DNA of 52,110 nucleotides from positions 1 through 52,110 of the forward strand of contig JAFLBG010000023.1 of assembly GCA_017303975.1 (NCBI GenBank), given 5' to 3'. The DNA is from Bacteroidota bacterium (GTDB taxonomy: Bacteria > Bacteroidota > Bacteroidia > JAFLBG01). Shown piece by piece: positions 1 through 52,110 of the stretch (the first letter of the stretch is position 1; every line of letters starts with the position of its first letter). The position numbers and the translations under genes were made by a program. The notes under the pieces were generated by a model. It searched no databases. It worked only from the letters and a program-made list of their open reading frames with translations, and was not told the DNA's origin.

Positions 1-1817
1 TCAATTTTTATATACACTTTGCTTGCATCTTGATTGTCTTCTTGAATAGAGTTCACAAACCATAAAGAACCAATCATAATACGTTTGTCGGAATAAGTGG
101 CTTCTATTCCTTTCCCTACAAACTCTTTGTAGTTAGTTATTTTAACAGGTGCTGTTAACGGAAGAAATTTTTGTATTGCACTGCTTAATGGATGGGAAGA
201 TTGCCTAACAACAGAATTGATAAGTTGTACATCACTTGCCGATAATTTTTCTCCTTTGTAACTTACATCAGCTGTTCCGGATTGAGTTATTGTGCCGGTT
301 TTGTCAAATACTATTGTGTCAACATTCGTAAGAGCTTCAATGCTTAGCGCGTTTTTAGGGTAAAACTTATTTCTTCCTAAAATTCGCATCAAGTTTCCGT
401 TTGTAAATGTAGCAGAAAGCAATAGCGCACAAGGACATGCAACTAACAAAATGGCTGTTATGGCATTTAATATTTTAGAAGAATCATTTATATACCAGTA
501 TATGCCGCTTGTAAGTGCAATCGATAAAAGTACCCATGTAAATTGTTTTGCTAAGGCATGTACAAATGATTTATTTTTTTGTTCGTTTTCTTTGAATGCC
601 TTGTTATTCCATAGTTGTGTAAGGTAGCTTTGAGAAACTTCTTTTACTACTTCAAGTTCAATGATGGAACCCAGTTGTTTTCCACCTGCATAAATTATTT
701 CTCCAATTGTTTTTTCATTCGGCAATGATTCCCCTGAAACAAAGCTGTAGTCAATACTTGCCTTACCATAGAATAGTATGCCGTCAGCTGGTATAATTTC
801 ATTATTTCGAATAATCATTCGGTTGCCCACTTTTAGCTGTGTCACAGGAATATTTTCCTCCAGCTCTCCCTTTTTTATACTAACTGATATAGGGAAATAG
901 GATTTGTAATCTCTGTCAAAAGACAATACTTCGTATGTTTTGTCTTGAAATATTCTGCCAATCAACATGAAAAAAACTATTCCTGACATGGAATCTAGGT
1001 ATCCTGAGCCTGTTCCCGAAGTAATTTCATACACACTCCTTGCAAAGGTAATTACAATTGCTAGCACTATTGGCGCATCAATATTTAGAAATTTTTGCTT
1101 TAAACCACTCCATGCCGATATATAAAATTCGGATGCACAGTATATGAAAACTGGCAATGAAAGAAATAGATTTAAGTAGTTAAATACATTTTTTAAATTA
1201 CCTTCTGCAATGTTTCCCATCGAGAAATATTCAGGAAAGCTTAACATCATAATGTTTCCGAAGCAAAATCCCGCAATTCCTACTTTGAATACTCGTGATC
1301 GATTGTGTTTTTTCGTTTTGTTTTTGGATAAATCATTTAAATTGATGTGGGGTTCGTATCCAATGCTGGTAAGCAATTCAACTACTTGTTTTAGTGAATA
1401 GTTGGAAGTGTCGAATACAATAAGAACTTCTTTTTTTAAGAAATTAGTTCGAGAGCTTTTTATGGCAGGGTTTAGTTTGTGTAAATTTTCAAGTAGCCAA
1501 ATACACGAGCTGCAATGCATTGTTGGTAAATAAAAGCTTACATGCGCTTCTGTGTCATTTTTGAAATGAATTAATTTTGTGGATACTTCTGTATTTTCTA
1601 GATACGAGAACTGATTCGGTTTTATTTTTACTTTTTGTGCAATACCCGGATTTTCTGACAAGTTGTAGTATTCGCACAAGTCATTTTTGTTTAATATCTC
1701 ATAAACCGTTTTACATCCTTCACAGCAGAAATACTTTTGCTCAACTTGAATTGGCATCTCTTTGCAGTCGTCTCCACAATGAAAACAGGTGAGTTTATTT
1801 TTTAACTGTGTGTGCAT
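1..1817 (-). CDS. ccoI: CcoI-type heavy-metal P1B ATPase, 3' end cut by window edge
   Basis: Copper-transporting P-type ATPase of the inner membrane; this branch supplies copper for maturation of cbb3 cytochrome oxidase. I translated it from the minus strand, starting at the ATG at 1817. Residues 11-35 hold a cysteine-rich metal-binding segment (CFHC, then CCEGC). An HMA domain follows with its metal-binding CSSC at residues 102-105 (MHCSSC). Membrane segments come next, then the transport-site CPC in ACPCAL (about residue 460) and the phosphorylation motif DKTGT (about residue 505). The gene leaves the window inside the ATP-binding domain, so about 605 codons are seen. The N-terminal zinc-finger-plus-HMA layout is typical of CcoI/FixI rather than of the detoxifying CopA at 46457. 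In Bacteroidota ccoI commonly begins the ccoI-ccoS-ccoNOP cluster, which would lie beyond the left edge. An Fnr-like box lies 78 bases upstream. Confidence 0.88.
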   Translation of the reverse strand, partial: MHTQLKNKLTCFHCGDDCKEMPIQVEQKYFCCEGCKTVYEILNKNDLCEYYNLSENPGIAQKVKIKPNQFSYLENTEVSTKLIHFKNDTEAHVSFYLPTMHCSSCIWLLENLHKLNPAIKSSRTNFLKKEVLIVFDTSNYSLKQVVELLTSIGYEPHINLNDLSKNKTKKHNRSRVFKVGIAGFCFGNIMMLSFPEYFSMGNIAEGNLKNVFNYLNLFLSLPVFIYCASEFYISAWSGLKQKFLNIDAPIVLAIVITFARSVYEITSGTGSGYLDSMSGIVFFMLIGRIFQDKTYEVLSFDRDYKSYFPISVSIKKGELEENIPVTQLKVGNRMIIRNNEIIPADGILFYGKASIDYSFVSGESLPNEKTIGEIIYAGGKQLGSIIELEVVKEVSQSYLTQLWNNKAFKENEQKNKSFVHALAKQFTWVLLSIALTSGIYWYINDSSKILNAITAILLVACPCALLLSATFTNGNLMRILGRNKFYPKNALSIEALTNVDTIVFDKTGTITQSGTADVSYKGEKLSASDVQLINSVVRQSSHPLSSAIQKFLPLTAPVKITNYKEFVGKGIEATYSDKRIMIGSLWFVNSIQEDNQDASKVYIKI

Positions 1818-1894
1818 AGTGTATCTATTGGTTAAAAATACACTTCTGCCGACTGATTTAAATTGATAATTCTCATTTGATACTGTAGAATAGG

Positions 1895-1906
1895 TGATGT
1901 CTATCA
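1895..1906. promoter_or_regulatory. Fnr/Crp-family box upstream of ccoI
   Basis: A perfect TGAT-N4-ATCA palindrome (TGATGTCTATCA) is centred 84 bases upstream of the ccoI start. Fnr and FixK sites have the core TTGAT-N4-ATCAA, and cbb3 oxidase genes are classic Fnr/FixK targets. The palindrome is seen directly; regulation by an Fnr-type protein is inference. Confidence 0.5.
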
Positions 1907-2091
1907 GTTTTTGTTTGCATCCTAACTGGCTTATTTGCAGAGTACGCAGCTTATTCTTGTTTCTTAGCTAGGTACTGAAACCAAATACTGGAAATTAACG
2001 TACAAGTGTAGTATATTATGGATGATTGTATAAGTGGTGGACTATTTTCACTTTGTAAGTTTTTTACATATCTAATTAAAATGCGATAAGA

Positions 2092-2646
2092 ATGAGAAAA
2101 ATAGAAGATTTTGCCCTTGATTTAAATCATAGATTGCATAAACACGATGTAATACTTGCTTTTGCAGGCGAGATTGACAATAAAACCATGAATACAATCA
2201 TTGGAAATATTGACGATAAAATAGAAAAGTTAAGTCTCGATCCAATTACTAAAAAACGTTTTTACCATGTAATGGTGGAATGTTTAGAGAATCTGTATCG
2301 TCATAACGAACCAATTCCTAATCAAAATAGTACAGAAACGCCATTTGCTGTTTTTACGTTGTTGAAGGAGAATGAAGATTACTTTCTAACCACTGGGAAT
2401 TATATAAAGAACGACCAAGTAGATGTGTTGAAAGATAAAATCGAGAAAATAAATAGAATGACATTGGAAGAAAAAAAAATATTTTATAGAGAAGTGTTAA
2501 GCAATAAAACATTTTCGGAGAAAGGCGGAGCAGGATTAGGCATGATAGATATAGCTTTGCGCTCATCAGATGCTCTTAGTTACGAATTTAAACCAATAAA
2601 TGATAATTATTCATTTTATGTGTTTCAAACTAAAATACTGAATTAA
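2092..2646 (+). CDS. SiaB-family (DUF6272) protein kinase, single domain
   Basis: A 184-residue cytoplasmic protein of the SiaB/DUF6272 family, a GHKL-like ATP-binding fold. In Pseudomonas SiaB phosphorylates SiaC and so controls a diguanylate cyclase. Visible motifs are an N-box-like segment (ECLENLYRHNE, about residues 63-73), TTGNYI (about 101-106), and a glycine-rich lid (GGAGLGMIDIA, about 144-154). Most of the protein is accounted for by this one domain. It sits 26 bases before the SiaC-like gene at 2673, in the same direction, as an evident two-gene unit. No SiaA phosphatase or SiaD cyclase is present in the window, so the output is unknown. The same module recurs at 18428-19913. Confidence 0.8.
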   Translation: MRKIEDFALDLNHRLHKHDVILAFAGEIDNKTMNTIIGNIDDKIEKLSLDPITKKRFYHVMVECLENLYRHNEPIPNQNSTETPFAVFTLLKENEDYFLTTGNYIKNDQVDVLKDKIEKINRMTLEEKKIFYREVLSNKTFSEKGGAGLGMIDIALRSSDALSYEFKPINDNYSFYVFQTKILN

Positions 2647-2672
2647 CAGTTTCAATTTTTATATTGTGTATT

Positions 2673-3077
2673 ATGAAACCACTAGCAATTGAAGGTACTG
2701 AAGATTCACCTAAAGTAGATTTTAATACTGCAAATAATATTTTAGAATTATCGGGCGTCTCTCGTCCTGAGAATCCGGGTAAGTTTTACGAGTATTTAGC
2801 ACAATGGGTAGAGAATTATGGCAAGTATTTGTCATGGAGAAAAGGAAATCAGCAAGACCATGTGATTTTTAAAGTAAAGCTCGATTACTTTAATTCAACT
2901 TCTGCAAAACATATTTTAGTCGTATTAAATAAATTGAGTGATATCTACAAAGATTATCGTATTCCTGTAGATGTAAATTGGTATTATGACGATATGGATA
3001 TAAGCATGAAAGAAAGTGGAGAGGAATATTCCAAACTTTTACCTAAACTTACTTTTCATTTTATTCAAAATCAATAA
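2673..3077 (+). CDS. SiaC-family (DUF1987) regulatory phosphoprotein
   Basis: A 134-residue protein of the DUF1987/SiaC family, the substrate and partner of the SiaB kinase encoded just upstream. A frame-compatible TTG lies at 2664, but I chose the ATG at 2673 because the protein then begins MKPLAIEGTEDSPKV, matching the start of the paralogue at 19536. The central LDYFNSTSAKH segment (residues 70-80) matches the region that carries the regulatory phosphothreonine in Pseudomonas SiaC. Here the residue after Asn74 is Ser75, followed by Thr76, whereas the paralogue has Thr68 there. The phosphosite is inferred by alignment only. Confidence 0.8.
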   Translation: MKPLAIEGTEDSPKVDFNTANNILELSGVSRPENPGKFYEYLAQWVENYGKYLSWRKGNQQDHVIFKVKLDYFNSTSAKHILVVLNKLSDIYKDYRIPVDVNWYYDDMDISMKESGEEYSKLLPKLTFHFIQNQ

Positions 3078-3194
3078 GTAGTCCCGTGCCCTTTATTGAC
3101 ATTGGATTTAACAAATCTGAAATTTCTTTACCACCTGAAACCTAATGATAATAGCCTGTTCACATTATCTTAACTAAGCCGTTGCTCGCAAATA

Positions 3195-3225
3195 TTGACA
3201 AATCGGAATAATTGTCGTACATTTG
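3195..3225 (+). promoter_or_regulatory. Bacteroidota promoter of the DEAD-box helicase gene
   Basis: TTG at 3195-3197 is followed after 20 bases by TACATTTG at 3218-3225, an exact match to the Bacteroidota -7 consensus TAnnTTTG with canonical spacing to -33. Transcription would begin near 3232, leaving about 140 bases of untranslated leader before the helicase ATG at 3371. Confidence 0.65.
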
Positions 3226-3335
3226 CGCATCTTTTACAAGAACTTCATTTTCTTGACATTAAATTTATTACGAGGAAGTGATTGTTTGAAAGAACCAATG
3301 CAAGGTGTATTGGCGAATTACTAACATCGCGGAAT

Positions 3336-3351
3336 CCTTTATTAATAAAGG
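3336..3351 (+). promoter_or_regulatory. Perfect hairpin in the helicase leader
   Basis: CCTTTATTAATAAAGG is a perfect palindrome: a 6-bp stem with a TTAA loop, ending 19 bases before the start codon. In a leader RNA it would sit just upstream of the ribosome-binding region. Cold-shock helicase genes often have long structured leaders; a thermosensing or autoregulatory role is inference. Confidence 0.4.
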
Positions 3352-3370
3352 CCTCGAGTAAAAAACATAT

Positions 3371-5239
3371 ATGGAAGATTTCAAATCTCTCGCTATTAAC
3401 GAGAAAATTATTAAGGCCATTACAGAAATGGGCTTTGAAAAACCAACAGCAATTCAGCAAGAAACAATTCCTTTTTTAACGCAAAATAGCTCTGATATTG
3501 TAGCGCTTGCGCAAACAGGAACTGGAAAAACAGCTGCTTTCGGTATTCCTTTAATTCAGAATATTGATAACACAAAGAAAAATATTCAAGCTATTGTGTT
3601 GTGTCCTACACGTGAGTTGTGTGTGCAAATTTCTAATGATATTAAGGAGTACAGCAAGTATGTTCCAGGTATCAATGTTTGTGCTATTTATGGTGGAGCA
3701 AGCGCAGAAAGACAAATAAGTGAAATTAAACGTGGTGTTCAAATTGTAGTTGGAACACCGGGTAGAGTAATTGATTTGATTGATAGAAAAGCATTAAAGC
3801 TTGATAGTATTGAAACTGTGGTGCTTGATGAGGCCGATGAAATGCTGAATATGGGCTTTAAAGAAGATATCAATCAAATTTTATCTTTTACACCTACTGA
3901 GAAAAATGTGTGGTTGTTTTCTGCAACAATGCCTACAGAGATACAAGCTATTTCTAGAAAGTACATGAAAAATCCGAAAGAGATTGTTGTTGGAGGAAAA
4001 AATCAAGGTGCTGCTAATATTGATCATTGCTATTACATTGTACATGAGCGTGAAAAGTATTTGGCACTTAAAAGAATTGTAGATAGCAATCCTGATATTT
4101 TTGCTATTGTGTTTTGTCGTACCAAAATGGATACCCAAAATGTAGCAGATTTATTAATAAAAGATGGTTATAATGCGGATTCTTTGCATGGTGATTTGTC
4201 TCAGGCACAACGCGATCATGTTATGAAACGCTACAGAAATAGAGCATTGCAATTGCTTATCTGTACGGATGTGGCTGCTCGTGGTATTGACGTGGATAAC
4301 GTAACACACGTAATAAATTATAACATTCCGGAAGAATTAGAAAGCTATACACATAGAAGTGGTAGAACTGCAAGAGCCGGAAAATCAGGGGTGTCTATTA
4401 TTTTGGTAAATCCTCGCGAGACAGGAAAAATTAAAGTGTTGGAGAGAATTACAGGCAGAAAGATTGAAATGAAAGTAATTCCGTCCGGTAGAGAGATTTG
4501 TGAGAAGCAGATTTTAGCGCTTATCAAAAAAATTCATAAAACAACTACATCAGACGAAAGTGTAGATAAGTATATGCCAATTGCGCTTAAAGAATTTGAT
4601 AGCGTTTCTAAGGAAGATTTAATTAAAAAGATTGTTGCTATTGAGTTTGAACGATTATTTAGCTATTATAAAGACACTCCGGATATTAACGTTCATTACG
4701 AACAAGGAAGAATTAAACCTAAGAAAAGGTTGTTTGTGAACTTAGGTAAAATGGATGGCTTGAACGAAATTACATTGAAAAACTTTGTAGTCGAAACTGC
4801 TGCCGTAGAAGCCAGTTTAATTACACAAGTAGATGTTAAAACTTCGTTTTCGTTTTTAGAGATTAACTCGGATGCAGCTGCAAATACTATTCTTACTGCT
4901 TTAACAAATCAAATGTATGGCAATAGAAAAATAGGTGTTGAGCTTTCAGAACAGCGCAGAAGAGATGACCGTTTTGATGGTGGTGAAAGTAGTGGTGGTT
5001 CTAGATATGGTAGAAGTAGTGGCGGTAGCAGCAGATATAGTGGAGGTGGAGATAGAGGCGGTTTCGGAAGAAGCAGAGAGCGCAGCAGTGGAGGAGAGAG
5101 AGGCGATAGAAGCTCAAGTAGCAGACGATTTGGATCAGGAGATAGAGATAGTAGTAGAGGTGGTTATAAGAGCGAGAGAAGCGGAAGTGGTAGTAGCGAG
5201 CGTGGCGGAAGATCACAAAAGTTTTGGAGTAAAAAGTAA
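3371..5239 (+). CDS. deaD: DEAD-box RNA helicase, DeaD/CsdA type with DbpA-like RNA-binding domain
   Basis: ATP-dependent RNA helicase of 622 residues, expected to act in ribosome assembly and RNA turnover, especially in the cold. RecA-like domain 1 has AQTGTGKT, PTREL, DEADEMLNMGF and SATMP; domain 2 has HGDLSQAQRD, DVAARGIDV and HRSGRTARAG. A DbpA-type RNA-binding domain follows (about residues 465-545), then a low-complexity tail rich in Gly, Ser and Arg (about 545-622) ending in a basic KFWSKK. The tail resembles RGG boxes that bind RNA and promote condensates. It has its own promoter at 3195, a long leader, and a strong terminator just after the stop. The long reading frame inside the tail in another phase is a composition artefact. 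Confidence 0.93.
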   Translation: MEDFKSLAINEKIIKAITEMGFEKPTAIQQETIPFLTQNSSDIVALAQTGTGKTAAFGIPLIQNIDNTKKNIQAIVLCPTRELCVQISNDIKEYSKYVPGINVCAIYGGASAERQISEIKRGVQIVVGTPGRVIDLIDRKALKLDSIETVVLDEADEMLNMGFKEDINQILSFTPTEKNVWLFSATMPTEIQAISRKYMKNPKEIVVGGKNQGAANIDHCYYIVHEREKYLALKRIVDSNPDIFAIVFCRTKMDTQNVADLLIKDGYNADSLHGDLSQAQRDHVMKRYRNRALQLLICTDVAARGIDVDNVTHVINYNIPEELESYTHRSGRTARAGKSGVSIILVNPRETGKIKVLERITGRKIEMKVIPSGREICEKQILALIKKIHKTTTSDESVDKYMPIALKEFDSVSKEDLIKKIVAIEFERLFSYYKDTPDINVHYEQGRIKPKKRLFVNLGKMDGLNEITLKNFVVETAAVEASLITQVDVKTSFSFLEINSDAAANTILTALTNQMYGNRKIGVELSEQRRRDDRFDGGESSGGSRYGRSSGGSSRYSGGGDRGGFGRSRERSSGGERGDRSSSSRRFGSGDRDSSRGGYKSERSGSGSSERGGRSQKFWSKK

Positions 5240-5255
5240 GTACTAATTATTTTAT

Positions 5256-5297
5256 AAAATCCCGTTCGGAAAATTATTTTCTGAACGGGATTTTTTT
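5256..5297. terminator. Bidirectional intrinsic terminator
   Basis: AAATCCCGTTC and GAACGGGATTT form a long GC-containing stem that continues inward through GGAAA/TTTTC. It is flanked by A-rich sequence on the left and by T7 on the right. It lies between the convergent helicase and dioxygenase genes and could stop transcription from both. Confidence 0.85.
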
Positions 5298-6171
5298 ATC
5301 CAATTTTAAAACATCTCATACTTATTGAGCCATGCTGAATTTCTTCATATAGCATTTTCAACGAATCGTTAGGTTGTTTCATTCCAATACAATATAACAT
5401 AGGTAGGTAATGGTCGTTTGTAGGAACTGCTAGTTGGGCCACCTTTCCAAGATTGGTATAATTTATTAAATCGTTAAAGGAATAGGATAATAGTTTTTCT
5501 TTACTCCACGAATCAAATTCCAGAGCCCAATCAAATGGATTTGCTGATAAGTTGAAATTTATTTGGGATAAATTGTGAACTATATTTCCGCTACCGATTA
5601 TCAAAACTCCTTTTTTTCTAAGTCCGGCAAGGTGTTTGCCTAATTCATAGTGGTATTGAGCTGGTTGGGTATAATCAATACTAAGTTGATAAACTGGGAT
5701 ATTTGCCATTGGAAACATGTGCTTTAATACTGTCCATGCACCATGATCTAAGCCCCATTCCGCATCTTCTAAAATTTTTACAGAGGTTGTTTCTTTAATA
5801 GTTTGTTTTGCCATTTCGGGTGAGCCACTTGCAGGATATTTTACCTGAAATAACTCCTCCGGAAATCCACCAAAATCATAAATTGTTTCGGGCTTTGTGG
5901 TGGTGGCTACGTAAGTACCTCTGGTAAGCCAATGTGCCGAAACAACCATAATTGCTTTGGGTGTAGCCAGTTCGCTTCCTATTTTAGCTAAACCTCGAGT
6001 AAAATTGTTGTCGTATAGTGCATTCATAGGAGAGCCATGTCCAATAAACAGCACGGGTTGTGTTTGCTCAACTGAGGTATTATCTAATGAGCGCTCCCAC
6101 CCTGATAATTTCTGAACTGTTGTCATAAAAAGTCCTCCTAATGATAGTTGTATAAATTGTTTACGTTGCAT
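5296..6171 (-). CDS. ygiD: Class III extradiol ring-opening dioxygenase (DODA/YgiD type)
   Basis: A 291-residue member of the 4,5-DOPA-extradiol-dioxygenase-like family (LigB fold), non-haem metal enzymes that open catecholic rings. The family signature GHGSPMNAL lies near residues 45-53; metal-ligand-type histidines appear in SAHWLTRGTYV and DHGAWTVLKHMFP, and IGSGNIVHNL follows. The N-terminus carries an extra leader (RKQFIQLSLGGLFM) that looks like an export or anchor signal; the E. coli enzyme has none. It is transcribed alone, facing the helicase. The physiological substrate cannot be read from the sequence; family members often act on unknown catechols. Confidence 0.82.
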   Translation of the reverse strand: MQRKQFIQLSLGGLFMTTVQKLSGWERSLDNTSVEQTQPVLFIGHGSPMNALYDNNFTRGLAKIGSELATPKAIMVVSAHWLTRGTYVATTTKPETIYDFGGFPEELFQVKYPASGSPEMAKQTIKETTSVKILEDAEWGLDHGAWTVLKHMFPMANIPVYQLSIDYTQPAQYHYELGKHLAGLRKKGVLIIGSGNIVHNLSQINFNLSANPFDWALEFDSWSKEKLLSYSFNDLINYTNLGKVAQLAVPTNDHYLPMLYCIGMKQPNDSLKMLYEEIQHGSISMRCFKIG

Positions 6172-6280
6172 CTACTTGTATTTCAGATGGTATATACTAC
6201 TCAAAAATAGAAATTCTTTCTTGGAAATCTTCCAATAAACCTTGATATTGTAGCTGATAATCCTATTTATTAAGTAACTG

Positions 6281-7372
6281 ATGCAATTAAACTCAAAGAA
6301 AATTTTAATTACAGGTGGTGCCGGTTTCATCGGTTCGCATGTGGTGCGTTTATTTGTAAGTAAATATCCCAATTACACCATTGTTAATTTGGATAAACTT
6401 ACCTATGCCGGTAATTTAGCCAATTTGAGAGATATAGAGCATAGCCCTAATTATAAGTTTGTAAAGGGCGATATTGTTGATGCTGATTTTGTAAATCAAT
6501 TGTTTGCGCAGTATAAGTTTGATGGCGTATTGCATTTAGCCGCTGAATCGCACGTAGATAGGTCAATTGCAAATCCGTTGGAATTTGTAATGACAAATGT
6601 AATTGGAACCGTAAATTTATTGAACGCTGCCAAGAATAAGTGGCAGTCATCTCTGGGTGCCGAGCAAAATTCAAACTTGGAAACAAGAAATCTTTTTTAT
6701 CATATTTCAACTGACGAGGTATATGGAACGCTTGGAGATACCGGTTTGTTTACAGAAGAAACATCGTACGACCCACACAGTCCATATTCAGCCTCTAAAG
6801 CAAGCTCTGATCATTTTGTACGGGCATATTTTGATACCTATAAATTACCGGTTGTATTAACCAATTGTTCTAATAATTATGGTTCTTTTCATTTCCCTGA
6901 GAAATTAATCCCACTTTCTATTCATAATATTAAAAACAATAAACCCATTCCGATTTATGGTAAGGGCGAAAATGTTCGTGATTGGCTATTTGTAGAAGAT
7001 CATGCAAAAGCAATTGATACTGTTTTTCATAAGGGAAAAGTTGGAGATACCTATAATATTGGAGGAAACAACGAATGGAAGAATATTGATTTGATTTATT
7101 TGCTCTGTGAAATAATGGATAAAAAATTGGGAAGAGCAAAAGGCGAATCTGCAAAACTTATAACCTTTGTAAAAGATAGAGCAGGGCATGATTTACGTTA
7201 TGCAATAGATGCCTCAAAAATTAAAAGAGAGTTGGGGTGGCAGCCTTCTGTAACTTTCGAGCAAGGACTTGAAAAAACAGTAGATTGGTATTTAAAGAAT
7301 GACGAATGGCTTACGAATGTTACCAGTGGCGATTATAAAAAATATTACGAACAACAATATACAATTAGATGA
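6281..7372 (+). CDS. rfbB: dTDP-glucose 4,6-dehydratase
   Basis: A 363-residue short-chain dehydrogenase/reductase that turns dTDP-glucose into dTDP-4-keto-6-deoxyglucose, the branch point for rhamnose and other deoxysugars of O-antigen or capsule. The NAD-binding GGAGFIGSH is at residues 12-20. The catalytic region STDEVYGTLGD and the YSASKASSDH active-site pair are both present, as is the substrate-loop segment NNYGSFHFPEKLIP, which favours RfbB over plain epimerases. It is followed by two more polysaccharide genes in the same direction (gaps 83 and 54 bases), a likely operon. No rfbA, rfbC or rfbD is in the window. Confidence 0.92.
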   Translation: MQLNSKKILITGGAGFIGSHVVRLFVSKYPNYTIVNLDKLTYAGNLANLRDIEHSPNYKFVKGDIVDADFVNQLFAQYKFDGVLHLAAESHVDRSIANPLEFVMTNVIGTVNLLNAAKNKWQSSLGAEQNSNLETRNLFYHISTDEVYGTLGDTGLFTEETSYDPHSPYSASKASSDHFVRAYFDTYKLPVVLTNCSNNYGSFHFPEKLIPLSIHNIKNNKPIPIYGKGENVRDWLFVEDHAKAIDTVFHKGKVGDTYNIGGNNEWKNIDLIYLLCEIMDKKLGRAKGESAKLITFVKDRAGHDLRYAIDASKIKRELGWQPSVTFEQGLEKTVDWYLKNDEWLTNVTSGDYKKYYEQQYTIR

Positions 7373-7455
7373 GTTTAACGGTTTCTTGTTAAAAATTTAT
7401 AGGAAATAGCGTAAGAAAAATTAAAATTAGAAACAGTAAAACTCGAAATATAGTT

Positions 7456-8442
7456 ATGTACAATATAAAATACCACACCGAAGATATAAGTAAATACTCC
7501 TTTTTAATAACTGGAGGTGCAGGGTTTATCGGTTCTAATATTGTGGAGTATTTATTGAAGTTTGGAGCGAAAAAGGTGGTTGTGTTTGATAATCTTGCAA
7601 CCGGCTTTGCCGATAATTTAAAAGAGTTTTTAGGAAATCCTTCTTTTCAGTTTATACAAGGCGATATTTGTAATTACGAAGCATGTGTTAAGGCTGTTGA
7701 AGGAATTGACTATGTGTTGCACCAAGCGGCATTGGGTTCTGTTCCTCGTTCCATTAAAAATCCGGTGGCTACGAATGCCGTTAATATTGGAGGTTTTGTC
7801 AATATTGCATTTGCAGCTAAGGAAGCTAATGTAAGAAGAATGGTTTATGCCAGTTCGTCTTCTGTATATGGCGATAGCAAACAATTACCAAAAATTGAAA
7901 GTGTTATCGGAGCACCTTTATCTCCTTATGCTGTAACCAAATTGGCGGACGAGTTGTATGCAAAAGTTTTTAAAGATGTATATGGGATGGAAATAATTGG
8001 GTTGCGTTATTTCAATGTATTTGGACCCAAGCAAAGTCCTACAGGAGAGTATGCTGCCGCCATCCCACTTTTTTTAAATGCGTTGAAGAATAACGAAAGC
8101 GCTAATATTAATGGCGATGGAGAGCAAACTAGAGATTTTACCTTTGTAGAGAATGCCGTGCAAGCAAATATTAAAGCTTGTTTTTCTACTGATAAGAATG
8201 CAATTGGATCTGTTTATAATATCGCAGTGGGCGAACGTATTTCTATTAATCAATTATATACTATTTTGAAGAACACTATAGGTAGCAATGTAAATCCCAA
8301 CTACAGAGAAGCTAGAATAGGTGATGTTAGAGATTCATTAGCTGATATAACCAACGCTCAAAAAGAATTGGGCTACCAACCTCAAATTAGAGTGGAGGAT
8401 GGACTTAAAAAGACTGTGGAGTGGTTTTATAAAAACATATAA
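7456..8442 (+). CDS. UDP-N-acetylglucosamine 4-epimerase-like SDR (WbpP/TviC type)
   Basis: A 328-residue NAD-dependent sugar-nucleotide epimerase for surface polysaccharide. It has an N-terminal extension before the Rossmann motif TGGAGFIGSN (residues 19-28), then LHQAALGSVPRSIKNP, YASSSSVYGDS and the catalytic YAVTK. The N-terminal extension and the GSVPRSIKNP segment are typical of WbpP/TviC-type 4-epimerases acting on UDP-GlcNAc or UDP-GlcNAcA. Substrate choice between GlcNAc and its uronate is not resolved here. It lies between rfbB and a PHP tyrosine phosphatase. Confidence 0.82.
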   Translation: MYNIKYHTEDISKYSFLITGGAGFIGSNIVEYLLKFGAKKVVVFDNLATGFADNLKEFLGNPSFQFIQGDICNYEACVKAVEGIDYVLHQAALGSVPRSIKNPVATNAVNIGGFVNIAFAAKEANVRRMVYASSSSVYGDSKQLPKIESVIGAPLSPYAVTKLADELYAKVFKDVYGMEIIGLRYFNVFGPKQSPTGEYAAAIPLFLNALKNNESANINGDGEQTRDFTFVENAVQANIKACFSTDKNAIGSVYNIAVGERISINQLYTILKNTIGSNVNPNYREARIGDVRDSLADITNAQKELGYQPQIRVEDGLKKTVEWFYKNI

Positions 8443-8496
8443 TTTATTTAACAGTAATTAGTGTACTTTCTCTCTTAATACTTAGTACATTCACTT

Positions 8497-9261
8497 ATGG
8501 GATTATTCTCAAATCTATTTAGTAAAAAGAAAAAGGAAGAAAGATTGTTAAATCCAATAGATCTTTCTGTTTTAGGTTGTGATATGCACTCCCATTTTAT
8601 ACCTGGGATTGATGATGGTGCGCAAACCATAGAAGATTCGGTTACATTAATTTCATTTTTTCATGAGTGGGGGTACAAAAAGGTAATTACCACACCTCAT
8701 GTAATGAGCGATACGTATAGAAATACTCCTGAAATAATTTTATCTGGTTTAGAAAAAGTTAGAGAGGCGCTCAAGCAACAAGGCATTCCAATTCAAGTGG
8801 AGGCAGCTGCGGAATATTACATGGATTATGAGTTGGAAAAAAAGATTGATGAAAAAACGTTGCTAACTTTAGGAAATACCAAGTATGTGTTGTTTGAGTT
8901 GTCGTTTGTGCAGCCACCGGATAATTTGTATCATTTGATTTTTAAAATGCAAACACAAGGTTACAAGCCTGTTTTGGCACATCCGGAGAGATATAATTTT
9001 TGGCATTCTGATTTTGAAGTGTACGAACAACTTGTTGATAAAGGCGTAGCGTTGCAGTTAAATTTAAATTCCCTTACCGGCTATTATTCTCCAGATGTTA
9101 AGATGATAGCAGAGCGGTTGATAGATAATAATATGGTTTCCTTTCTTGGTTCAGACTGTCATCATGTTGGACATATTAATTTGCTTAAGCAGGTGGTTTA
9201 TGAAAAGCCATTGGAGAAATTATTAGCCTCCGGAAAATTATTGAACCACACGTTGATTTAG
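8497..9261 (+). CDS. PHP-domain protein-tyrosine phosphatase of capsule regulation (CpsB/YwqE type)
   Basis: A 254-residue metal-dependent phosphatase of the CpsB/CapC/YwqE family, which dephosphorylates the tyrosine kinase that controls polysaccharide chain length. Metal-binding motifs are DMHSHFIPGIDDGA (residues 28-41), TTPHVMSDTYRNT, AHPERYNF and GSDCHHVGH. The cognate Wzc-type kinase is not in the window. It is the last of three polysaccharide genes, and its 3' end overlaps the convergent dehydratase gene by 4 bases (9258-9261). Confidence 0.88.
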   Translation: MGLFSNLFSKKKKEERLLNPIDLSVLGCDMHSHFIPGIDDGAQTIEDSVTLISFFHEWGYKKVITTPHVMSDTYRNTPEIILSGLEKVREALKQQGIPIQVEAAAEYYMDYELEKKIDEKTLLTLGNTKYVLFELSFVQPPDNLYHLIFKMQTQGYKPVLAHPERYNFWHSDFEVYEQLVDKGVALQLNLNSLTGYYSPDVKMIAERLIDNNMVSFLGSDCHHVGHINLLKQVVYEKPLEKLLASGKLLNHTLI

Positions 9262-10256
9262 TTTTTATTCAACTCTTCCATACTGCGCTTGATTAAATAT
9301 CCTAAAAACGCTTCATCTCTGTTTTGAATACCAAGTCGGTTGTTTGTCATGTGTATCAAGCTTTCATAAATCCAAAGTCTTTCAACTAATGGTTTTGCTA
9401 AATGTTTGGGCATATTATAATTTGCCGGAATATTGGCAACATATTTTTTTTCTTCTTGAAGCTTTATTACGGCTGAATTGTAATTTTTAATTTCAGCTAT
9501 CCAAGTATTCATCCATTCATTTTCAAATTCAGCCTCTTCCTGCAATCCATTCCAAAGCATTTCATGAAACCCAACTAGGAACTGTTTTTGTTTTTGAAAA
9601 TTTTCTTCAAAAGCTTTTTGAGTAATTTCTGCACGTTTTTTTAATTCTTCTGCATCTACATTAGGCTCGTAATTGTAATATGCACGAGGAAACCATGCTT
9701 GTTGTATATGAGCGTAGAAATAGCAAACTTCAGAATAGGTTAGTCCGATTGCGTGAGCAAAGCTTAAATGTAATTGAATTGCTGCGCCAAGTGCTTTTTC
9801 ATAAGACCAACCTTCCGATTCTGAAATGATTGCTAATACTGCATTTGAAGATGCTTGAAATTGTTGCTCTGCAAGTAATATTGCGTATTCGCCTCCATAT
9901 CGCTCAGTTTCCGGCTCGTAGGCAATGTGTTGAATAGAATTATTCGGATACCATTTTTTATCTTCCGGTAAATCTTTCATCCAAGGAGTTTCTAGGTTTT
10001 TGGAAGGATTTAGTGCTATATATTCCGAAAAAAAAGTAGTTAATCTTGGTAGTACATTTTTTTCTAAAGTGTCTTTATTCCCTTTGAAGCGCAGGCGGAT
10101 ATGAGGTCCACGCTCCCAATAACGAATAAAAAAATATTGATTGGCAAGACCTTCTTGTAAAATTTGTTCCGCAAAAGGTTTTACGGCTTCTGTTAATATC
10201 GTTTCCCAAGGCTCTGTGTAGTATAGGTAAGAAGCTAACCAATAGTCATTTTTCAT
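9258..10256 (-). CDS. LanB C-terminal (elimination) domain protein, thiopeptide-type
   Basis: A 332-residue stand-alone version of the lantibiotic-dehydratase C-terminal domain (SpaB_C, thiopeptide-type). In class I lanthipeptide and thiopeptide synthesis this domain eliminates glutamate from glutamylated Ser/Thr to give dehydroalanine/dehydrobutyrine. It opens with WLASYLYY, then FIRYWERGPHIRLRFKG (about residues 42-58), and has the family hallmark YEPETERYGG (about residues 113-122). It lies 63 bases downstream of the N-terminal partner at 10320 in the same direction, so the pair forms a split dehydratase like the TclK/TclL pair of thiopeptide clusters. Its 3' end overlaps the capsule phosphatase gene. 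Confidence 0.85.
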   Translation of the reverse strand: MKNDYWLASYLYYTEPWETILTEAVKPFAEQILQEGLANQYFFIRYWERGPHIRLRFKGNKDTLEKNVLPRLTTFFSEYIALNPSKNLETPWMKDLPEDKKWYPNNSIQHIAYEPETERYGGEYAILLAEQQFQASSNAVLAIISESEGWSYEKALGAAIQLHLSFAHAIGLTYSEVCYFYAHIQQAWFPRAYYNYEPNVDAEELKKRAEITQKAFEENFQKQKQFLVGFHEMLWNGLQEEAEFENEWMNTWIAEIKNYNSAVIKLQEEKKYVANIPANYNMPKHLAKPLVERLWIYESLIHMTNNRLGIQNRDEAFLGYLIKRSMEELNKN

Positions 10257-10319
10257 GCGTAGTAAGTTTTATTGTCTCGACACCACTTAATTAAGAGTTG
10301 GAATCGGATTTCTATTTAT

Positions 10320-13300
10320 TTAGCAATACCATTGCACTACAAATTCTGTAATGTGTTTATGGCCATTGATAGTAAACAATTGATTGGTATTCGGCAACAT
10401 TTCTTCTATTTTCATGCTTATAGGCGATTTGTCGCTTAGCTTTTCAAACAAATTTACCAAGTACGGATTTGAAAAAGAGATGTACTGTGGCTTGTAATCA
10501 TCTCTCCCTAATTTTTTAGCATTTTGCGCCTGTTGCTCGTTTTCGGGTTTTTGTGATTGATTGTAAATAACTACAAATACTTCATCAGGCATTCCGTTTT
10601 CTTTTCTCCAAATATTTACACGTGTAAAATATTCTCCATCAGTCTCAATAGGTTTTCGCAATGGCAATAATTCTTTGGGCACTTGCCATAATTTGCGCTT
10701 AAGTATTAATTGTGTGCCTACCATTACTCTAGGCTGTTGCGTAATGGTTTTAGCGGCTTTTTTAGTTGCAGTTCCAGCATCTTCTTGTTTTGCGGGAATA
10801 AAATTTGTTATGGCAGCTCCTACCAAAGGCTGGCTTGATAAGTATTGTGATTTGGTAAATTTATCTAACATCTGAAACAATTGAGAACGCCCTCCATGCC
10901 CTTGAAAACCTAGGTCGAAAACAAATATTTCTTTTTTTAATGTTTTGTGAAATAAGGAAATTCTTTTTAATTCTTTATTGTAAAATACGGTTAGTTCAGT
11001 TACGGGTACTTGTTTATCAGCGCTAACATTGTTGTGCCCGTTAGGCATCCAAATTTCATTTTCTAAAAGTGGTGGGTGTAGATTTGCATTGAAATACGAA
11101 GCATCACAATCCTCAATAAATAATTCATTTTCTTTTTCTTTGCTGTGATTCCATTTTTTTACATCGTTTGAAAATTCATCATCAAATAAATGCATAAATC
11201 TACTTACCATTTTTCCCCATCCTGAGAATACTGCATTTATAGTGCCATTCAGCTCTAAGTTTTCCCCTTCAAATAATTGAACAAACATTCCGAAGGATGT
11301 GTCTTTTCCGTAGTTGCTAAATCCCGGAGGGATAAGTTTTTCGAGCTCGCCAACAATTTCAGGATTTATAACAATGTTATCCTCGTTATCTTTACTCGTA
11401 AATGTCTTTATTAGTTCGGTCATTTTTTTTCGAAATTCTTCTATCAGCTTACCTCTCTCTTCTATTGATTTTACTTTAAACGCATCTGGAATTTCAAATT
11501 TTGTTTTTTCGTTTAACTCCTTTTGTAATGCTTGTGCTTCAGGAGATTCCGGTTTTAAGTCTTTTCCTTTTTCTCTGTACTCTTGAATAATTTTAGCATT
11601 CTCTTTGTTTTTTTGATCATAAAATTGCGCTTCTGCTTTTTTAAATTCTCTAAAATAATCCTCGTAAAATGTTAATAAATCTATGGTAGCGTCTGTTCCA
11701 TATTTATTCACAAAGAAATGTCCCATTCTTTGTTGCTCGTCAAAATAGCCTTCAAATAAGGCAAAGGCGGTAGTTAATTGGTGGATTTTTTGTACAAAGT
11801 CGTTTAGTTTTTCTTCATTTAATTTAATGTCGGCATCGTATTCGGTGTCTTCGTAAAAGACTTGTTCCGGCTTAAAGTTGAACATCGTAGAAGATTGATG
11901 TTTAAAGGCTTCTTCCTTTTTTTCTTCGTCTTTCTTTTCTTCTTCTTTCGGTAATTCAACCTCTGCTGGCTTATCTTCTTGCTTAGATTCCTTAGCTTTA
12001 TCTTTTAATTCCTTAGCTTTTTTGTCGGCTTCCTCTTTAAGTGCTTTTTGTTTTTCTCTCCATTCTTTTTCTATTTCTTCTTTTGGTCTCCTTTCTTCAG
12101 CTGGCAAACCTGCAGCTTCGTGCAGTTTCATGCATACGTTTTTGAAAATGCCGAAACCATCAACTAATATTTGTTTTCTTCTGCTAACATCTGCGGTTTC
12201 GTATTCTTTGGCATACACACGTAGTTTTTTTAAAACATCAATAAGCACTGCTACTTCTGTATTTGTTTCCGAAATAGTGGAGAGCTTTTCGCAAAGTTTT
12301 AAATCCCATTCCGTATCAATTCCGGAAACTCCAATGTTGTATTCTATAAATCCGTAATCTATAAGCTGCACTAAGTATGCATCTAGTTCGTCATGAGTAG
12401 CCTCTATGTATTCTTCTTTAATAAGTTTATCAATCAATTCTTTGTACCCAATTCCTTGCGATTGTTCGGAAATGAGTTCAATAAATAAATCGATAACCGG
12501 ATTCAGCGGAATACGCTGAAATGCCTCAACATTGTTGTGGTTAGTAAGATATAGGTAGTGGTCTTCCTTTTTTTGAATAGTAGGATTGATACGAATAAGA
12601 AAATGTTGCGAGATGCTTTTATTTTTTATTAGTAAAGTTCGGAGGTATTGAAAAAGAAAATTATTAATCCGGATATGGCTAATCATTCTATGAGAAGATG
12701 TCGAATCTATCTTTAAAAATGGAGCCTCTAGTTTTAGGTCTTTTGTCGTTTTGCTATGGCACAAGTTTGTAAATGTGCTAAATGGCGATGTTTTAGCATA
12801 CATTCTTGTTAGGTATTTTACTAAACCTTGTTCTACTTGAGATTCTTTCTTTTTTATTTCCGAAATTTTTTTCTGAGAATAATCCGGAATTCTATTCAGC
12901 AATGTTTGGCTTGATAAGATTAATCCTTTTTGAAAATCTTGATTGCTTAGAATGGTTTTGAAGTTTTCTTGAGACTGTTCTATTTCACTCGCGTATTCTT
13001 CAATAGCTTTTTGGGAAAGCGTTTCATATTGGTTTAGTAATTCAATAAAAGAGTATAAATTTTGTTTTTCGTTTTCGGAAATATAACTAACAATGCTTTC
13101 TATTTTTTCAATATCGTTTAATCGTTCGTTAAAAACATCACGCTTTACATTTAATATATTCTGCTGAACTTTAGAATCCGTTTGAGACGAAACTGTGTTG
13201 TATAGGCTGTCATTCAATTGATTTTTTAAGTCGATAATTTTTTTTCGTATTTCAACAGCTTTATCAATGGAATTGATGGTTTTATGAACATGCAGTTTAT

Positions 13301-13370
13301 GTAAGTCATCAGTAGGTCCGCCACTTATGCGTATTATAGAATGAGGGAATAATTGAATAGCGTTTGACAT
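10320..13370 (-). CDS. LanB N-terminal (glutamylation) dehydratase with charged insertion
   Basis: A 1016-residue lantibiotic dehydratase N-terminal protein. This domain uses glutamyl-tRNA to glutamylate Ser/Thr of a precursor peptide. Recognisable parts are the N-terminal HSIIRISGGP, the family segment RMYAKTSPFSTFTN (about residues 190-205), and the C-terminal PQYISFSNPYLVNLFEKL. It is longer than expected for a split N-terminal half. An extremely Lys/Glu-rich stretch (about residues 427-490) and a second helical charged region (about 560-650) interrupt it. The insertion is probably a coiled or disordered linker, with no recognised domain. The partner elimination protein follows at 9258. 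No LanC cyclase, transporter or leader-peptide gene is seen on either side; upstream is ruvB, divergent. Whether it makes a peptide product or modifies another target is unknown. Confidence 0.85.
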   Translation of the reverse strand: MSNAIQLFPHSIIRISGGPTDDLHKLHVHKTINSIDKAVEIRKKIIDLKNQLNDSLYNTVSSQTDSKVQQNILNVKRDVFNERLNDIEKIESIVSYISENEKQNLYSFIELLNQYETLSQKAIEEYASEIEQSQENFKTILSNQDFQKGLILSSQTLLNRIPDYSQKKISEIKKKESQVEQGLVKYLTRMYAKTSPFSTFTNLCHSKTTKDLKLEAPFLKIDSTSSHRMISHIRINNFLFQYLRTLLIKNKSISQHFLIRINPTIQKKEDHYLYLTNHNNVEAFQRIPLNPVIDLFIELISEQSQGIGYKELIDKLIKEEYIEATHDELDAYLVQLIDYGFIEYNIGVSGIDTEWDLKLCEKLSTISETNTEVAVLIDVLKKLRVYAKEYETADVSRRKQILVDGFGIFKNVCMKLHEAAGLPAEERRPKEEIEKEWREKQKALKEEADKKAKELKDKAKESKQEDKPAEVELPKEEEKKDEEKKEEAFKHQSSTMFNFKPEQVFYEDTEYDADIKLNEEKLNDFVQKIHQLTTAFALFEGYFDEQQRMGHFFVNKYGTDATIDLLTFYEDYFREFKKAEAQFYDQKNKENAKIIQEYREKGKDLKPESPEAQALQKELNEKTKFEIPDAFKVKSIEERGKLIEEFRKKMTELIKTFTSKDNEDNIVINPEIVGELEKLIPPGFSNYGKDTSFGMFVQLFEGENLELNGTINAVFSGWGKMVSRFMHLFDDEFSNDVKKWNHSKEKENELFIEDCDASYFNANLHPPLLENEIWMPNGHNNVSADKQVPVTELTVFYNKELKRISLFHKTLKKEIFVFDLGFQGHGGRSQLFQMLDKFTKSQYLSSQPLVGAAITNFIPAKQEDAGTATKKAAKTITQQPRVMVGTQLILKRKLWQVPKELLPLRKPIETDGEYFTRVNIWRKENGMPDEVFVVIYNQSQKPENEQQAQNAKKLGRDDYKPQYISFSNPYLVNLFEKLSDKSPISMKIEEMLPNTNQLFTINGHKHITEFVVQWYC

Positions 13371-13430
13371 GAATTGGCTGCTTTAGTTTCTTTTAATATA
13401 AACAAAAGCTTCTCTAAAAGCAATTTGTGT

Positions 13431-13449
13431 TACCAAACTTTGTTTGGTA
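13431..13449. promoter_or_regulatory. Perfect 8-bp inverted repeat at the ruvB start
   Basis: TACCAAAC-TTT-GTTTGGTA is a perfect 8-bp inverted repeat in the short gap between the divergent dehydratase and ruvB genes. It ends 10 bases before the preferred ruvB GTG at 13460. It could be an operator or an mRNA hairpin near the ribosome-binding site. Confidence 0.4.
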
Positions 13450-13459
13450 TATTCAAGGT

Positions 13460-14491
13460 GTGAATCCAGATATAGATCCATCTTTAGAAAATTTAAGTTC
13501 AGCCGAAAAGGAGTTCGATAAAGCACTTCGCCCTAAGGGATTTGAAGAGTTTTCCGGACAAGATGTTGTGGTAGATAATTTAAAAGTGTTTGTACAAGCT
13601 GCAAAGCAACGAGGAGAAGCACTTGATCATGTATTGCTACATGGCCCTCCTGGATTAGGAAAAACAACATTGGCAAATATCGTTGCTTCAGAGCTTGGTG
13701 TAAATATAAGAGTTACATCTGGTCCGGTGTTAGATAAGCCAGGTGATTTGGCAGGGTTGCTGACTAATTTAGAAACCTACGATGTGTTATTTATAGATGA
13801 AATCCATCGTCTAAGTCCTATTGTTGAAGAGTATTTGTATTCTGCCATGGAGGATTACAAAATAGACATTATGATAGATTCCGGCCCCAATGCGCGCAGT
13901 GTACAAATTAAATTAAACCCATTTACATTGGTGGGAGCAACTACACGTTCTGGATTACTAACAGCACCACTCAGGGCTCGTTTCGGAATAACATCTCGAC
14001 TAAACTATTACAGTTCCGCACTGTTAAAAGATATAATTAAACGTTCATCTGCCATTTTAAATGTGCCAATAGATGAGGCTGCTAGCACCGAAATTTCTAG
14101 AAGAAGTAGAGGTACACCGCGTATTGCAAACTCATTGTTGAGGCGGGTGCGCGATTTTGCTCAGATAAAAGGCGATGGAACTATTACCTTAGAAATCGCT
14201 CACATGGCTTTGTCTGCACTAAATGTAGATAAGCATGGTTTAGATGAAATGGATAATAAAATCCTAACTACATTAATTGAGAAATTTAAGGGTGGTCCTG
14301 TAGGTATTACTACTATTGCAACTGCGGTAGGCGAGGAAGCTGGAACTATAGAGGAAGTGTACGAGCCCTTCTTAATTCAAGAAGGTTATTTAATGCGTAC
14401 TCCAAGAGGCAGAGAAGCTACAGATTTGGCATATAAGCATGTTGGTCGAATTCCAAATCCCAAACAGGGTGGTCTTTTTGGGTCAGTGTAG
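13460..14491 (+). CDS. ruvB: Holliday junction branch-migration helicase RuvB
   Basis: AAA+ motor of the RuvABC complex, driving Holliday junction migration in recombination and repair. Walker A is [12 protein letters not shown], Walker [11 protein letters not shown], sensor 1 VGATTRSG, the arginine finger region LRARFGI, and the C-terminal winged helix ends in [14 protein letters not shown]. The frame is open from a GTG at 13427. I prefer the GTG at 13460, which gives MNPDIDPS, the usual beginning of RuvB in this phylum, and places the inverted repeat 13431-13449 outside the coding part. The protein is then 343 residues, normal for RuvB. It is divergent from the dehydratase pair. Confidence 0.94.
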
Positions 14492-14529
14492 AGTAATCTG
14501 AGTCAGAGATGGTAATCGAAAAGTGTTGT

Positions 14530-14550
14530 TTGTAGGTAATATACCTACAA
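14530..14550. repeat. Inverted repeat between ruvB and queG
   Basis: TTGTAGGTA-ATA-TACCTACAA is a perfect 9-bp stem with a 3-base loop, 38 bases after the ruvB stop. No T-run follows, so it is not a standard terminator. It may be an RNA stem or a protein-binding site. Confidence 0.45.
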
Positions 14551-14573
14551 GAATTATTATAAGGTACTAATCT

Positions 14574-14589
14574 AAAAGTATGTACTTTT
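14574..14589. repeat. Second inverted repeat just before queG
   Basis: AAAAGTA-TG-TACTTTT is a perfect 7-bp inverted repeat. It ends 6 bases before the TTG start of queG and overlaps TACTTTTG (14583-14590), which matches the -7 consensus TAnnTTTG but has no good -33 partner. Confidence 0.4.
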
Positions 14590-14595
14590 GGATAC

Positions 14596-15522
14596 TTGAA
14601 CGCTGTGGAAACTACCTTTACACATTATATAAAAACTGAATCAAAACGCCTGGGATTCCATTTCTGCGGTATTTCTAAGGCAGAGTTCTTAGAGGAAGAA
14701 GCTCCACGTTTAGAAAAATGGTTGAAAAATAATATGCACGGACAAATGCATTATATGCATAATCATTTTGATAAACGCCTCGACCCAACAAAACTAGTTC
14801 CTGGCGCAAAGTCGGTAATTTCTTTGTTGTATAATTACTTTCCGGAAAAGCAACAGCAGCAAGATTCATACAAAATTTCAAAGTATGCGTATGGTATAGA
14901 TTACCATCATGTTATTAAAAAAAAGCTGAAGGAGTTAGTTTTTGTGCTACAAGAAAAAATTGGAGACTTCAATGCACGTGTATTTGTTGATTCAGCTCCA
15001 GTTCTAGATAAAGCTTGGGCTAAGAAAAGTGGCTTGGGGTGGGTTGGTAAGAATTCAAATTTAATTACTAAGCAAAATGGTTCTTTCTTTTTTATTGCAG
15101 AAATTATTTGTGATTTAGAATTAGAATACGATACCGGCATAAAAGATTATTGTGGTACATGCACCAAATGTATTGATGCTTGTCCTACAGATGCCATTAC
15201 AGAGCCGTACGTTGTAGATGGTAGTAAATGTATTTCTTATTTTACCATAGAGCTAAAAGATAAAATTCCTGATGAATTAGGAGGGAAGTTTAATGACTGG
15301 ATTTTTGGATGCGATATTTGTCAAGATGTGTGTCCTTGGAACAGTTTTTCTCTTTATCACAAGGAAGAACAATTTAATCTAAAACCTGAAATCCAGAATT
15401 TTTCGAAAAATGATTGGGCTGAAGTAACGGAAGAAGTGTTTGTTAAAGCCTTTAAAGACTCGCCATTGAGCCGTACAAGATTTGAAGGACTTAAAAAGAA
15501 TATAGAATTTGTGAAAAAATAA
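14596..15522 (+). CDS. queG: Epoxyqueuosine reductase QueG
   Basis: Cobalamin-dependent iron-sulfur enzyme that reduces epoxyqueuosine to queuosine in tRNA, the last step of the pathway. It is 308 residues long. The segment [20 protein letters not shown] is the QueG family core. Two 4Fe-4S clusters are bound by [16 protein letters not shown] and [11 protein letters not shown]. The start is uncertain: TTG at 14596 gives [11 protein letters not shown], while GTG at 14605 in the same frame would lose three residues. No other queuosine gene is adjacent. It is convergent with the ABC exporter gene, with only 7 bases between. Confidence 0.93.
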
Positions 15523-15529
15523 AAATCAT

Positions 15530-17320
15530 TTATACAACCTCAAATTGTAACCTACTTAGATTTTTATATAAGCCATTTTCAATAGCAATTAATTCTTCGT
15601 GAGTCCCTAGTTCTTTTACCAAGCCCTTATCCATCACAACAATTTTGTCTGCTTTGCGAATGGTGGATAGTCTATGTGCAATTACAATGGACGTTCTTCC
15701 CACCATTAGGTTGTCTAATGCTTCTTGTACCAATCTTTCAGATTCGGAATCTAATGAGCTGGTGGCTTCGTCCAAAATTAAAATAGCAGGGTTTTTCAAT
15801 ACTGCTCTGGCAATCGCAATTCGTTGGCGCTGACCTCCGGATAATTTAATACCTCTTTCGCCAACTATAGTTTCAAATTTTTCCGGAAAACTTTCAATAA
15901 AAGACAGCGCATTTGCTTTTTGAGCAGCAGCTTTAATTTCTTCTAGTGTAGCATCCGGTTTTCCGTAGGCAATATTTTCTTTAATACTTCCACCAAACAG
16001 AAGCACATCTTGTGGAACAATGGCAATGTTATTTCGTACTTGCGACAAAGGGTATGAATTGTAATCTTTGCCATCGATGCTAATAATTCCTTTTTGTGGC
16101 GTGTAAAAACGTAGTAGCAATGATGCAATAGTTGTTTTTCCCGCACCACTTGGTCCAACGATAGCAATAGTTTCGCCTTTGTTGGCATTGAAAGAAATGC
16201 TTTTTAACACTTCCATTTCTTTACGACTTGGATATGTAAATGCTACTTCCTTAAACGAAACATCGCCATTTAGTTTAATTGGATTTTTGTGCGCATGAAT
16301 ATCAATTGGTTCGGTGCTTTCTTCAAGAATTTCAAAAATTCGTTCTGTGGCTCCAACCGATTTTTGGATTTGTGCATACAGCTCGGCTGTGCCGCCAATT
16401 GCAGCTCCCACAAATACTGAGTACAAAACAAATGCTAAAAGGCTACCAATTGTTAGCTCTCCGTTAATGGTTAAAATTACACCATACCAAACAACTGCTA
16501 CAATGGCTCCGAATACACAAAAAATTATAAAGGATGCAAATCCTCCTCGGTACATTCCATTGCGAGTAGCTAGTTTTACAATTTCATCAATACTTTTTTG
16601 GTACCGAATAATTTCGTAAAGTTCATTGGCAAATGCCTTTACATTAGCTATGCCTTGTAATGTTTCTTCTACAACGGTATTAGATTCTGCTACTTTATCT
16701 TGCACTTGTTTAGAAATTTTGCGAATCAATCGCCCTAAAATAACACCCGCAACGGCAACGATAGGAACTATTGACAACATTAATAAGGTAAGCTTAACGG
16801 AATATACTGCCAGCAAGGCAATTCCTCCAACTATTAAAATAATTTGTCGAGCAAACTCCGCAATGGTAGTGGTTAAGGTGTCTTGTATTAAGTTTACATC
16901 GGCAGAAAGACGACTGTTTAATTCACCCACTCGTTTTTCTGAAAAGTATGTCATGGGCAATTTTATTAGGTGTTCGTAGGTATGAATACGAAGTTTAGCC
17001 AATGTGTTTTCGGTAAAATTTACGAACAAATAAATTCTGAAATACGAAAATACAGACTGACCAATTAGAACAATTACAAGTAGAAGTCCGAGTTCGTTTG
17101 CTCTTTCAATGTTGTGGTCTTTGGCAGTGTCAGCTAGTTCTCCCATAAATTTCGGGAAAATAAGAGCTGTAGCACTTGTCAGTAAAAGAAAAATTATTCC
17201 AACATAAAATTTCCAAAGATTTTCTTTGTTGTATGAAAAAAGTTTAGCCGATTTACTAAGTGTAGATCGTGTTAGTTTTGCTTTAGGTAAATCGTCTGTA
17301 TTTTTTTTCCCGCGTGCCAT
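15530..17320 (-). CDS. MsbA-like ABC exporter, fused membrane and ATPase domains
   Basis: A 596-residue half-transporter of the inner membrane. An N-terminal transmembrane domain of six segments (about residues 30-325) is followed by a nucleotide-binding domain (about 345-590) with Walker A GPSGAGKTT, signature LSGGQRQR, Walker B ILILDEATSSLD and the IAHRLST switch histidine. The family includes MsbA (lipid A flippase) and multidrug exporters. The substrate cannot be told here, and the gene is not linked to the lipid A genes at 28-31 kb. Transcribed alone, convergent with queG. Confidence 0.88.
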   Translation of the reverse strand: MARGKKNTDDLPKAKLTRSTLSKSAKLFSYNKENLWKFYVGIIFLLLTSATALIFPKFMGELADTAKDHNIERANELGLLLVIVLIGQSVFSYFRIYLFVNFTENTLAKLRIHTYEHLIKLPMTYFSEKRVGELNSRLSADVNLIQDTLTTTIAEFARQIILIVGGIALLAVYSVKLTLLMLSIVPIVAVAGVILGRLIRKISKQVQDKVAESNTVVEETLQGIANVKAFANELYEIIRYQKSIDEIVKLATRNGMYRGGFASFIIFCVFGAIVAVVWYGVILTINGELTIGSLLAFVLYSVFVGAAIGGTAELYAQIQKSVGATERIFEILEESTEPIDIHAHKNPIKLNGDVSFKEVAFTYPSRKEMEVLKSISFNANKGETIAIVGPSGAGKTTIASLLLRFYTPQKGIISIDGKDYNSYPLSQVRNNIAIVPQDVLLFGGSIKENIAYGKPDATLEEIKAAAQKANALSFIESFPEKFETIVGERGIKLSGGQRQRIAIARAVLKNPAILILDEATSSLDSESERLVQEALDNLMVGRTSIVIAHRLSTIRKADKIVVMDKGLVKELGTHEELIAIENGLYKNLSRLQFEVV

Positions 17321-17429
17321 CTAATGTAATAGTTGAATAAATTTTATTATTGCCACAAAGATAGTCAATGAGAATGAAATGACTTGTCATTGCAATGTAA
17401 TCTTGTTGATGAATGGTGATGTTAATTGC

Positions 17430-18341
17430 CTATAATTTCTTCATCAAATACGAATACATTTCTACCATTGCTTGAATATCATTTTTATGCACTTTTTCAT
17501 CGGGCGAGTGTACAAAGCTTTCTGCTGCACCAATAAAGCACCAGTCAAATGGATATGGCGTTCTTTGCAAAGCGTTGCCATCGCTACCTCCTGCAGATTC
17601 TACTTCTAGTTGAAATGGAATTTTACTTTTTTTAGCAAGTTCAATAATTTTATTTACGTACATTCTTCGGGGTATACCTGAATCTCGTATCGAGATTGCA
17701 ACACCTTTGTTATGTACAACACCTTCGGTAATCCACGTTATATCAGAAATTAATGCTTGAGAAACTTTATAGCGCTCGTAAATATATTTTCCTAAAACCT
17801 CCGCATTTCCTCCTCCGTGCTCTTCCCAACATGAAAAACAAATTATCCCATTTTTAAGTGTTTGGGCCACTTGTAAAGCATTCCAAACTCCTAGTCGGTT
17901 GTCTAAATAAGGAGTTTGTACATATTCTTTCGTTTCTCTAAAATTGGGTTTAAAGGTAAGTGTGGTGCCTCGCTCAATTTCTCTGTTAAATTTATAGGAA
18001 AGTTCTTTTTTTTCATTCACTTGCAATTTGCATGTTATAGGTCCTTTCGTGTCTTCGCCTACTAACTCATATCCATTTTCTGTTTTTGGCCCACCAATTT
18101 TTACTAATTCTTTGCCATATCTAACTGTAAATCCTATTGAGTCCATGTGCGCAAAAATGGCTGTTTTAGGCTTTCCAAAAACGAGAATAATTGCATTTTG
18201 TACATCAGGACCGGTAATAACTTTTGGTTTCGAATCCCAATTTTTGCTATTCTTTTTAATATAATCAAGTAAAAATTCTTGCATGGTATGTTCAGACCCC
18301 GATGGAGCTTGAATTTGACACAGTTTTTCGAGTAATTTCAT
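17430..18341 (-). CDS. M20/M42-type metallo-aminopeptidase
   Basis: A 303-residue zinc peptidase related to the M42 and M20/M28 co-catalytic aminopeptidases. Visible metal and catalytic segments are FAHMDSIGF (His and Asp), PYLDNRLGVWNA (bridging Asp), SCWEEHGGGNAE (general base Glu and ligand) and a C-terminal VHSPDEKVHKND (last His ligand). It lacks a signal peptide, so it is probably a cytoplasmic oligopeptidase. Somewhat shorter than typical M42 enzymes (about 350). It has its own short upstream region facing the second Sia module. Confidence 0.8.
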   Translation of the reverse strand: MKLLEKLCQIQAPSGSEHTMQEFLLDYIKKNSKNWDSKPKVITGPDVQNAIILVFGKPKTAIFAHMDSIGFTVRYGKELVKIGGPKTENGYELVGEDTKGPITCKLQVNEKKELSYKFNREIERGTTLTFKPNFRETKEYVQTPYLDNRLGVWNALQVAQTLKNGIICFSCWEEHGGGNAEVLGKYIYERYKVSQALISDITWITEGVVHNKGVAISIRDSGIPRRMYVNKIIELAKKSKIPFQLEVESAGGSDGNALQRTPYPFDWCFIGAAESFVHSPDEKVHKNDIQAMVEMYSYLMKKL

Positions 18342-18427
18342 ATTTATTGTTGATTTATGATGAAAAAGTAACTAAAAAATTCATTATTAATATATTTTTT
18401 TTAATTTAGGTAAAATACAACTGTACC

Positions 18428-19522
18428 ATGAATAGTGCACTAACCTATAACCTTTTTAACAAATTATTAAAAGATAATTTGGCTTTGTTGTATTTCGGTG
18501 TTTTTAGTGATGATATTACAGATAAGTTAATTGGTCTTAATGAACATAATATTGTCAATCTAGAGTCAGGTGAAAAGATTAAAAAAAGAACATCTTTTTT
18601 AATAACAGAGTGCTTCCAAAATATAGTTAGACATGGTGTTACATTCGATTCAATTAAAAATTATGCTATAAATAAGAACTATTTTTTATTGCGTCAGCAA
18701 GACCCTTCTATCGTGTTGGCATCTGGTAATTATGTTGCAGGAGAGTTTCAAAAGTCTATTCAAGAAAAATTAGTACATATAAATACCTTGAGTGAAGAGG
18801 ATTTGAAGAAGTTGTACTTAGAGGTAATGAGTAATGAAACCTACGTGAATAATAGGGGCGCAGGATTAGGATTAATTGAAATAGCACGTAAATCAAAATC
18901 GAAAATACAGTTTAAGTTTAGAGAGGTAAACGATTCGTTGTCTATATTTTTTATGCAAGCCAATGTTAGCGCAGAAGGGAAAGTGGGCGATGCATTAGTG
19001 CTTGATAACTCAATATCGTTGTACGATGATTTGTTGCCGGAAAATGTAATGTTGGTGTACAAAGGGGATTTCTCGAGAAACACAGTTCTTCCAATTATTG
19101 AAATGATTGAAGGAAATTTGATAAATCAGTTGGATGAATATGTAATTAAGAAAAAAGTATTCCTTACTTTGGTAGAGGCGCTTCAAAATATGAGCAAGCA
19201 TGGCGAGAAAGTGGATGGAAGTTCTACAGGTATTTTTATAATTGGTAAGCGAGATAGGTATTATACGTTAACAACAGGTAATTACATAAAAAAGGAAAAG
19301 CGAAAATCAATTAAACAAAGCTTAACTTCTTTACAAGAACAATCAAAACCTCAGTTAGATGCGTTGTATGCAAAAATGCTTCGCGAAGGTAGTCTAACAG
19401 AACATGGAAATGCAGGATTGGGATTGGTTGAAATTGCTCGAAATTGCGAAGGCAACTTTAATTTTAATGTTTTTGATGTGGATGATGAATTGGATTTTTT
19501 CGTTTTAAATATTAATATATAA
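18428..19522 (+). CDS. Tandem SiaB-family (DUF6272) kinase with two kinase domains
   Basis: A 364-residue protein made of two SiaB/DUF6272 domains in one chain, each with its own ATP-binding motifs. Domain 1 (about 1-180) has TECFQNIVRHGV, LASGNYV and NRGAGLGLIEIA. Domain 2 (about 190-364) has VEALQNMSKHGE, TTGNYIK and GNAGLGLVEIA. Both domains keep the N-box asparagine and the glycine lid, so both may bind ATP. The single-domain paralogue is at 2092. The SiaC-like partner gene begins 13 bases after the stop, so this is a second kinase/target pair. The duplication suggests an internal pseudo-dimer. Confidence 0.8.
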   Translation: MNSALTYNLFNKLLKDNLALLYFGVFSDDITDKLIGLNEHNIVNLESGEKIKKRTSFLITECFQNIVRHGVTFDSIKNYAINKNYFLLRQQDPSIVLASGNYVAGEFQKSIQEKLVHINTLSEEDLKKLYLEVMSNETYVNNRGAGLGLIEIARKSKSKIQFKFREVNDSLSIFFMQANVSAEGKVGDALVLDNSISLYDDLLPENVMLVYKGDFSRNTVLPIIEMIEGNLINQLDEYVIKKKVFLTLVEALQNMSKHGEKVDGSSTGIFIIGKRDRYYTLTTGNYIKKEKRKSIKQSLTSLQEQSKPQLDALYAKMLREGSLTEHGNAGLGLVEIARNCEGNFNFNVFDVDDELDFFVLNINI

Positions 19523-19535
19523 TTCTTTTAGGAAA

Positions 19536-19913
19536 ATGGCTACAATAGTAATTGAGAAGACAAAAGATACTCCATCTGTATTATTTGATGCAGAAAAAGG
19601 TGTTTTGGAATTAAAAGGATTGTCGTTACCGGAAAATGTGATCAAATTTTATCAGTCTTTGATAGATGCAGTAAATGAGTATGTAAAAGCTCCTAAAGAT
19701 AAAACTGTAATACGCATCATGTTAGAGTATTATAACACTGCAACTTCCAAACTATTGGCTAGCTTATTAATTAAATTTGAAGATGTAGTTAAGGCTCAAA
19801 AGGAGGTTGTAATTGAATGGTATTTTGCAAAGAATGATGAAATTATGCAGGAAAAAGGGGAGGAGTTGCAAAGTATTATTCAAGTTCCTTTTAAGCTAAT
19901 TCCTCAGCAATAA
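19536..19913 (+). CDS. SiaC-family (DUF1987) regulatory phosphoprotein, second copy
   Basis: A 125-residue DUF1987/SiaC protein, expected substrate of the tandem kinase upstream. It starts MATIVIEKTKDTPSV, parallel to the 2673 protein. The phosphosite region reads LEYYNTATSK, with Thr68 after the Asn, the position equivalent to the regulatory threonine of Pseudomonas SiaC. The paralogue has Ser there, so the two modules may differ in phosphorylation. Convergent with the giant secreted protein, with only 2 bases between the genes. Confidence 0.8.
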   Translation: MATIVIEKTKDTPSVLFDAEKGVLELKGLSLPENVIKFYQSLIDAVNEYVKAPKDKTVIRIMLEYYNTATSKLLASLLIKFEDVVKAQKEVVIEWYFAKNDEIMQEKGEELQSIIQVPFKLIPQQ

Positions 19914-19915
19914 AC

Positions 19916-22900
19916 TTATCGCAATACAGTTACATGCCCTATATATTGATGGGCTTGATCGAAAATATCCGTAACTCTAGCTTTCCAGACATATACATCT
20001 TGTTGAACAAGTTCTAGTTTATTATCTCGTCTGCCATTCCATTTATTATCCAAACTTGTACTGTTAAATATTTGTTCGCCCCATCTGTCAAATATCCACA
20101 ACTCAAATTCTTTAATTCCAATTCCTTTAATATCAAAAAAATCATTTATTAAATCTCCGGAAGGAGTAAAGCAATTAGGAAACCAAATAACCCAATCCGG
20201 GCCTATTTTTACTGTGGCTTCTGCTGTGTCAACACATCCGAATTGGTTAACAAGATAGAGTCCAATCGTATAGTCTGTTGGTACTTCGGTATCGTAAGTA
20301 TGTGTCGCGTTTGTGTTTAAAGAATCAAGTGTATTGTCTCCAAAATTCCAGACAAAGTTTGTATAGCCGGTACTACCATTTGTTAAGTTTATGCTAGGAG
20401 CCGATATAGATGGATTTACCGGTGTAACTGTAAAGTTGGCGATTGGCGTTGGATGTACCGTTATCATATTGTTTACGGTTGACGTATCTTTACAACCGGC
20501 ATTGCTTGTTACGATAAGTGATATAGAGTATGCGCCATTCGTAGGATAACAATTATTCGGATTTTGCTGTAAGGAGTTTGATCCATTTCCAAAGTCCCAG
20601 TTCCATGACACAATTGTATCAAGTGGGTCTGATTGAGTTAAGTCGGTAAATGATATACATCCAAATTCGCATAATTGAGTTGTGTCTGCCTGCAAATTAG
20701 CAATTGGTTTAGAAAAAATACGGAGCATGGTCGTGTCTTTTTTTACAGGGCACGTTCCATTGGTTACGGTCCACTCGTATTCGTAGATGCCTGCTGCTAA
20801 GCCAGAAATTGCGGTAGTGGCAGAAGAATCATCTGCGAATATAGTTGTAGTTGGTCCGGAAATTTGCTGCCAGCTTCCTGATGCAAATACTGTTAAAGGT
20901 GTTGCTGCTAGTTGTGAGCTAGTGGCCGATCCACATAACGAAAAATCTCCTCCTGCATTTGCAATTGGTAAATCAAATAGAGTTATTTCAATGGTATCGG
21001 AGGCTGCAGGACAAGTAGTGCCCGTGGCAACTGTCCACATAAATTTATAAGTTCCTTCTTGTAGGTTGGTAATTGCAGTATTTGAAGAAGTATTGTTGTT
21101 AATTGTTGCATTGGTAGGCCCACCGGGTAATTGTGTCCATGTGCCGGAGTAGTTTCCTATTAATGCATTTGCGTTGAGGTTAATTGTGTTTACTCCGCAG
21201 TAACTGGTATCATTGCCCACCATAGCAATAGGTTTATTTACAATGGTAACAACAGCGGTGTCGGAAGCAGAACAAAATAATCTATTAACACTTACTGTGT
21301 AAACAGTAACAGCAACGTTAGTTCCATTATTGCTTGCTGTTAGCTGTGGGTTGGAGTTTGACGCGTTGTTTAATCCTGTGGTGCTGTTCCATGTGTAAGT
21401 ATATCCAGTAATTGCAGGGGTTCCAATGTTTGCCAATTCTCCATCACAAAGCATTGTGTCATTCGCCAAATAAGTAAGCGGAATACTTAGTGGAATTTGC
21501 GAACTGTTGCAAGAACACGTATTAAGTGTGCTGTCGATGGATGCAATTAAAGAGCATGCGAATCCTGCCGGAACATCAATAATGCCTGTGTAAGCATAAC
21601 TTCCGTTTGTTGGAATAAGAGCTGCAACGGTGTCTTTTACTACTAAATTGTCTCCAGCATCAATAATACCATTGTTGTTCGCATCAAAATAGTAGGAAAT
21701 AATAGTTGGGTTAGACGGAATAATTTGTTGCCCACCCGGATTATTTATGGTCATGTTAATTGTTGCCGTTTCGCCTGTAGGTGGGTTGGGAACAGAAACA
21801 CCTGATGCATTTGAAAGATTAAGATTAGATTTATATGAATAGATATCTAGTGTGTCGTAACCCGTAAGTACACTCACACCGCAAATATTATTTGTTTGCA
21901 TACACAACACATTTGATGTACTTACTGTTCGTGCAAAAAATTGATAGATACTACATTTTAAAGAATCCGACAATCCGGAGAAGTCAATTGTGAAAACAAC
22001 GCTGTCTCCCGGAGCCACACCCACAGGCAAATTCCATGTATTGTATTCCGATAAGCTGTTGAAATACGTAGTTGGGTTTGCAACTACAGGAGGGTTTTTT
22101 ATTCCGGAAAAAGAGTTGGCTACATAATTAACACCACTCGGAAACATGATGGTAATAGAGTCGCTGTTTACAAAAGAACCTGGTCCATTATTTATTACGG
22201 ACACTTTTAAATTTGTATTGCCATTACATGCAGAAATAAAAGTGGAGGTTAGCTTTACATTAGTTGTAAAGGATGCATTAGCTCCATTAATGCCTAATTG
22301 AGATGCCAGTCCTAAGATGGCGTTTTTATTAATTCCGCAGGCACTTTGTCCTTTTACTTCAAAAACAATATTGCTTCCAACAATATAATTGCAATCCGTT
22401 AGTACTTTAAACTTTATTTCGAAACTATTTAATGTGTTCGTCAAAACTCCTTTTAATCCGTTTGCGCCAATAGTGTCTTCGTCTGCTGAAATATTCCATT
22501 GCCAATTGCTGCCCCCCATGTTGGCAGGGTCGTTTATGCCTACAAACGTATTGCCAATTGGGTAAGATATTTTAGATGTGTTTGGTACAATGCTAATGCC
22601 TGTTGGTAATGTTGTATTAAAGAATACATTGTAGGCTGTTCCTAAATCTACGTTGGTGCTTTTTATTAGGTATTCTGCTGTGTCGCACAAATTAACTGCT
22701 GTAGCAGGAGGTGTAACAGCAATTTGAAAACTTGGTATTTGCGGAATTAATTTTAATTGCAATGTTTTCGTTGAGCACGGGTAGGTGGCAATGCTAGTTG
22801 GGTATCCGGGACAATTCCAGCCGGCATGCAACATAAAGCTGTCTGCATTACACGAAGTAAATGTGGCACAAATTCTATAGTTATTTGTAGTAGCACCACT

Positions 22901-25900
22901 TAAATTTCCAAGCTGATAAATTCCATTTACAGGATTAATAATGTTGTTATTTGTAAGGTCTGTAACTTGATTGATAGTAATACCTCCAGCAATTTGTGCG
23001 CCAATCCATGTGTTTTGAGAGTTAACGTTCGTAATATTGGTTAAGGAAATATCCCAGCAAACACTATTGTTTGGAGCTATTATGGTTGGTAGTGCAGATT
23101 GCAAGAAAAAATCAGGACCATCGTAGAAAACATGATCGCCTGCACCTGCATTTGATTGCCGTTTTACCAATGCACTATCAATTTTTCCATTTCCTTTGCT
23201 GTAAGTCCAGTAGTAGCCAATTGGTGCATTTACATTTCTAGTTACAGCACATGTTGGACTTAGTGTTAATGTTAGCGTTCCATAAAAACCTTCATCGCTT
23301 GGGTATATCAGTGGAGTAGCGCCTTGGTAAAAAGGAGTCATGTTAAAATCAAAAATTGGACCAGTAGTACTAATTGGTGTAATTGGATAAGTAGGGCTTG
23401 CTGTTGACAATAAAAGACCGCTAGTTCTAACTTCCCTAACAGATGCAGCTACAAAGGCGTAGCCATTTGGTACAACTACTTTTAATAATTCGGCACCGGT
23501 AAAATTCCTGTATTCAAATGGAAACATATTTACACCGGCATAAATACAGCAAGGTCCAACACTAAAATAATAGTTTTGTCTAATAACAACTTGATCGCAC
23601 TCTTGTGTTGTAAAATTGTCGGGGCCAGATACTGTAAAGTAATAACCAATTATACTAAAGTTGCCTTGAAATACATTGCAGGTAAATTTATTAATTGCGT
23701 TTGTTGGATTAGGAATGTCGGAGCAGTAAAAATCGTTACTGATATTTGATGTAATAATATTGCCTCCTCCGGGATTTGAAGTTACTTTATATTGTGGGTC
23801 AAAAAATATAGAATCTCCGTTTTGATATTCTGTAATAGCCGGATTAAATGCCAAAGGGAAGCTGAGGTTGTAAGAAAAAGTATTTCCTGTTGGTACAACA
23901 CCCGGTATAAAACAGGTGTAGGTATTTACGCCTCTAACTACTTTTAATATTCCGCCAACAGAAGTTATGTAATTCGAATTAGTAATAGTAGATTGTGCAT
24001 ATAAATATTGCCATTGCGGGTTTTGTACGCTTGTTTGGATAGTAGCCTGAAAACTTGTTTCTACAGTATCACCAAACATTGATCTGTCTCTTCTAATTTT
24101 GTTGAAGTTTAGGTTTCCAAATCCATCATCAACGCCATCGTCATTATTGTCGGGCGAACCAAGGCTAGTTCTATACACTTCGTAATTACTGAAATTGAGC
24201 CCCTCGCAACTAACAGGACACACAATACTTAGTATAGCAGAAGCTTTTGATACGAGCGCTCTGCATGTGCAATTGGTTGTAGTAGGGACATAATAGAGAC
24301 TTGCTTGTACGCTATCAATACCTCCAGAGCAACTGCTGCAATTAGCCGTAAGGTCAATTAATATTTGAGATTGTTCAATTACACCTGAGGATGGACTGCC
24401 ATTAAATGTGGCGGTAACTGTATTCCCTACCTGATTAACACTAGCAGCAGGCCATTGTGTTATTCCATCCGCGTCTAAAATATAGATGGGGGTATTGTTG
24501 TAGGTTAAGCACGGTGGTAACTGAAATTCTGCTTGCCAGTTGGCTCCCGGTCCTGTTGGAGAAACATTGTTATAGTGTGTTGTTATAAGAAAGCTGAATT
24601 TTTTTGTTTGTCCAGAAATTATATTTGAAGGAGAATTGTTGTTAGATAAATCACCTCGAACAAGATTATAAAAACGTCCCAAAGTCAAAGGTTTTACAAA
24701 GTTGTTTTGACACACATCTTGATAAGTTGCATCATACCTCCACCCATTATTAACAGTATTCACTTCGCAACATGTACGAACGTCCCATGTTATTATAACA
24801 GAATCTCCTGGGTTTATCTGAGGAATAGTTAACTTAACAAACCCAACCGAATTTGCCCCCAAACAACTTACATTACTACATGTTAAACTCGATGTTGGAA
24901 CAATTGTAGTGGGAGTTCCATTGTTATATTTTATTTGTAATGAGCTTACAACAATTTCAGATAACATCTTCATTCCACAATAAAAACTACCTCCATCAGA
25001 CTGATGTATGTTCAAGATAAGATTAGTAGCCGTTCCTGCATTAGGATGGTTAGTTATTATTAATTTTTGTTTAGAGTCATTTCCCGCTCCTAAGCAAAAA
25101 TTTTGAGAAGCAACTGTAGAAAAAGTTAGTTGTGGCGTAACTCCCGGAAATGTAATATTTGCAGTTGTACTGCTTGATTGACAAACAGAGCCATTACATC
25201 CCCATCCCGCTGTAATATTTGACGTTACTGCACTGCAATTATTTATAGTTACATTTTCGCAAATGGTAATGTTTTCTCCGTTCTCAAATAGATTATCTCC
25301 ATCTCCAATACTTGTAAAGTCGGCACCGGATAGGATGATGGTTTCTGTATTTCCATTTGTACTTAATGTCCCGGGGCTTACAGATGTAATTGTTAGTCCA
25401 TTTCCGTGTACATCTGTTACTGTAAATTGATTTAGGGCACCTAACCCGCCATTTACAATATTGAAACATCTTGTAAATGCGCCACCGACAGTTCCGGCAT
25501 ACGTTTGATTTGTAAAGGTTGTAATTGATAAATTTGGCTGATAGATGGAATAAACTCCGGTAGTATGGTTAAGTGTGAAATTTTGAGAGTTTCCCGTGTA
25601 ATTAACCGTAATTGTATTTTGTATTGGATTTCCTGTAGCTAAAAAGGTATTGATATTACAATTTACGCTAGCTAAAAATGTAAGTGTAATATTGTTTAAT
25701 GAATTAATAGTGCTAACAGAAAATGTTGGAGCACTTAAATTACCAATGTTTACTTCCCCTGCATTTGTTATCGATCCGGCTTGGTAAATAACTCCGGTTG
25801 GCATTGTTACAGTTACTTGTGTCCCGGTAACTGCACCCGCAGATGGATTATTAATGTTGATTGAAAACAATTGACTTGATCCGCAAACATTTAAAGAAGA

Positions 25901-26005
25901 AGGTACATTGCTACTTACAACAATTAATGGGTTTTGTGCTTTTATCCCCCCTAAAGATAATTGTAGTAAGAAAAATAATAAAAAAGATAAACGTGAAAAA
26001 AGCAT
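19916..26005 (-). CDS. Giant cell-surface protein with type IX secretion (type B) sorting domain
   Basis: A 2029-residue exported protein. A signal peptide spans residues 1-23 (cleavage after IKA). Long DUF11-like beta-sandwich repeats rich in Asn, Thr and Ser fill most of the chain, with many cysteines. Then come modules of the form PIA.AG.D..LCG (about 1590-1780) and two PKD domains (about 1785-1935) with WNWDFGNGS and FVWNFGDNT. The last 90 residues are the gliding-motility/type B C-terminal domain (FPNCFTPSGDLINDFF, FELWIFDRWGEQIF, GTVTVLR-like end GHVTVLR), which directs type IX secretion and surface attachment. Probably an adhesin or surface-layer protein; ligand unknown. Its secretion regulator PorX is encoded at 32772. 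Confidence 0.9.
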   Translation of the reverse strand: MLFSRLSFLLFFLLQLSLGGIKAQNPLIVVSSNVPSSLNVCGSSQLFSININNPSAGAVTGTQVTVTMPTGVIYQAGSITNAGEVNIGNLSAPTFSVSTINSLNNITLTFLASVNCNINTFLATGNPIQNTITVNYTGNSQNFTLNHTTGVYSIYQPNLSITTFTNQTYAGTVGGAFTRCFNIVNGGLGALNQFTVTDVHGNGLTITSVSPGTLSTNGNTETIILSGADFTSIGDGDNLFENGENITICENVTINNCSAVTSNITAGWGCNGSVCQSSSTTANITFPGVTPQLTFSTVASQNFCLGAGNDSKQKLIITNHPNAGTATNLILNIHQSDGGSFYCGMKMLSEIVVSSLQIKYNNGTPTTIVPTSSLTCSNVSCLGANSVGFVKLTIPQINPGDSVIITWDVRTCCEVNTVNNGWRYDATYQDVCQNNFVKPLTLGRFYNLVRGDLSNNNSPSNIISGQTKKFSFLITTHYNNVSPTGPGANWQAEFQLPPCLTYNNTPIYILDADGITQWPAASVNQVGNTVTATFNGSPSSGVIEQSQILIDLTANCSSCSGGIDSVQASLYYVPTTTNCTCRALVSKASAILSIVCPVSCEGLNFSNYEVYRTSLGSPDNNDDGVDDGFGNLNFNKIRRDRSMFGDTVETSFQATIQTSVQNPQWQYLYAQSTITNSNYITSVGGILKVVRGVNTYTCFIPGVVPTGNTFSYNLSFPLAFNPAITEYQNGDSIFFDPQYKVTSNPGGGNIITSNISNDFYCSDIPNPTNAINKFTCNVFQGNFSIIGYYFTVSGPDNFTTQECDQVVIRQNYYFSVGPCCIYAGVNMFPFEYRNFTGAELLKVVVPNGYAFVAASVREVRTSGLLLSTASPTYPITPISTTGPIFDFNMTPFYQGATPLIYPSDEGFYGTLTLTLSPTCAVTRNVNAPIGYYWTYSKGNGKIDSALVKRQSNAGAGDHVFYDGPDFFLQSALPTIIAPNNSVCWDISLTNITNVNSQNTWIGAQIAGGITINQVTDLTNNNIINPVNGIYQLGNLSGATTNNYRICATFTSCNADSFMLHAGWNCPGYPTSIATYPCSTKTLQLKLIPQIPSFQIAVTPPATAVNLCDTAEYLIKSTNVDLGTAYNVFFNTTLPTGISIVPNTSKISYPIGNTFVGINDPANMGGSNWQWNISADEDTIGANGLKGVLTNTLNSFEIKFKVLTDCNYIVGSNIVFEVKGQSACGINKNAILGLASQLGINGANASFTTNVKLTSTFISACNGNTNLKVSVINNGPGSFVNSDSITIMFPSGVNYVANSFSGIKNPPVVANPTTYFNSLSEYNTWNLPVGVAPGDSVVFTIDFSGLSDSLKCSIYQFFARTVSTSNVLCMQTNNICGVSVLTGYDTLDIYSYKSNLNLSNASGVSVPNPPTGETATINMTINNPGGQQIIPSNPTIISYYFDANNNGIIDAGDNLVVKDTVAALIPTNGSYAYTGIIDVPAGFACSLIASIDSTLNTCSCNSSQIPLSIPLTYLANDTMLCDGELANIGTPAITGYTYTWNSTTGLNNASNSNPQLTASNNGTNVAVTVYTVSVNRLFCSASDTAVVTIVNKPIAMVGNDTSYCGVNTINLNANALIGNYSGTWTQLPGGPTNATINNNTSSNTAITNLQEGTYKFMWTVATGTTCPAASDTIEITLFDLPIANAGGDFSLCGSATSSQLAATPLTVFASGSWQQISGPTTTIFADDSSATTAISGLAAGIYEYEWTVTNGTCPVKKDTTMLRIFSKPIANLQADTTQLCEFGCISFTDLTQSDPLDTIVSWNWDFGNGSNSLQQNPNNCYPTNGAYSISLIVTSNAGCKDTSTVNNMITVHPTPIANFTVTPVNPSISAPSINLTNGSTGYTNFVWNFGDNTLDSLNTNATHTYDTEVPTDYTIGLYLVNQFGCVDTAEATVKIGPDWVIWFPNCFTPSGDLINDFFDIKGIGIKEFELWIFDRWGEQIFNSTSLDNKWNGRRDNKLELVQQDVYVWKARVTDIFDQAHQYIGHVTVLR

Positions 26006-26235
26006 AGTTGGGGTTATCTAAATTTTTACTAAAACCTTAAAATTCTTATGGTATTCAATATACCAATAAAAAAAGGCAATATCAATTATAGTAATATGGT
26101 TTGATGCAACTAATTTCAATAAAGTGAAGTAGTCTGTTTTGAGCTATGTTGAATTGAAAGTTTTTGAAGACAATGGTTTGGATGCACCTTAGTTCGTTTT
26201 GTTTGATTCTTAATAGTTAGTATCTTACAGAATCA

Positions 26236-27354
26236 ATGAGAGTAGCTTTTCTTTCTAGTTTTTACCCTTTAAGAGGTGGTATTGCACAGTTTAATGCAGC
26301 CTTGTACCGTCAGTTTGAATTACAGCATACCGTTAAAGCATTTACTTTTTCCAAGCAATATCCGGATATTTTGTTCCCGGGTACTACGCAATATGTAACC
26401 GAAGATGATAAAGCAGACAAGATTGACGCAATTGAAGTATTGAATACTGTTAATCCTATTTCATATTTTACAACAGCGAAAAAAATAAAACACTATGCTC
26501 CCGATATTTTGGTGATGAAATATTGGATGCCTTTTTTTGCCCCATCCTTAGGTACGGTCGCAAAATTGGTAAAGTCAAAAACAAAGGTGATTACGATTTT
26601 AGACAATGTTATTCCGCACGAAAAAAGAATAGGGGACATAGCATTAAATAACTATTTTCTAAATCAGAATCATGGTTTTGTGGTGATGAGTGATGTTGTA
26701 AAAAACGATTTACTCTCGTTAAAGCCCAATGCAAAATACATTTACCACCAACATCCACTGTACAACCATTTCGGAAATAAATTAGATAAAGCTGGCGCTC
26801 GTGCTCAATTAAATTTGCCGGCTGATAAAAAAATTCTGCTTTTTTTTGGATTTATAAGAGGCTATAAAGGCTTGGATTTGCTAATTAAAGCAATGAAAAA
26901 TCTTTCGGAAGAGTATCATTTAGTAATTGCGGGCGAGATATACGGTAGTTTTGATGAATACGATGCTTTAATCTCAGAGCTGGGTGTATCAACTAAAATT
27001 ACCCAACTTGTTCGATACATTAATGATGCAGAGGTTTCTGTTTTGTTTTCTGCAGCCGATGTAAATGTATTGCCTTACAAATCGGCAACACAAAGTGGTA
27101 TAACATCTATTGCATATCATTTCGATTTGCCAATAATAGCAACTGATGTAGGAGGTTTAAAAGAATCTATATATCACAATAAAACAGGATTAATTGTACC
27201 GGAACCAAATCCGGATCAAATAACAAGTTCGATTAACGATTATTTTTCAGCAAATAAAAGTGTTGAATTTGAAAAAAACATTCAAGAACTAAAAAAACAA
27301 ATGTCTTGGGAAAGCTTAGCGAATAGTATTGTTAAGTTTTCCGATAGTTTGTAA
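26236..27354 (+). CDS. GT4-family glycosyltransferase (GT-B fold)
   Basis: A 372-residue glycosyltransferase, likely adding a sugar to a surface glycan at the inner membrane. It opens with the donor-side loop FYPLRGGIAQFNAAL, typical of GT4 enzymes. The C-terminal half has FFGFIRGYKGLDLLIKAM, VLPYKSATQSGI and LPIIATDVGGLKE, the nucleotide-sugar binding region. It is not embedded in a polysaccharide operon; upstream is 230 bases of noncoding DNA, downstream a convergent ABC ATPase 3 bases away. Donor and acceptor are unknown. Confidence 0.83.
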   Translation: MRVAFLSSFYPLRGGIAQFNAALYRQFELQHTVKAFTFSKQYPDILFPGTTQYVTEDDKADKIDAIEVLNTVNPISYFTTAKKIKHYAPDILVMKYWMPFFAPSLGTVAKLVKSKTKVITILDNVIPHEKRIGDIALNNYFLNQNHGFVVMSDVVKNDLLSLKPNAKYIYHQHPLYNHFGNKLDKAGARAQLNLPADKKILLFFGFIRGYKGLDLLIKAMKNLSEEYHLVIAGEIYGSFDEYDALISELGVSTKITQLVRYINDAEVSVLFSAADVNVLPYKSATQSGITSIAYHFDLPIIATDVGGLKESIYHNKTGLIVPEPNPDQITSSINDYFSANKSVEFEKNIQELKKQMSWESLANSIVKFSDSL

Positions 27355-27357
27355 GAT

Positions 27358-27987
27358 TTAATTTTTTATCTGAAACTCTTTCAGTTCCACAATTGTTTTA
27401 CAGAAAGAAAATTCTTTTTGAATGTAGTTAGAAAAAATAATTGTTATTCTGTTTTCTAAATTTCCGGTAACTAAATTTCTGAACCATTCTATCGAATTTT
27501 CATCCAAATTTGTTGATGGTTCGTCAATTAATAAAATGGAGGTGTTTGATAGAACCGCCAGCGCATGCTTAACACGCTGTTTCATTCCGGATGAAAAATA
27601 TTTAAGTTGTTTGTTGTTTGATTTAGGAAGCTCAATCACCTCCATTACTTTTTGTATGGAGTAGGTATTCATAAGAGGTTTAAATTTCGAATGAAATTTG
27701 ATTAGCTCCTCCAATGTGTAATCTTCTAATAAATCAACATAGTGGGCAGATATGCTGATGTGTTGGTATACATTTTCTAAGGCAACAGGAATATTGTTTA
27801 TAGAATAACTAATCTTGCCTTCGGTAGGAGGTAAGCTGCCGGAAATTAGTTGTAGTAGTGTTGATTTCCCTGTGCCGTTTGTTCCTAATATTGCAAGCGT
27901 ATCGCCAGAGATAGCAGAAAGGTTGACGTTTCTATAAATCCATTCGTGTTGGAACTGTTTGCCAATATTTTCGAGATGTAATTTCAC
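27358..27987 (-). CDS. Orphan ABC transporter ATP-binding protein
   Basis: A 209-residue ATPase subunit with Walker A GTNGTGKSTLL, a degenerate signature FSSGMKQRVKHAL, and Walker B ILLIDEPSTNLDEN. No permease gene adjoins. It lies 8 bases downstream of lpxA in the same direction, so it is the last gene of the lpxD-lpxC/fabZ-lpxA unit. CcmA-like heme exporters and lipid/polysaccharide exporters both have subunits of this size. Context hints at cell-envelope export, but that is inference. Confidence 0.78.
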   Translation of the reverse strand: MKLHLENIGKQFQHEWIYRNVNLSAISGDTLAILGTNGTGKSTLLQLISGSLPPTEGKISYSINNIPVALENVYQHISISAHYVDLLEDYTLEELIKFHSKFKPLMNTYSIQKVMEVIELPKSNNKQLKYFSSGMKQRVKHALAVLSNTSILLIDEPSTNLDENSIEWFRNLVTGNLENRITIIFSNYIQKEFSFCKTIVELKEFQIKN

Positions 27988-27995
27988 TCCGCAAA

Positions 27996-28772
27996 TTATG
28001 AAATACCGCGCATGATACCATTTACAGATTCTCTGATAAACTTAATAATCTGTTCTTTTTCTTTGGATGCCGGAGCTTCTTGTTCTACAATGTTTACAGC
28101 GTTTGTAACATTGTATCCTTTTACATAAATAGTTCTGTAAATATCTTCAATTTCCGCAATTGTTTCATTGGAAAAACCTCTTCGTCTAAGTCCTACGGAA
28201 TTAATACCTACATAGGAAAGAGGCTCTCTTGCTGCTTTTACAAAAGGAGGTACATTTTTACGCACTAACGATCCTCCGGTAATAAAAGTATGAGCTCCTA
28301 TTTTTACAAATTGTTGCACCGCAACCAATCCTTCCAGTATCGACCAGTCTTCTATCTCTACATGTCCTGCAAGGTTTACGCTGTTTGCAACAATAATATT
28401 GTTTCCTAAAATACAATCGTGAGCAATGTGCACGTATGCCATCAATAAACAATTACTCCCTACGGCAGTTTTAAATTTATCTTTTGTACCACGATTCATT
28501 GTTACAAACTCCCTTATAATAGTATTGTCACCAATTTCGGCTGTAGTTTTTTCGCCTTCAAATTTTAAATCTTGCGGAACCGCAGATATAACTGCGCCAG
28601 GAAATATTTTACAATTTTTTCCTATACGCGCACCGTCCATTATTACTGCATTGGGTCCAATCCAGGTGCCATCTCCAATTTCTACATCTTCATAAATGGT
28701 CGCAAATGGTTCAACAATAACATTTTTGCCAAGTTTAGCATTGGGATGTATGTAGGCAGAAGAACTTAACAT
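27996..28772 (-). CDS. lpxA: Acyl-ACP--UDP-N-acetylglucosamine O-acyltransferase LpxA
   Basis: First enzyme of lipid A synthesis, transferring a hydroxyacyl chain to UDP-GlcNAc in the cytoplasm. It is 258 residues, with left-handed beta-helix hexapeptide repeats (IHPNAKLGKNVIVEPFATI, IGDGTWIGPNAVIMDG). The catalytic His segment YVHIAHDC and the C-terminal helical region are normal for LpxA. It follows the LpxC/FabZ gene by 35 bases on the same strand. The clustering with lpxD and lpxC/fabZ is standard in Bacteroidota. Confidence 0.94.
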   Translation of the reverse strand: MLSSSAYIHPNAKLGKNVIVEPFATIYEDVEIGDGTWIGPNAVIMDGARIGKNCKIFPGAVISAVPQDLKFEGEKTTAEIGDNTIIREFVTMNRGTKDKFKTAVGSNCLLMAYVHIAHDCILGNNIIVANSVNLAGHVEIEDWSILEGLVAVQQFVKIGAHTFITGGSLVRKNVPPFVKAAREPLSYVGINSVGLRRRGFSNETIAEIEDIYRTIYVKGYNVTNAVNIVEQEAPASKEKEQIIKFIRESVNGIMRGIS

Positions 28773-28807
28773 GTCAATTTAATATTTTTATTTCAGAGTT
28801 ATATTTT

Positions 28808-30235
28808 TTAGGCAAGAACTTCCGCTTTTGTGTTTTTTACTTTTACTATTTGTGCCATCATTTCGGCTTCCATCACTGCTTTTGAGCCAACGTAAGCTAC
28901 CCCTTTCATATGACAAATTCCGCGTCTAATTGGAGTAAGTAAGTCTAATTTAAAAACAACAGTATCTCCCGGTAAAACTTTTTGTTTGAATTTTACTCCG
29001 TCTATTTTCATGAAATAGGTTAAATAATTTTCAGGATCCGGTACTGTTTTTAAAACTAAAATCCCACCTGTTTGCGCCATAGCTTCTATAAGCAATACGC
29101 CTGGCATTACAGGGTTGTCAGGGAAATGACCTTTGAAAAACTCTTCGTTCATGGTTACATTCTTCACACCAATTACATGGCTTTCGCTGAGTTCCATTAT
29201 TTTATCAATCAATAAAAATGGCTGTCTATGTGGAAGAATTTTTATGATGTCGTTTATATTAAAAAGCGGTTCTGCACTCAAATCTATTTTGGGTGCTTCG
29301 TTCTTTTTAAGTTTTTCTTTTTTAATTAATTCTTTTATTTTTTTTGCAAATGCTGTGTTGCCTGCATGACCAGGGCGTGCGGCTAAAATGTGGGCTTTGA
29401 TGTGAGTGCCAATTAATGCCAAATCACCAACAATGTCAAGCACTTTGTGTCTTGCAGGTTCATTAAAAAAATGAAGTGTGGTATTGTTTAATACTCCTTT
29501 GCCTTTTATAACTACATCGTGCTTATTAAATACAGATGCAAGGTATTCTAATTTTTCGTTAGGGATAGGTCTGTCAACCAATACAATTGCATTGTCTAGA
29601 TCTCCGCCCTTTATCAAGTTGTGTTGCAATAAAGCTTCCAGTTCGTGCAAAAAAACATACGTACGGCACTTGGCAATTTCTGTTTTAAATTCATGTATGT
29701 TGTACATAGTGCCATGCTGTGTTCCTAATATTTCTGAATTGTAGTCAACCATTACAGTTATTCTAAATTCGTCTTGCGGCACTGCCAACATCTCTACTTT
29801 TTTTATAGGATCTTCGTAGGTAAGATTTTCTTTTAATTCAAAATATTCTCGTTCTGTATTCTGTTCTTTTATTCCGGCAGTTTCAAGCAAATTGATAAAT
29901 GGCATTGCACTACCATCCATTATTGGCATTTCCGGACCATCCAATTCCATTAGTATATTGTCTAAATCCATACCAACTAAGGCAGCAAGCACGTGCTCGG
30001 TAGTATAAATTCTTGCGCCATTTTGCTCTAGGGTTGTGCCTCTAGCAGTATCTACAACATTGTCTATATCTGCATCAACTACCGGTTGATTGGGCAAATC
30101 AATTCGTTTGAATTTAAAGCCATGATTGTCTTCTGCAGGTTTAAATGTAAGATTTGTTTTTTTTCCTGTATGTAAACCAACACCGGATATTGAAACTTCT
30201 TTTTTAATCGTTTTTTGCTTTATGGTAGTGCTCAT
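28808..30235 (-). CDS. lpxC/fabZ: Bifunctional LpxC deacetylase / FabZ dehydratase
   Basis: Fusion enzyme characteristic of Bacteroidota. The N-terminal part (about 1-300) is LpxC, the zinc deacetylase that commits lipid A synthesis (ISGVGLHTG, TTEHVLAAL, ARHKVLDIVGDLALIG). The C-terminal part (about 320-470) is FabZ, the 3-hydroxyacyl-ACP dehydratase (LPHRQPFLLIDKI, GHFPDNPVMPGVLLIEA). The reading frame is open from a TTG at 30250, but the ATG at 30235 is preferred: it gives MSTTIKQKTIKKEV and starts 11 bases after the lpxD stop instead of overlapping it. The two activities share the hydroxymyristoyl-ACP pool, and this fusion balances fatty-acid and lipid A flow. Confidence 0.94.
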   Translation of the reverse strand: MSTTIKQKTIKKEVSISGVGLHTGKKTNLTFKPAEDNHGFKFKRIDLPNQPVVDADIDNVVDTARGTTLEQNGARIYTTEHVLAALVGMDLDNILMELDGPEMPIMDGSAMPFINLLETAGIKEQNTEREYFELKENLTYEDPIKKVEMLAVPQDEFRITVMVDYNSEILGTQHGTMYNIHEFKTEIAKCRTYVFLHELEALLQHNLIKGGDLDNAIVLVDRPIPNEKLEYLASVFNKHDVVIKGKGVLNNTTLHFFNEPARHKVLDIVGDLALIGTHIKAHILAARPGHAGNTAFAKKIKELIKKEKLKKNEAPKIDLSAEPLFNINDIIKILPHRQPFLLIDKIMELSESHVIGVKNVTMNEEFFKGHFPDNPVMPGVLLIEAMAQTGGILVLKTVPDPENYLTYFMKIDGVKFKQKVLPGDTVVFKLDLLTPIRRGICHMKGVAYVGSKAVMEAEMMAQIVKVKNTKAEVLA

Positions 30236-30246
30236 GGTAAGTTTAT

Positions 30247-31296
30247 TCAATGGTTGTTTGTAGATTTCTTGAGTTGTTTTTCTAGTTCTGTAATTTTTTC
30301 TTGAATAGAAGGAAGTTTTCTAAATAGAACATAAGAGCGTTTGTAATCTCCAATGCCAAATGCGGGTGATCCTTGAACAATTTCGCCTTCTTGTGTTATA
30401 CTATGTCCAATACCTGATTGTGCAGCAATTTTTACGTTATTCGCAATCGTTAAATGACCAACAATTCCTACTTGTCCGCCAATCATACAGTTTTTCCCTA
30501 TTTTTGTTGATCCGGCTACTCCGGTTTGTGCTGCTATAACTGTGTTTTCTCCTATTTCAACGTTGTGTGCAATTTGAATAAGGTTGTCGAGTTTTACGCC
30601 TTTACGAATAATGGTTGATCCAAGCGTTGCTCTGTCAATTGTGCTATTGGAGCCTATTTCTACATAATCTTCCAATACAACATTTCCAATATGTGGAATT
30701 TTATGGTAATTGTTTTCGCTGTTAGGTGCAAAACCAAAGCCGTCTCCGCCAATAACCACGCCTGCATGAATAGTACAATTATTCCCAACTACACAATCGG
30801 CATATATTTTTACACCCGAGTAAATAGTTGTGTTATCCCCAATTTTACAGCCATCTGCAATAAAAGCATTGGGATATATTTTAGTGTTTTTTCCAATTTT
30901 TACACCTTCTCCAATATAACTAAATGCTCCAATATATGTGTTGTCGGCTAGTGTAGCGGTTTTTGCAATAAAGTTGGGTTGCTCAATTCCGGATTTGTTA
31001 TTCTTTATTTGATTGTATGTTTCAAGTAATGTTGCAAAACTTTTTCTTGGGTCATCTACACGTATCAGAGTACATGTTTTTTTTAATTCTTTTTCAAGAA
31101 CTAAATCCTTTGCTACAATTACTATAGAGGCATCTGTAGTATAGAGGTATGGGGTGTATTGTGGATTAGATAAAAAAGAAAGCGTATTGGGTGTGCCTTC
31201 TTCAATTTTAGATAGTTGATTTACGGAGGCTTCTGCATTGCCTTCAACTATTCCCTTAACTAAGCCTGCTATTTGCTCGGCCGTAAATTGCATCAT
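30247..31296 (-). CDS. lpxD: UDP-3-O-(3-hydroxyacyl)glucosamine N-acyltransferase LpxD
   Basis: Third step of lipid A synthesis. It is 349 residues: an N-terminal uridine-binding domain ([22 protein letters not shown]), a left-handed beta helix of hexapeptide repeats, the catalytic-His segment [12 protein letters not shown], and a C-terminal helix with basic residues. Two ATG codons stand in tandem at the start (31296 and 31293); the second gives MQFTAEQI. It is the promoter-proximal gene of the lpxD-lpxC/fabZ-lpxA-ABC ATPase unit. A match to the -7 consensus lies just upstream. Confidence 0.94.
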
Positions 31297-31313
31297 GGAT
31301 TATTAGGTTTTAA

Positions 31314-31321
31314 CAAAGTTA
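31314..31321 (-). promoter_or_regulatory. Candidate -7 promoter element of the lpx unit
   Basis: Read on the minus strand, TAACTTTG matches the Bacteroidota -7 consensus TAnnTTTG exactly, 18 bases upstream of the lpxD ATG. No clear TTG is found at the expected -33 position, so support is partial. Confidence 0.4.
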
Positions 31322-31428
31322 ATACTTTTAGAGCTTATTCCCAGTTTTTTCTTACCCTAATAACTACATTTTATCCCCAAAATTGCATAAGAATGTTAAT
31401 AGTAAAGTGCGAATTAAATCTTTGATAG

Positions 31429-32667
31429 TTAGGTTCTTAGCTCTTTTGGGAAACATAAAAAGTATTTTTTTACTGTTTTTGCTAATGCCGAACCATTCAA
31501 TTGGTCTGATGCCTCTAAAATATCTTTTGTTTTGCCGTCTTTAAACAAAATATTGATTCTTATTTTCTCCGGGTTGTAAATATTGTTTGCCACTTCTCCC
31601 GAAAAAACAAAATAGCCTACTTCCTCCGGTTTTATTTTTAATAGTTTTTGTGCTCGTAGTTTTAGCGCATCTATACTTTTTTTATCAAATGGCTGATTTT
31701 GCATGGTTATTGAAAAAAGTTTTCTATCCGCCATGTATTTTGCTAGAGTAGATAAGGTTTTGTCTTTGTGTCCAACCCACACTTTAACCGAAGCCATAAT
31801 ATCGTGATCGTCTAATTCTGCAAACGTGTCTAATATTTTGGGATTAGACAGAAAGGAGTTTTTGTCGTGTTTGTTATATAAAAATTCGTGCAAGGCCGGA
31901 GTGCAAAAAAGTTCTTCTCCTTTTAAGGCAAGCTCTTTGGCTCGTTTTAAAATGTTTACAAGCATGTGTTCTGCACTTAGCACTGTTTTGTGAAGATATA
32001 CTTGCCAATACATTAATCGCCTGGCCAAAATAAATTTCTCGGTAGAGTAGATGCCTTTTAATTCAACAACCAATTGGTTATTTACAACATCCAACATTTT
32101 TATAATTCGGTCGCTTCCTACAATTCCTTCGGAAACACCGGTATAAAAGCTGTCTCGAACCAAATAGTCTAGTCTATCCACATCTAGTTGACTGGAAACT
32201 AATTGGTGTAAAAATTTTTTGTGGTACTCGCCATTAAAAATTTTTAATGCCAACGTAAGCTGCCCTTTAAACTCTTTGTTTAATCGAGCAATAAAAAGTT
32301 GCGAGAGCGTTTCATGGTTCATGTTGTGAACAATGGTATGCTCCAGTGCGTGGGAAAAAGGACCATGTCCAATGTCATGAAGTAGAATAGCAATTTCGGC
32401 AGCTTCTGCTTCTTTTTCAGTAATGGATTGTCCTTTAGAGCGCAATGTTTCTATAGCTTGCATCATTAAATGCATGGCGCCAATTACGTGATGGAAGCGC
32501 GTATGCAATGCTCCCGGATAAACGAGTTGTGTTAATCCTAATTGTCTAATTCTTCGCAAGCGCTGAAAATACCTGTGTTCAATTAGTTTGAAAGTAAGAT
32601 TATTTGGAATAGTTACAAATCCATAAATTGGATCGTTGATAATTTTACTTTTAGTCTTTTTTAACAT
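31429..32667 (-). CDS. HD-domain phosphohydrolase (dGTPase-like)
   Basis: A 412-residue HD-superfamily metal-dependent phosphohydrolase, widespread in Bacteroidota. Metal-binding residues lie in TRFHHVIGAMHLM, ILLHDIGHGPFSHALEH (H...HD) and DVDRLDYLVRDS. These resemble the deoxynucleoside-triphosphate triphosphohydrolases, but the true substrate of this subgroup is not known. It is divergent from porX across 104 bases. Confidence 0.83.
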   Translation of the reverse strand: MLKKTKSKIINDPIYGFVTIPNNLTFKLIEHRYFQRLRRIRQLGLTQLVYPGALHTRFHHVIGAMHLMMQAIETLRSKGQSITEKEAEAAEIAILLHDIGHGPFSHALEHTIVHNMNHETLSQLFIARLNKEFKGQLTLALKIFNGEYHKKFLHQLVSSQLDVDRLDYLVRDSFYTGVSEGIVGSDRIIKMLDVVNNQLVVELKGIYSTEKFILARRLMYWQVYLHKTVLSAEHMLVNILKRAKELALKGEELFCTPALHEFLYNKHDKNSFLSNPKILDTFAELDDHDIMASVKVWVGHKDKTLSTLAKYMADRKLFSITMQNQPFDKKSIDALKLRAQKLLKIKPEEVGYFVFSGEVANNIYNPEKIRINILFKDGKTKDILEASDQLNGSALAKTVKKYFLCFPKELRT

Positions 32668-32717
32668 TTGGTCAATGGTAAAATAATTACATTTAAAAAA
32701 CGTTACATACCAAACTT

Positions 32718-32734
32718 AGTACGAAAACCGTACT
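32718..32734. promoter_or_regulatory. Inverted repeat in the porX / HD-hydrolase divergent promoter region
   Basis: AGTACG-AAAAC-CGTACT is a perfect 6-bp inverted repeat with a 5-base spacer, in the 104-base gap between divergent genes. TAAGTTTG, read leftward at 32711-32718, is a -7 match for the HD gene. The repeat could be an operator shared by both genes. Confidence 0.35.
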
Positions 32735-32771
32735 GTTAATTTAGGAATTAATTAAATCTAATACACCATAA

Positions 32772-34322
32772 ATGGAAAAAGTATCAATTCTTTGGGCAGA
32801 TGATGAGATAGAATATTTAAAGCCGCACATTCTTTTTTTAAAGGAGAAAGGATACGATGTGACTACAGTAAACAGTGGAGATGATGCTTTGGATCAAATT
32901 GCAGCTAAATCATTTGATGTGGTTTTTTTAGACGAAAATATGCCTGGCTTAAGTGGGCTGGAAACGCTAGAAAAATTAAAAAAAATTAATCAAGGTATTC
33001 CGGTAATTATGATTACCAAAAGTGAAGAAGAACGTATTATGGAAGATGCTATTGGTAGTAAGATTAGCGACTATCTTATAAAGCCGGTTAATCCGAATCA
33101 AATTTTACTTTCCTTAAAAAAAATACTTGATAATAAACGTTTGGTAAGTGCAAAAACTACCACCGGCTATCAACAAGAGTTTAGGAGCATTGGCATGCAG
33201 CTTAGCGATAAGTTGAGTTTTGCAGAATGGACAGAAGTATATAAGAAACTTATTTTTTGGGAATTAGAATTACAAAAATCTACCGACCAAAGTATGGCTG
33301 AAATACTTACCATGCAAAAGAGAGAGGCAAATACGTTGTTTGCAAAGTATATAGAGAATAATTATTTGACTTGGTTGAGTGGTAAAAGCAAAGATACACC
33401 TACTCTTTCTCATACTTTGCTTAAGAGCAAACTATTTCCGGAGGTTGAGAAAGAATCGGTGTTTTTATTGGTAATTGATAATTTACGTTTTGACCAATGG
33501 AAGGTTATAGAACCGATAGTTTCTCAGTATTACCGGGTAGATAAAGAAGAAGTATACTGTAGTATTTTACCTACTGCTACTCAATATGCTCGTAATGCTA
33601 TGTTTGCAGGGCTTATGCCATCTGAGATAGAGAAGTTGTATCCGCAATGGTGGGTAAATGACGACCAAGAAGAAGGAAAAAATTTGCACGAAAGCGATTT
33701 TCTTGCTTCTAATTTAAAGCGCTCCGGCAAGGATGTTAAATTTTCGTACAATAAAATTACTAACCTAGCTGCCGGAAAAAAATTAGCAGAAAATATTCCT
33801 AATTTATTGCAGAATAGATTAAATGTAATTGTGTATAATTTTGTAGATATGCTTTCGCATGCTCGAACCGAAATGGAAGTTATTCGCGAGTTGGCAGATG
33901 ATGAGAAGGCTTATCGTTCTATTACCTTGTCTTGGTTTGAACACTCTCCGTTGCACGATATTTTAAAGCAGTTAGCTGATAAAAAAATAAAAGTAATTAT
34001 AACCACCGATCACGGTACGATAAAAGTAACAGAACCTTCAAAAGTTGTTGGAGATAAGAATGTTAATACCAATTTGCGTTACAAACAAGGTAAAACATTA
34101 ACCTACGAAAAAAAGGAAGTGTTTGAAGTTAAAAATCCACAAGAAGCTTTTTTACCAAAACTAAATGTAAGTACTACTTATATTTTTGCAAAGCAAGATA
34201 TGTTTTTTGCGTATCCTAATAATTTCAACTATTACGTTAATTATTACAAAAATACATTTCAGCACGGAGGGGTTTCGCTAGAGGAAATGTTGATACCTTT
34301 TATCGTGCTGAGTGCTAAGTAG
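32772..34322 (+). CDS. porX: PorX, type IX secretion response regulator with PglZ domain
   Basis: A 516-residue two-component response regulator of the type IX secretion system. The receiver domain (residues 1-120) has acidic DDE at 10-12 and phosphoacceptor Asp54 (VVFLDENMPG). The C-terminal PglZ domain of the alkaline-phosphatase superfamily has VIDNLRFDQW, LPTATQYARNAMF and ITTDHGTIKV, the metal-binding segments; in studied PorX proteins it is a zinc-dependent phosphodiesterase acting on nucleotides. PorX controls genes for type IX machinery together with PorY and SigP, neither of which is in the window. Its expected cargo type, the surface protein at 19916, is nearby but separately transcribed. 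Confidence 0.92.
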   Translation: MEKVSILWADDEIEYLKPHILFLKEKGYDVTTVNSGDDALDQIAAKSFDVVFLDENMPGLSGLETLEKLKKINQGIPVIMITKSEEERIMEDAIGSKISDYLIKPVNPNQILLSLKKILDNKRLVSAKTTTGYQQEFRSIGMQLSDKLSFAEWTEVYKKLIFWELELQKSTDQSMAEILTMQKREANTLFAKYIENNYLTWLSGKSKDTPTLSHTLLKSKLFPEVEKESVFLLVIDNLRFDQWKVIEPIVSQYYRVDKEEVYCSILPTATQYARNAMFAGLMPSEIEKLYPQWWVNDDQEEGKNLHESDFLASNLKRSGKDVKFSYNKITNLAAGKKLAENIPNLLQNRLNVIVYNFVDMLSHARTEMEVIRELADDEKAYRSITLSWFEHSPLHDILKQLADKKIKVIITTDHGTIKVTEPSKVVGDKNVNTNLRYKQGKTLTYEKKEVFEVKNPQEAFLPKLNVSTTYIFAKQDMFFAYPNNFNYYVNYYKNTFQHGGVSLEEMLIPFIVLSAK

Positions 34323-34332
34323 AGATTGTTTT

Positions 34333-34755
34333 TTATTCGCACTCACACGAGTCTGTTTCTCTATCTAAGTCAATAGCTGTAACGATTGTAGAAATGCTAT
34401 CACAATCGGCTACTATGATTCGCACATGTTGATTTTGAGCTGTTGTGCCTTCCACAGCGTATTTGGGGCAGGGCTTATTTTGCACTTCACTTTTTTTATA
34501 GTTGATGCTTCCTTTTTGCAGTAGTTCTTTTACTGTATTTTTTGAGATGTTTCTACAGTTCATTCTGCAAGTGGCATGTTTGCTGTATTCTATTTTTTGA
34601 GATTGTAATTCTTCTAATTTAAGTGTTGCAGGCAGTTTGCAGCCCGACCTGCCTTTAAATAAAAAACTAACGGTAAAAATTCCTAGTACAACCCCAAAGG
34701 CGTAAAAGCCAAGTCGTTTAAGGAATATAGGACGTTCGTTTTTTGAAAGAAGCAT
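34333..34755 (-). CDS. DUF4258 membrane-anchored protein
   Basis: A 140-residue protein with one N-terminal membrane segment (about residues 12-30) and a DUF4258 domain after it (KHATCRMNCRNISKNTVKELL, about 55-75, to IVTAIDLDRET). Several paired cysteines (CRMNCRN, CPKY, SCECE end) suggest disulfides or metal binding outside the cytoplasm. Function unknown. It ends the minus-strand run that starts with the LptF/LptG permease; it lies 26 bases after the ribBA stop. Confidence 0.65.
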   Translation of the reverse strand: MLLSKNERPIFLKRLGFYAFGVVLGIFTVSFLFKGRSGCKLPATLKLEELQSQKIEYSKHATCRMNCRNISKNTVKELLQKGSINYKKSEVQNKPCPKYAVEGTTAQNQHVRIIVADCDSISTIVTAIDLDRETDSCECE

Positions 34756-34781
34756 AAAATTAATTGCAGGTTAAGGCTTAT

Positions 34782-36002
34782 TTAATCATTTAGATTAAGG
34801 GTGTGTCCCATTTTATTTTTTTTCGTTTCCAAGTACAATTTATTGTGTTGGTTCGATTTAATTTCTAGCGGAACGTTTTCAATTATTTCTAATCCATAGC
34901 CTAATAATCCGGCTCTTTTGGTTGGATTGTTGGTCATGAGTTTTATTTTATTTACACCTAAATCGCGCAGTATTTGTGCTCCAACTCCGTAATCTCGTTC
35001 ATCGGGTTTAAAGCCAAGCTCTACATTTGCTTCTACTGTATCTCTTCCATTTTCTTGCAATTGATACGCTTTAAGCTTATTTAATAATCCAATTCCTCTG
35101 CCTTCTTGATTCATATACACGATTATTCCCTTTCCCGCCTTTTCAATTACTTCCATTGCTTTTTTTAGTTGAGGTCCGCAATCGCATCTGCAGGAGCCAA
35201 AAATATCGCCTGTTAAACAAGAAGAGTGCACGCGCACTAATACCGGTTCATCTTTTTCCCAAGTACCTTTTATAAGCGCTAAATGTTCTTGATCGGTAGT
35301 TGTTTGGCGATAGGCAACCAATTCAAAATCTCCGGTTTCGGTAGGCAATTGAATTTTCACATCTCTAACAATGATGCTTTCTTTTTCTAGTCGGTATGCT
35401 ATTAAATCTTCAATTGAAATAATTTTCAAATCAAATTTTTGTGCAATTTTTAGTAGGTCAGGCAAGCGAGCCATTGTGCCATCTTCATTCATTATTTCCA
35501 CCAAAGCACCTACTGGCTCAAACCCTGCAAGTCTAGCTATGTCTATGGTAGCTTCTGTGTGCCCCGATCTTCTTAGTACACCGCCTCTTTTAGCTTTAAG
35601 AGGAAAAATGTGTCCGGGTCTTCCAAATTCTTCGGGTTTAATAGCAGGATTAATAAGCGCTTGTATTGTTTTGGCTCTGTCGCTTGCCGATATTCCTGTT
35701 GAACATCCGTAGCCACGTAAATCAATCGACACTGTAAATGGAGTTTCGTGCACAGAGGTATTATCTTCTACCATTAAATCCAACTTTAGCTCTACTGCTT
35801 TCGATTCAATGATGGGGGCACAAATCAAACCTCTGCCGTGTGTGGCCATAAAGTTAATTACTTCCGGAGTTACGTTTCTAGCTGCGGTTACAAAATCCCC
35901 TTCGTTTTCACGATCTTTGTCATCAACAATAATAATAACCTTCCCGGCTTTGATATCGCTAATAGCTTCTTCTATGGTATTTAATTTGATTTCTTCGTTC
36001 AT
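34782..36002 (-). CDS. ribBA: RibBA, DHBP synthase / GTP cyclohydrolase II
   Basis: Bifunctional riboflavin enzyme that makes both precursors: 3,4-dihydroxy-2-butanone 4-phosphate from ribulose 5-phosphate (N-terminal half, [11 protein letters not shown] at about residues 27-37) and the pyrimidine from GTP (C-terminal half, zinc site [16 protein letters not shown]). The frame is open to a TTG at 36017, but the ATG at 36002 gives MNEEIKLN, the normal start. The protein is then 406 residues, normal for the family. No FMN riboswitch is visible: only 31 bases separate it from the glycosyltransferase upstream. Confidence 0.94.
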
Positions 36003-36033
36003 AATTTTAAAATTCAAATATACGTAAATATGC

Positions 36034-37182
36034 CTAAAACACTTGCTTTACGCTTTTCTCCCAATCGTACTTATTTTTTACAAATGTATAGCCATTTTCT
36101 TGTATAGACGCGTATAACTGATTATTTGTAAGTAATAAGACAATTGCATCTGCAAATTGTTCTGGAGTTTCAGCAAGTAGTATTTCTTTTTTTTCTATGG
36201 CTTGCAATGCGTTGTTAGCTTGGAAAGAAGTAACACAAGGTATTTTCATTGCCATGGCTTCTAATAGCTTATTTTGCAAACCAATGCTAATTTGCATCGG
36301 TGCAACCAATATTTTCGATTCTGCATAGCAGTCGCGTATATCTTCAATCCAGCCGGTAACAGTTACATTTTTTGATGCAAGCGCTAAAACTCTTTTGGTA
36401 GGAGAGGAGCCAGCAAGTACAATTTTTATATTTGGTAATTGTTTTTTTAGAATAGGTAAAATTTTAGTAACCAAAAATTCGGCACTCTCTACATTTGGTG
36501 GATATTGCATGTTGCCGGCAAATAGAATATCATACTTTTTTTCTTTTTTTTGTTCTTTAAAAAAATCAAGATTAACACCGTTTCTAATTACTCTAATTTC
36601 TTCGTTTTTAGGGTGGTTAATAGCATTTCTGTCTTGTTCTGAAATGATTAATTTGTCTTGAAAGTTTGCAAATACAGCGTGTTCGTATGCTATTAATTTT
36701 TTGTATTCCCACTTTAGCAATGCTTTTAAGTACCAAGGTTCAATTGCAATTCTGCGCTCAATACCTTTTGAGAACGCATCCATATAATCAAGTGTTTTTG
36801 GGATGCCTTTTATTTCTTTAACATATTCCGTAGTTCTAATCAATTGACATAGAATTTTATCAGGATGTATTTTGGAAATAAACGTGTTAAATATTCGCTG
36901 ATTTTTTTTTGAATAGAAATAAGAAACCTGAAACGGTAATTGTCGGATTGGTGCTAACAGCAGGTTAATTAGAATTTGAAGTTTACTTAAATAAACAATT
37001 TTTATTTCCTTGCAATAATGTTTTATTTCTTCAAAATCTTTACTTGAAATTTTTGTGTCAGACAATGCAAATAAAAACAATTCGTGCTCTTTAGACAGGT
37101 GCTTTATAAAATAATAAGCTCTCAGCTTATCGCCTTTTTCAAGCGGATAAGGGAATCGAGAGAGTATTATGGCAAGTTTCAT
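36034..37182 (-). CDS. GT4-family glycosyltransferase
   Basis: A 382-residue GT-B glycosyltransferase resembling the exosortase-linked TIGR03087 type. It opens with [19 protein letters not shown], the donor-loop signature of GT4 enzymes, and has [19 protein letters not shown] and [20 protein letters not shown] in its C-terminal half. Its start overlaps the end of the next glycosyltransferase gene by 4 bases (37179-37182), so the two are translationally coupled. Acceptor unknown; the proximity to a lipopolysaccharide-type permease suggests work on an envelope glycan. Confidence 0.85.
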
Positions 37183-38381
37183 AGTCCGCTATTAAATTTT
37201 TTATAAAAATCAATTAATTTTTGGCTAATAAACTCTGTGTTAAATTCTTTTTCTACTAGCAATCGTGCATTTTTCGCGACTGTTTTTAGCTTGTCATTGT
37301 TAACTATCAACTCACTAATTTTTTTAATAAATTCTTCCGGGTTGTTTGCAATAATAATGTTGTTTTCATCGAAACACGGAATGCCTTCCATTCCAATAGA
37401 CGTTGAAACAACCGGAGTGCCAAGCGCCATCGATTCAATTATTTTAATGCGTATGCCACTGCCTGCAAAAAGTGGAACAACCAATATATCTGCTTCGGAA
37501 ATAAATTCTTTTGCATCAATAACTTCTCCGTGAATAAAAATATTTTGTGTTTCGAGTTTATGTAAGTTGTCTGGAGTGTTTCTACCTGCAACATGCAATT
37601 CTAGGTTGTGGTTTTGTTTAACCAGGCTATGCCAAACGGTATTGATAAACCATAGAAGTCCATTGTAGTTTGGTTGCCAATCCAGTGCTCCAATGAATCC
37701 AATTTTTTTTACGCATGAAGACTTTGCTGCGTAATTGTAGTTTTTAACTGAAATGCCAAAACTTAAATCTTCTATTGGTTTTGTTATTGATTTTTGCTGG
37801 AAATAACGAGTATCTTCTTTACTAATCGAAATTATTCCATCTACTTTATTTAGCGCTTCAATTTCAAAATGTTTAAGTCGTTTTGTTTGAATTGTTAAGT
37901 ATGCTTTTTTTAATGGGTTTGAAATTTTTTTGGTTAATCGTTCCCAAATTAAATGCTCTACATTATGCGACCTTAAAATTATTTTTATGTTGTGTTTTTT
38001 TATAATGCTTATGTAGGGCGCAGTATAAATGCTTTCTAAATGAACAATGTCAAATTTTTCGTTTTCAAGTATTTTTTCTATTCGTTTCTCAAATTCTTTA
38101 GAGTAGAACCGTTCAATATGATAGGATTGTTTGCTAAATAAATTTAATAAGGCTTTTATAGGCTTTATTGCAGTATCAATAAAATAAGATTCGAATTTTG
38201 TTTTGTTTTTATACTCATTGGCAATGTCGGCTTCTGCTATAAAGTGCTTAGAAGTATTTAGTGCAATAACTTTAACAGTATGCTTTTGCAGTAAAATACT
38301 TTCTGTAATGGCATTCATGGCAATGCAGCCGCCATCTTTAGCGGGAATAGGAACTCTATAGCATATTTGAAGAATATTCAC
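37179..38381 (-). CDS. GT4-family glycosyltransferase
   Basis: A 400-residue GT-B enzyme. N-terminal ICYRVPIPAKDGGCIAMN is the acceptor-side loop; C-terminal IGFIGALDWQPNYNGLLWF and VPLFAGSGIRIKIIESMAL are the donor-binding parts. It begins at the base following the LptF/LptG permease gene and overlaps its sister gene downstream. Both glycosyltransferases are alike in length and layout and may act in succession on one glycan. Donor unknown. Confidence 0.85.
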   Translation of the reverse strand: MNILQICYRVPIPAKDGGCIAMNAITESILLQKHTVKVIALNTSKHFIAEADIANEYKNKTKFESYFIDTAIKPIKALLNLFSKQSYHIERFYSKEFEKRIEKILENEKFDIVHLESIYTAPYISIIKKHNIKIILRSHNVEHLIWERLTKKISNPLKKAYLTIQTKRLKHFEIEALNKVDGIISISKEDTRYFQQKSITKPIEDLSFGISVKNYNYAAKSSCVKKIGFIGALDWQPNYNGLLWFINTVWHSLVKQNHNLELHVAGRNTPDNLHKLETQNIFIHGEVIDAKEFISEADILVVPLFAGSGIRIKIIESMALGTPVVSTSIGMEGIPCFDENNIIIANNPEEFIKKISELIVNNDKLKTVAKNARLLVEKEFNTEFISQKLIDFYKKFNSGL

Positions 38382-39833
38382 TTAGGCTATCTTGTTTTTT
38401 GGTTTGAACAATTTTTTAATGGGCTCTATGTAAGCGTCTATATCAAAAAGAGCAGAGTCGGTAGTTGATTTATAGGTTAAGAAAATTCCAATTGGCAGCA
38501 ATACACAAGATGCCAACCACATTCCTTGAAATGGTGGTACTTCTGCTTCTTTTGCCAGTTTTTCGCCTGTTATAGAAAGTACGTGAAATATGATAAAAAA
38601 GATAACCGAAACAATAGCGGGCATTCCAAATCCTCCTTTACGAATAATTGCTCCTAATGGAGCGCCAATAAAGAAAAGTATAATACATGCAAATGATAGT
38701 GTAAATTTTCGATGCCACTCTATCTTGTAACGTGCAATTGCATATTCATCCATTTCAATGTCGTTGATGAGCGATTCGTTGTAGGCTTTGGCGCTTCTTG
38801 CAATGTTTAATGCAGTTTCGTATATATTCATTTCGCTGCCTGCTAATTTTTTTTGAGTAGGCGAAAGTCCTATTTTCTTTGCTAATATAGAGTTGGGGTT
38901 GATAGGGAGCGAGTCGTTGTGCGAAATGTATTGGGCACTTTTGGCGTAGTAATTTTTTAAAATTTCTTTGTGAAAATCAGATTTCCTTTTGACATTTTTA
39001 TAATACATACTATCTATTCCATCTTCTAGTTGGGCAATAGTTAGCATATCAAAATTATTTTTAAACAAATCCTCGTCCGTACGATGCAATTGAAAGCCTG
39101 ATAAATCAAAATAGATAGTGTATGTATCAAATGTGTTGGTCATGTGAGGGCGAGTTATTCTGCTTCTTGCATCCGTTAACATTTCTTCGTAACTATTGCC
39201 ACGGAACAAGGTTAAAATAAGATACAGCTTGTCATTAGAAAAGCTCATCTTGCCCGAATCTGCATAAATAACTTTTGTATTGCCGTTGTTTTGCGTGTGG
39301 TCGTATATTAATATTTTTTCTAAACTCTTGCCATCTTTTCCTTTTTTCTCAACCCGAATGCTGTAGCCCTCAATGCCACTGTAAAACATTTTTTCTTTTA
39401 AATTGAATGCCGGCTTAGACTCTCTTAAATCGTACAGGAGAGCGTTCATTTTTAAATTTACAATTGGCAAAACATTATTGGAAAAATAGAATGCAGATAT
39501 AGATATAAGTATGGTTGTATAAATAAGAGGTTTCATAATTTGCTTAAGAGACATGCCTGCCGATTTCATAGAAACCAATTCGTATTGCTCGGATAAATTT
39601 CCAAAGGTCATCATGGACGAAAGCAATATAGCCAAAGGCATTGCGAGTGCTACTAATTTAGCCGATGCATAAAATAACAACTTTGCAATTACAATAAATT
39701 CAAATCCTTTACCAACTAAATCATCTACATACTTCCATAAAAATTGCATTACGAGTATAAAAACGGAAATGAAAAAAGTTGCCACAAATGGACCTAAAAA
39801 AGAGCGAACCATAAATTTGTGTAACGTTTTCAT
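38382..39833 (-). CDS. LptF/LptG-family permease
   Basis: A 483-residue inner-membrane protein of the YjgP/YjgQ (LptF/LptG) family, the permease half of the lipopolysaccharide transporter LptB2FG. Three N-terminal membrane segments (SFLGPFVATFFIS, LLFYASAKLVALAMPLAIL) precede a periplasmic beta-jellyroll domain, then three C-terminal segments (FTLSFACIILFFIGAPLGA). Bacteroidota often carry single LptF/LptG proteins. Directly followed by two glycosyltransferases and ribBA on the same strand. The ATPase LptB is not adjacent. Confidence 0.87.
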   Translation of the reverse strand: MKTLHKFMVRSFLGPFVATFFISVFILVMQFLWKYVDDLVGKGFEFIVIAKLLFYASAKLVALAMPLAILLSSMMTFGNLSEQYELVSMKSAGMSLKQIMKPLIYTTILISISAFYFSNNVLPIVNLKMNALLYDLRESKPAFNLKEKMFYSGIEGYSIRVEKKGKDGKSLEKILIYDHTQNNGNTKVIYADSGKMSFSNDKLYLILTLFRGNSYEEMLTDARSRITRPHMTNTFDTYTIYFDLSGFQLHRTDEDLFKNNFDMLTIAQLEDGIDSMYYKNVKRKSDFHKEILKNYYAKSAQYISHNDSLPINPNSILAKKIGLSPTQKKLAGSEMNIYETALNIARSAKAYNESLINDIEMDEYAIARYKIEWHRKFTLSFACIILFFIGAPLGAIIRKGGFGMPAIVSVIFFIIFHVLSITGEKLAKEAEVPPFQGMWLASCVLLPIGIFLTYKSTTDSALFDIDAYIEPIKKLFKPKNKIA

Positions 39834-39927
39834 AGTTTGTTTAGATGAGAGCTTTTTTGCAATTATTTTATTGGTTACATGTTAAATTTAGTAGAGATTA
39901 TTTGCCAATGTAAATCTCTAGTTTCCG

Positions 39928-39959
39928 TTGTATAATTACCCCCAAAAGTATTATATTTG
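39928..39959 (+). promoter_or_regulatory. Bacteroidota promoter of the lipoprotein gene
   Basis: TTG at 39928-39930 is followed after 21 bases by TATATTTG at 39952-39959, an exact TAnnTTTG -7 element. Transcription would begin near 39966, 18 bases before the ATG. Confidence 0.6.
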
Positions 39960-39983
39960 GTTAACAAATGATACTTATTTAAG

Positions 39984-40454
39984 ATGAAACCTTCAAAAAA
40001 AGTAGCTTCCTTATTTTTAACAATAAGTCTTGTGCTTGTTGTTTTGTTTTCTTGCAAAAAGAAAGAAACGGAAGAGCCTCCTGTAGTTGATGAACCTACT
40101 AAAGCCAATAAGGAGCTTCTTATTAATAAGAACTGGAAGATGACTTCACTTATGTTTGGTACAATTGATTTTTATTCTACCATTGCAGCCTGCGAAAGCG
40201 ATGATATAAGCATTTTTTCGGCTGACAGTACTTTTGTAATTGATGAAGGGCTTACAAAGTGCAATACTGCCGATCCTCAAACAAAAAGCACCGGAGTGTG
40301 GATTTTTATTGATAATGATACCAAATTGGTAATGACACCCACTACCGGAAATCCTGATACAGGAGCCATTGTTCAATTAGATGAAAGTGTTTTTAAGTTG
40401 AGAGTTAAAGTGCCTCCTTATGGCGAAGCAGTTGCTACATTTTCTAAGCAATAG
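39984..40454 (+). CDS. Small lipoprotein, lipocalin-like
   Basis: A 156-residue exported lipoprotein: hydrophobic signal (residues 8-22) and lipobox LFSC with Cys24, followed by Lys-rich then Glu/Pro-rich linker, the usual surface-export layout. The rest (NKNWKMTSLMFGTIDFY, STGVWIFIDNDTKLVM) resembles the lipocalin-like domains common in Bacteroidota lipoproteins. Function unknown. It has its own promoter and is followed 5 bases later by a GT2 gene. Confidence 0.72.
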   Translation: MKPSKKVASLFLTISLVLVVLFSCKKKETEEPPVVDEPTKANKELLINKNWKMTSLMFGTIDFYSTIAACESDDISIFSADSTFVIDEGLTKCNTADPQTKSTGVWIFIDNDTKLVMTPTTGNPDTGAIVQLDESVFKLRVKVPPYGEAVATFSKQ

Positions 40455-40459
40455 ACAAG

Positions 40460-41206
40460 ATGATTAAGAATAAAAAAATAGTAGTTGTTCTTCCGGCTTA
40501 CAATGCAGAGCTTACATTAGAAAAAACATACAAAGAAATACCCTTTGATATTGTGGATGATGTAGTTTTGGTTGATGATGCAAGTAGCGACAAAACTGTT
40601 GAGGTTGGAAAGAGAATAGGAATTAAACACATCATTCGACACGAAAAAAACAAGGGATACGGTGGAAATCAAAAAACCTGTTACGATAAGGCGTTAGAAC
40701 TCAATGCAGATATTGTAATTATGCTGCATCCCGATTATCAATATACTCCGTTGCTAATAAGCTCTATGTCTTATATTATTGCAAACGATTTATACCCGGT
40801 AGTTTTTGGTTCGAGAATTTTGGGCAATGGAGCATTGAAAGGCGGAATGCCTTTATATAAATATATATTTAATCGAATGCTAACATTGAGTCAGAATATA
40901 TTAATCGGACAGAAATTATCTGAATACCACACCGGCTACAGAGCCTTTTCCGGGGATGCTATTAGAGCGGTAAACTACCATGCCAACTCCAATGATTTCG
41001 TGTTTGATAACCAAATGATATCGCAGTTATTTATGAAGGGGTTTAATATTGCCGAAATAACCTGTCCTACAAAATACTTTCCGGAAGCATCTTCTATCAA
41101 TTTTAGAAGAAGCATGCAATACGGACTAGGTGTATTGGGCGTTTCGTTCAAACACTTTTTAAACAGGTTGGGAGTGCTTAAATCGGATATCTACAAAGAC
41201 AAATAG
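40460..41206 (+). CDS. GT2-family glycosyltransferase
   Basis: A 248-residue GT-A glycosyltransferase of the dolichyl/undecaprenyl-phosphate sugar transferase kind. Early residues VVLPAYNAELTLEKTY and VLVDDASSDKTVEVG are the UDP-sugar site, and IVIMLHPDYQYTP supplies the metal-binding acidic pocket. No membrane anchor is evident. It follows the lipoprotein gene by 5 bases, so the two are probably co-transcribed. Convergent with the helicase at 41225. Confidence 0.88.
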   Translation: MIKNKKIVVVLPAYNAELTLEKTYKEIPFDIVDDVVLVDDASSDKTVEVGKRIGIKHIIRHEKNKGYGGNQKTCYDKALELNADIVIMLHPDYQYTPLLISSMSYIIANDLYPVVFGSRILGNGALKGGMPLYKYIFNRMLTLSQNILIGQKLSEYHTGYRAFSGDAIRAVNYHANSNDFVFDNQMISQLFMKGFNIAEITCPTKYFPEASSINFRRSMQYGLGVLGVSFKHFLNRLGVLKSDIYKDK

Positions 41207-41224
41207 ATTTGGTTGCTTAACGAA

Positions 41225-42544
41225 TTATTTTCTTTTTCTGCCCTGTTTTTTCTCTAACGCCATTCTTCGTTTATACGGCCCGCCTAGATTAATTTTCATG
41301 TTTTTTCCTTTCTTCTCGTGGAAAGCACCTTTCGATTTTTTTATTGTGCTGCTCTTGTAATAACCCTTGTCAAACAAAACAGGTTTTTCGTCTTCGGTAT
41401 ATTTAGTAGATATTTTAACATCCTTGGGCAGTTCTACGATAGGAATTTCTTTATTCATGTAGGTTTCTATCTGCACTTGAAACTCTTTTTCTGCCTCACT
41501 AATAAATGTAATAGATGCCCCTGTTTTATCGGCTCTGCCGGTTCTTCCTATTCGGTGAATATAATCTGTTGCAATATCCGGTGTATCGAAGTTTATAACG
41601 TGTGTAATGTTTTCAATATCTAAACCTCTGGCTATAATATCTGTAGCAATTAGTACTCGTAATTCTCCGCTACCAAATTGTTGTATAGCTCCAAAACGCT
41701 GTGGTTGGGTTTTGTTAGAGTGTATTACACCCAATTGATTTGGAAATTTATTCGAAATTTCTGTATATAAATTGTCCGCAAGCCTTTTGCTCTTTACAAA
41801 AACAAGCACTCTGTTTAGCTCGGGATGATTCTTAAGAAGGTGTTCCAGTAAATTTACTTTTGTGTGAAAATTAGGTACATAATAGGCCGTTTGCTCAATT
41901 TTTTCAACCGGTGTTGAATAATTAGCAATAGCAACCGTTACAGGAGCAATAACAAATTCCGATATAATTTTTTTTACATCATCGCTCATGGTTGCCGAAA
42001 ACAGTAGCGTTTGTCGCTTTTTAGGAAGCGCATCAATTAAATTTACCAACTGTGTTCGGAATCCTAGATTAAACATTTCGTCCACTTCATCAATTACCAA
42101 TGTTTGAATCGATTTCCATCGTAAAATTCCGGTAAGTGCTAAATCCATTAATCTTCCGGGAGTACCAACTAAAATATCCAATCCATTGTACACAACTGTT
42201 TTTTGTGTGTTTATATTTGTTCCGCCATACACGCCTGCAAATCGCACTGATACGTATTTTGAGAGTTTTTCTATTTCTTTTACAATTTGCAGCACAAGCT
42301 CTCTGGTGGGCACTACAATTAGTATTCTTGGCTGTCTTTCTTCCGAATATTTAAGTTGTCGGAGTATAGGCAATAAGTATGCAAATGTTTTTCCAGTACC
42401 GGTTTGTGCAACACCAATAACATTTTTTCCGGACATAATAACCGGAAAGCTTTTTTCCTGAATTGGAGTGGGGTATATGTATCCCAATTCCGATAGAGCG
42501 TTTAAAAGTTGCTTACTTAAATTTAATTGGTCGAAAGTAATCAT
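41225..42544 (-). CDS. DEAD-box RNA helicase, RhlE-like, with DEVD motif
   Basis: A 439-residue RNA helicase. Motifs are AQTGTGKTFAYLLP (Walker A), PTRELVLQ, LFSATMS, VFVKSKRLADNL and HRIGRTGRADKTG. Motif II reads DEVD (VIDEVDEMFNLGF) instead of DEAD. The end is short and strongly basic (KKSKGAFHEKKGKNMK to GRKRK), presumably RNA-binding, without the Gly/Ser-rich tail or DbpA domain of the helicase at 3371. Likely role in ribosome assembly or RNA decay. Confidence 0.9.
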   Translation of the reverse strand: MITFDQLNLSKQLLNALSELGYIYPTPIQEKSFPVIMSGKNVIGVAQTGTGKTFAYLLPILRQLKYSEERQPRILIVVPTRELVLQIVKEIEKLSKYVSVRFAGVYGGTNINTQKTVVYNGLDILVGTPGRLMDLALTGILRWKSIQTLVIDEVDEMFNLGFRTQLVNLIDALPKKRQTLLFSATMSDDVKKIISEFVIAPVTVAIANYSTPVEKIEQTAYYVPNFHTKVNLLEHLLKNHPELNRVLVFVKSKRLADNLYTEISNKFPNQLGVIHSNKTQPQRFGAIQQFGSGELRVLIATDIIARGLDIENITHVINFDTPDIATDYIHRIGRTGRADKTGASITFISEAEKEFQVQIETYMNKEIPIVELPKDVKISTKYTEDEKPVLFDKGYYKSSTIKKSKGAFHEKKGKNMKINLGGPYKRRMALEKKQGRKRK

Positions 42545-42552
42545 AGGTGTTT

Positions 42553-42933
42553 TTAGTCTTCGTAAAAATCTTTTAATGCGCCCAAGTAGTTTTTGTTCCA
42601 GCCTTCTACAATGTCATCATATGCTTCAGTAGGAATATTGGTGTGTCTTAGCTCTAAAGAAGTGCCTTTTTCATGGGCATGTAGCAATATGGTTACAATC
42701 GAATCTTCCGAATCATCGCCAAAGTACCACTGTTGAACAATTTTTTTGTTTTCTACAAATTCAATGTTTTTTCCGGTAATGTTATCTTCCCACAACGAAA
42801 ATTCCGATCCGGGCTCTGTACTCATTATTGCGGGCTCTCCGCTCCATAATAGTATAGTGGAGGGGGTAGTAAGCGCCAAATAAACTTCTTCCGGAGTTGC
42901 AGGTATAGCAAAATATTTTTTATAATCTGGCAT
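42553..42933 (-). CDS. START-like (AHSA1-type SRPBCC) domain protein
   Basis: A 126-residue cytoplasmic protein of the START-like/AHSA1 superfamily (PATPEEVYLALTTPSTILLW, then WEDNITGKNIEF, and C-terminal WNKNYLGALKDFYED). These bind hydrophobic ligands or act as co-chaperones; function here unknown. The frame is open from a TTG at 42957; the ATG at 42933 gives MPDYKKYFAIP, the usual beginning of this Bacteroidota family, and is preferred. It is 8 bases upstream of the helicase start on the same strand. Confidence 0.75.
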   Translation of the reverse strand: MPDYKKYFAIPATPEEVYLALTTPSTILLWSGEPAIMSTEPGSEFSLWEDNITGKNIEFVENKKIVQQWYFGDDSEDSIVTILLHAHEKGTSLELRHTNIPTEAYDDIVEGWNKNYLGALKDFYED

Positions 42934-43101
42934 ATCTAATTTGGTTGAATACGCCAAAAATACTCTTTTTAAGCCAATTAACTCAGCTCATTTTCAAACT
43001 ATGCGCATAGTGATAGTTTCTGTCTTGCAAATTTTTCCGTAATTACACACATTAACTCAAGTAAGAAAACCCAGTAAGAGAAAGAATACACTTGGAAATC
43101 T

Positions 43102-43137
43102 TAGCGTTTGTGCGATTTTGAAGCGTTGCAAACGCTA
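43102..43137. repeat. Inverted repeat in the gap before the TPR gene
   Basis: TAGCGTTTG and CAAACGCTA form a perfect 9-bp inverted repeat with an 18-base spacer, in the 264 bases between the START-like and TPR genes. The spacer also contains GCGTTG, a near copy of the arm. Nothing else recognisable is in this gap. It marks the approximate change from core-type to accessory-type gene content. Confidence 0.4.
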
Positions 43138-43197
43138 TGGTCAAAGCATTCTCGTTACTAGTCTTTTCTTCTTTATAATAAAATGAGATTGTTGTAA

Positions 43198-44225
43198 TTA
43201 AAATTTTCTGTTGTAATTTGAATACCATTTCGATAATGCCTCAACTTTATCTTTGTTGTCTTTTAGCCAAATGAATATTTTTTCATCTTCTTTTGATTGA
43301 GTAATATAATAGCTAAAAGCCTCAATATGCTTGTCGTTTGTCATTGAATAAAAGAAGTCTACATAATAATTCCACCAAAAACCTTTATTGTCTTTTTTCA
43401 ATTCTCCTAAAACAGAAAAGAATGATTTCGTGTTATCAGCAAATAGTTCGTATTCTGTTTTCTTTTCATTTTCCTCTAAATTTTTTGATGCCTCTAGAAG
43501 AGAAAGCATTAGTTCTGCTGCACGAAATTCGTCAGATTCTTTATTGTCTGATAGTGTTATAGTTGTTGATTTTTCATTTTCTTTTTTTACACCTTTTTTA
43601 AGTTCAAAGTCTAATAGTTCATAAGCGGCTTTTGTTCTATTTCCATTGGGTTCGAGCAATAGGAAATTGTAAAGTGCTAAAAGTGATTTTACTCTATTAC
43701 CTTGTTCGCTCATAACATAGCCTAATAGCAAATGGCTGCTTGCATGTGAAGGTTTAATTTTTAAAGAATTTTGTAAGGCTAGTTCAGCGTCCTTATATTC
43801 TTTTAAGCTATAAGAAGTATAACCTAAATTATAATATAATAAATGATTATTGGGAAACTCCTTGATAGCCTTTTCATAAGTCTTAATAGCCTCTTTTGAT
43901 TTACCTAACATATCAAAAGCGGTGCCTTTTAGTATATACGCTTGGTCTATATAGTTTGATTTAGCGGATATAACATAATCACTGTGTTCAATTGCTTTTT
44001 CGTAATCTTTTAAAGCAAAATAGGTTGATGAAATTTCATAGTTAGCAAGAGGTGATTTTTTGTCAACTTGCAATGCTTTTTTATATTGTTCAATGGCACC
44101 TTTGTAGTCGCCATTGTCATAAAGTTTAACTCCTTGGTCAACGAAGTTTTGTAGTTCGTTGTTTTGTCCGAAAGCTTTACAAATAAATAATGTAAAGATT
44201 AAAATTGTTTTGATGTTTTTTTCAT
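43198..44225 (-). pseudogene. Exported TPR-repeat protein, start displaced by one base at an A7 tract
   Basis: A protein of about 340 residues with at least five tetratricopeptide repeats (AIEQYKKALQVDKKSPLANY, AIEHSDYVISAKSNYIDQAY, AIKTYEKAIKEFPNNHLLYY, AELALQNSLKIKPSHASSHL), usually a protein-interaction scaffold. Its frame continues upstream to 44397 only through sequence that does not look coding. The expected signal peptide begins in another phase: an ATG at 44225 is followed by seven A (44216-44222). One extra A would join MKK to NIKTILIFTLFICKAFGQ, a textbook exported leader. As printed, the ATG frame ends after nine codons. This is therefore a frameshifted start, a phase-variable gene, or a sequencing error. 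The remaining frame is intact. Confidence 0.65.
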
Positions 44226-44399
44226 TGTTGTTACCATTTAAAGTTAAATTTAAAAAACTGAACGCGCAGCTGTAGCTGCTTGTCGATTTTCTATTTTTAA
44301 TTGGCTCAACTTTGGGGAAGCTTACACATGGGCTTCGGCATAAATTAAGGTGCTTCGCCCATTTCTTTTTTGCCTTCGCTAAAAAACATTTGTACATTT

Positions 44400-44471
44400 A
44401 ATCAACAGTTCTGCAAGTAGACAAGTAGGTGCAAGAAAGTGCCGCCTGTGCTTGCTTGGGGAACGTTAGGC
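44400..44471 (+). other. Possible attC remnant bordering the cassette on its left
   Basis: AATCAAC resembles the left attC core (RYYYAAC, one mismatch). Inward pairs GTTC/GAAC (44408-44411 with 44461-44464) and CAAG/CTTG (44414-44417 with 44451-44454) would fold towards the perfect right core GTTAGGC at 44465-44471. About 72 bases, in the normal attC size range. The right core is certain; the left half is weak. Confidence 0.35.
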
Positions 44472-45507
44472 ACAATTATTAAACGACACCGTAACTAAAT
44501 AATGGCAACAAGAAAAAGCACAACACAGACACCCAAGGAGACAGCTATTTTGACAATAAGTAATGCTGACTTTGTTGGTAAATTAGAAAAGCGAATTGAA
44601 ATTGGCGAAGAGATATTTAATCGTAACATTTCAAATCAAAATGAACTAACAACTGCGAACTCTGATTACAAGTTATGGACCGACTATAACTTTGAAATGC
44701 TTAAACAAGTATTTAACATTGAAATCAACGATTATATGGACTCATATAATCACGCAGGGTACACATTTATGGGTCAGATGGGCGAAGTTCAAGGAAATCC
44801 AGTACAGACATTTAAGAATTTAGTGAAGTACAAATTGGACAACCTGAAAAGCTTACTGACAAGAGCGGAATTACTTAAATCGCAAGTAGCGACAAGTACA
44901 CCAGTTTCAGTATCGACAGCTAAACCGTCAGTTTCAAGAACAGAAGTTTTTATTGTACACGGACACGATGAAGCAGCAAAAACAAAAACAGCACGGTTTA
45001 TTGAAAAGTTAGGATTGACACCAATCATACTTCACGAACAAGCTAGTGGTAGCAAGACAGTAATTGAAAAAATTGAAGCATACTCGAATGTAGGTTTTGG
45101 CATTATACTTTATACACCTTGCGACATCGGAGCGAAAAGAGAAGAAAATCCTAAATTGAAAAATAGAGCAAGACAAAATGTTGTTTTTGAACACGGTTTT
45201 TTAATTGGAAAAATTGGAAGACAAAATGTTTGCGCATTGGTGAAAGACGACATTGAAACGCCAAACGACATTTCTGGAGTAGTCTATGTAAAAATGGACG
45301 AGGATGATGCGTGGCATTTAAAAGTTGCACGCGAATTGCGAAACTCAGGCTATGAAATTGATATGAACAAATTATAACTGTGCCTAACAGCAGCTACCCA
45401 AAAGTGGCGGTTCAGTGGTTAAATCAAGCTTTGTGCTTCTATCAAAGTTTCTGCTTGGTTGACAGTGAAGTGCTTCGAAATCGCCACCTTCGGGTAGCTG
45501 CAAAACG
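44466..45507 (+). mobile_element. Integron-type gene cassette carrying a TIR-like gene
   Basis: The cassette starts at the TTAGGC of a GTTAGGC core (44465-44471) and ends at the G of GTTATAG (45507). Its own attC begins 4 bases after the TIR gene stop with GCCTAAC, the exact complement of the core at the cassette's front. This is the diagnostic relation produced when a circular cassette is integrated. The match extends to ten bases: GTTAGGCACA at 44465-44474 and TGTGCCTAAC at 45379-45388. One gene fills it, in the usual cassette orientation. No integrase gene is in the window. Confidence 0.72.
44502..45377 (+). CDS. TIR-like nucleotide-binding protein (PF10137 / CAP12-type)
   Basis: A 291-residue protein with a TIR-like domain (about 146-291) of the predicted nucleotide-binding family used as effectors in bacterial anti-phage signalling (CBASS/Pycsar), where it degrades NAD+. 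Visible motifs are VFIVHGHD (His153, His155, Asp156), QASGSKTVIEKI, and QNVVFEHGFLIGKIGR with Glu230 at the expected catalytic position. The N-terminal half (about 15-135) is predicted helical with no recognised domain; the partner sensor or cyclase is absent, so the trigger may lie in this part. The gene is the sole content of an integron-type cassette. Base composition and codon habit differ from the surrounding core genes. Defence function is inference from the family. Confidence 0.78.
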   Translation: MATRKSTTQTPKETAILTISNADFVGKLEKRIEIGEEIFNRNISNQNELTTANSDYKLWTDYNFEMLKQVFNIEINDYMDSYNHAGYTFMGQMGEVQGNPVQTFKNLVKYKLDNLKSLLTRAELLKSQVATSTPVSVSTAKPSVSRTEVFIVHGHDEAAKTKTARFIEKLGLTPIILHEQASGSKTVIEKIEAYSNVGFGIILYTPCDIGAKREENPKLKNRARQNVVFEHGFLIGKIGRQNVCALVKDDIETPNDISGVVYVKMDEDDAWHLKVARELRNSGYEIDMNKL

Positions 45508-45513
45508 TTATAG
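45382..45513 (+). other. attC recombination site of the cassette
   Basis: Left core GCCTAAC (45382-45388) and inner arm GCAGCTACCC (45390-45399) pair with GGGTAGCTGC (45492-45501) and the right core GTTATAG (45507-45513). The stem continues with GTGGCG/CGCCAC, and the internal loop holds a CAAGC/GCTTG pair. About 132 bases with unpaired bases beside the cores, as in known attC folding. The right core differs from the consensus GTTRRRY because it belongs to the neighbouring sequence. Confidence 0.7.
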
Positions 45514-45811
45514 CCAATGGTAGGACGACCGTGCAACAACGACAGACCGATCAAAATTTAAACATTAAAACAAAGACAAACCATTTTGACAGGTGAACAA
45601 AAACATACAGACCATTTTGCAACGGGACAGCTAATAAGCCGACACTCAATCCGAACCAATGTTTTTTATTTTTTCCCACCGCACTTTTTTAAAAACAATT
45701 TTAGCCAGCCGCACAAGTGGCTCTTTTGGTTTTGCCCCGACACACAAGGCCGACCCTTCGCAAAACCAAAAGAGCCACTTTTTTGCCAACGCACGACATA
45801 AACATTAACAT
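45514..45811. other. Non-coding stretch between cassette and copper block
   Basis: About 300 bases without a convincing gene. A 71-codon frame at 45586-45801 runs through the large inverted repeat and is not credible. If TTATAGCC at 45508 began another cassette, its attC should contain GGCTATAAC; I find none, so the array ends or has decayed here. The promoter of the regulator at 45812 should lie in its right part, but I see no clear element. Confidence 0.6.
45715..45780. repeat. Perfect 21-bp inverted repeat
   Basis: The left arm (45715-45735, beginning AAGTGGCTC) and right arm (45760-45780, ending GAGCCACTT) are perfectly complementary over 21 bases, with a 24-base loop. Six T's follow from 45779. 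It could work as a strong terminator for rightward transcription leaving the cassette, or be a mobile repeat or cruciform site. It lies 32 bases before the copper regulator gene. Confidence 0.75.
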
Positions 45812-46372
45812 ATGAAAATTTATATCAAAAATATGGTTTGTAATCGCTGCATAATGGTAGTGAAAAATGAATTGGAGAAACTAGGTTTTCAAACTTTGAA
45901 TATTAGTTTAGGCGAAGTTGAACTCAAAAACGACTTTACTGAAACTGAAAAAACTAACCTTGACAATCATCTCAAAACGTTTGGATTTGAATTGATTGAT
46001 GACAAAAAAAGTCGTCTAATCGGACAAATTAAATCATACATTATTGAAATTATACATCAAAATAACAGCGAATTAAAATCCAATTTATCTGACTATTTGA
46101 GCAGTAAACTATATCACGACTACACTTACTTATCAAACTTGTTTTCGGAAGTAGAAGGCACAACAATTGAGAAGTATTTCATTGCACAAAAAATTGAAAA
46201 GGTAAAAGAACTATTGGTTTATGATGAATTATCATTAAGCGAAATAGCTGACCAAATGAATTATTCCAGCGTTGGATATCTAAGCAATCAGTTTAAAAAA
46301 GTTACAGGACTTACTCCTACTCATTTTAAAAATATCAAGGAAATCAAACGAAAACCATTGGATGAAGTGTAA
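45812..46372 (+). CDS. Copper-responsive regulator: HMA-like domain fused to AraC DNA-binding domain
   Basis: A 186-residue transcription factor. Residues 1-70 look like a small heavy-metal-associated fold with a CxxC (Cys10 and Cys13 in VCNRC). The C-terminal half is an AraC/XylS helix-turn-helix pair (SLSEIADQMNYSSVGYLSNQFKKV and TPTHFKNIKEI). The arrangement suggests metal sensing in the same chain as DNA binding. It precedes the Cu+-ATPase gene; the copper operator lies directly after its stop codon (46375). Family members next to copper ATPases are common in Bacteroidota. Sensing of Cu(I) through the CxxC is inference. Confidence 0.82.
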   Translation: MKIYIKNMVCNRCIMVVKNELEKLGFQTLNISLGEVELKNDFTETEKTNLDNHLKTFGFELIDDKKSRLIGQIKSYIIEIIHQNNSELKSNLSDYLSSKLYHDYTYLSNLFSEVEGTTIEKYFIAQKIEKVKELLVYDELSLSEIADQMNYSSVGYLSNQFKKVTGLTPTHFKNIKEIKRKPLDEV

Positions 46373-46374
46373 AT

Positions 46375-46432
46375 GTTACAAATTCAATCCAAAATCAAGT
46401 AACGAGCATGAACTAAAATGTTGCCACCTTTG
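46375..46432 (+). promoter_or_regulatory. Copper operator and promoter before copA
   Basis: GTTAC (46375-46379) and GTAAC (46399-46403) are inverted half-sites separated by 19 bases. TTTG, core of the -7 element, follows at 46429-46432 after CA where TA is expected. The GTAAC half overlaps the -33 region, the usual position for an AraC-type activator. An almost identical site stands before 48961. Confidence 0.65.
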
Positions 46433-46456
46433 TAGTGTAATAATACTATCAAAGGT

Positions 46457-48868
46457 ATGGCAACAAATAATAAAGAAATTCGAATTCCCCTTGAAGGCGT
46501 TGAAAGTGAACACTGCGCTTTAATAGTGGACAATGGATTGTCTAAACTTACAGGTGTTGATTCACATCGAGTAGAACTGAATAATAAGCAGGCTATAATT
46601 AGAACTCAAAATCAAGAGACTGTTTCAGAAGCCGTTAAAACCATAAGAGATTTAGGTTATGGAGTAACAACCGTAAAGAAGTTATTTCCAGTATTGCAAA
46701 TGACTTGTGCTTCGTGTGCAGTAAGTGTAGAGAGTATACTTAAAGCTCAAGCTGGAGTTGTAGATGCTAGCGTCAATTATACAAATGCGAAGGTTTCCAT
46801 TGAATTTATTCCGAGTTTGGTACAATCAGATAGCTTGAGAAAAGCTGTTCAAAGTATTGGCTACGATTTATTAATTGATGAAAGTACTTCAGGTGATGAG
46901 ACGATTGAGCATATTCAGCAAGAGAAGTTTAGTATATTAAAAAAGAAAACCTATTGGGCTTTAACATTATCGGTTCCAGTTGTAGTTATAGGTATGTTCT
47001 TTATGGATATACCCTTTGCCAATGAAATAATGTGGTTTTTAAGTACCCCAGTTTTATTTTGGTTAGGGAGAGATTTTTACATCAATGCTTGGAAACAAGC
47101 CAAACATCGCTCTGCCAATATGGATACCTTGGTGGCATTAAGCACAGGTGTTGCTTACATTTTCAGTGTTTTCAATACACTGGCACCTGAATTTTGGCAC
47201 GAAAGGGGATTACACGCTCACGTTTATTTTGAAGCTGCATCTGTTATCATTGGTTATATATTGTTAGGTAAACTATTGGAAGAAAAAGCCAAAGGAAATA
47301 CTTCATCTGCAATAAGGAAATTGATGGGCTTACAGCCTAAAACAGTTACAATTGTGCATGATGGCGGTTATCAAATGGAAATCCCCATTGAGCAAGTTGA
47401 AATTGGCAATACGATTGTCGTAAAACCTGGAGAAAAAATTGCAGTGGATGGAACCGTCATCAATGGAAATTCTTATGTTGATGAAAGTATGTTGAGCGGT
47501 GAGCCTGTTCCTGTATTGAAAAATGAGAACGAAAAAGTATTTGCAGGTACAATAAACCAAAAAGGAAGTTTTCAATTCAAAGCCGACAAAGTAGGCAGTG
47601 AAACTATGCTTGCACACATTATCAAAATGGTGCAGGATGCACAAGGCAGTAAAGCTCCTGTCCAAAAATTGGTGGACAAAATTGCAGGTGTTTTCGTGCC
47701 TATTGTAATTATAATTGCAATTGCTTCATTTATTGTATGGAACATCTTTGGCGGAGACAATGGTTTTACTCAGGGATTGTTAGCCCTTATTACCGTATTA
47801 GTTATTGCCTGCCCTTGTGCCTTGGGTCTGGCTACTCCTACTGCCATAATGGTTGGAGTGGGCAAAGGAGCAGAAAAGGGGATTTTAATTAAAGATGCTG
47901 AAAGTCTTGAATTGACAAAAAAGGTAAATGCAGTAATACTCGATAAAACAGGAACTATTACAGAAGGCAAACCCATTGTAACAAATGATTTTTGGACTGA
48001 TGAAACCCTGATATTAAAACAAATACTTTTCAGCATTGAAAAGCAATCAGAACACCCTTTGGCAGAAGCGGTTGTTACCCATCTAAAAAATCAAAACACC
48101 ATTTCAATATCAAAATTTGAAAGCATTACAGGTAAAGGAGCAAAAGCTGAAATTGACGGTGAAACTTATTTCATTGGAAACAAAAGGCTGATACAAGAAA
48201 ATGAAATATTAATTGAAAATTCGGTTGTTGAAAAAGCCAATCAATATAGTAATGAAGCCAAAACAGTAATTTGGTTTACCAATACAAAAAAAGTAATAGC
48301 CATACTGGCAATAGCTGACCAAATTAAAGCAACTTCTAAAAGGGCAATTGAAGAATTACAGCTATCAGACATTGAAGTTTATATGCTTACAGGCGACAAC
48401 GAAATGACAGCTAAAGCTGTTTCAGAAAAAGTTGGAATCAAACATTACAAAGCCGAAGTGTTGCCTGAACATAAAGCCATGTTTGTAAAGCAATTACAAG
48501 AACAAGGGAAGGTTGTAGCAATGGTTGGCGATGGTATCAACGACAGCACAGCATTGGCTCAAGCAGACGTGAGTATAGCAATGGGTAAAGGAAGCGATAT
48601 TGCAATGGATGTAGCTAAGATGACCATTATCTCATCTGACCTTACAAAAATTCCGGAAGCAATACATTTGTCAAAATCAACAGTCAGCACCATAAAGCAA
48701 AATCTCTTTTGGGCATTTATTTACAACCTTATTGGTATTCCAATTGCTGCAGGTATTTTATACCCGATTAATGGTTTCTTGCTCAACCCAATGATTGCAG
48801 GAGCAGCAATGGCATTGAGCAGTGTAAGTGTAATAAGTAATAGTTTGTGGTTGAAGTATAAAAAATAG
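46457..48868 (+). CDS. copA: Cu+-exporting P1B-type ATPase CopA
   Basis: An 803-residue copper exporter of the inner membrane. The first HMA-like domain is degenerate (ESEHCALI, a single Cys20); the second has a proper TCASC site (Cys84, Cys87). Transport motif ACPCALGLATPTA is near residue 451. Phosphorylation motif DKTGTITEGK, SEHPLAEA (the HP locus of copper ATPases) and GDGINDSTALAQADV follow. Eight membrane segments are expected. Its own operator-promoter lies in the 84-base gap after the regulator. It differs from the CcoI-type ATPase at 1: exporter for detoxification here, maturation there. Confidence 0.95.
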   Translation: MATNNKEIRIPLEGVESEHCALIVDNGLSKLTGVDSHRVELNNKQAIIRTQNQETVSEAVKTIRDLGYGVTTVKKLFPVLQMTCASCAVSVESILKAQAGVVDASVNYTNAKVSIEFIPSLVQSDSLRKAVQSIGYDLLIDESTSGDETIEHIQQEKFSILKKKTYWALTLSVPVVVIGMFFMDIPFANEIMWFLSTPVLFWLGRDFYINAWKQAKHRSANMDTLVALSTGVAYIFSVFNTLAPEFWHERGLHAHVYFEAASVIIGYILLGKLLEEKAKGNTSSAIRKLMGLQPKTVTIVHDGGYQMEIPIEQVEIGNTIVVKPGEKIAVDGTVINGNSYVDESMLSGEPVPVLKNENEKVFAGTINQKGSFQFKADKVGSETMLAHIIKMVQDAQGSKAPVQKLVDKIAGVFVPIVIIIAIASFIVWNIFGGDNGFTQGLLALITVLVIACPCALGLATPTAIMVGVGKGAEKGILIKDAESLELTKKVNAVILDKTGTITEGKPIVTNDFWTDETLILKQILFSIEKQSEHPLAEAVVTHLKNQNTISISKFESITGKGAKAEIDGETYFIGNKRLIQENEILIENSVVEKANQYSNEAKTVIWFTNTKKVIAILAIADQIKATSKRAIEELQLSDIEVYMLTGDNEMTAKAVSEKVGIKHYKAEVLPEHKAMFVKQLQEQGKVVAMVGDGINDSTALAQADVSIAMGKGSDIAMDVAKMTIISSDLTKIPEAIHLSKSTVSTIKQNLFWAFIYNLIGIPIAAGILYPINGFLLNPMIAGAAMALSSVSVISNSLWLKYKK

Positions 48869-48880
48869 GCAGCCGTAAAT

Positions 48881-48938
48881 GTTACAAATCAATTCAAAAA
48901 TACAGTAACGCAATTGGACAGAATATATACGAAATTTG
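48881..48938 (+). promoter_or_regulatory. Copper operator and promoter before the chaperone gene
   Basis: Second copy of the element at 46375: GTTAC (48881-48885), GTAAC (48905-48909) and TTTG (48935-48938) with identical spacings of 24 and 30 bases between starts. The spacer also begins ACAAAT in both. The preserved geometry in otherwise different noncoding DNA supports a shared regulator. Confidence 0.65.
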
Positions 48939-48960
48939 TATTGTAAATTATTAAATTAAA

Positions 48961-49188
48961 ATGGATACAAAGGATAAAATAATAAAGTTCAAAACCAACA
49001 TCAACTGCGGTGGATGTGTGGCAAAAGTTACACCATTCCTCAATGAAGCCGAAGGAATCTGTCATTGGGAAGTAGATACAGAAAACAAGGACAAGATCTT
49101 ATCCGTGCATACGGAAGAAATAAGCGAAGAAGAAGTCATCAAAAAAGTAAAGGAAGCAGGATTTAAAATAGAATTAATAAACAACTAA
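48961..49188 (+). CDS. HMA-domain copper chaperone
   Basis: A 75-residue single HMA domain protein with the metal-binding CGGC at residues 16-19 (NINCGGCVAKV), CopZ/Atx1-like in size. It would pass Cu(I) to the exporter's HMA domain. Starts a second copper operon after its own operator; the DUF3347 lipoprotein gene begins 12 bases after the stop. Confidence 0.88.
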   Translation: MDTKDKIIKFKTNINCGGCVAKVTPFLNEAEGICHWEVDTENKDKILSVHTEEISEEEVIKKVKEAGFKIELINN

Positions 49189-49200
49189 AAAAAAACAGTT

Positions 49201-50055
49201 ATGAATACAATAGCAAAAATATCAGCAGCAAGCTTTTTGCTGTTTTCCGTCTCCGCATGTAATGCACAAATGAAGAACACAAAAACAGAAAATGTAAAAG
49301 TGTATGGCAATTGTGGAATGTGTGAGAAAACCATTGAAACGGCTGGAAATCTCAAGAAAGTTGCCACCGTGGATTGGAACAAAGATAACAAAATAGCAAG
49401 CATCAGCTACGATAGTACCAAAACAAACCTGGATGAAATCCTGAAACGCATCGCATTGGCAGGTTATGACAGTGATAAATTCCTGGCTCCGGATGATGTG
49501 TACGCCAAATTGCCAGGATGCTGCCAATACGAACGGGTAAACAAAACAGCAATGGCAACAAACACTGTTATTGAAGACCATTCAATGCACAATCAAGAAA
49601 ATGTAGTTGATACGAAGCAAGAAACAAATCAACTAAAAGCAGTGTTCGACAATTATTTTGCGGTAAAAGATGCTTTGGTAAAAACAGACGGAAACACCGC
49701 ATCAACAAAAGCAAAGGAATTGCTTAACGCAATCAATGCTGTAAAAATGGAAAAATTGGCAGCAGAAGAACATCCTGTTTGGATGAAAGTAATGAAAGAT
49801 TTGGCTTTTGATGCTGAACATATTGCAAACACCAAAGAAGCTTCACATCAAAGAGACCATTTGATGTCGCTTTCAAAAAATATGTATGCCCTTATCAAAG
49901 TTTCAAAAACCGAAACACCAACCTATTACCAATTTTGCCCAATGGCAAACGATGGAAAAGGGGCTAATTGGTTAAGTAAAGAAAATGAGGTGAAAAATCC
50001 GTATTACGGCTCGCAAATGCTTACCTGTGGTAAAACTGTAGAAACAATTAAATAA
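49201..50055 (+). CDS. HMA plus DUF3347 lipoprotein
   Basis: A 284-residue periplasmic or outer-membrane lipoprotein. The signal peptide ends in a lipobox VSAC with Cys20. An HMA domain follows, with CGMC (Cys38, Cys41), then a DUF3347 domain (about residues 140-245), a helical domain seen in copper-efflux components. The C-terminus has YQFCPMANDGKGANW and MLTCGKTV, a second possible metal site. Between the cytosolic chaperone and the multicopper oxidase genes, it may carry copper in the periplasm. Confidence 0.82.
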   Translation: MNTIAKISAASFLLFSVSACNAQMKNTKTENVKVYGNCGMCEKTIETAGNLKKVATVDWNKDNKIASISYDSTKTNLDEILKRIALAGYDSDKFLAPDDVYAKLPGCCQYERVNKTAMATNTVIEDHSMHNQENVVDTKQETNQLKAVFDNYFAVKDALVKTDGNTASTKAKELLNAINAVKMEKLAAEEHPVWMKVMKDLAFDAEHIANTKEASHQRDHLMSLSKNMYALIKVSKTETPTYYQFCPMANDGKGANWLSKENEVKNPYYGSQMLTCGKTVETIK

Positions 50056-50059
50056 AAAT

Positions 50060-50084
50060 ATAGGGTATCCTTCGGCTACCCTAT
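50060..50084 (+). terminator. Weak hairpin between the lipoprotein and oxidase genes
   Basis: ATAGGGTA and TACCCTAT form an 8-bp stem whose loop contains C-TTCG-G, a stable tetraloop. The following sequence TAATCATTTTA is a poor T-tract, so it may attenuate or protect the mRNA rather than end it. The oxidase gene starts 29 bases later. Confidence 0.45.
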
Positions 50085-50112
50085 TAATCATTTTAACAAT
50101 GAAATACTTAAA

Positions 50113-52110
50113 ATGGATAATCAAAAAAATATTTATAAAAAACTGTTGCCGATAGCACTATTGCTTTTAGTAACTCATTTGACCTATGCTCAAAAAACAG
50201 TTAGGTATGATCTTTATGTAAAAGACACATTAGTGAATTTTGCCGGGAAAGAAAAACAAGCCATTGCTGTAAACGGACAAATACCAATGCCAACATTGGT
50301 TTTTACAGAAGGAGATACAGCCGAAATTCATGTACACAATTTGCTAAAAGAAGAAACATCTTTGCATTGGCACGGACTTCTTTTGCCAAATAAAGAAGAT
50401 GGCGTTCCTAATCTAACGCAAATGCCAATCAAACCAAATACTACGCATGTCTATAAATTCCCAATCATTCAAAATGGTACGCATTGGTATCATTCACACT
50501 CTGGCTTACAGGAACAAATAGGTATGTATGGAAACTTTGTAATGCTAAAAAGGCAAGATGATAAAACATTCAGAAAGGGGATAGATGATATACCAACCTT
50601 ACCAATTGTTTTAAGCGAATGGACAAATGTAAAACCTGAAAACATTCATCGAATGTTGCATAACGCCAACGATTATCCCGCATTAAAGAAAAATTCCGTT
50701 CAGAGTTACGGAGAGGCAATTAAAGCAGGGCATTTTAAAACCAAACTAAAAAACGAATGGAAAAGAATGTTGGCAATGGACGTAAGCGATGTGTACTACG
50801 AAAAAATACTGATGAACGGTAAACCAAGCGCAGACCTTACTAACATTGATGGAAAAGAATTAAAAGCAGGCGATAAGGTTCGGTTACGAATTTCTAACGG
50901 AGGAGCATCTTCTTATTTCTGGCTAACTTATGCAGGTGGAAAAATTACTGTAGTTGCTAATGACGGCAACGATGTTGAGCCTGTTGAAGTTGATAGATTG
51001 ATTATTGCTGTTTCTGAAACCTACGATATTATTGTAACTATTCCTACCGAAAATACGGCTTTTGAATTTTTGGCAACCACCGAGGACAGAACCAATTCAG
51101 CATCATTATATATTGGCAACGGCATCAAACAACTCAAATCACCACAACCAAGATTGAAATATTTTGAGGGAATGAAGATGATGAACGATATGATGAAAAT
51201 GAATGGCGACCTTGACGATATGGGAATGAATATGTCGTTAAATCAAATGGATATGAACGTGGTAATGTATCCAGAAATTACAGGTGAAAGTAAACCCAAG
51301 CAAAGTGATGACGACCCAAACCGATACAATGCGAATGCTTTGGCAGATATTGTAACGCTAAATTATGCAATGTTGAAATCGCCAAGTCATACCTCACTTC
51401 CCAAAGATGCACCAGTCAAGGAACTAAAGTTTGAACTTACAGGAAATATGAACCGCTATGTGTGGAGCTTAGACAATAAAGTAGTTTCCGAAACGGATAA
51501 AATATTGATTAAAAAAGGGGAAAATGTTCGTATCATATTATATAATGGCTCTATGATGCGACACCCAATGCATTTACACGGTCATGATTTTAGACTATTA
51601 AACGGACAAGGTGCAAATGCACCGCTTAAAAATGTTGTAGATATTATGCCAATGGAAACAGATACATTAGAGTTTAATGCCAATGTTGAAGGAGATTGGT
51701 TTTTTCATTGTCATATTCTTTACCACATGATGAGTGGAATGGGAAGAGTTTTTAGTTATGAAAATCAAGAGCCAAATCCTTTAATTCCAAATCCAAAACT
51801 GGCGCAAAGAAAACTCTATGCTGATGACCGTAAACTTCATTTTATGGCGGAAAATGATTTTGCGACAAATGGAAATGACGGAATGGCAATGCTACAAAAC
51901 ACTCGTTGGAGCATGGGCACAGAATGGCGTTTAGGATACAATGATATGCACGGCTATGAAACTGAAACACATTTAGGACGATACATTGGAAAAATGCAAT
52001 GGTTGATGCCATTTATTGGTTTTGATTGGCGTTACAGAAAAATGGGAATTGATGAACAAGAAGAAAATTTATTCGGACAAGTAAATAAAAAAGACAACAG
52101 AACTGCTGTA
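50113..52110 (+). CDS. Multicopper oxidase with C-terminal CopB-like domain, cut by window edge
   Basis: An exported copper oxidase, at least 666 codons, running off the right edge. I chose ATG at 50113, giving MDNQKNIYKKLLPIAL and a signal peptide ending TYAQ; an ATG at 50100 in another frame stops after 18 codons. The copper sites are complete: SLHWHGLLLP and THWYHSHSG (trinuclear, N-terminal), HPMHLHGHDF and HCHILYHMMSGM (C-terminal cupredoxin), with Met-rich segments (MKMMNDMMKMNGDLDDMGMN, about residues 355-376) typical of Cu+ binding in CopA/CueO-type enzymes. After the oxidase (from about residue 565) comes WSMGTEWRLGYNDMHGYETE, resembling the CopB outer-membrane barrel. It would oxidise Cu(I) in the periplasm. 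Confidence 0.85.
   Translation, partial: MDNQKNIYKKLLPIALLLLVTHLTYAQKTVRYDLYVKDTLVNFAGKEKQAIAVNGQIPMPTLVFTEGDTAEIHVHNLLKEETSLHWHGLLLPNKEDGVPNLTQMPIKPNTTHVYKFPIIQNGTHWYHSHSGLQEQIGMYGNFVMLKRQDDKTFRKGIDDIPTLPIVLSEWTNVKPENIHRMLHNANDYPALKKNSVQSYGEAIKAGHFKTKLKNEWKRMLAMDVSDVYYEKILMNGKPSADLTNIDGKELKAGDKVRLRISNGGASSYFWLTYAGGKITVVANDGNDVEPVEVDRLIIAVSETYDIIVTIPTENTAFEFLATTEDRTNSASLYIGNGIKQLKSPQPRLKYFEGMKMMNDMMKMNGDLDDMGMNMSLNQMDMNVVMYPEITGESKPKQSDDDPNRYNANALADIVTLNYAMLKSPSHTSLPKDAPVKELKFELTGNMNRYVWSLDNKVVSETDKILIKKGENVRIILYNGSMMRHPMHLHGHDFRLLNGQGANAPLKNVVDIMPMETDTLEFNANVEGDWFFHCHILYHMMSGMGRVFSYENQEPNPLIPNPKLAQRKLYADDRKLHFMAENDFATNGNDGMAMLQNTRWSMGTEWRLGYNDMHGYETETHLGRYIGKMQWLMPFIGFDWRYRKMGIDEQEENLFGQVNKKDNRTAV

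What the first reader, a model, noticed from the sequence alone, without database searches (positions are those of the whole stretch)
9258..13370. Split LanB dehydratase with no precursor, cyclase or transporter
Both halves keep family motifs (TSPFSTFTN in the glutamylation part, EPETERYGG in the elimination part), so the enzyme looks active. Yet the neighbours are capsule genes and ruvB, and the flanking gaps (63 and about 56-89 bases) are too small for a leader-peptide gene. It may act on a remotely encoded peptide, or use tRNA-dependent glutamylation for something other than a lanthipeptide.
Basis: partly seen in the sequence, partly recalled or inferred. Interest (0 to 1): 0.68.

Follow-up and report, generated by a model that had tools for sequence, protein, structure and literature searches.

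The report
Dehydratase serving scattered lanthipeptide genes
This two-part enzyme looks orphaned where it sits, but it is most likely the first step of an antibiotic-like peptide pathway of the pinensin type whose partner genes, including at least twelve different peptide substrates, are scattered around the same genome.

Summary
10320-13370(-) is a glutamylation protein (PF04738; nearest solved structure TbtB) and 9258-10256(-) an elimination protein (PF14028). The five NisB elimination residues checked are kept, and no leader-bearing precursor, LanC or peptidase-transporter was found in the 52-kb window. Genome-wide the claim fails. The genome holds exactly one LanC (661 aa, zinc ligands intact, contig C10), one C39-peptidase ABC transporter with an adjacent HlyD (contig C8, 65% identical to transporters inside related LanB clusters), and twelve short precursors with the pinensin leader (NF038180) on eight contigs. 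Leaders are alike; cores are variable and Cys-rich (8.0% versus 1.05% background). In most of 76 related loci the same parts form one cluster; one is Chitinophaga sp. YR627, reported to encode the pinensin core. So this is a pinensin-type class I lanthipeptide pathway, taken apart and dispersed, with the dehydratase acting in trans. In this enzyme family, genomes with one to four precursors mostly keep them in the cluster; twelve genomes with 6-44 precursors scatter them. This resembles prochlorosins, but with class I enzymes. Modification itself is inferred, not shown. New variant of a known kind; moderate interest.

The parts
10320..13370 (-). LanB glutamylation protein (LanB-N), 1016 aa
   Evidence: PF04738 E 9.2e-25; best PDB sequence match TbtB 6EC7; AlphaFold2 model pLDDT 87.6, significant fold matches only TbtB 6EC8/6EC7, GodF, MadB, NisB, MibB
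9258..10256 (-). LanB elimination protein (LanB-C), 332 aa
   Evidence: PF14028 E 8.8e-47, TIGR03891; NisB R784/R786/E823/R826/H961 align to R54/R56/E116/R119/H302
12765..12806 (-). Glutamylation motif R189-x3-K193-T-S-P-F-S-T-F-T-N
   Evidence: R189, K193, P196, F197, S198, F200 invariant in 32 relatives; same motif in TbtB
12336..12599 (-). RRE-like region of LanB-N (residues about 258-345), putative leader-binding part
   Evidence: strand-strand-strand-helix-helix-helix-strand order in the model; position corresponds to the LanB RRE known from NisB (established knowledge); inferred
11907..12059 (-). Charged Lys/Glu-rich linker of LanB-N (residues about 438-488)
   Evidence: partly low pLDDT (463-485) and variable, gapped alignment
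9891..9917 (-). Elimination motif EPETERYGG (residues 114-122)
   Evidence: aligns to NisB 821-829 DQEVERYGG
10257..10319 (.). 63-bp gap between the two co-oriented genes, likely one operon
   Evidence: inference

Best explanation
The pair is the split dehydratase of a pinensin-family class I lanthipeptide pathway whose genes have been dispersed. LanB-N transfers glutamate from Glu-tRNA to Ser/Thr of leader-bearing precursors; LanB-C eliminates glutamate to give Dha/Dhb; the LanM-like LanC on contig C10 adds Cys to form thioether rings; the C39 ABC transporter and HlyD on contig C8 cut after the GG/GA leader end and export the product. One enzyme set, guided by one conserved leader, serves about twelve unlinked precursors with different cores. 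Shown here: presence, single-copy status, intact residues, leader conservation, and linkage of the same parts in relatives. Inferred: catalysis, substrate binding, export, and that all twelve are substrates.
For: Family and fold. Catalytic residues kept. Twelve NF038180 leader matches in the genome, none in 14 control genomes and none in 389 of 395 class genomes. All five genomes with the leader over cut-off also carry Lant_dehydr_C (46 of 395 do; hypergeometric p 1.8e-5). Only one LanB-N, LanB-C, LanC-domain and C39 protein in the genome, so no other enzyme set can serve them. In most of 76 loci the same LanB pair sits with the long LanC and leader-bearing precursors, including Chitinophaga sp. 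YR627, whose core is reported identical to pinensin (PMC9248904). The C8 transporter is 65% identical to cluster-borne ones. Cores hold 71 Cys in 891 aa; leaders average 56% identity while cores outside one five-member family are at the shuffled baseline. Split LanB and LanM-like LanC are published pinensin hallmarks (PMC7268733).
Against: No expression or product data. No shared promoter motif between enzyme genes and precursors. One of twelve cores has no Cys (C6b). Seven cores are 79-100 aa, longer than typical lanthipeptide cores. The genome is a 70-contig assembly with no relative in its order among those searched, so conservation of the dispersed layout could not be traced within its own order.
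Confidence: 0.86

Rival explanations
1. The LanB pair is a remnant of a lost pinensin cluster and no longer works on anything; the leader ORFs are relics.
For: No linked precursor or cyclase; one core lacks Cys.
Against: Both ORFs are intact with every conserved residue checked; LanC with zinc ligands and LanT with C39 peptidase are intact too; twelve leaders conserved while cores diversify; the same dispersal occurs in isolates such as Fulvivirga imtechensis.
Confidence: 0.06
2. The pair uses tRNA-dependent glutamylation for something other than a lanthipeptide, for example PEARL-like amino-acid addition or pyridine-forming chemistry.
For: Nearest structures are thiopeptide enzymes TbtB and, for the small protein, TbtD among others; the gene pair is orphaned locally.
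Against: The five NisB elimination residues are kept and, apart from one paralogue, invariant in relatives; eleven of twelve precursors carry Cys/Thr-rich cores, not empty scaffolds; LanC and LanT partners exist; relationship to pinensin enzymes.
Confidence: 0.04
3. Only a few precursors, such as the one 9 kb from LanC on C10, are true substrates; the rest are not processed or are processed otherwise.
For: The precursor at C10:59057-59425 is the only one near LanC; cores differ strongly.
Against: Leaders are similarly conserved in all twelve and no other LanB, LanC-domain or C39 protein exists in the genome; other genomes reach 22-44 precursors.
Confidence: 0.15

Closest known systems
Pinensin biosynthesis (Chitinophaga pinensis / sp. 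YR627), class I lanthipeptide
   Same: Split LanB, long LanM-like LanC, pinensin leader NF038180, C39 transporter; homologous enzymes (about 27-29% identity of LanB-N to Chitinophaga proteins, 41-45% to closer relatives).
   Different: Pinensin clusters hold one precursor beside the enzymes; here twelve precursors with different, mostly longer cores are scattered and the enzymes are at three unlinked sites. LanC zinc ligands are intact here but appear lost in the Chitinophaga, Pedobacter and Aquimarina proteins.
Prochlorosins / ProcM and SyncM (class II)
   Same: One enzyme set for many leader-sharing precursors scattered over the genome (PMC10783134).
   Different: ProcM is a single class II LanM; here a two-protein tRNA-dependent dehydratase plus a separate cyclase; leader family unrelated (not Nif11).
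Thiopeptide split LanB (TbtB, TbtD) and goadsporin GodF
   Same: Glutamylation and elimination-type proteins on separate polypeptides; closest solved structures.
   Different: NisB-type elimination residues kept; lanthipeptide cyclase and pinensin leaders present in the genome; no thiopeptide genes seen beside the pair.
NisB / MibB / MadB full-length class I dehydratases
   Same: Same two catalytic domains and key residues.
   Different: One polypeptide there, two here; 11-14% sequence identity in the structural alignments.

Membership tests
Class I lanthipeptide dehydratase (LanB) | Glutamylation domain Lant_dehydr_N with TbtB/NisB fold | tested here: met
   PF04738; fold match to TbtB, E 1e-36
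Class I lanthipeptide dehydratase (LanB) | Elimination domain with NisB R784, R786, E823, R826, H961 | tested here: met
   R54, R56, E116, R119, H302
Class I lanthipeptide dehydratase (LanB) | tRNA-Glu-dependent dehydration of Ser/Thr | not testable with these tools
   needs an enzyme assay
Pinensin-type class I lanthipeptide pathway | Dehydratase split into two proteins | tested here: met
   published hallmark in PMC7268733
Pinensin-type class I lanthipeptide pathway | Precursor with pinensin leader NF038180 | tested here: met
   12 in own genome, none linked to the LanB pair
Pinensin-type class I lanthipeptide pathway | LanC related to LanM cyclase domains | tested here: met
   best NCBIfam match TIGR03897 LanM, best PDB sequence match LicM2
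Pinensin-type class I lanthipeptide pathway | C39 peptidase-transporter of the same subfamily | tested here: met
   65% identity to cluster-borne transporters of relatives
Pinensin-type class I lanthipeptide pathway | Genes in one cluster | tested here: not met
   enzyme genes on C23, C10, C8; precursors on eight contigs
Pinensin-type class I lanthipeptide pathway | Product with lanthionine rings, antifungal activity | not testable with these tools
   no product data
Prochlorosin-like (one enzyme set, many scattered substrates) | Many unlinked precursors with a common leader and variable cores | tested here: met
Prochlorosin-like (one enzyme set, many scattered substrates) | Class II LanM (ProcM) with Nif11 leader | tested here: not met
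   enzymes are LanB-N, LanB-C and LanC; leader is NF038180. It works like it but is not a member

The most novel reading that the evidence does not exclude
A class I counterpart of the prochlorosin system: a leader-guided split LanB plus LanM-like LanC that modifies 6-44 unlinked precursors per genome, arising repeatedly in Bacteroidota and found in genomes labelled Ignavibacteria, Aminicenantes and Acidobacteriota.
Probability: 0.62. Interest if true: 0.7.

Novelty: new variant of a known kind. Interest (0 to 1): 0.52.

Why it matters
Cluster-based genome mining looks for precursors beside the enzymes and would call this locus an orphan. If the reading is right, up to tens of uncharacterised lanthipeptides per genome are overlooked in Bacteroidota and allies, and there is a class I enzyme set with natural substrate tolerance comparable to ProcM, useful for making thioether-ringed peptides and for asking what such peptide repertoires do.

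Tried and rejected
Shared promoter motif between LanB, LanC, LanT and precursors: none found with the Bacteroidota -33/-7 pattern; by eye only recent duplicates share upstream sequence. RRE identity of the LanC C-terminal extension: strand/helix order fits and hhalign to the LanB-N RRE-like region gives E 0.00037 but probability only 36%, with no Pfam or PDB sequence hit; left open. Pyridine-synthase reading of the small protein: TbtD is a weak sequence match, but the elimination residues are kept. MsbA-like ABC exporter at 15530-17320 as the missing transporter: its family matches are generic exporters and no C39 domain was found.

Full report
What is there. The two reverse-strand ORFs exist as described: 332 aa at 9258-10256 and 1016 aa at 10320-13370, 63 bp apart. 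Pfam assigns Lant_dehydr_C (E 8.8e-47) and Lant_dehydr_N (E 9.2e-25). By sequence the large protein's best solved relative is TbtB, the thiomuracin glutamylation enzyme; an AlphaFold2 model (pLDDT 87.6) significantly matches only TbtB, GodF, MadB, NisB and MibB. In the small protein the residues corresponding to NisB R784, R786, E823, R826 and H961 are R54, R56, E116, R119 and H302 (HMMER alignments; alignment of 26 relatives). That these residues matter for elimination in NisB is established knowledge; conservation of essential NisB residues in MadB is restated in PMC12241602. In the large protein R14, R77, N81, R189, K193 and P196 are invariant in 32 relatives. Both proteins therefore look active. 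They are the only such genes in the genome.

Surroundings. No leader-bearing ORF of 35 aa or more and no LanC of this type lies in the window. The neighbours are a CpsB/CapC-like gene and ruvB. The MsbA-like exporter at 15530-17320 has no peptidase domain among its Pfam matches.

The rest of the pathway. The genome (3.43 Mb, 70 contigs, 99.8% complete, 0.3% contaminated) has exactly one LanC-domain protein, 661 aa, at C10:68380-70365, with H215, C296, C346 and H347 kept. Its best NCBIfam match is LanM and its best PDB sequence match LicM2. About 9 kb away is a 122-aa ORF matching NCBIfam NF038180, pinensin leader. Searching the genome with it, and then with NF038180, gave twelve such ORFs: C1 (2), C4 (2), C5 (2), C6 (2), C7, C10, C13, C24. 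Their neighbours, read by eye, are ordinary genes such as truB, queA, ftsK and secreted repeat proteins. The single C39-peptidase ABC transporter is at C8:30959-33151 with an HlyD gene next to it; it is 65% identical to the transporter inside LanB clusters of relatives, against 45% to that of Chitinophaga sp. YR627.

Are the precursors real substrates? Leaders are 56% identical on average; cores average 28% against 23% for shuffled cores, and five of the twelve share one core family (49%), the other pairs being near the baseline (24%). The pooled cores are 8.0% Cys against 1.05% in long ORFs of the window, and rich in Thr. One core has no Cys. NF038180 found nothing in 14 control genomes and nothing in 389 of 395 genomes of the class. 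The five genomes over its cut-off all carry Lant_dehydr_C, p 1.8e-5. Because the genome holds no other LanB, LanC-domain or C39 protein, no second enzyme set of known kind could be responsible.

Relatives. A scan of named genomes gave 76 loci. Most carry LanB-N, LanB-C, a LanC of about 600-730 aa and one to four leader ORFs within one cluster, many with the C39 transporter as well. One is Chitinophaga sp. YR627 (L186), whose core is reported identical to pinensin (PMC9248904). Walker et al. (PMC7268733) describe pinensin's split LanB and the LanM-like LanC of its family, the same two hallmarks. Membership in the pinensin family is thus tested and met except for clustering.

Dispersal is a pattern. 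Counting leaders in 53 genomes and placing them on a LanB-N tree: genomes of the Chitinophaga/Pedobacter clade have one precursor, in nearly all cases in the cluster. In the window's clade, twelve genomes have 6 to 44 precursors, and in ten of these none lies on the fetched stretch around LanB, in the other two only three. Some of those contigs are short, so the near counts are lower bounds. Three of the twelve are Fulvivirga isolates (14, 22 and 31 precursors), so the pattern is not just a binning artefact. The many-precursor state needs at least eight changes on the tree, a quick tree with weak support in places. Phylum labels of MAG records (Aminicenantes, Acidobacteriota, Ignavibacteria) are as deposited and were not checked.

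How it most likely works. LanB-N glutamylates Ser/Thr of the precursors from Glu-tRNA, LanB-C eliminates, LanC closes thioether rings, and LanT/HlyD cut at GG/GA and export. The leader is the feature common to all precursors, so leader binding by the RRE-like part of LanB-N (residues about 258-345) is the likely way one enzyme set reaches all. The LanC has a 230-aa C-terminal extension ending in a similar strand-helix pattern; a leader-binding role is suggested but not established. Everything in this paragraph is inference from homology.

Novelty. The enzymes and leader are known kinds. What I did not find in the papers I could search is a class I enzyme set serving many unlinked precursors; the known case is class II (ProcM, 29 substrates; SyncM, 79; PMC10783134). 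Subscription literature was not available, so absence of a report is weak evidence.

Noticed in passing
L138 (G011:C5) 5258-5449, 10137-12174: A 63-aa ORF with a pinensin-like leader ends right at AGG with no core. It lies beside what look like a C39 transporter and HlyD, two stand-alone LanB-C-like proteins, and by eye adenylation and condensation domain genes, with no detectable LanB-N: possibly a scaffold-peptide system.
   Followed up: partly
L186 13362-15218, L182 13577-15541, L135 11014-12888: LanC proteins of pinensin-type clusters in Chitinophaga, Aquimarina and Pedobacter appear to have lost zinc-ligand Cys/His positions that the window genome's LanC keeps.
   Followed up: no
L004 10381-12366 (C-terminal 230 aa): The long LanC carries a conserved C-terminal extension without Pfam or PDB sequence relatives; predicted strand/helix order resembles an RRE winged helix.
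   Followed up: partly
L136 9538-10515 (G046:C10): A second LanB-C copy beside a second LanC and a precursor has lost the NisB R826 equivalent (ETILLGG instead of ETERYGG), in a genome with only one LanB-N.
   Followed up: no
L009, L010, L013, L017: Several scattered precursor genes in the window genome sit next to large secreted PKD-type or C-terminal-sorting-domain-like proteins.
   Followed up: no
L213 (Acidobacteriota MAG), L167 (Cyclobacteriaceae MAG): Genomes with 44 and 40 pinensin-leader ORFs, none on the fetched stretch around LanB.
   Followed up: partly
L140 6901-7161 (G000:C6): One leader-bearing ORF has a 38-aa core without any Cys, so it could be dehydrated but not ring-closed, or is decaying.
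   Followed up: no
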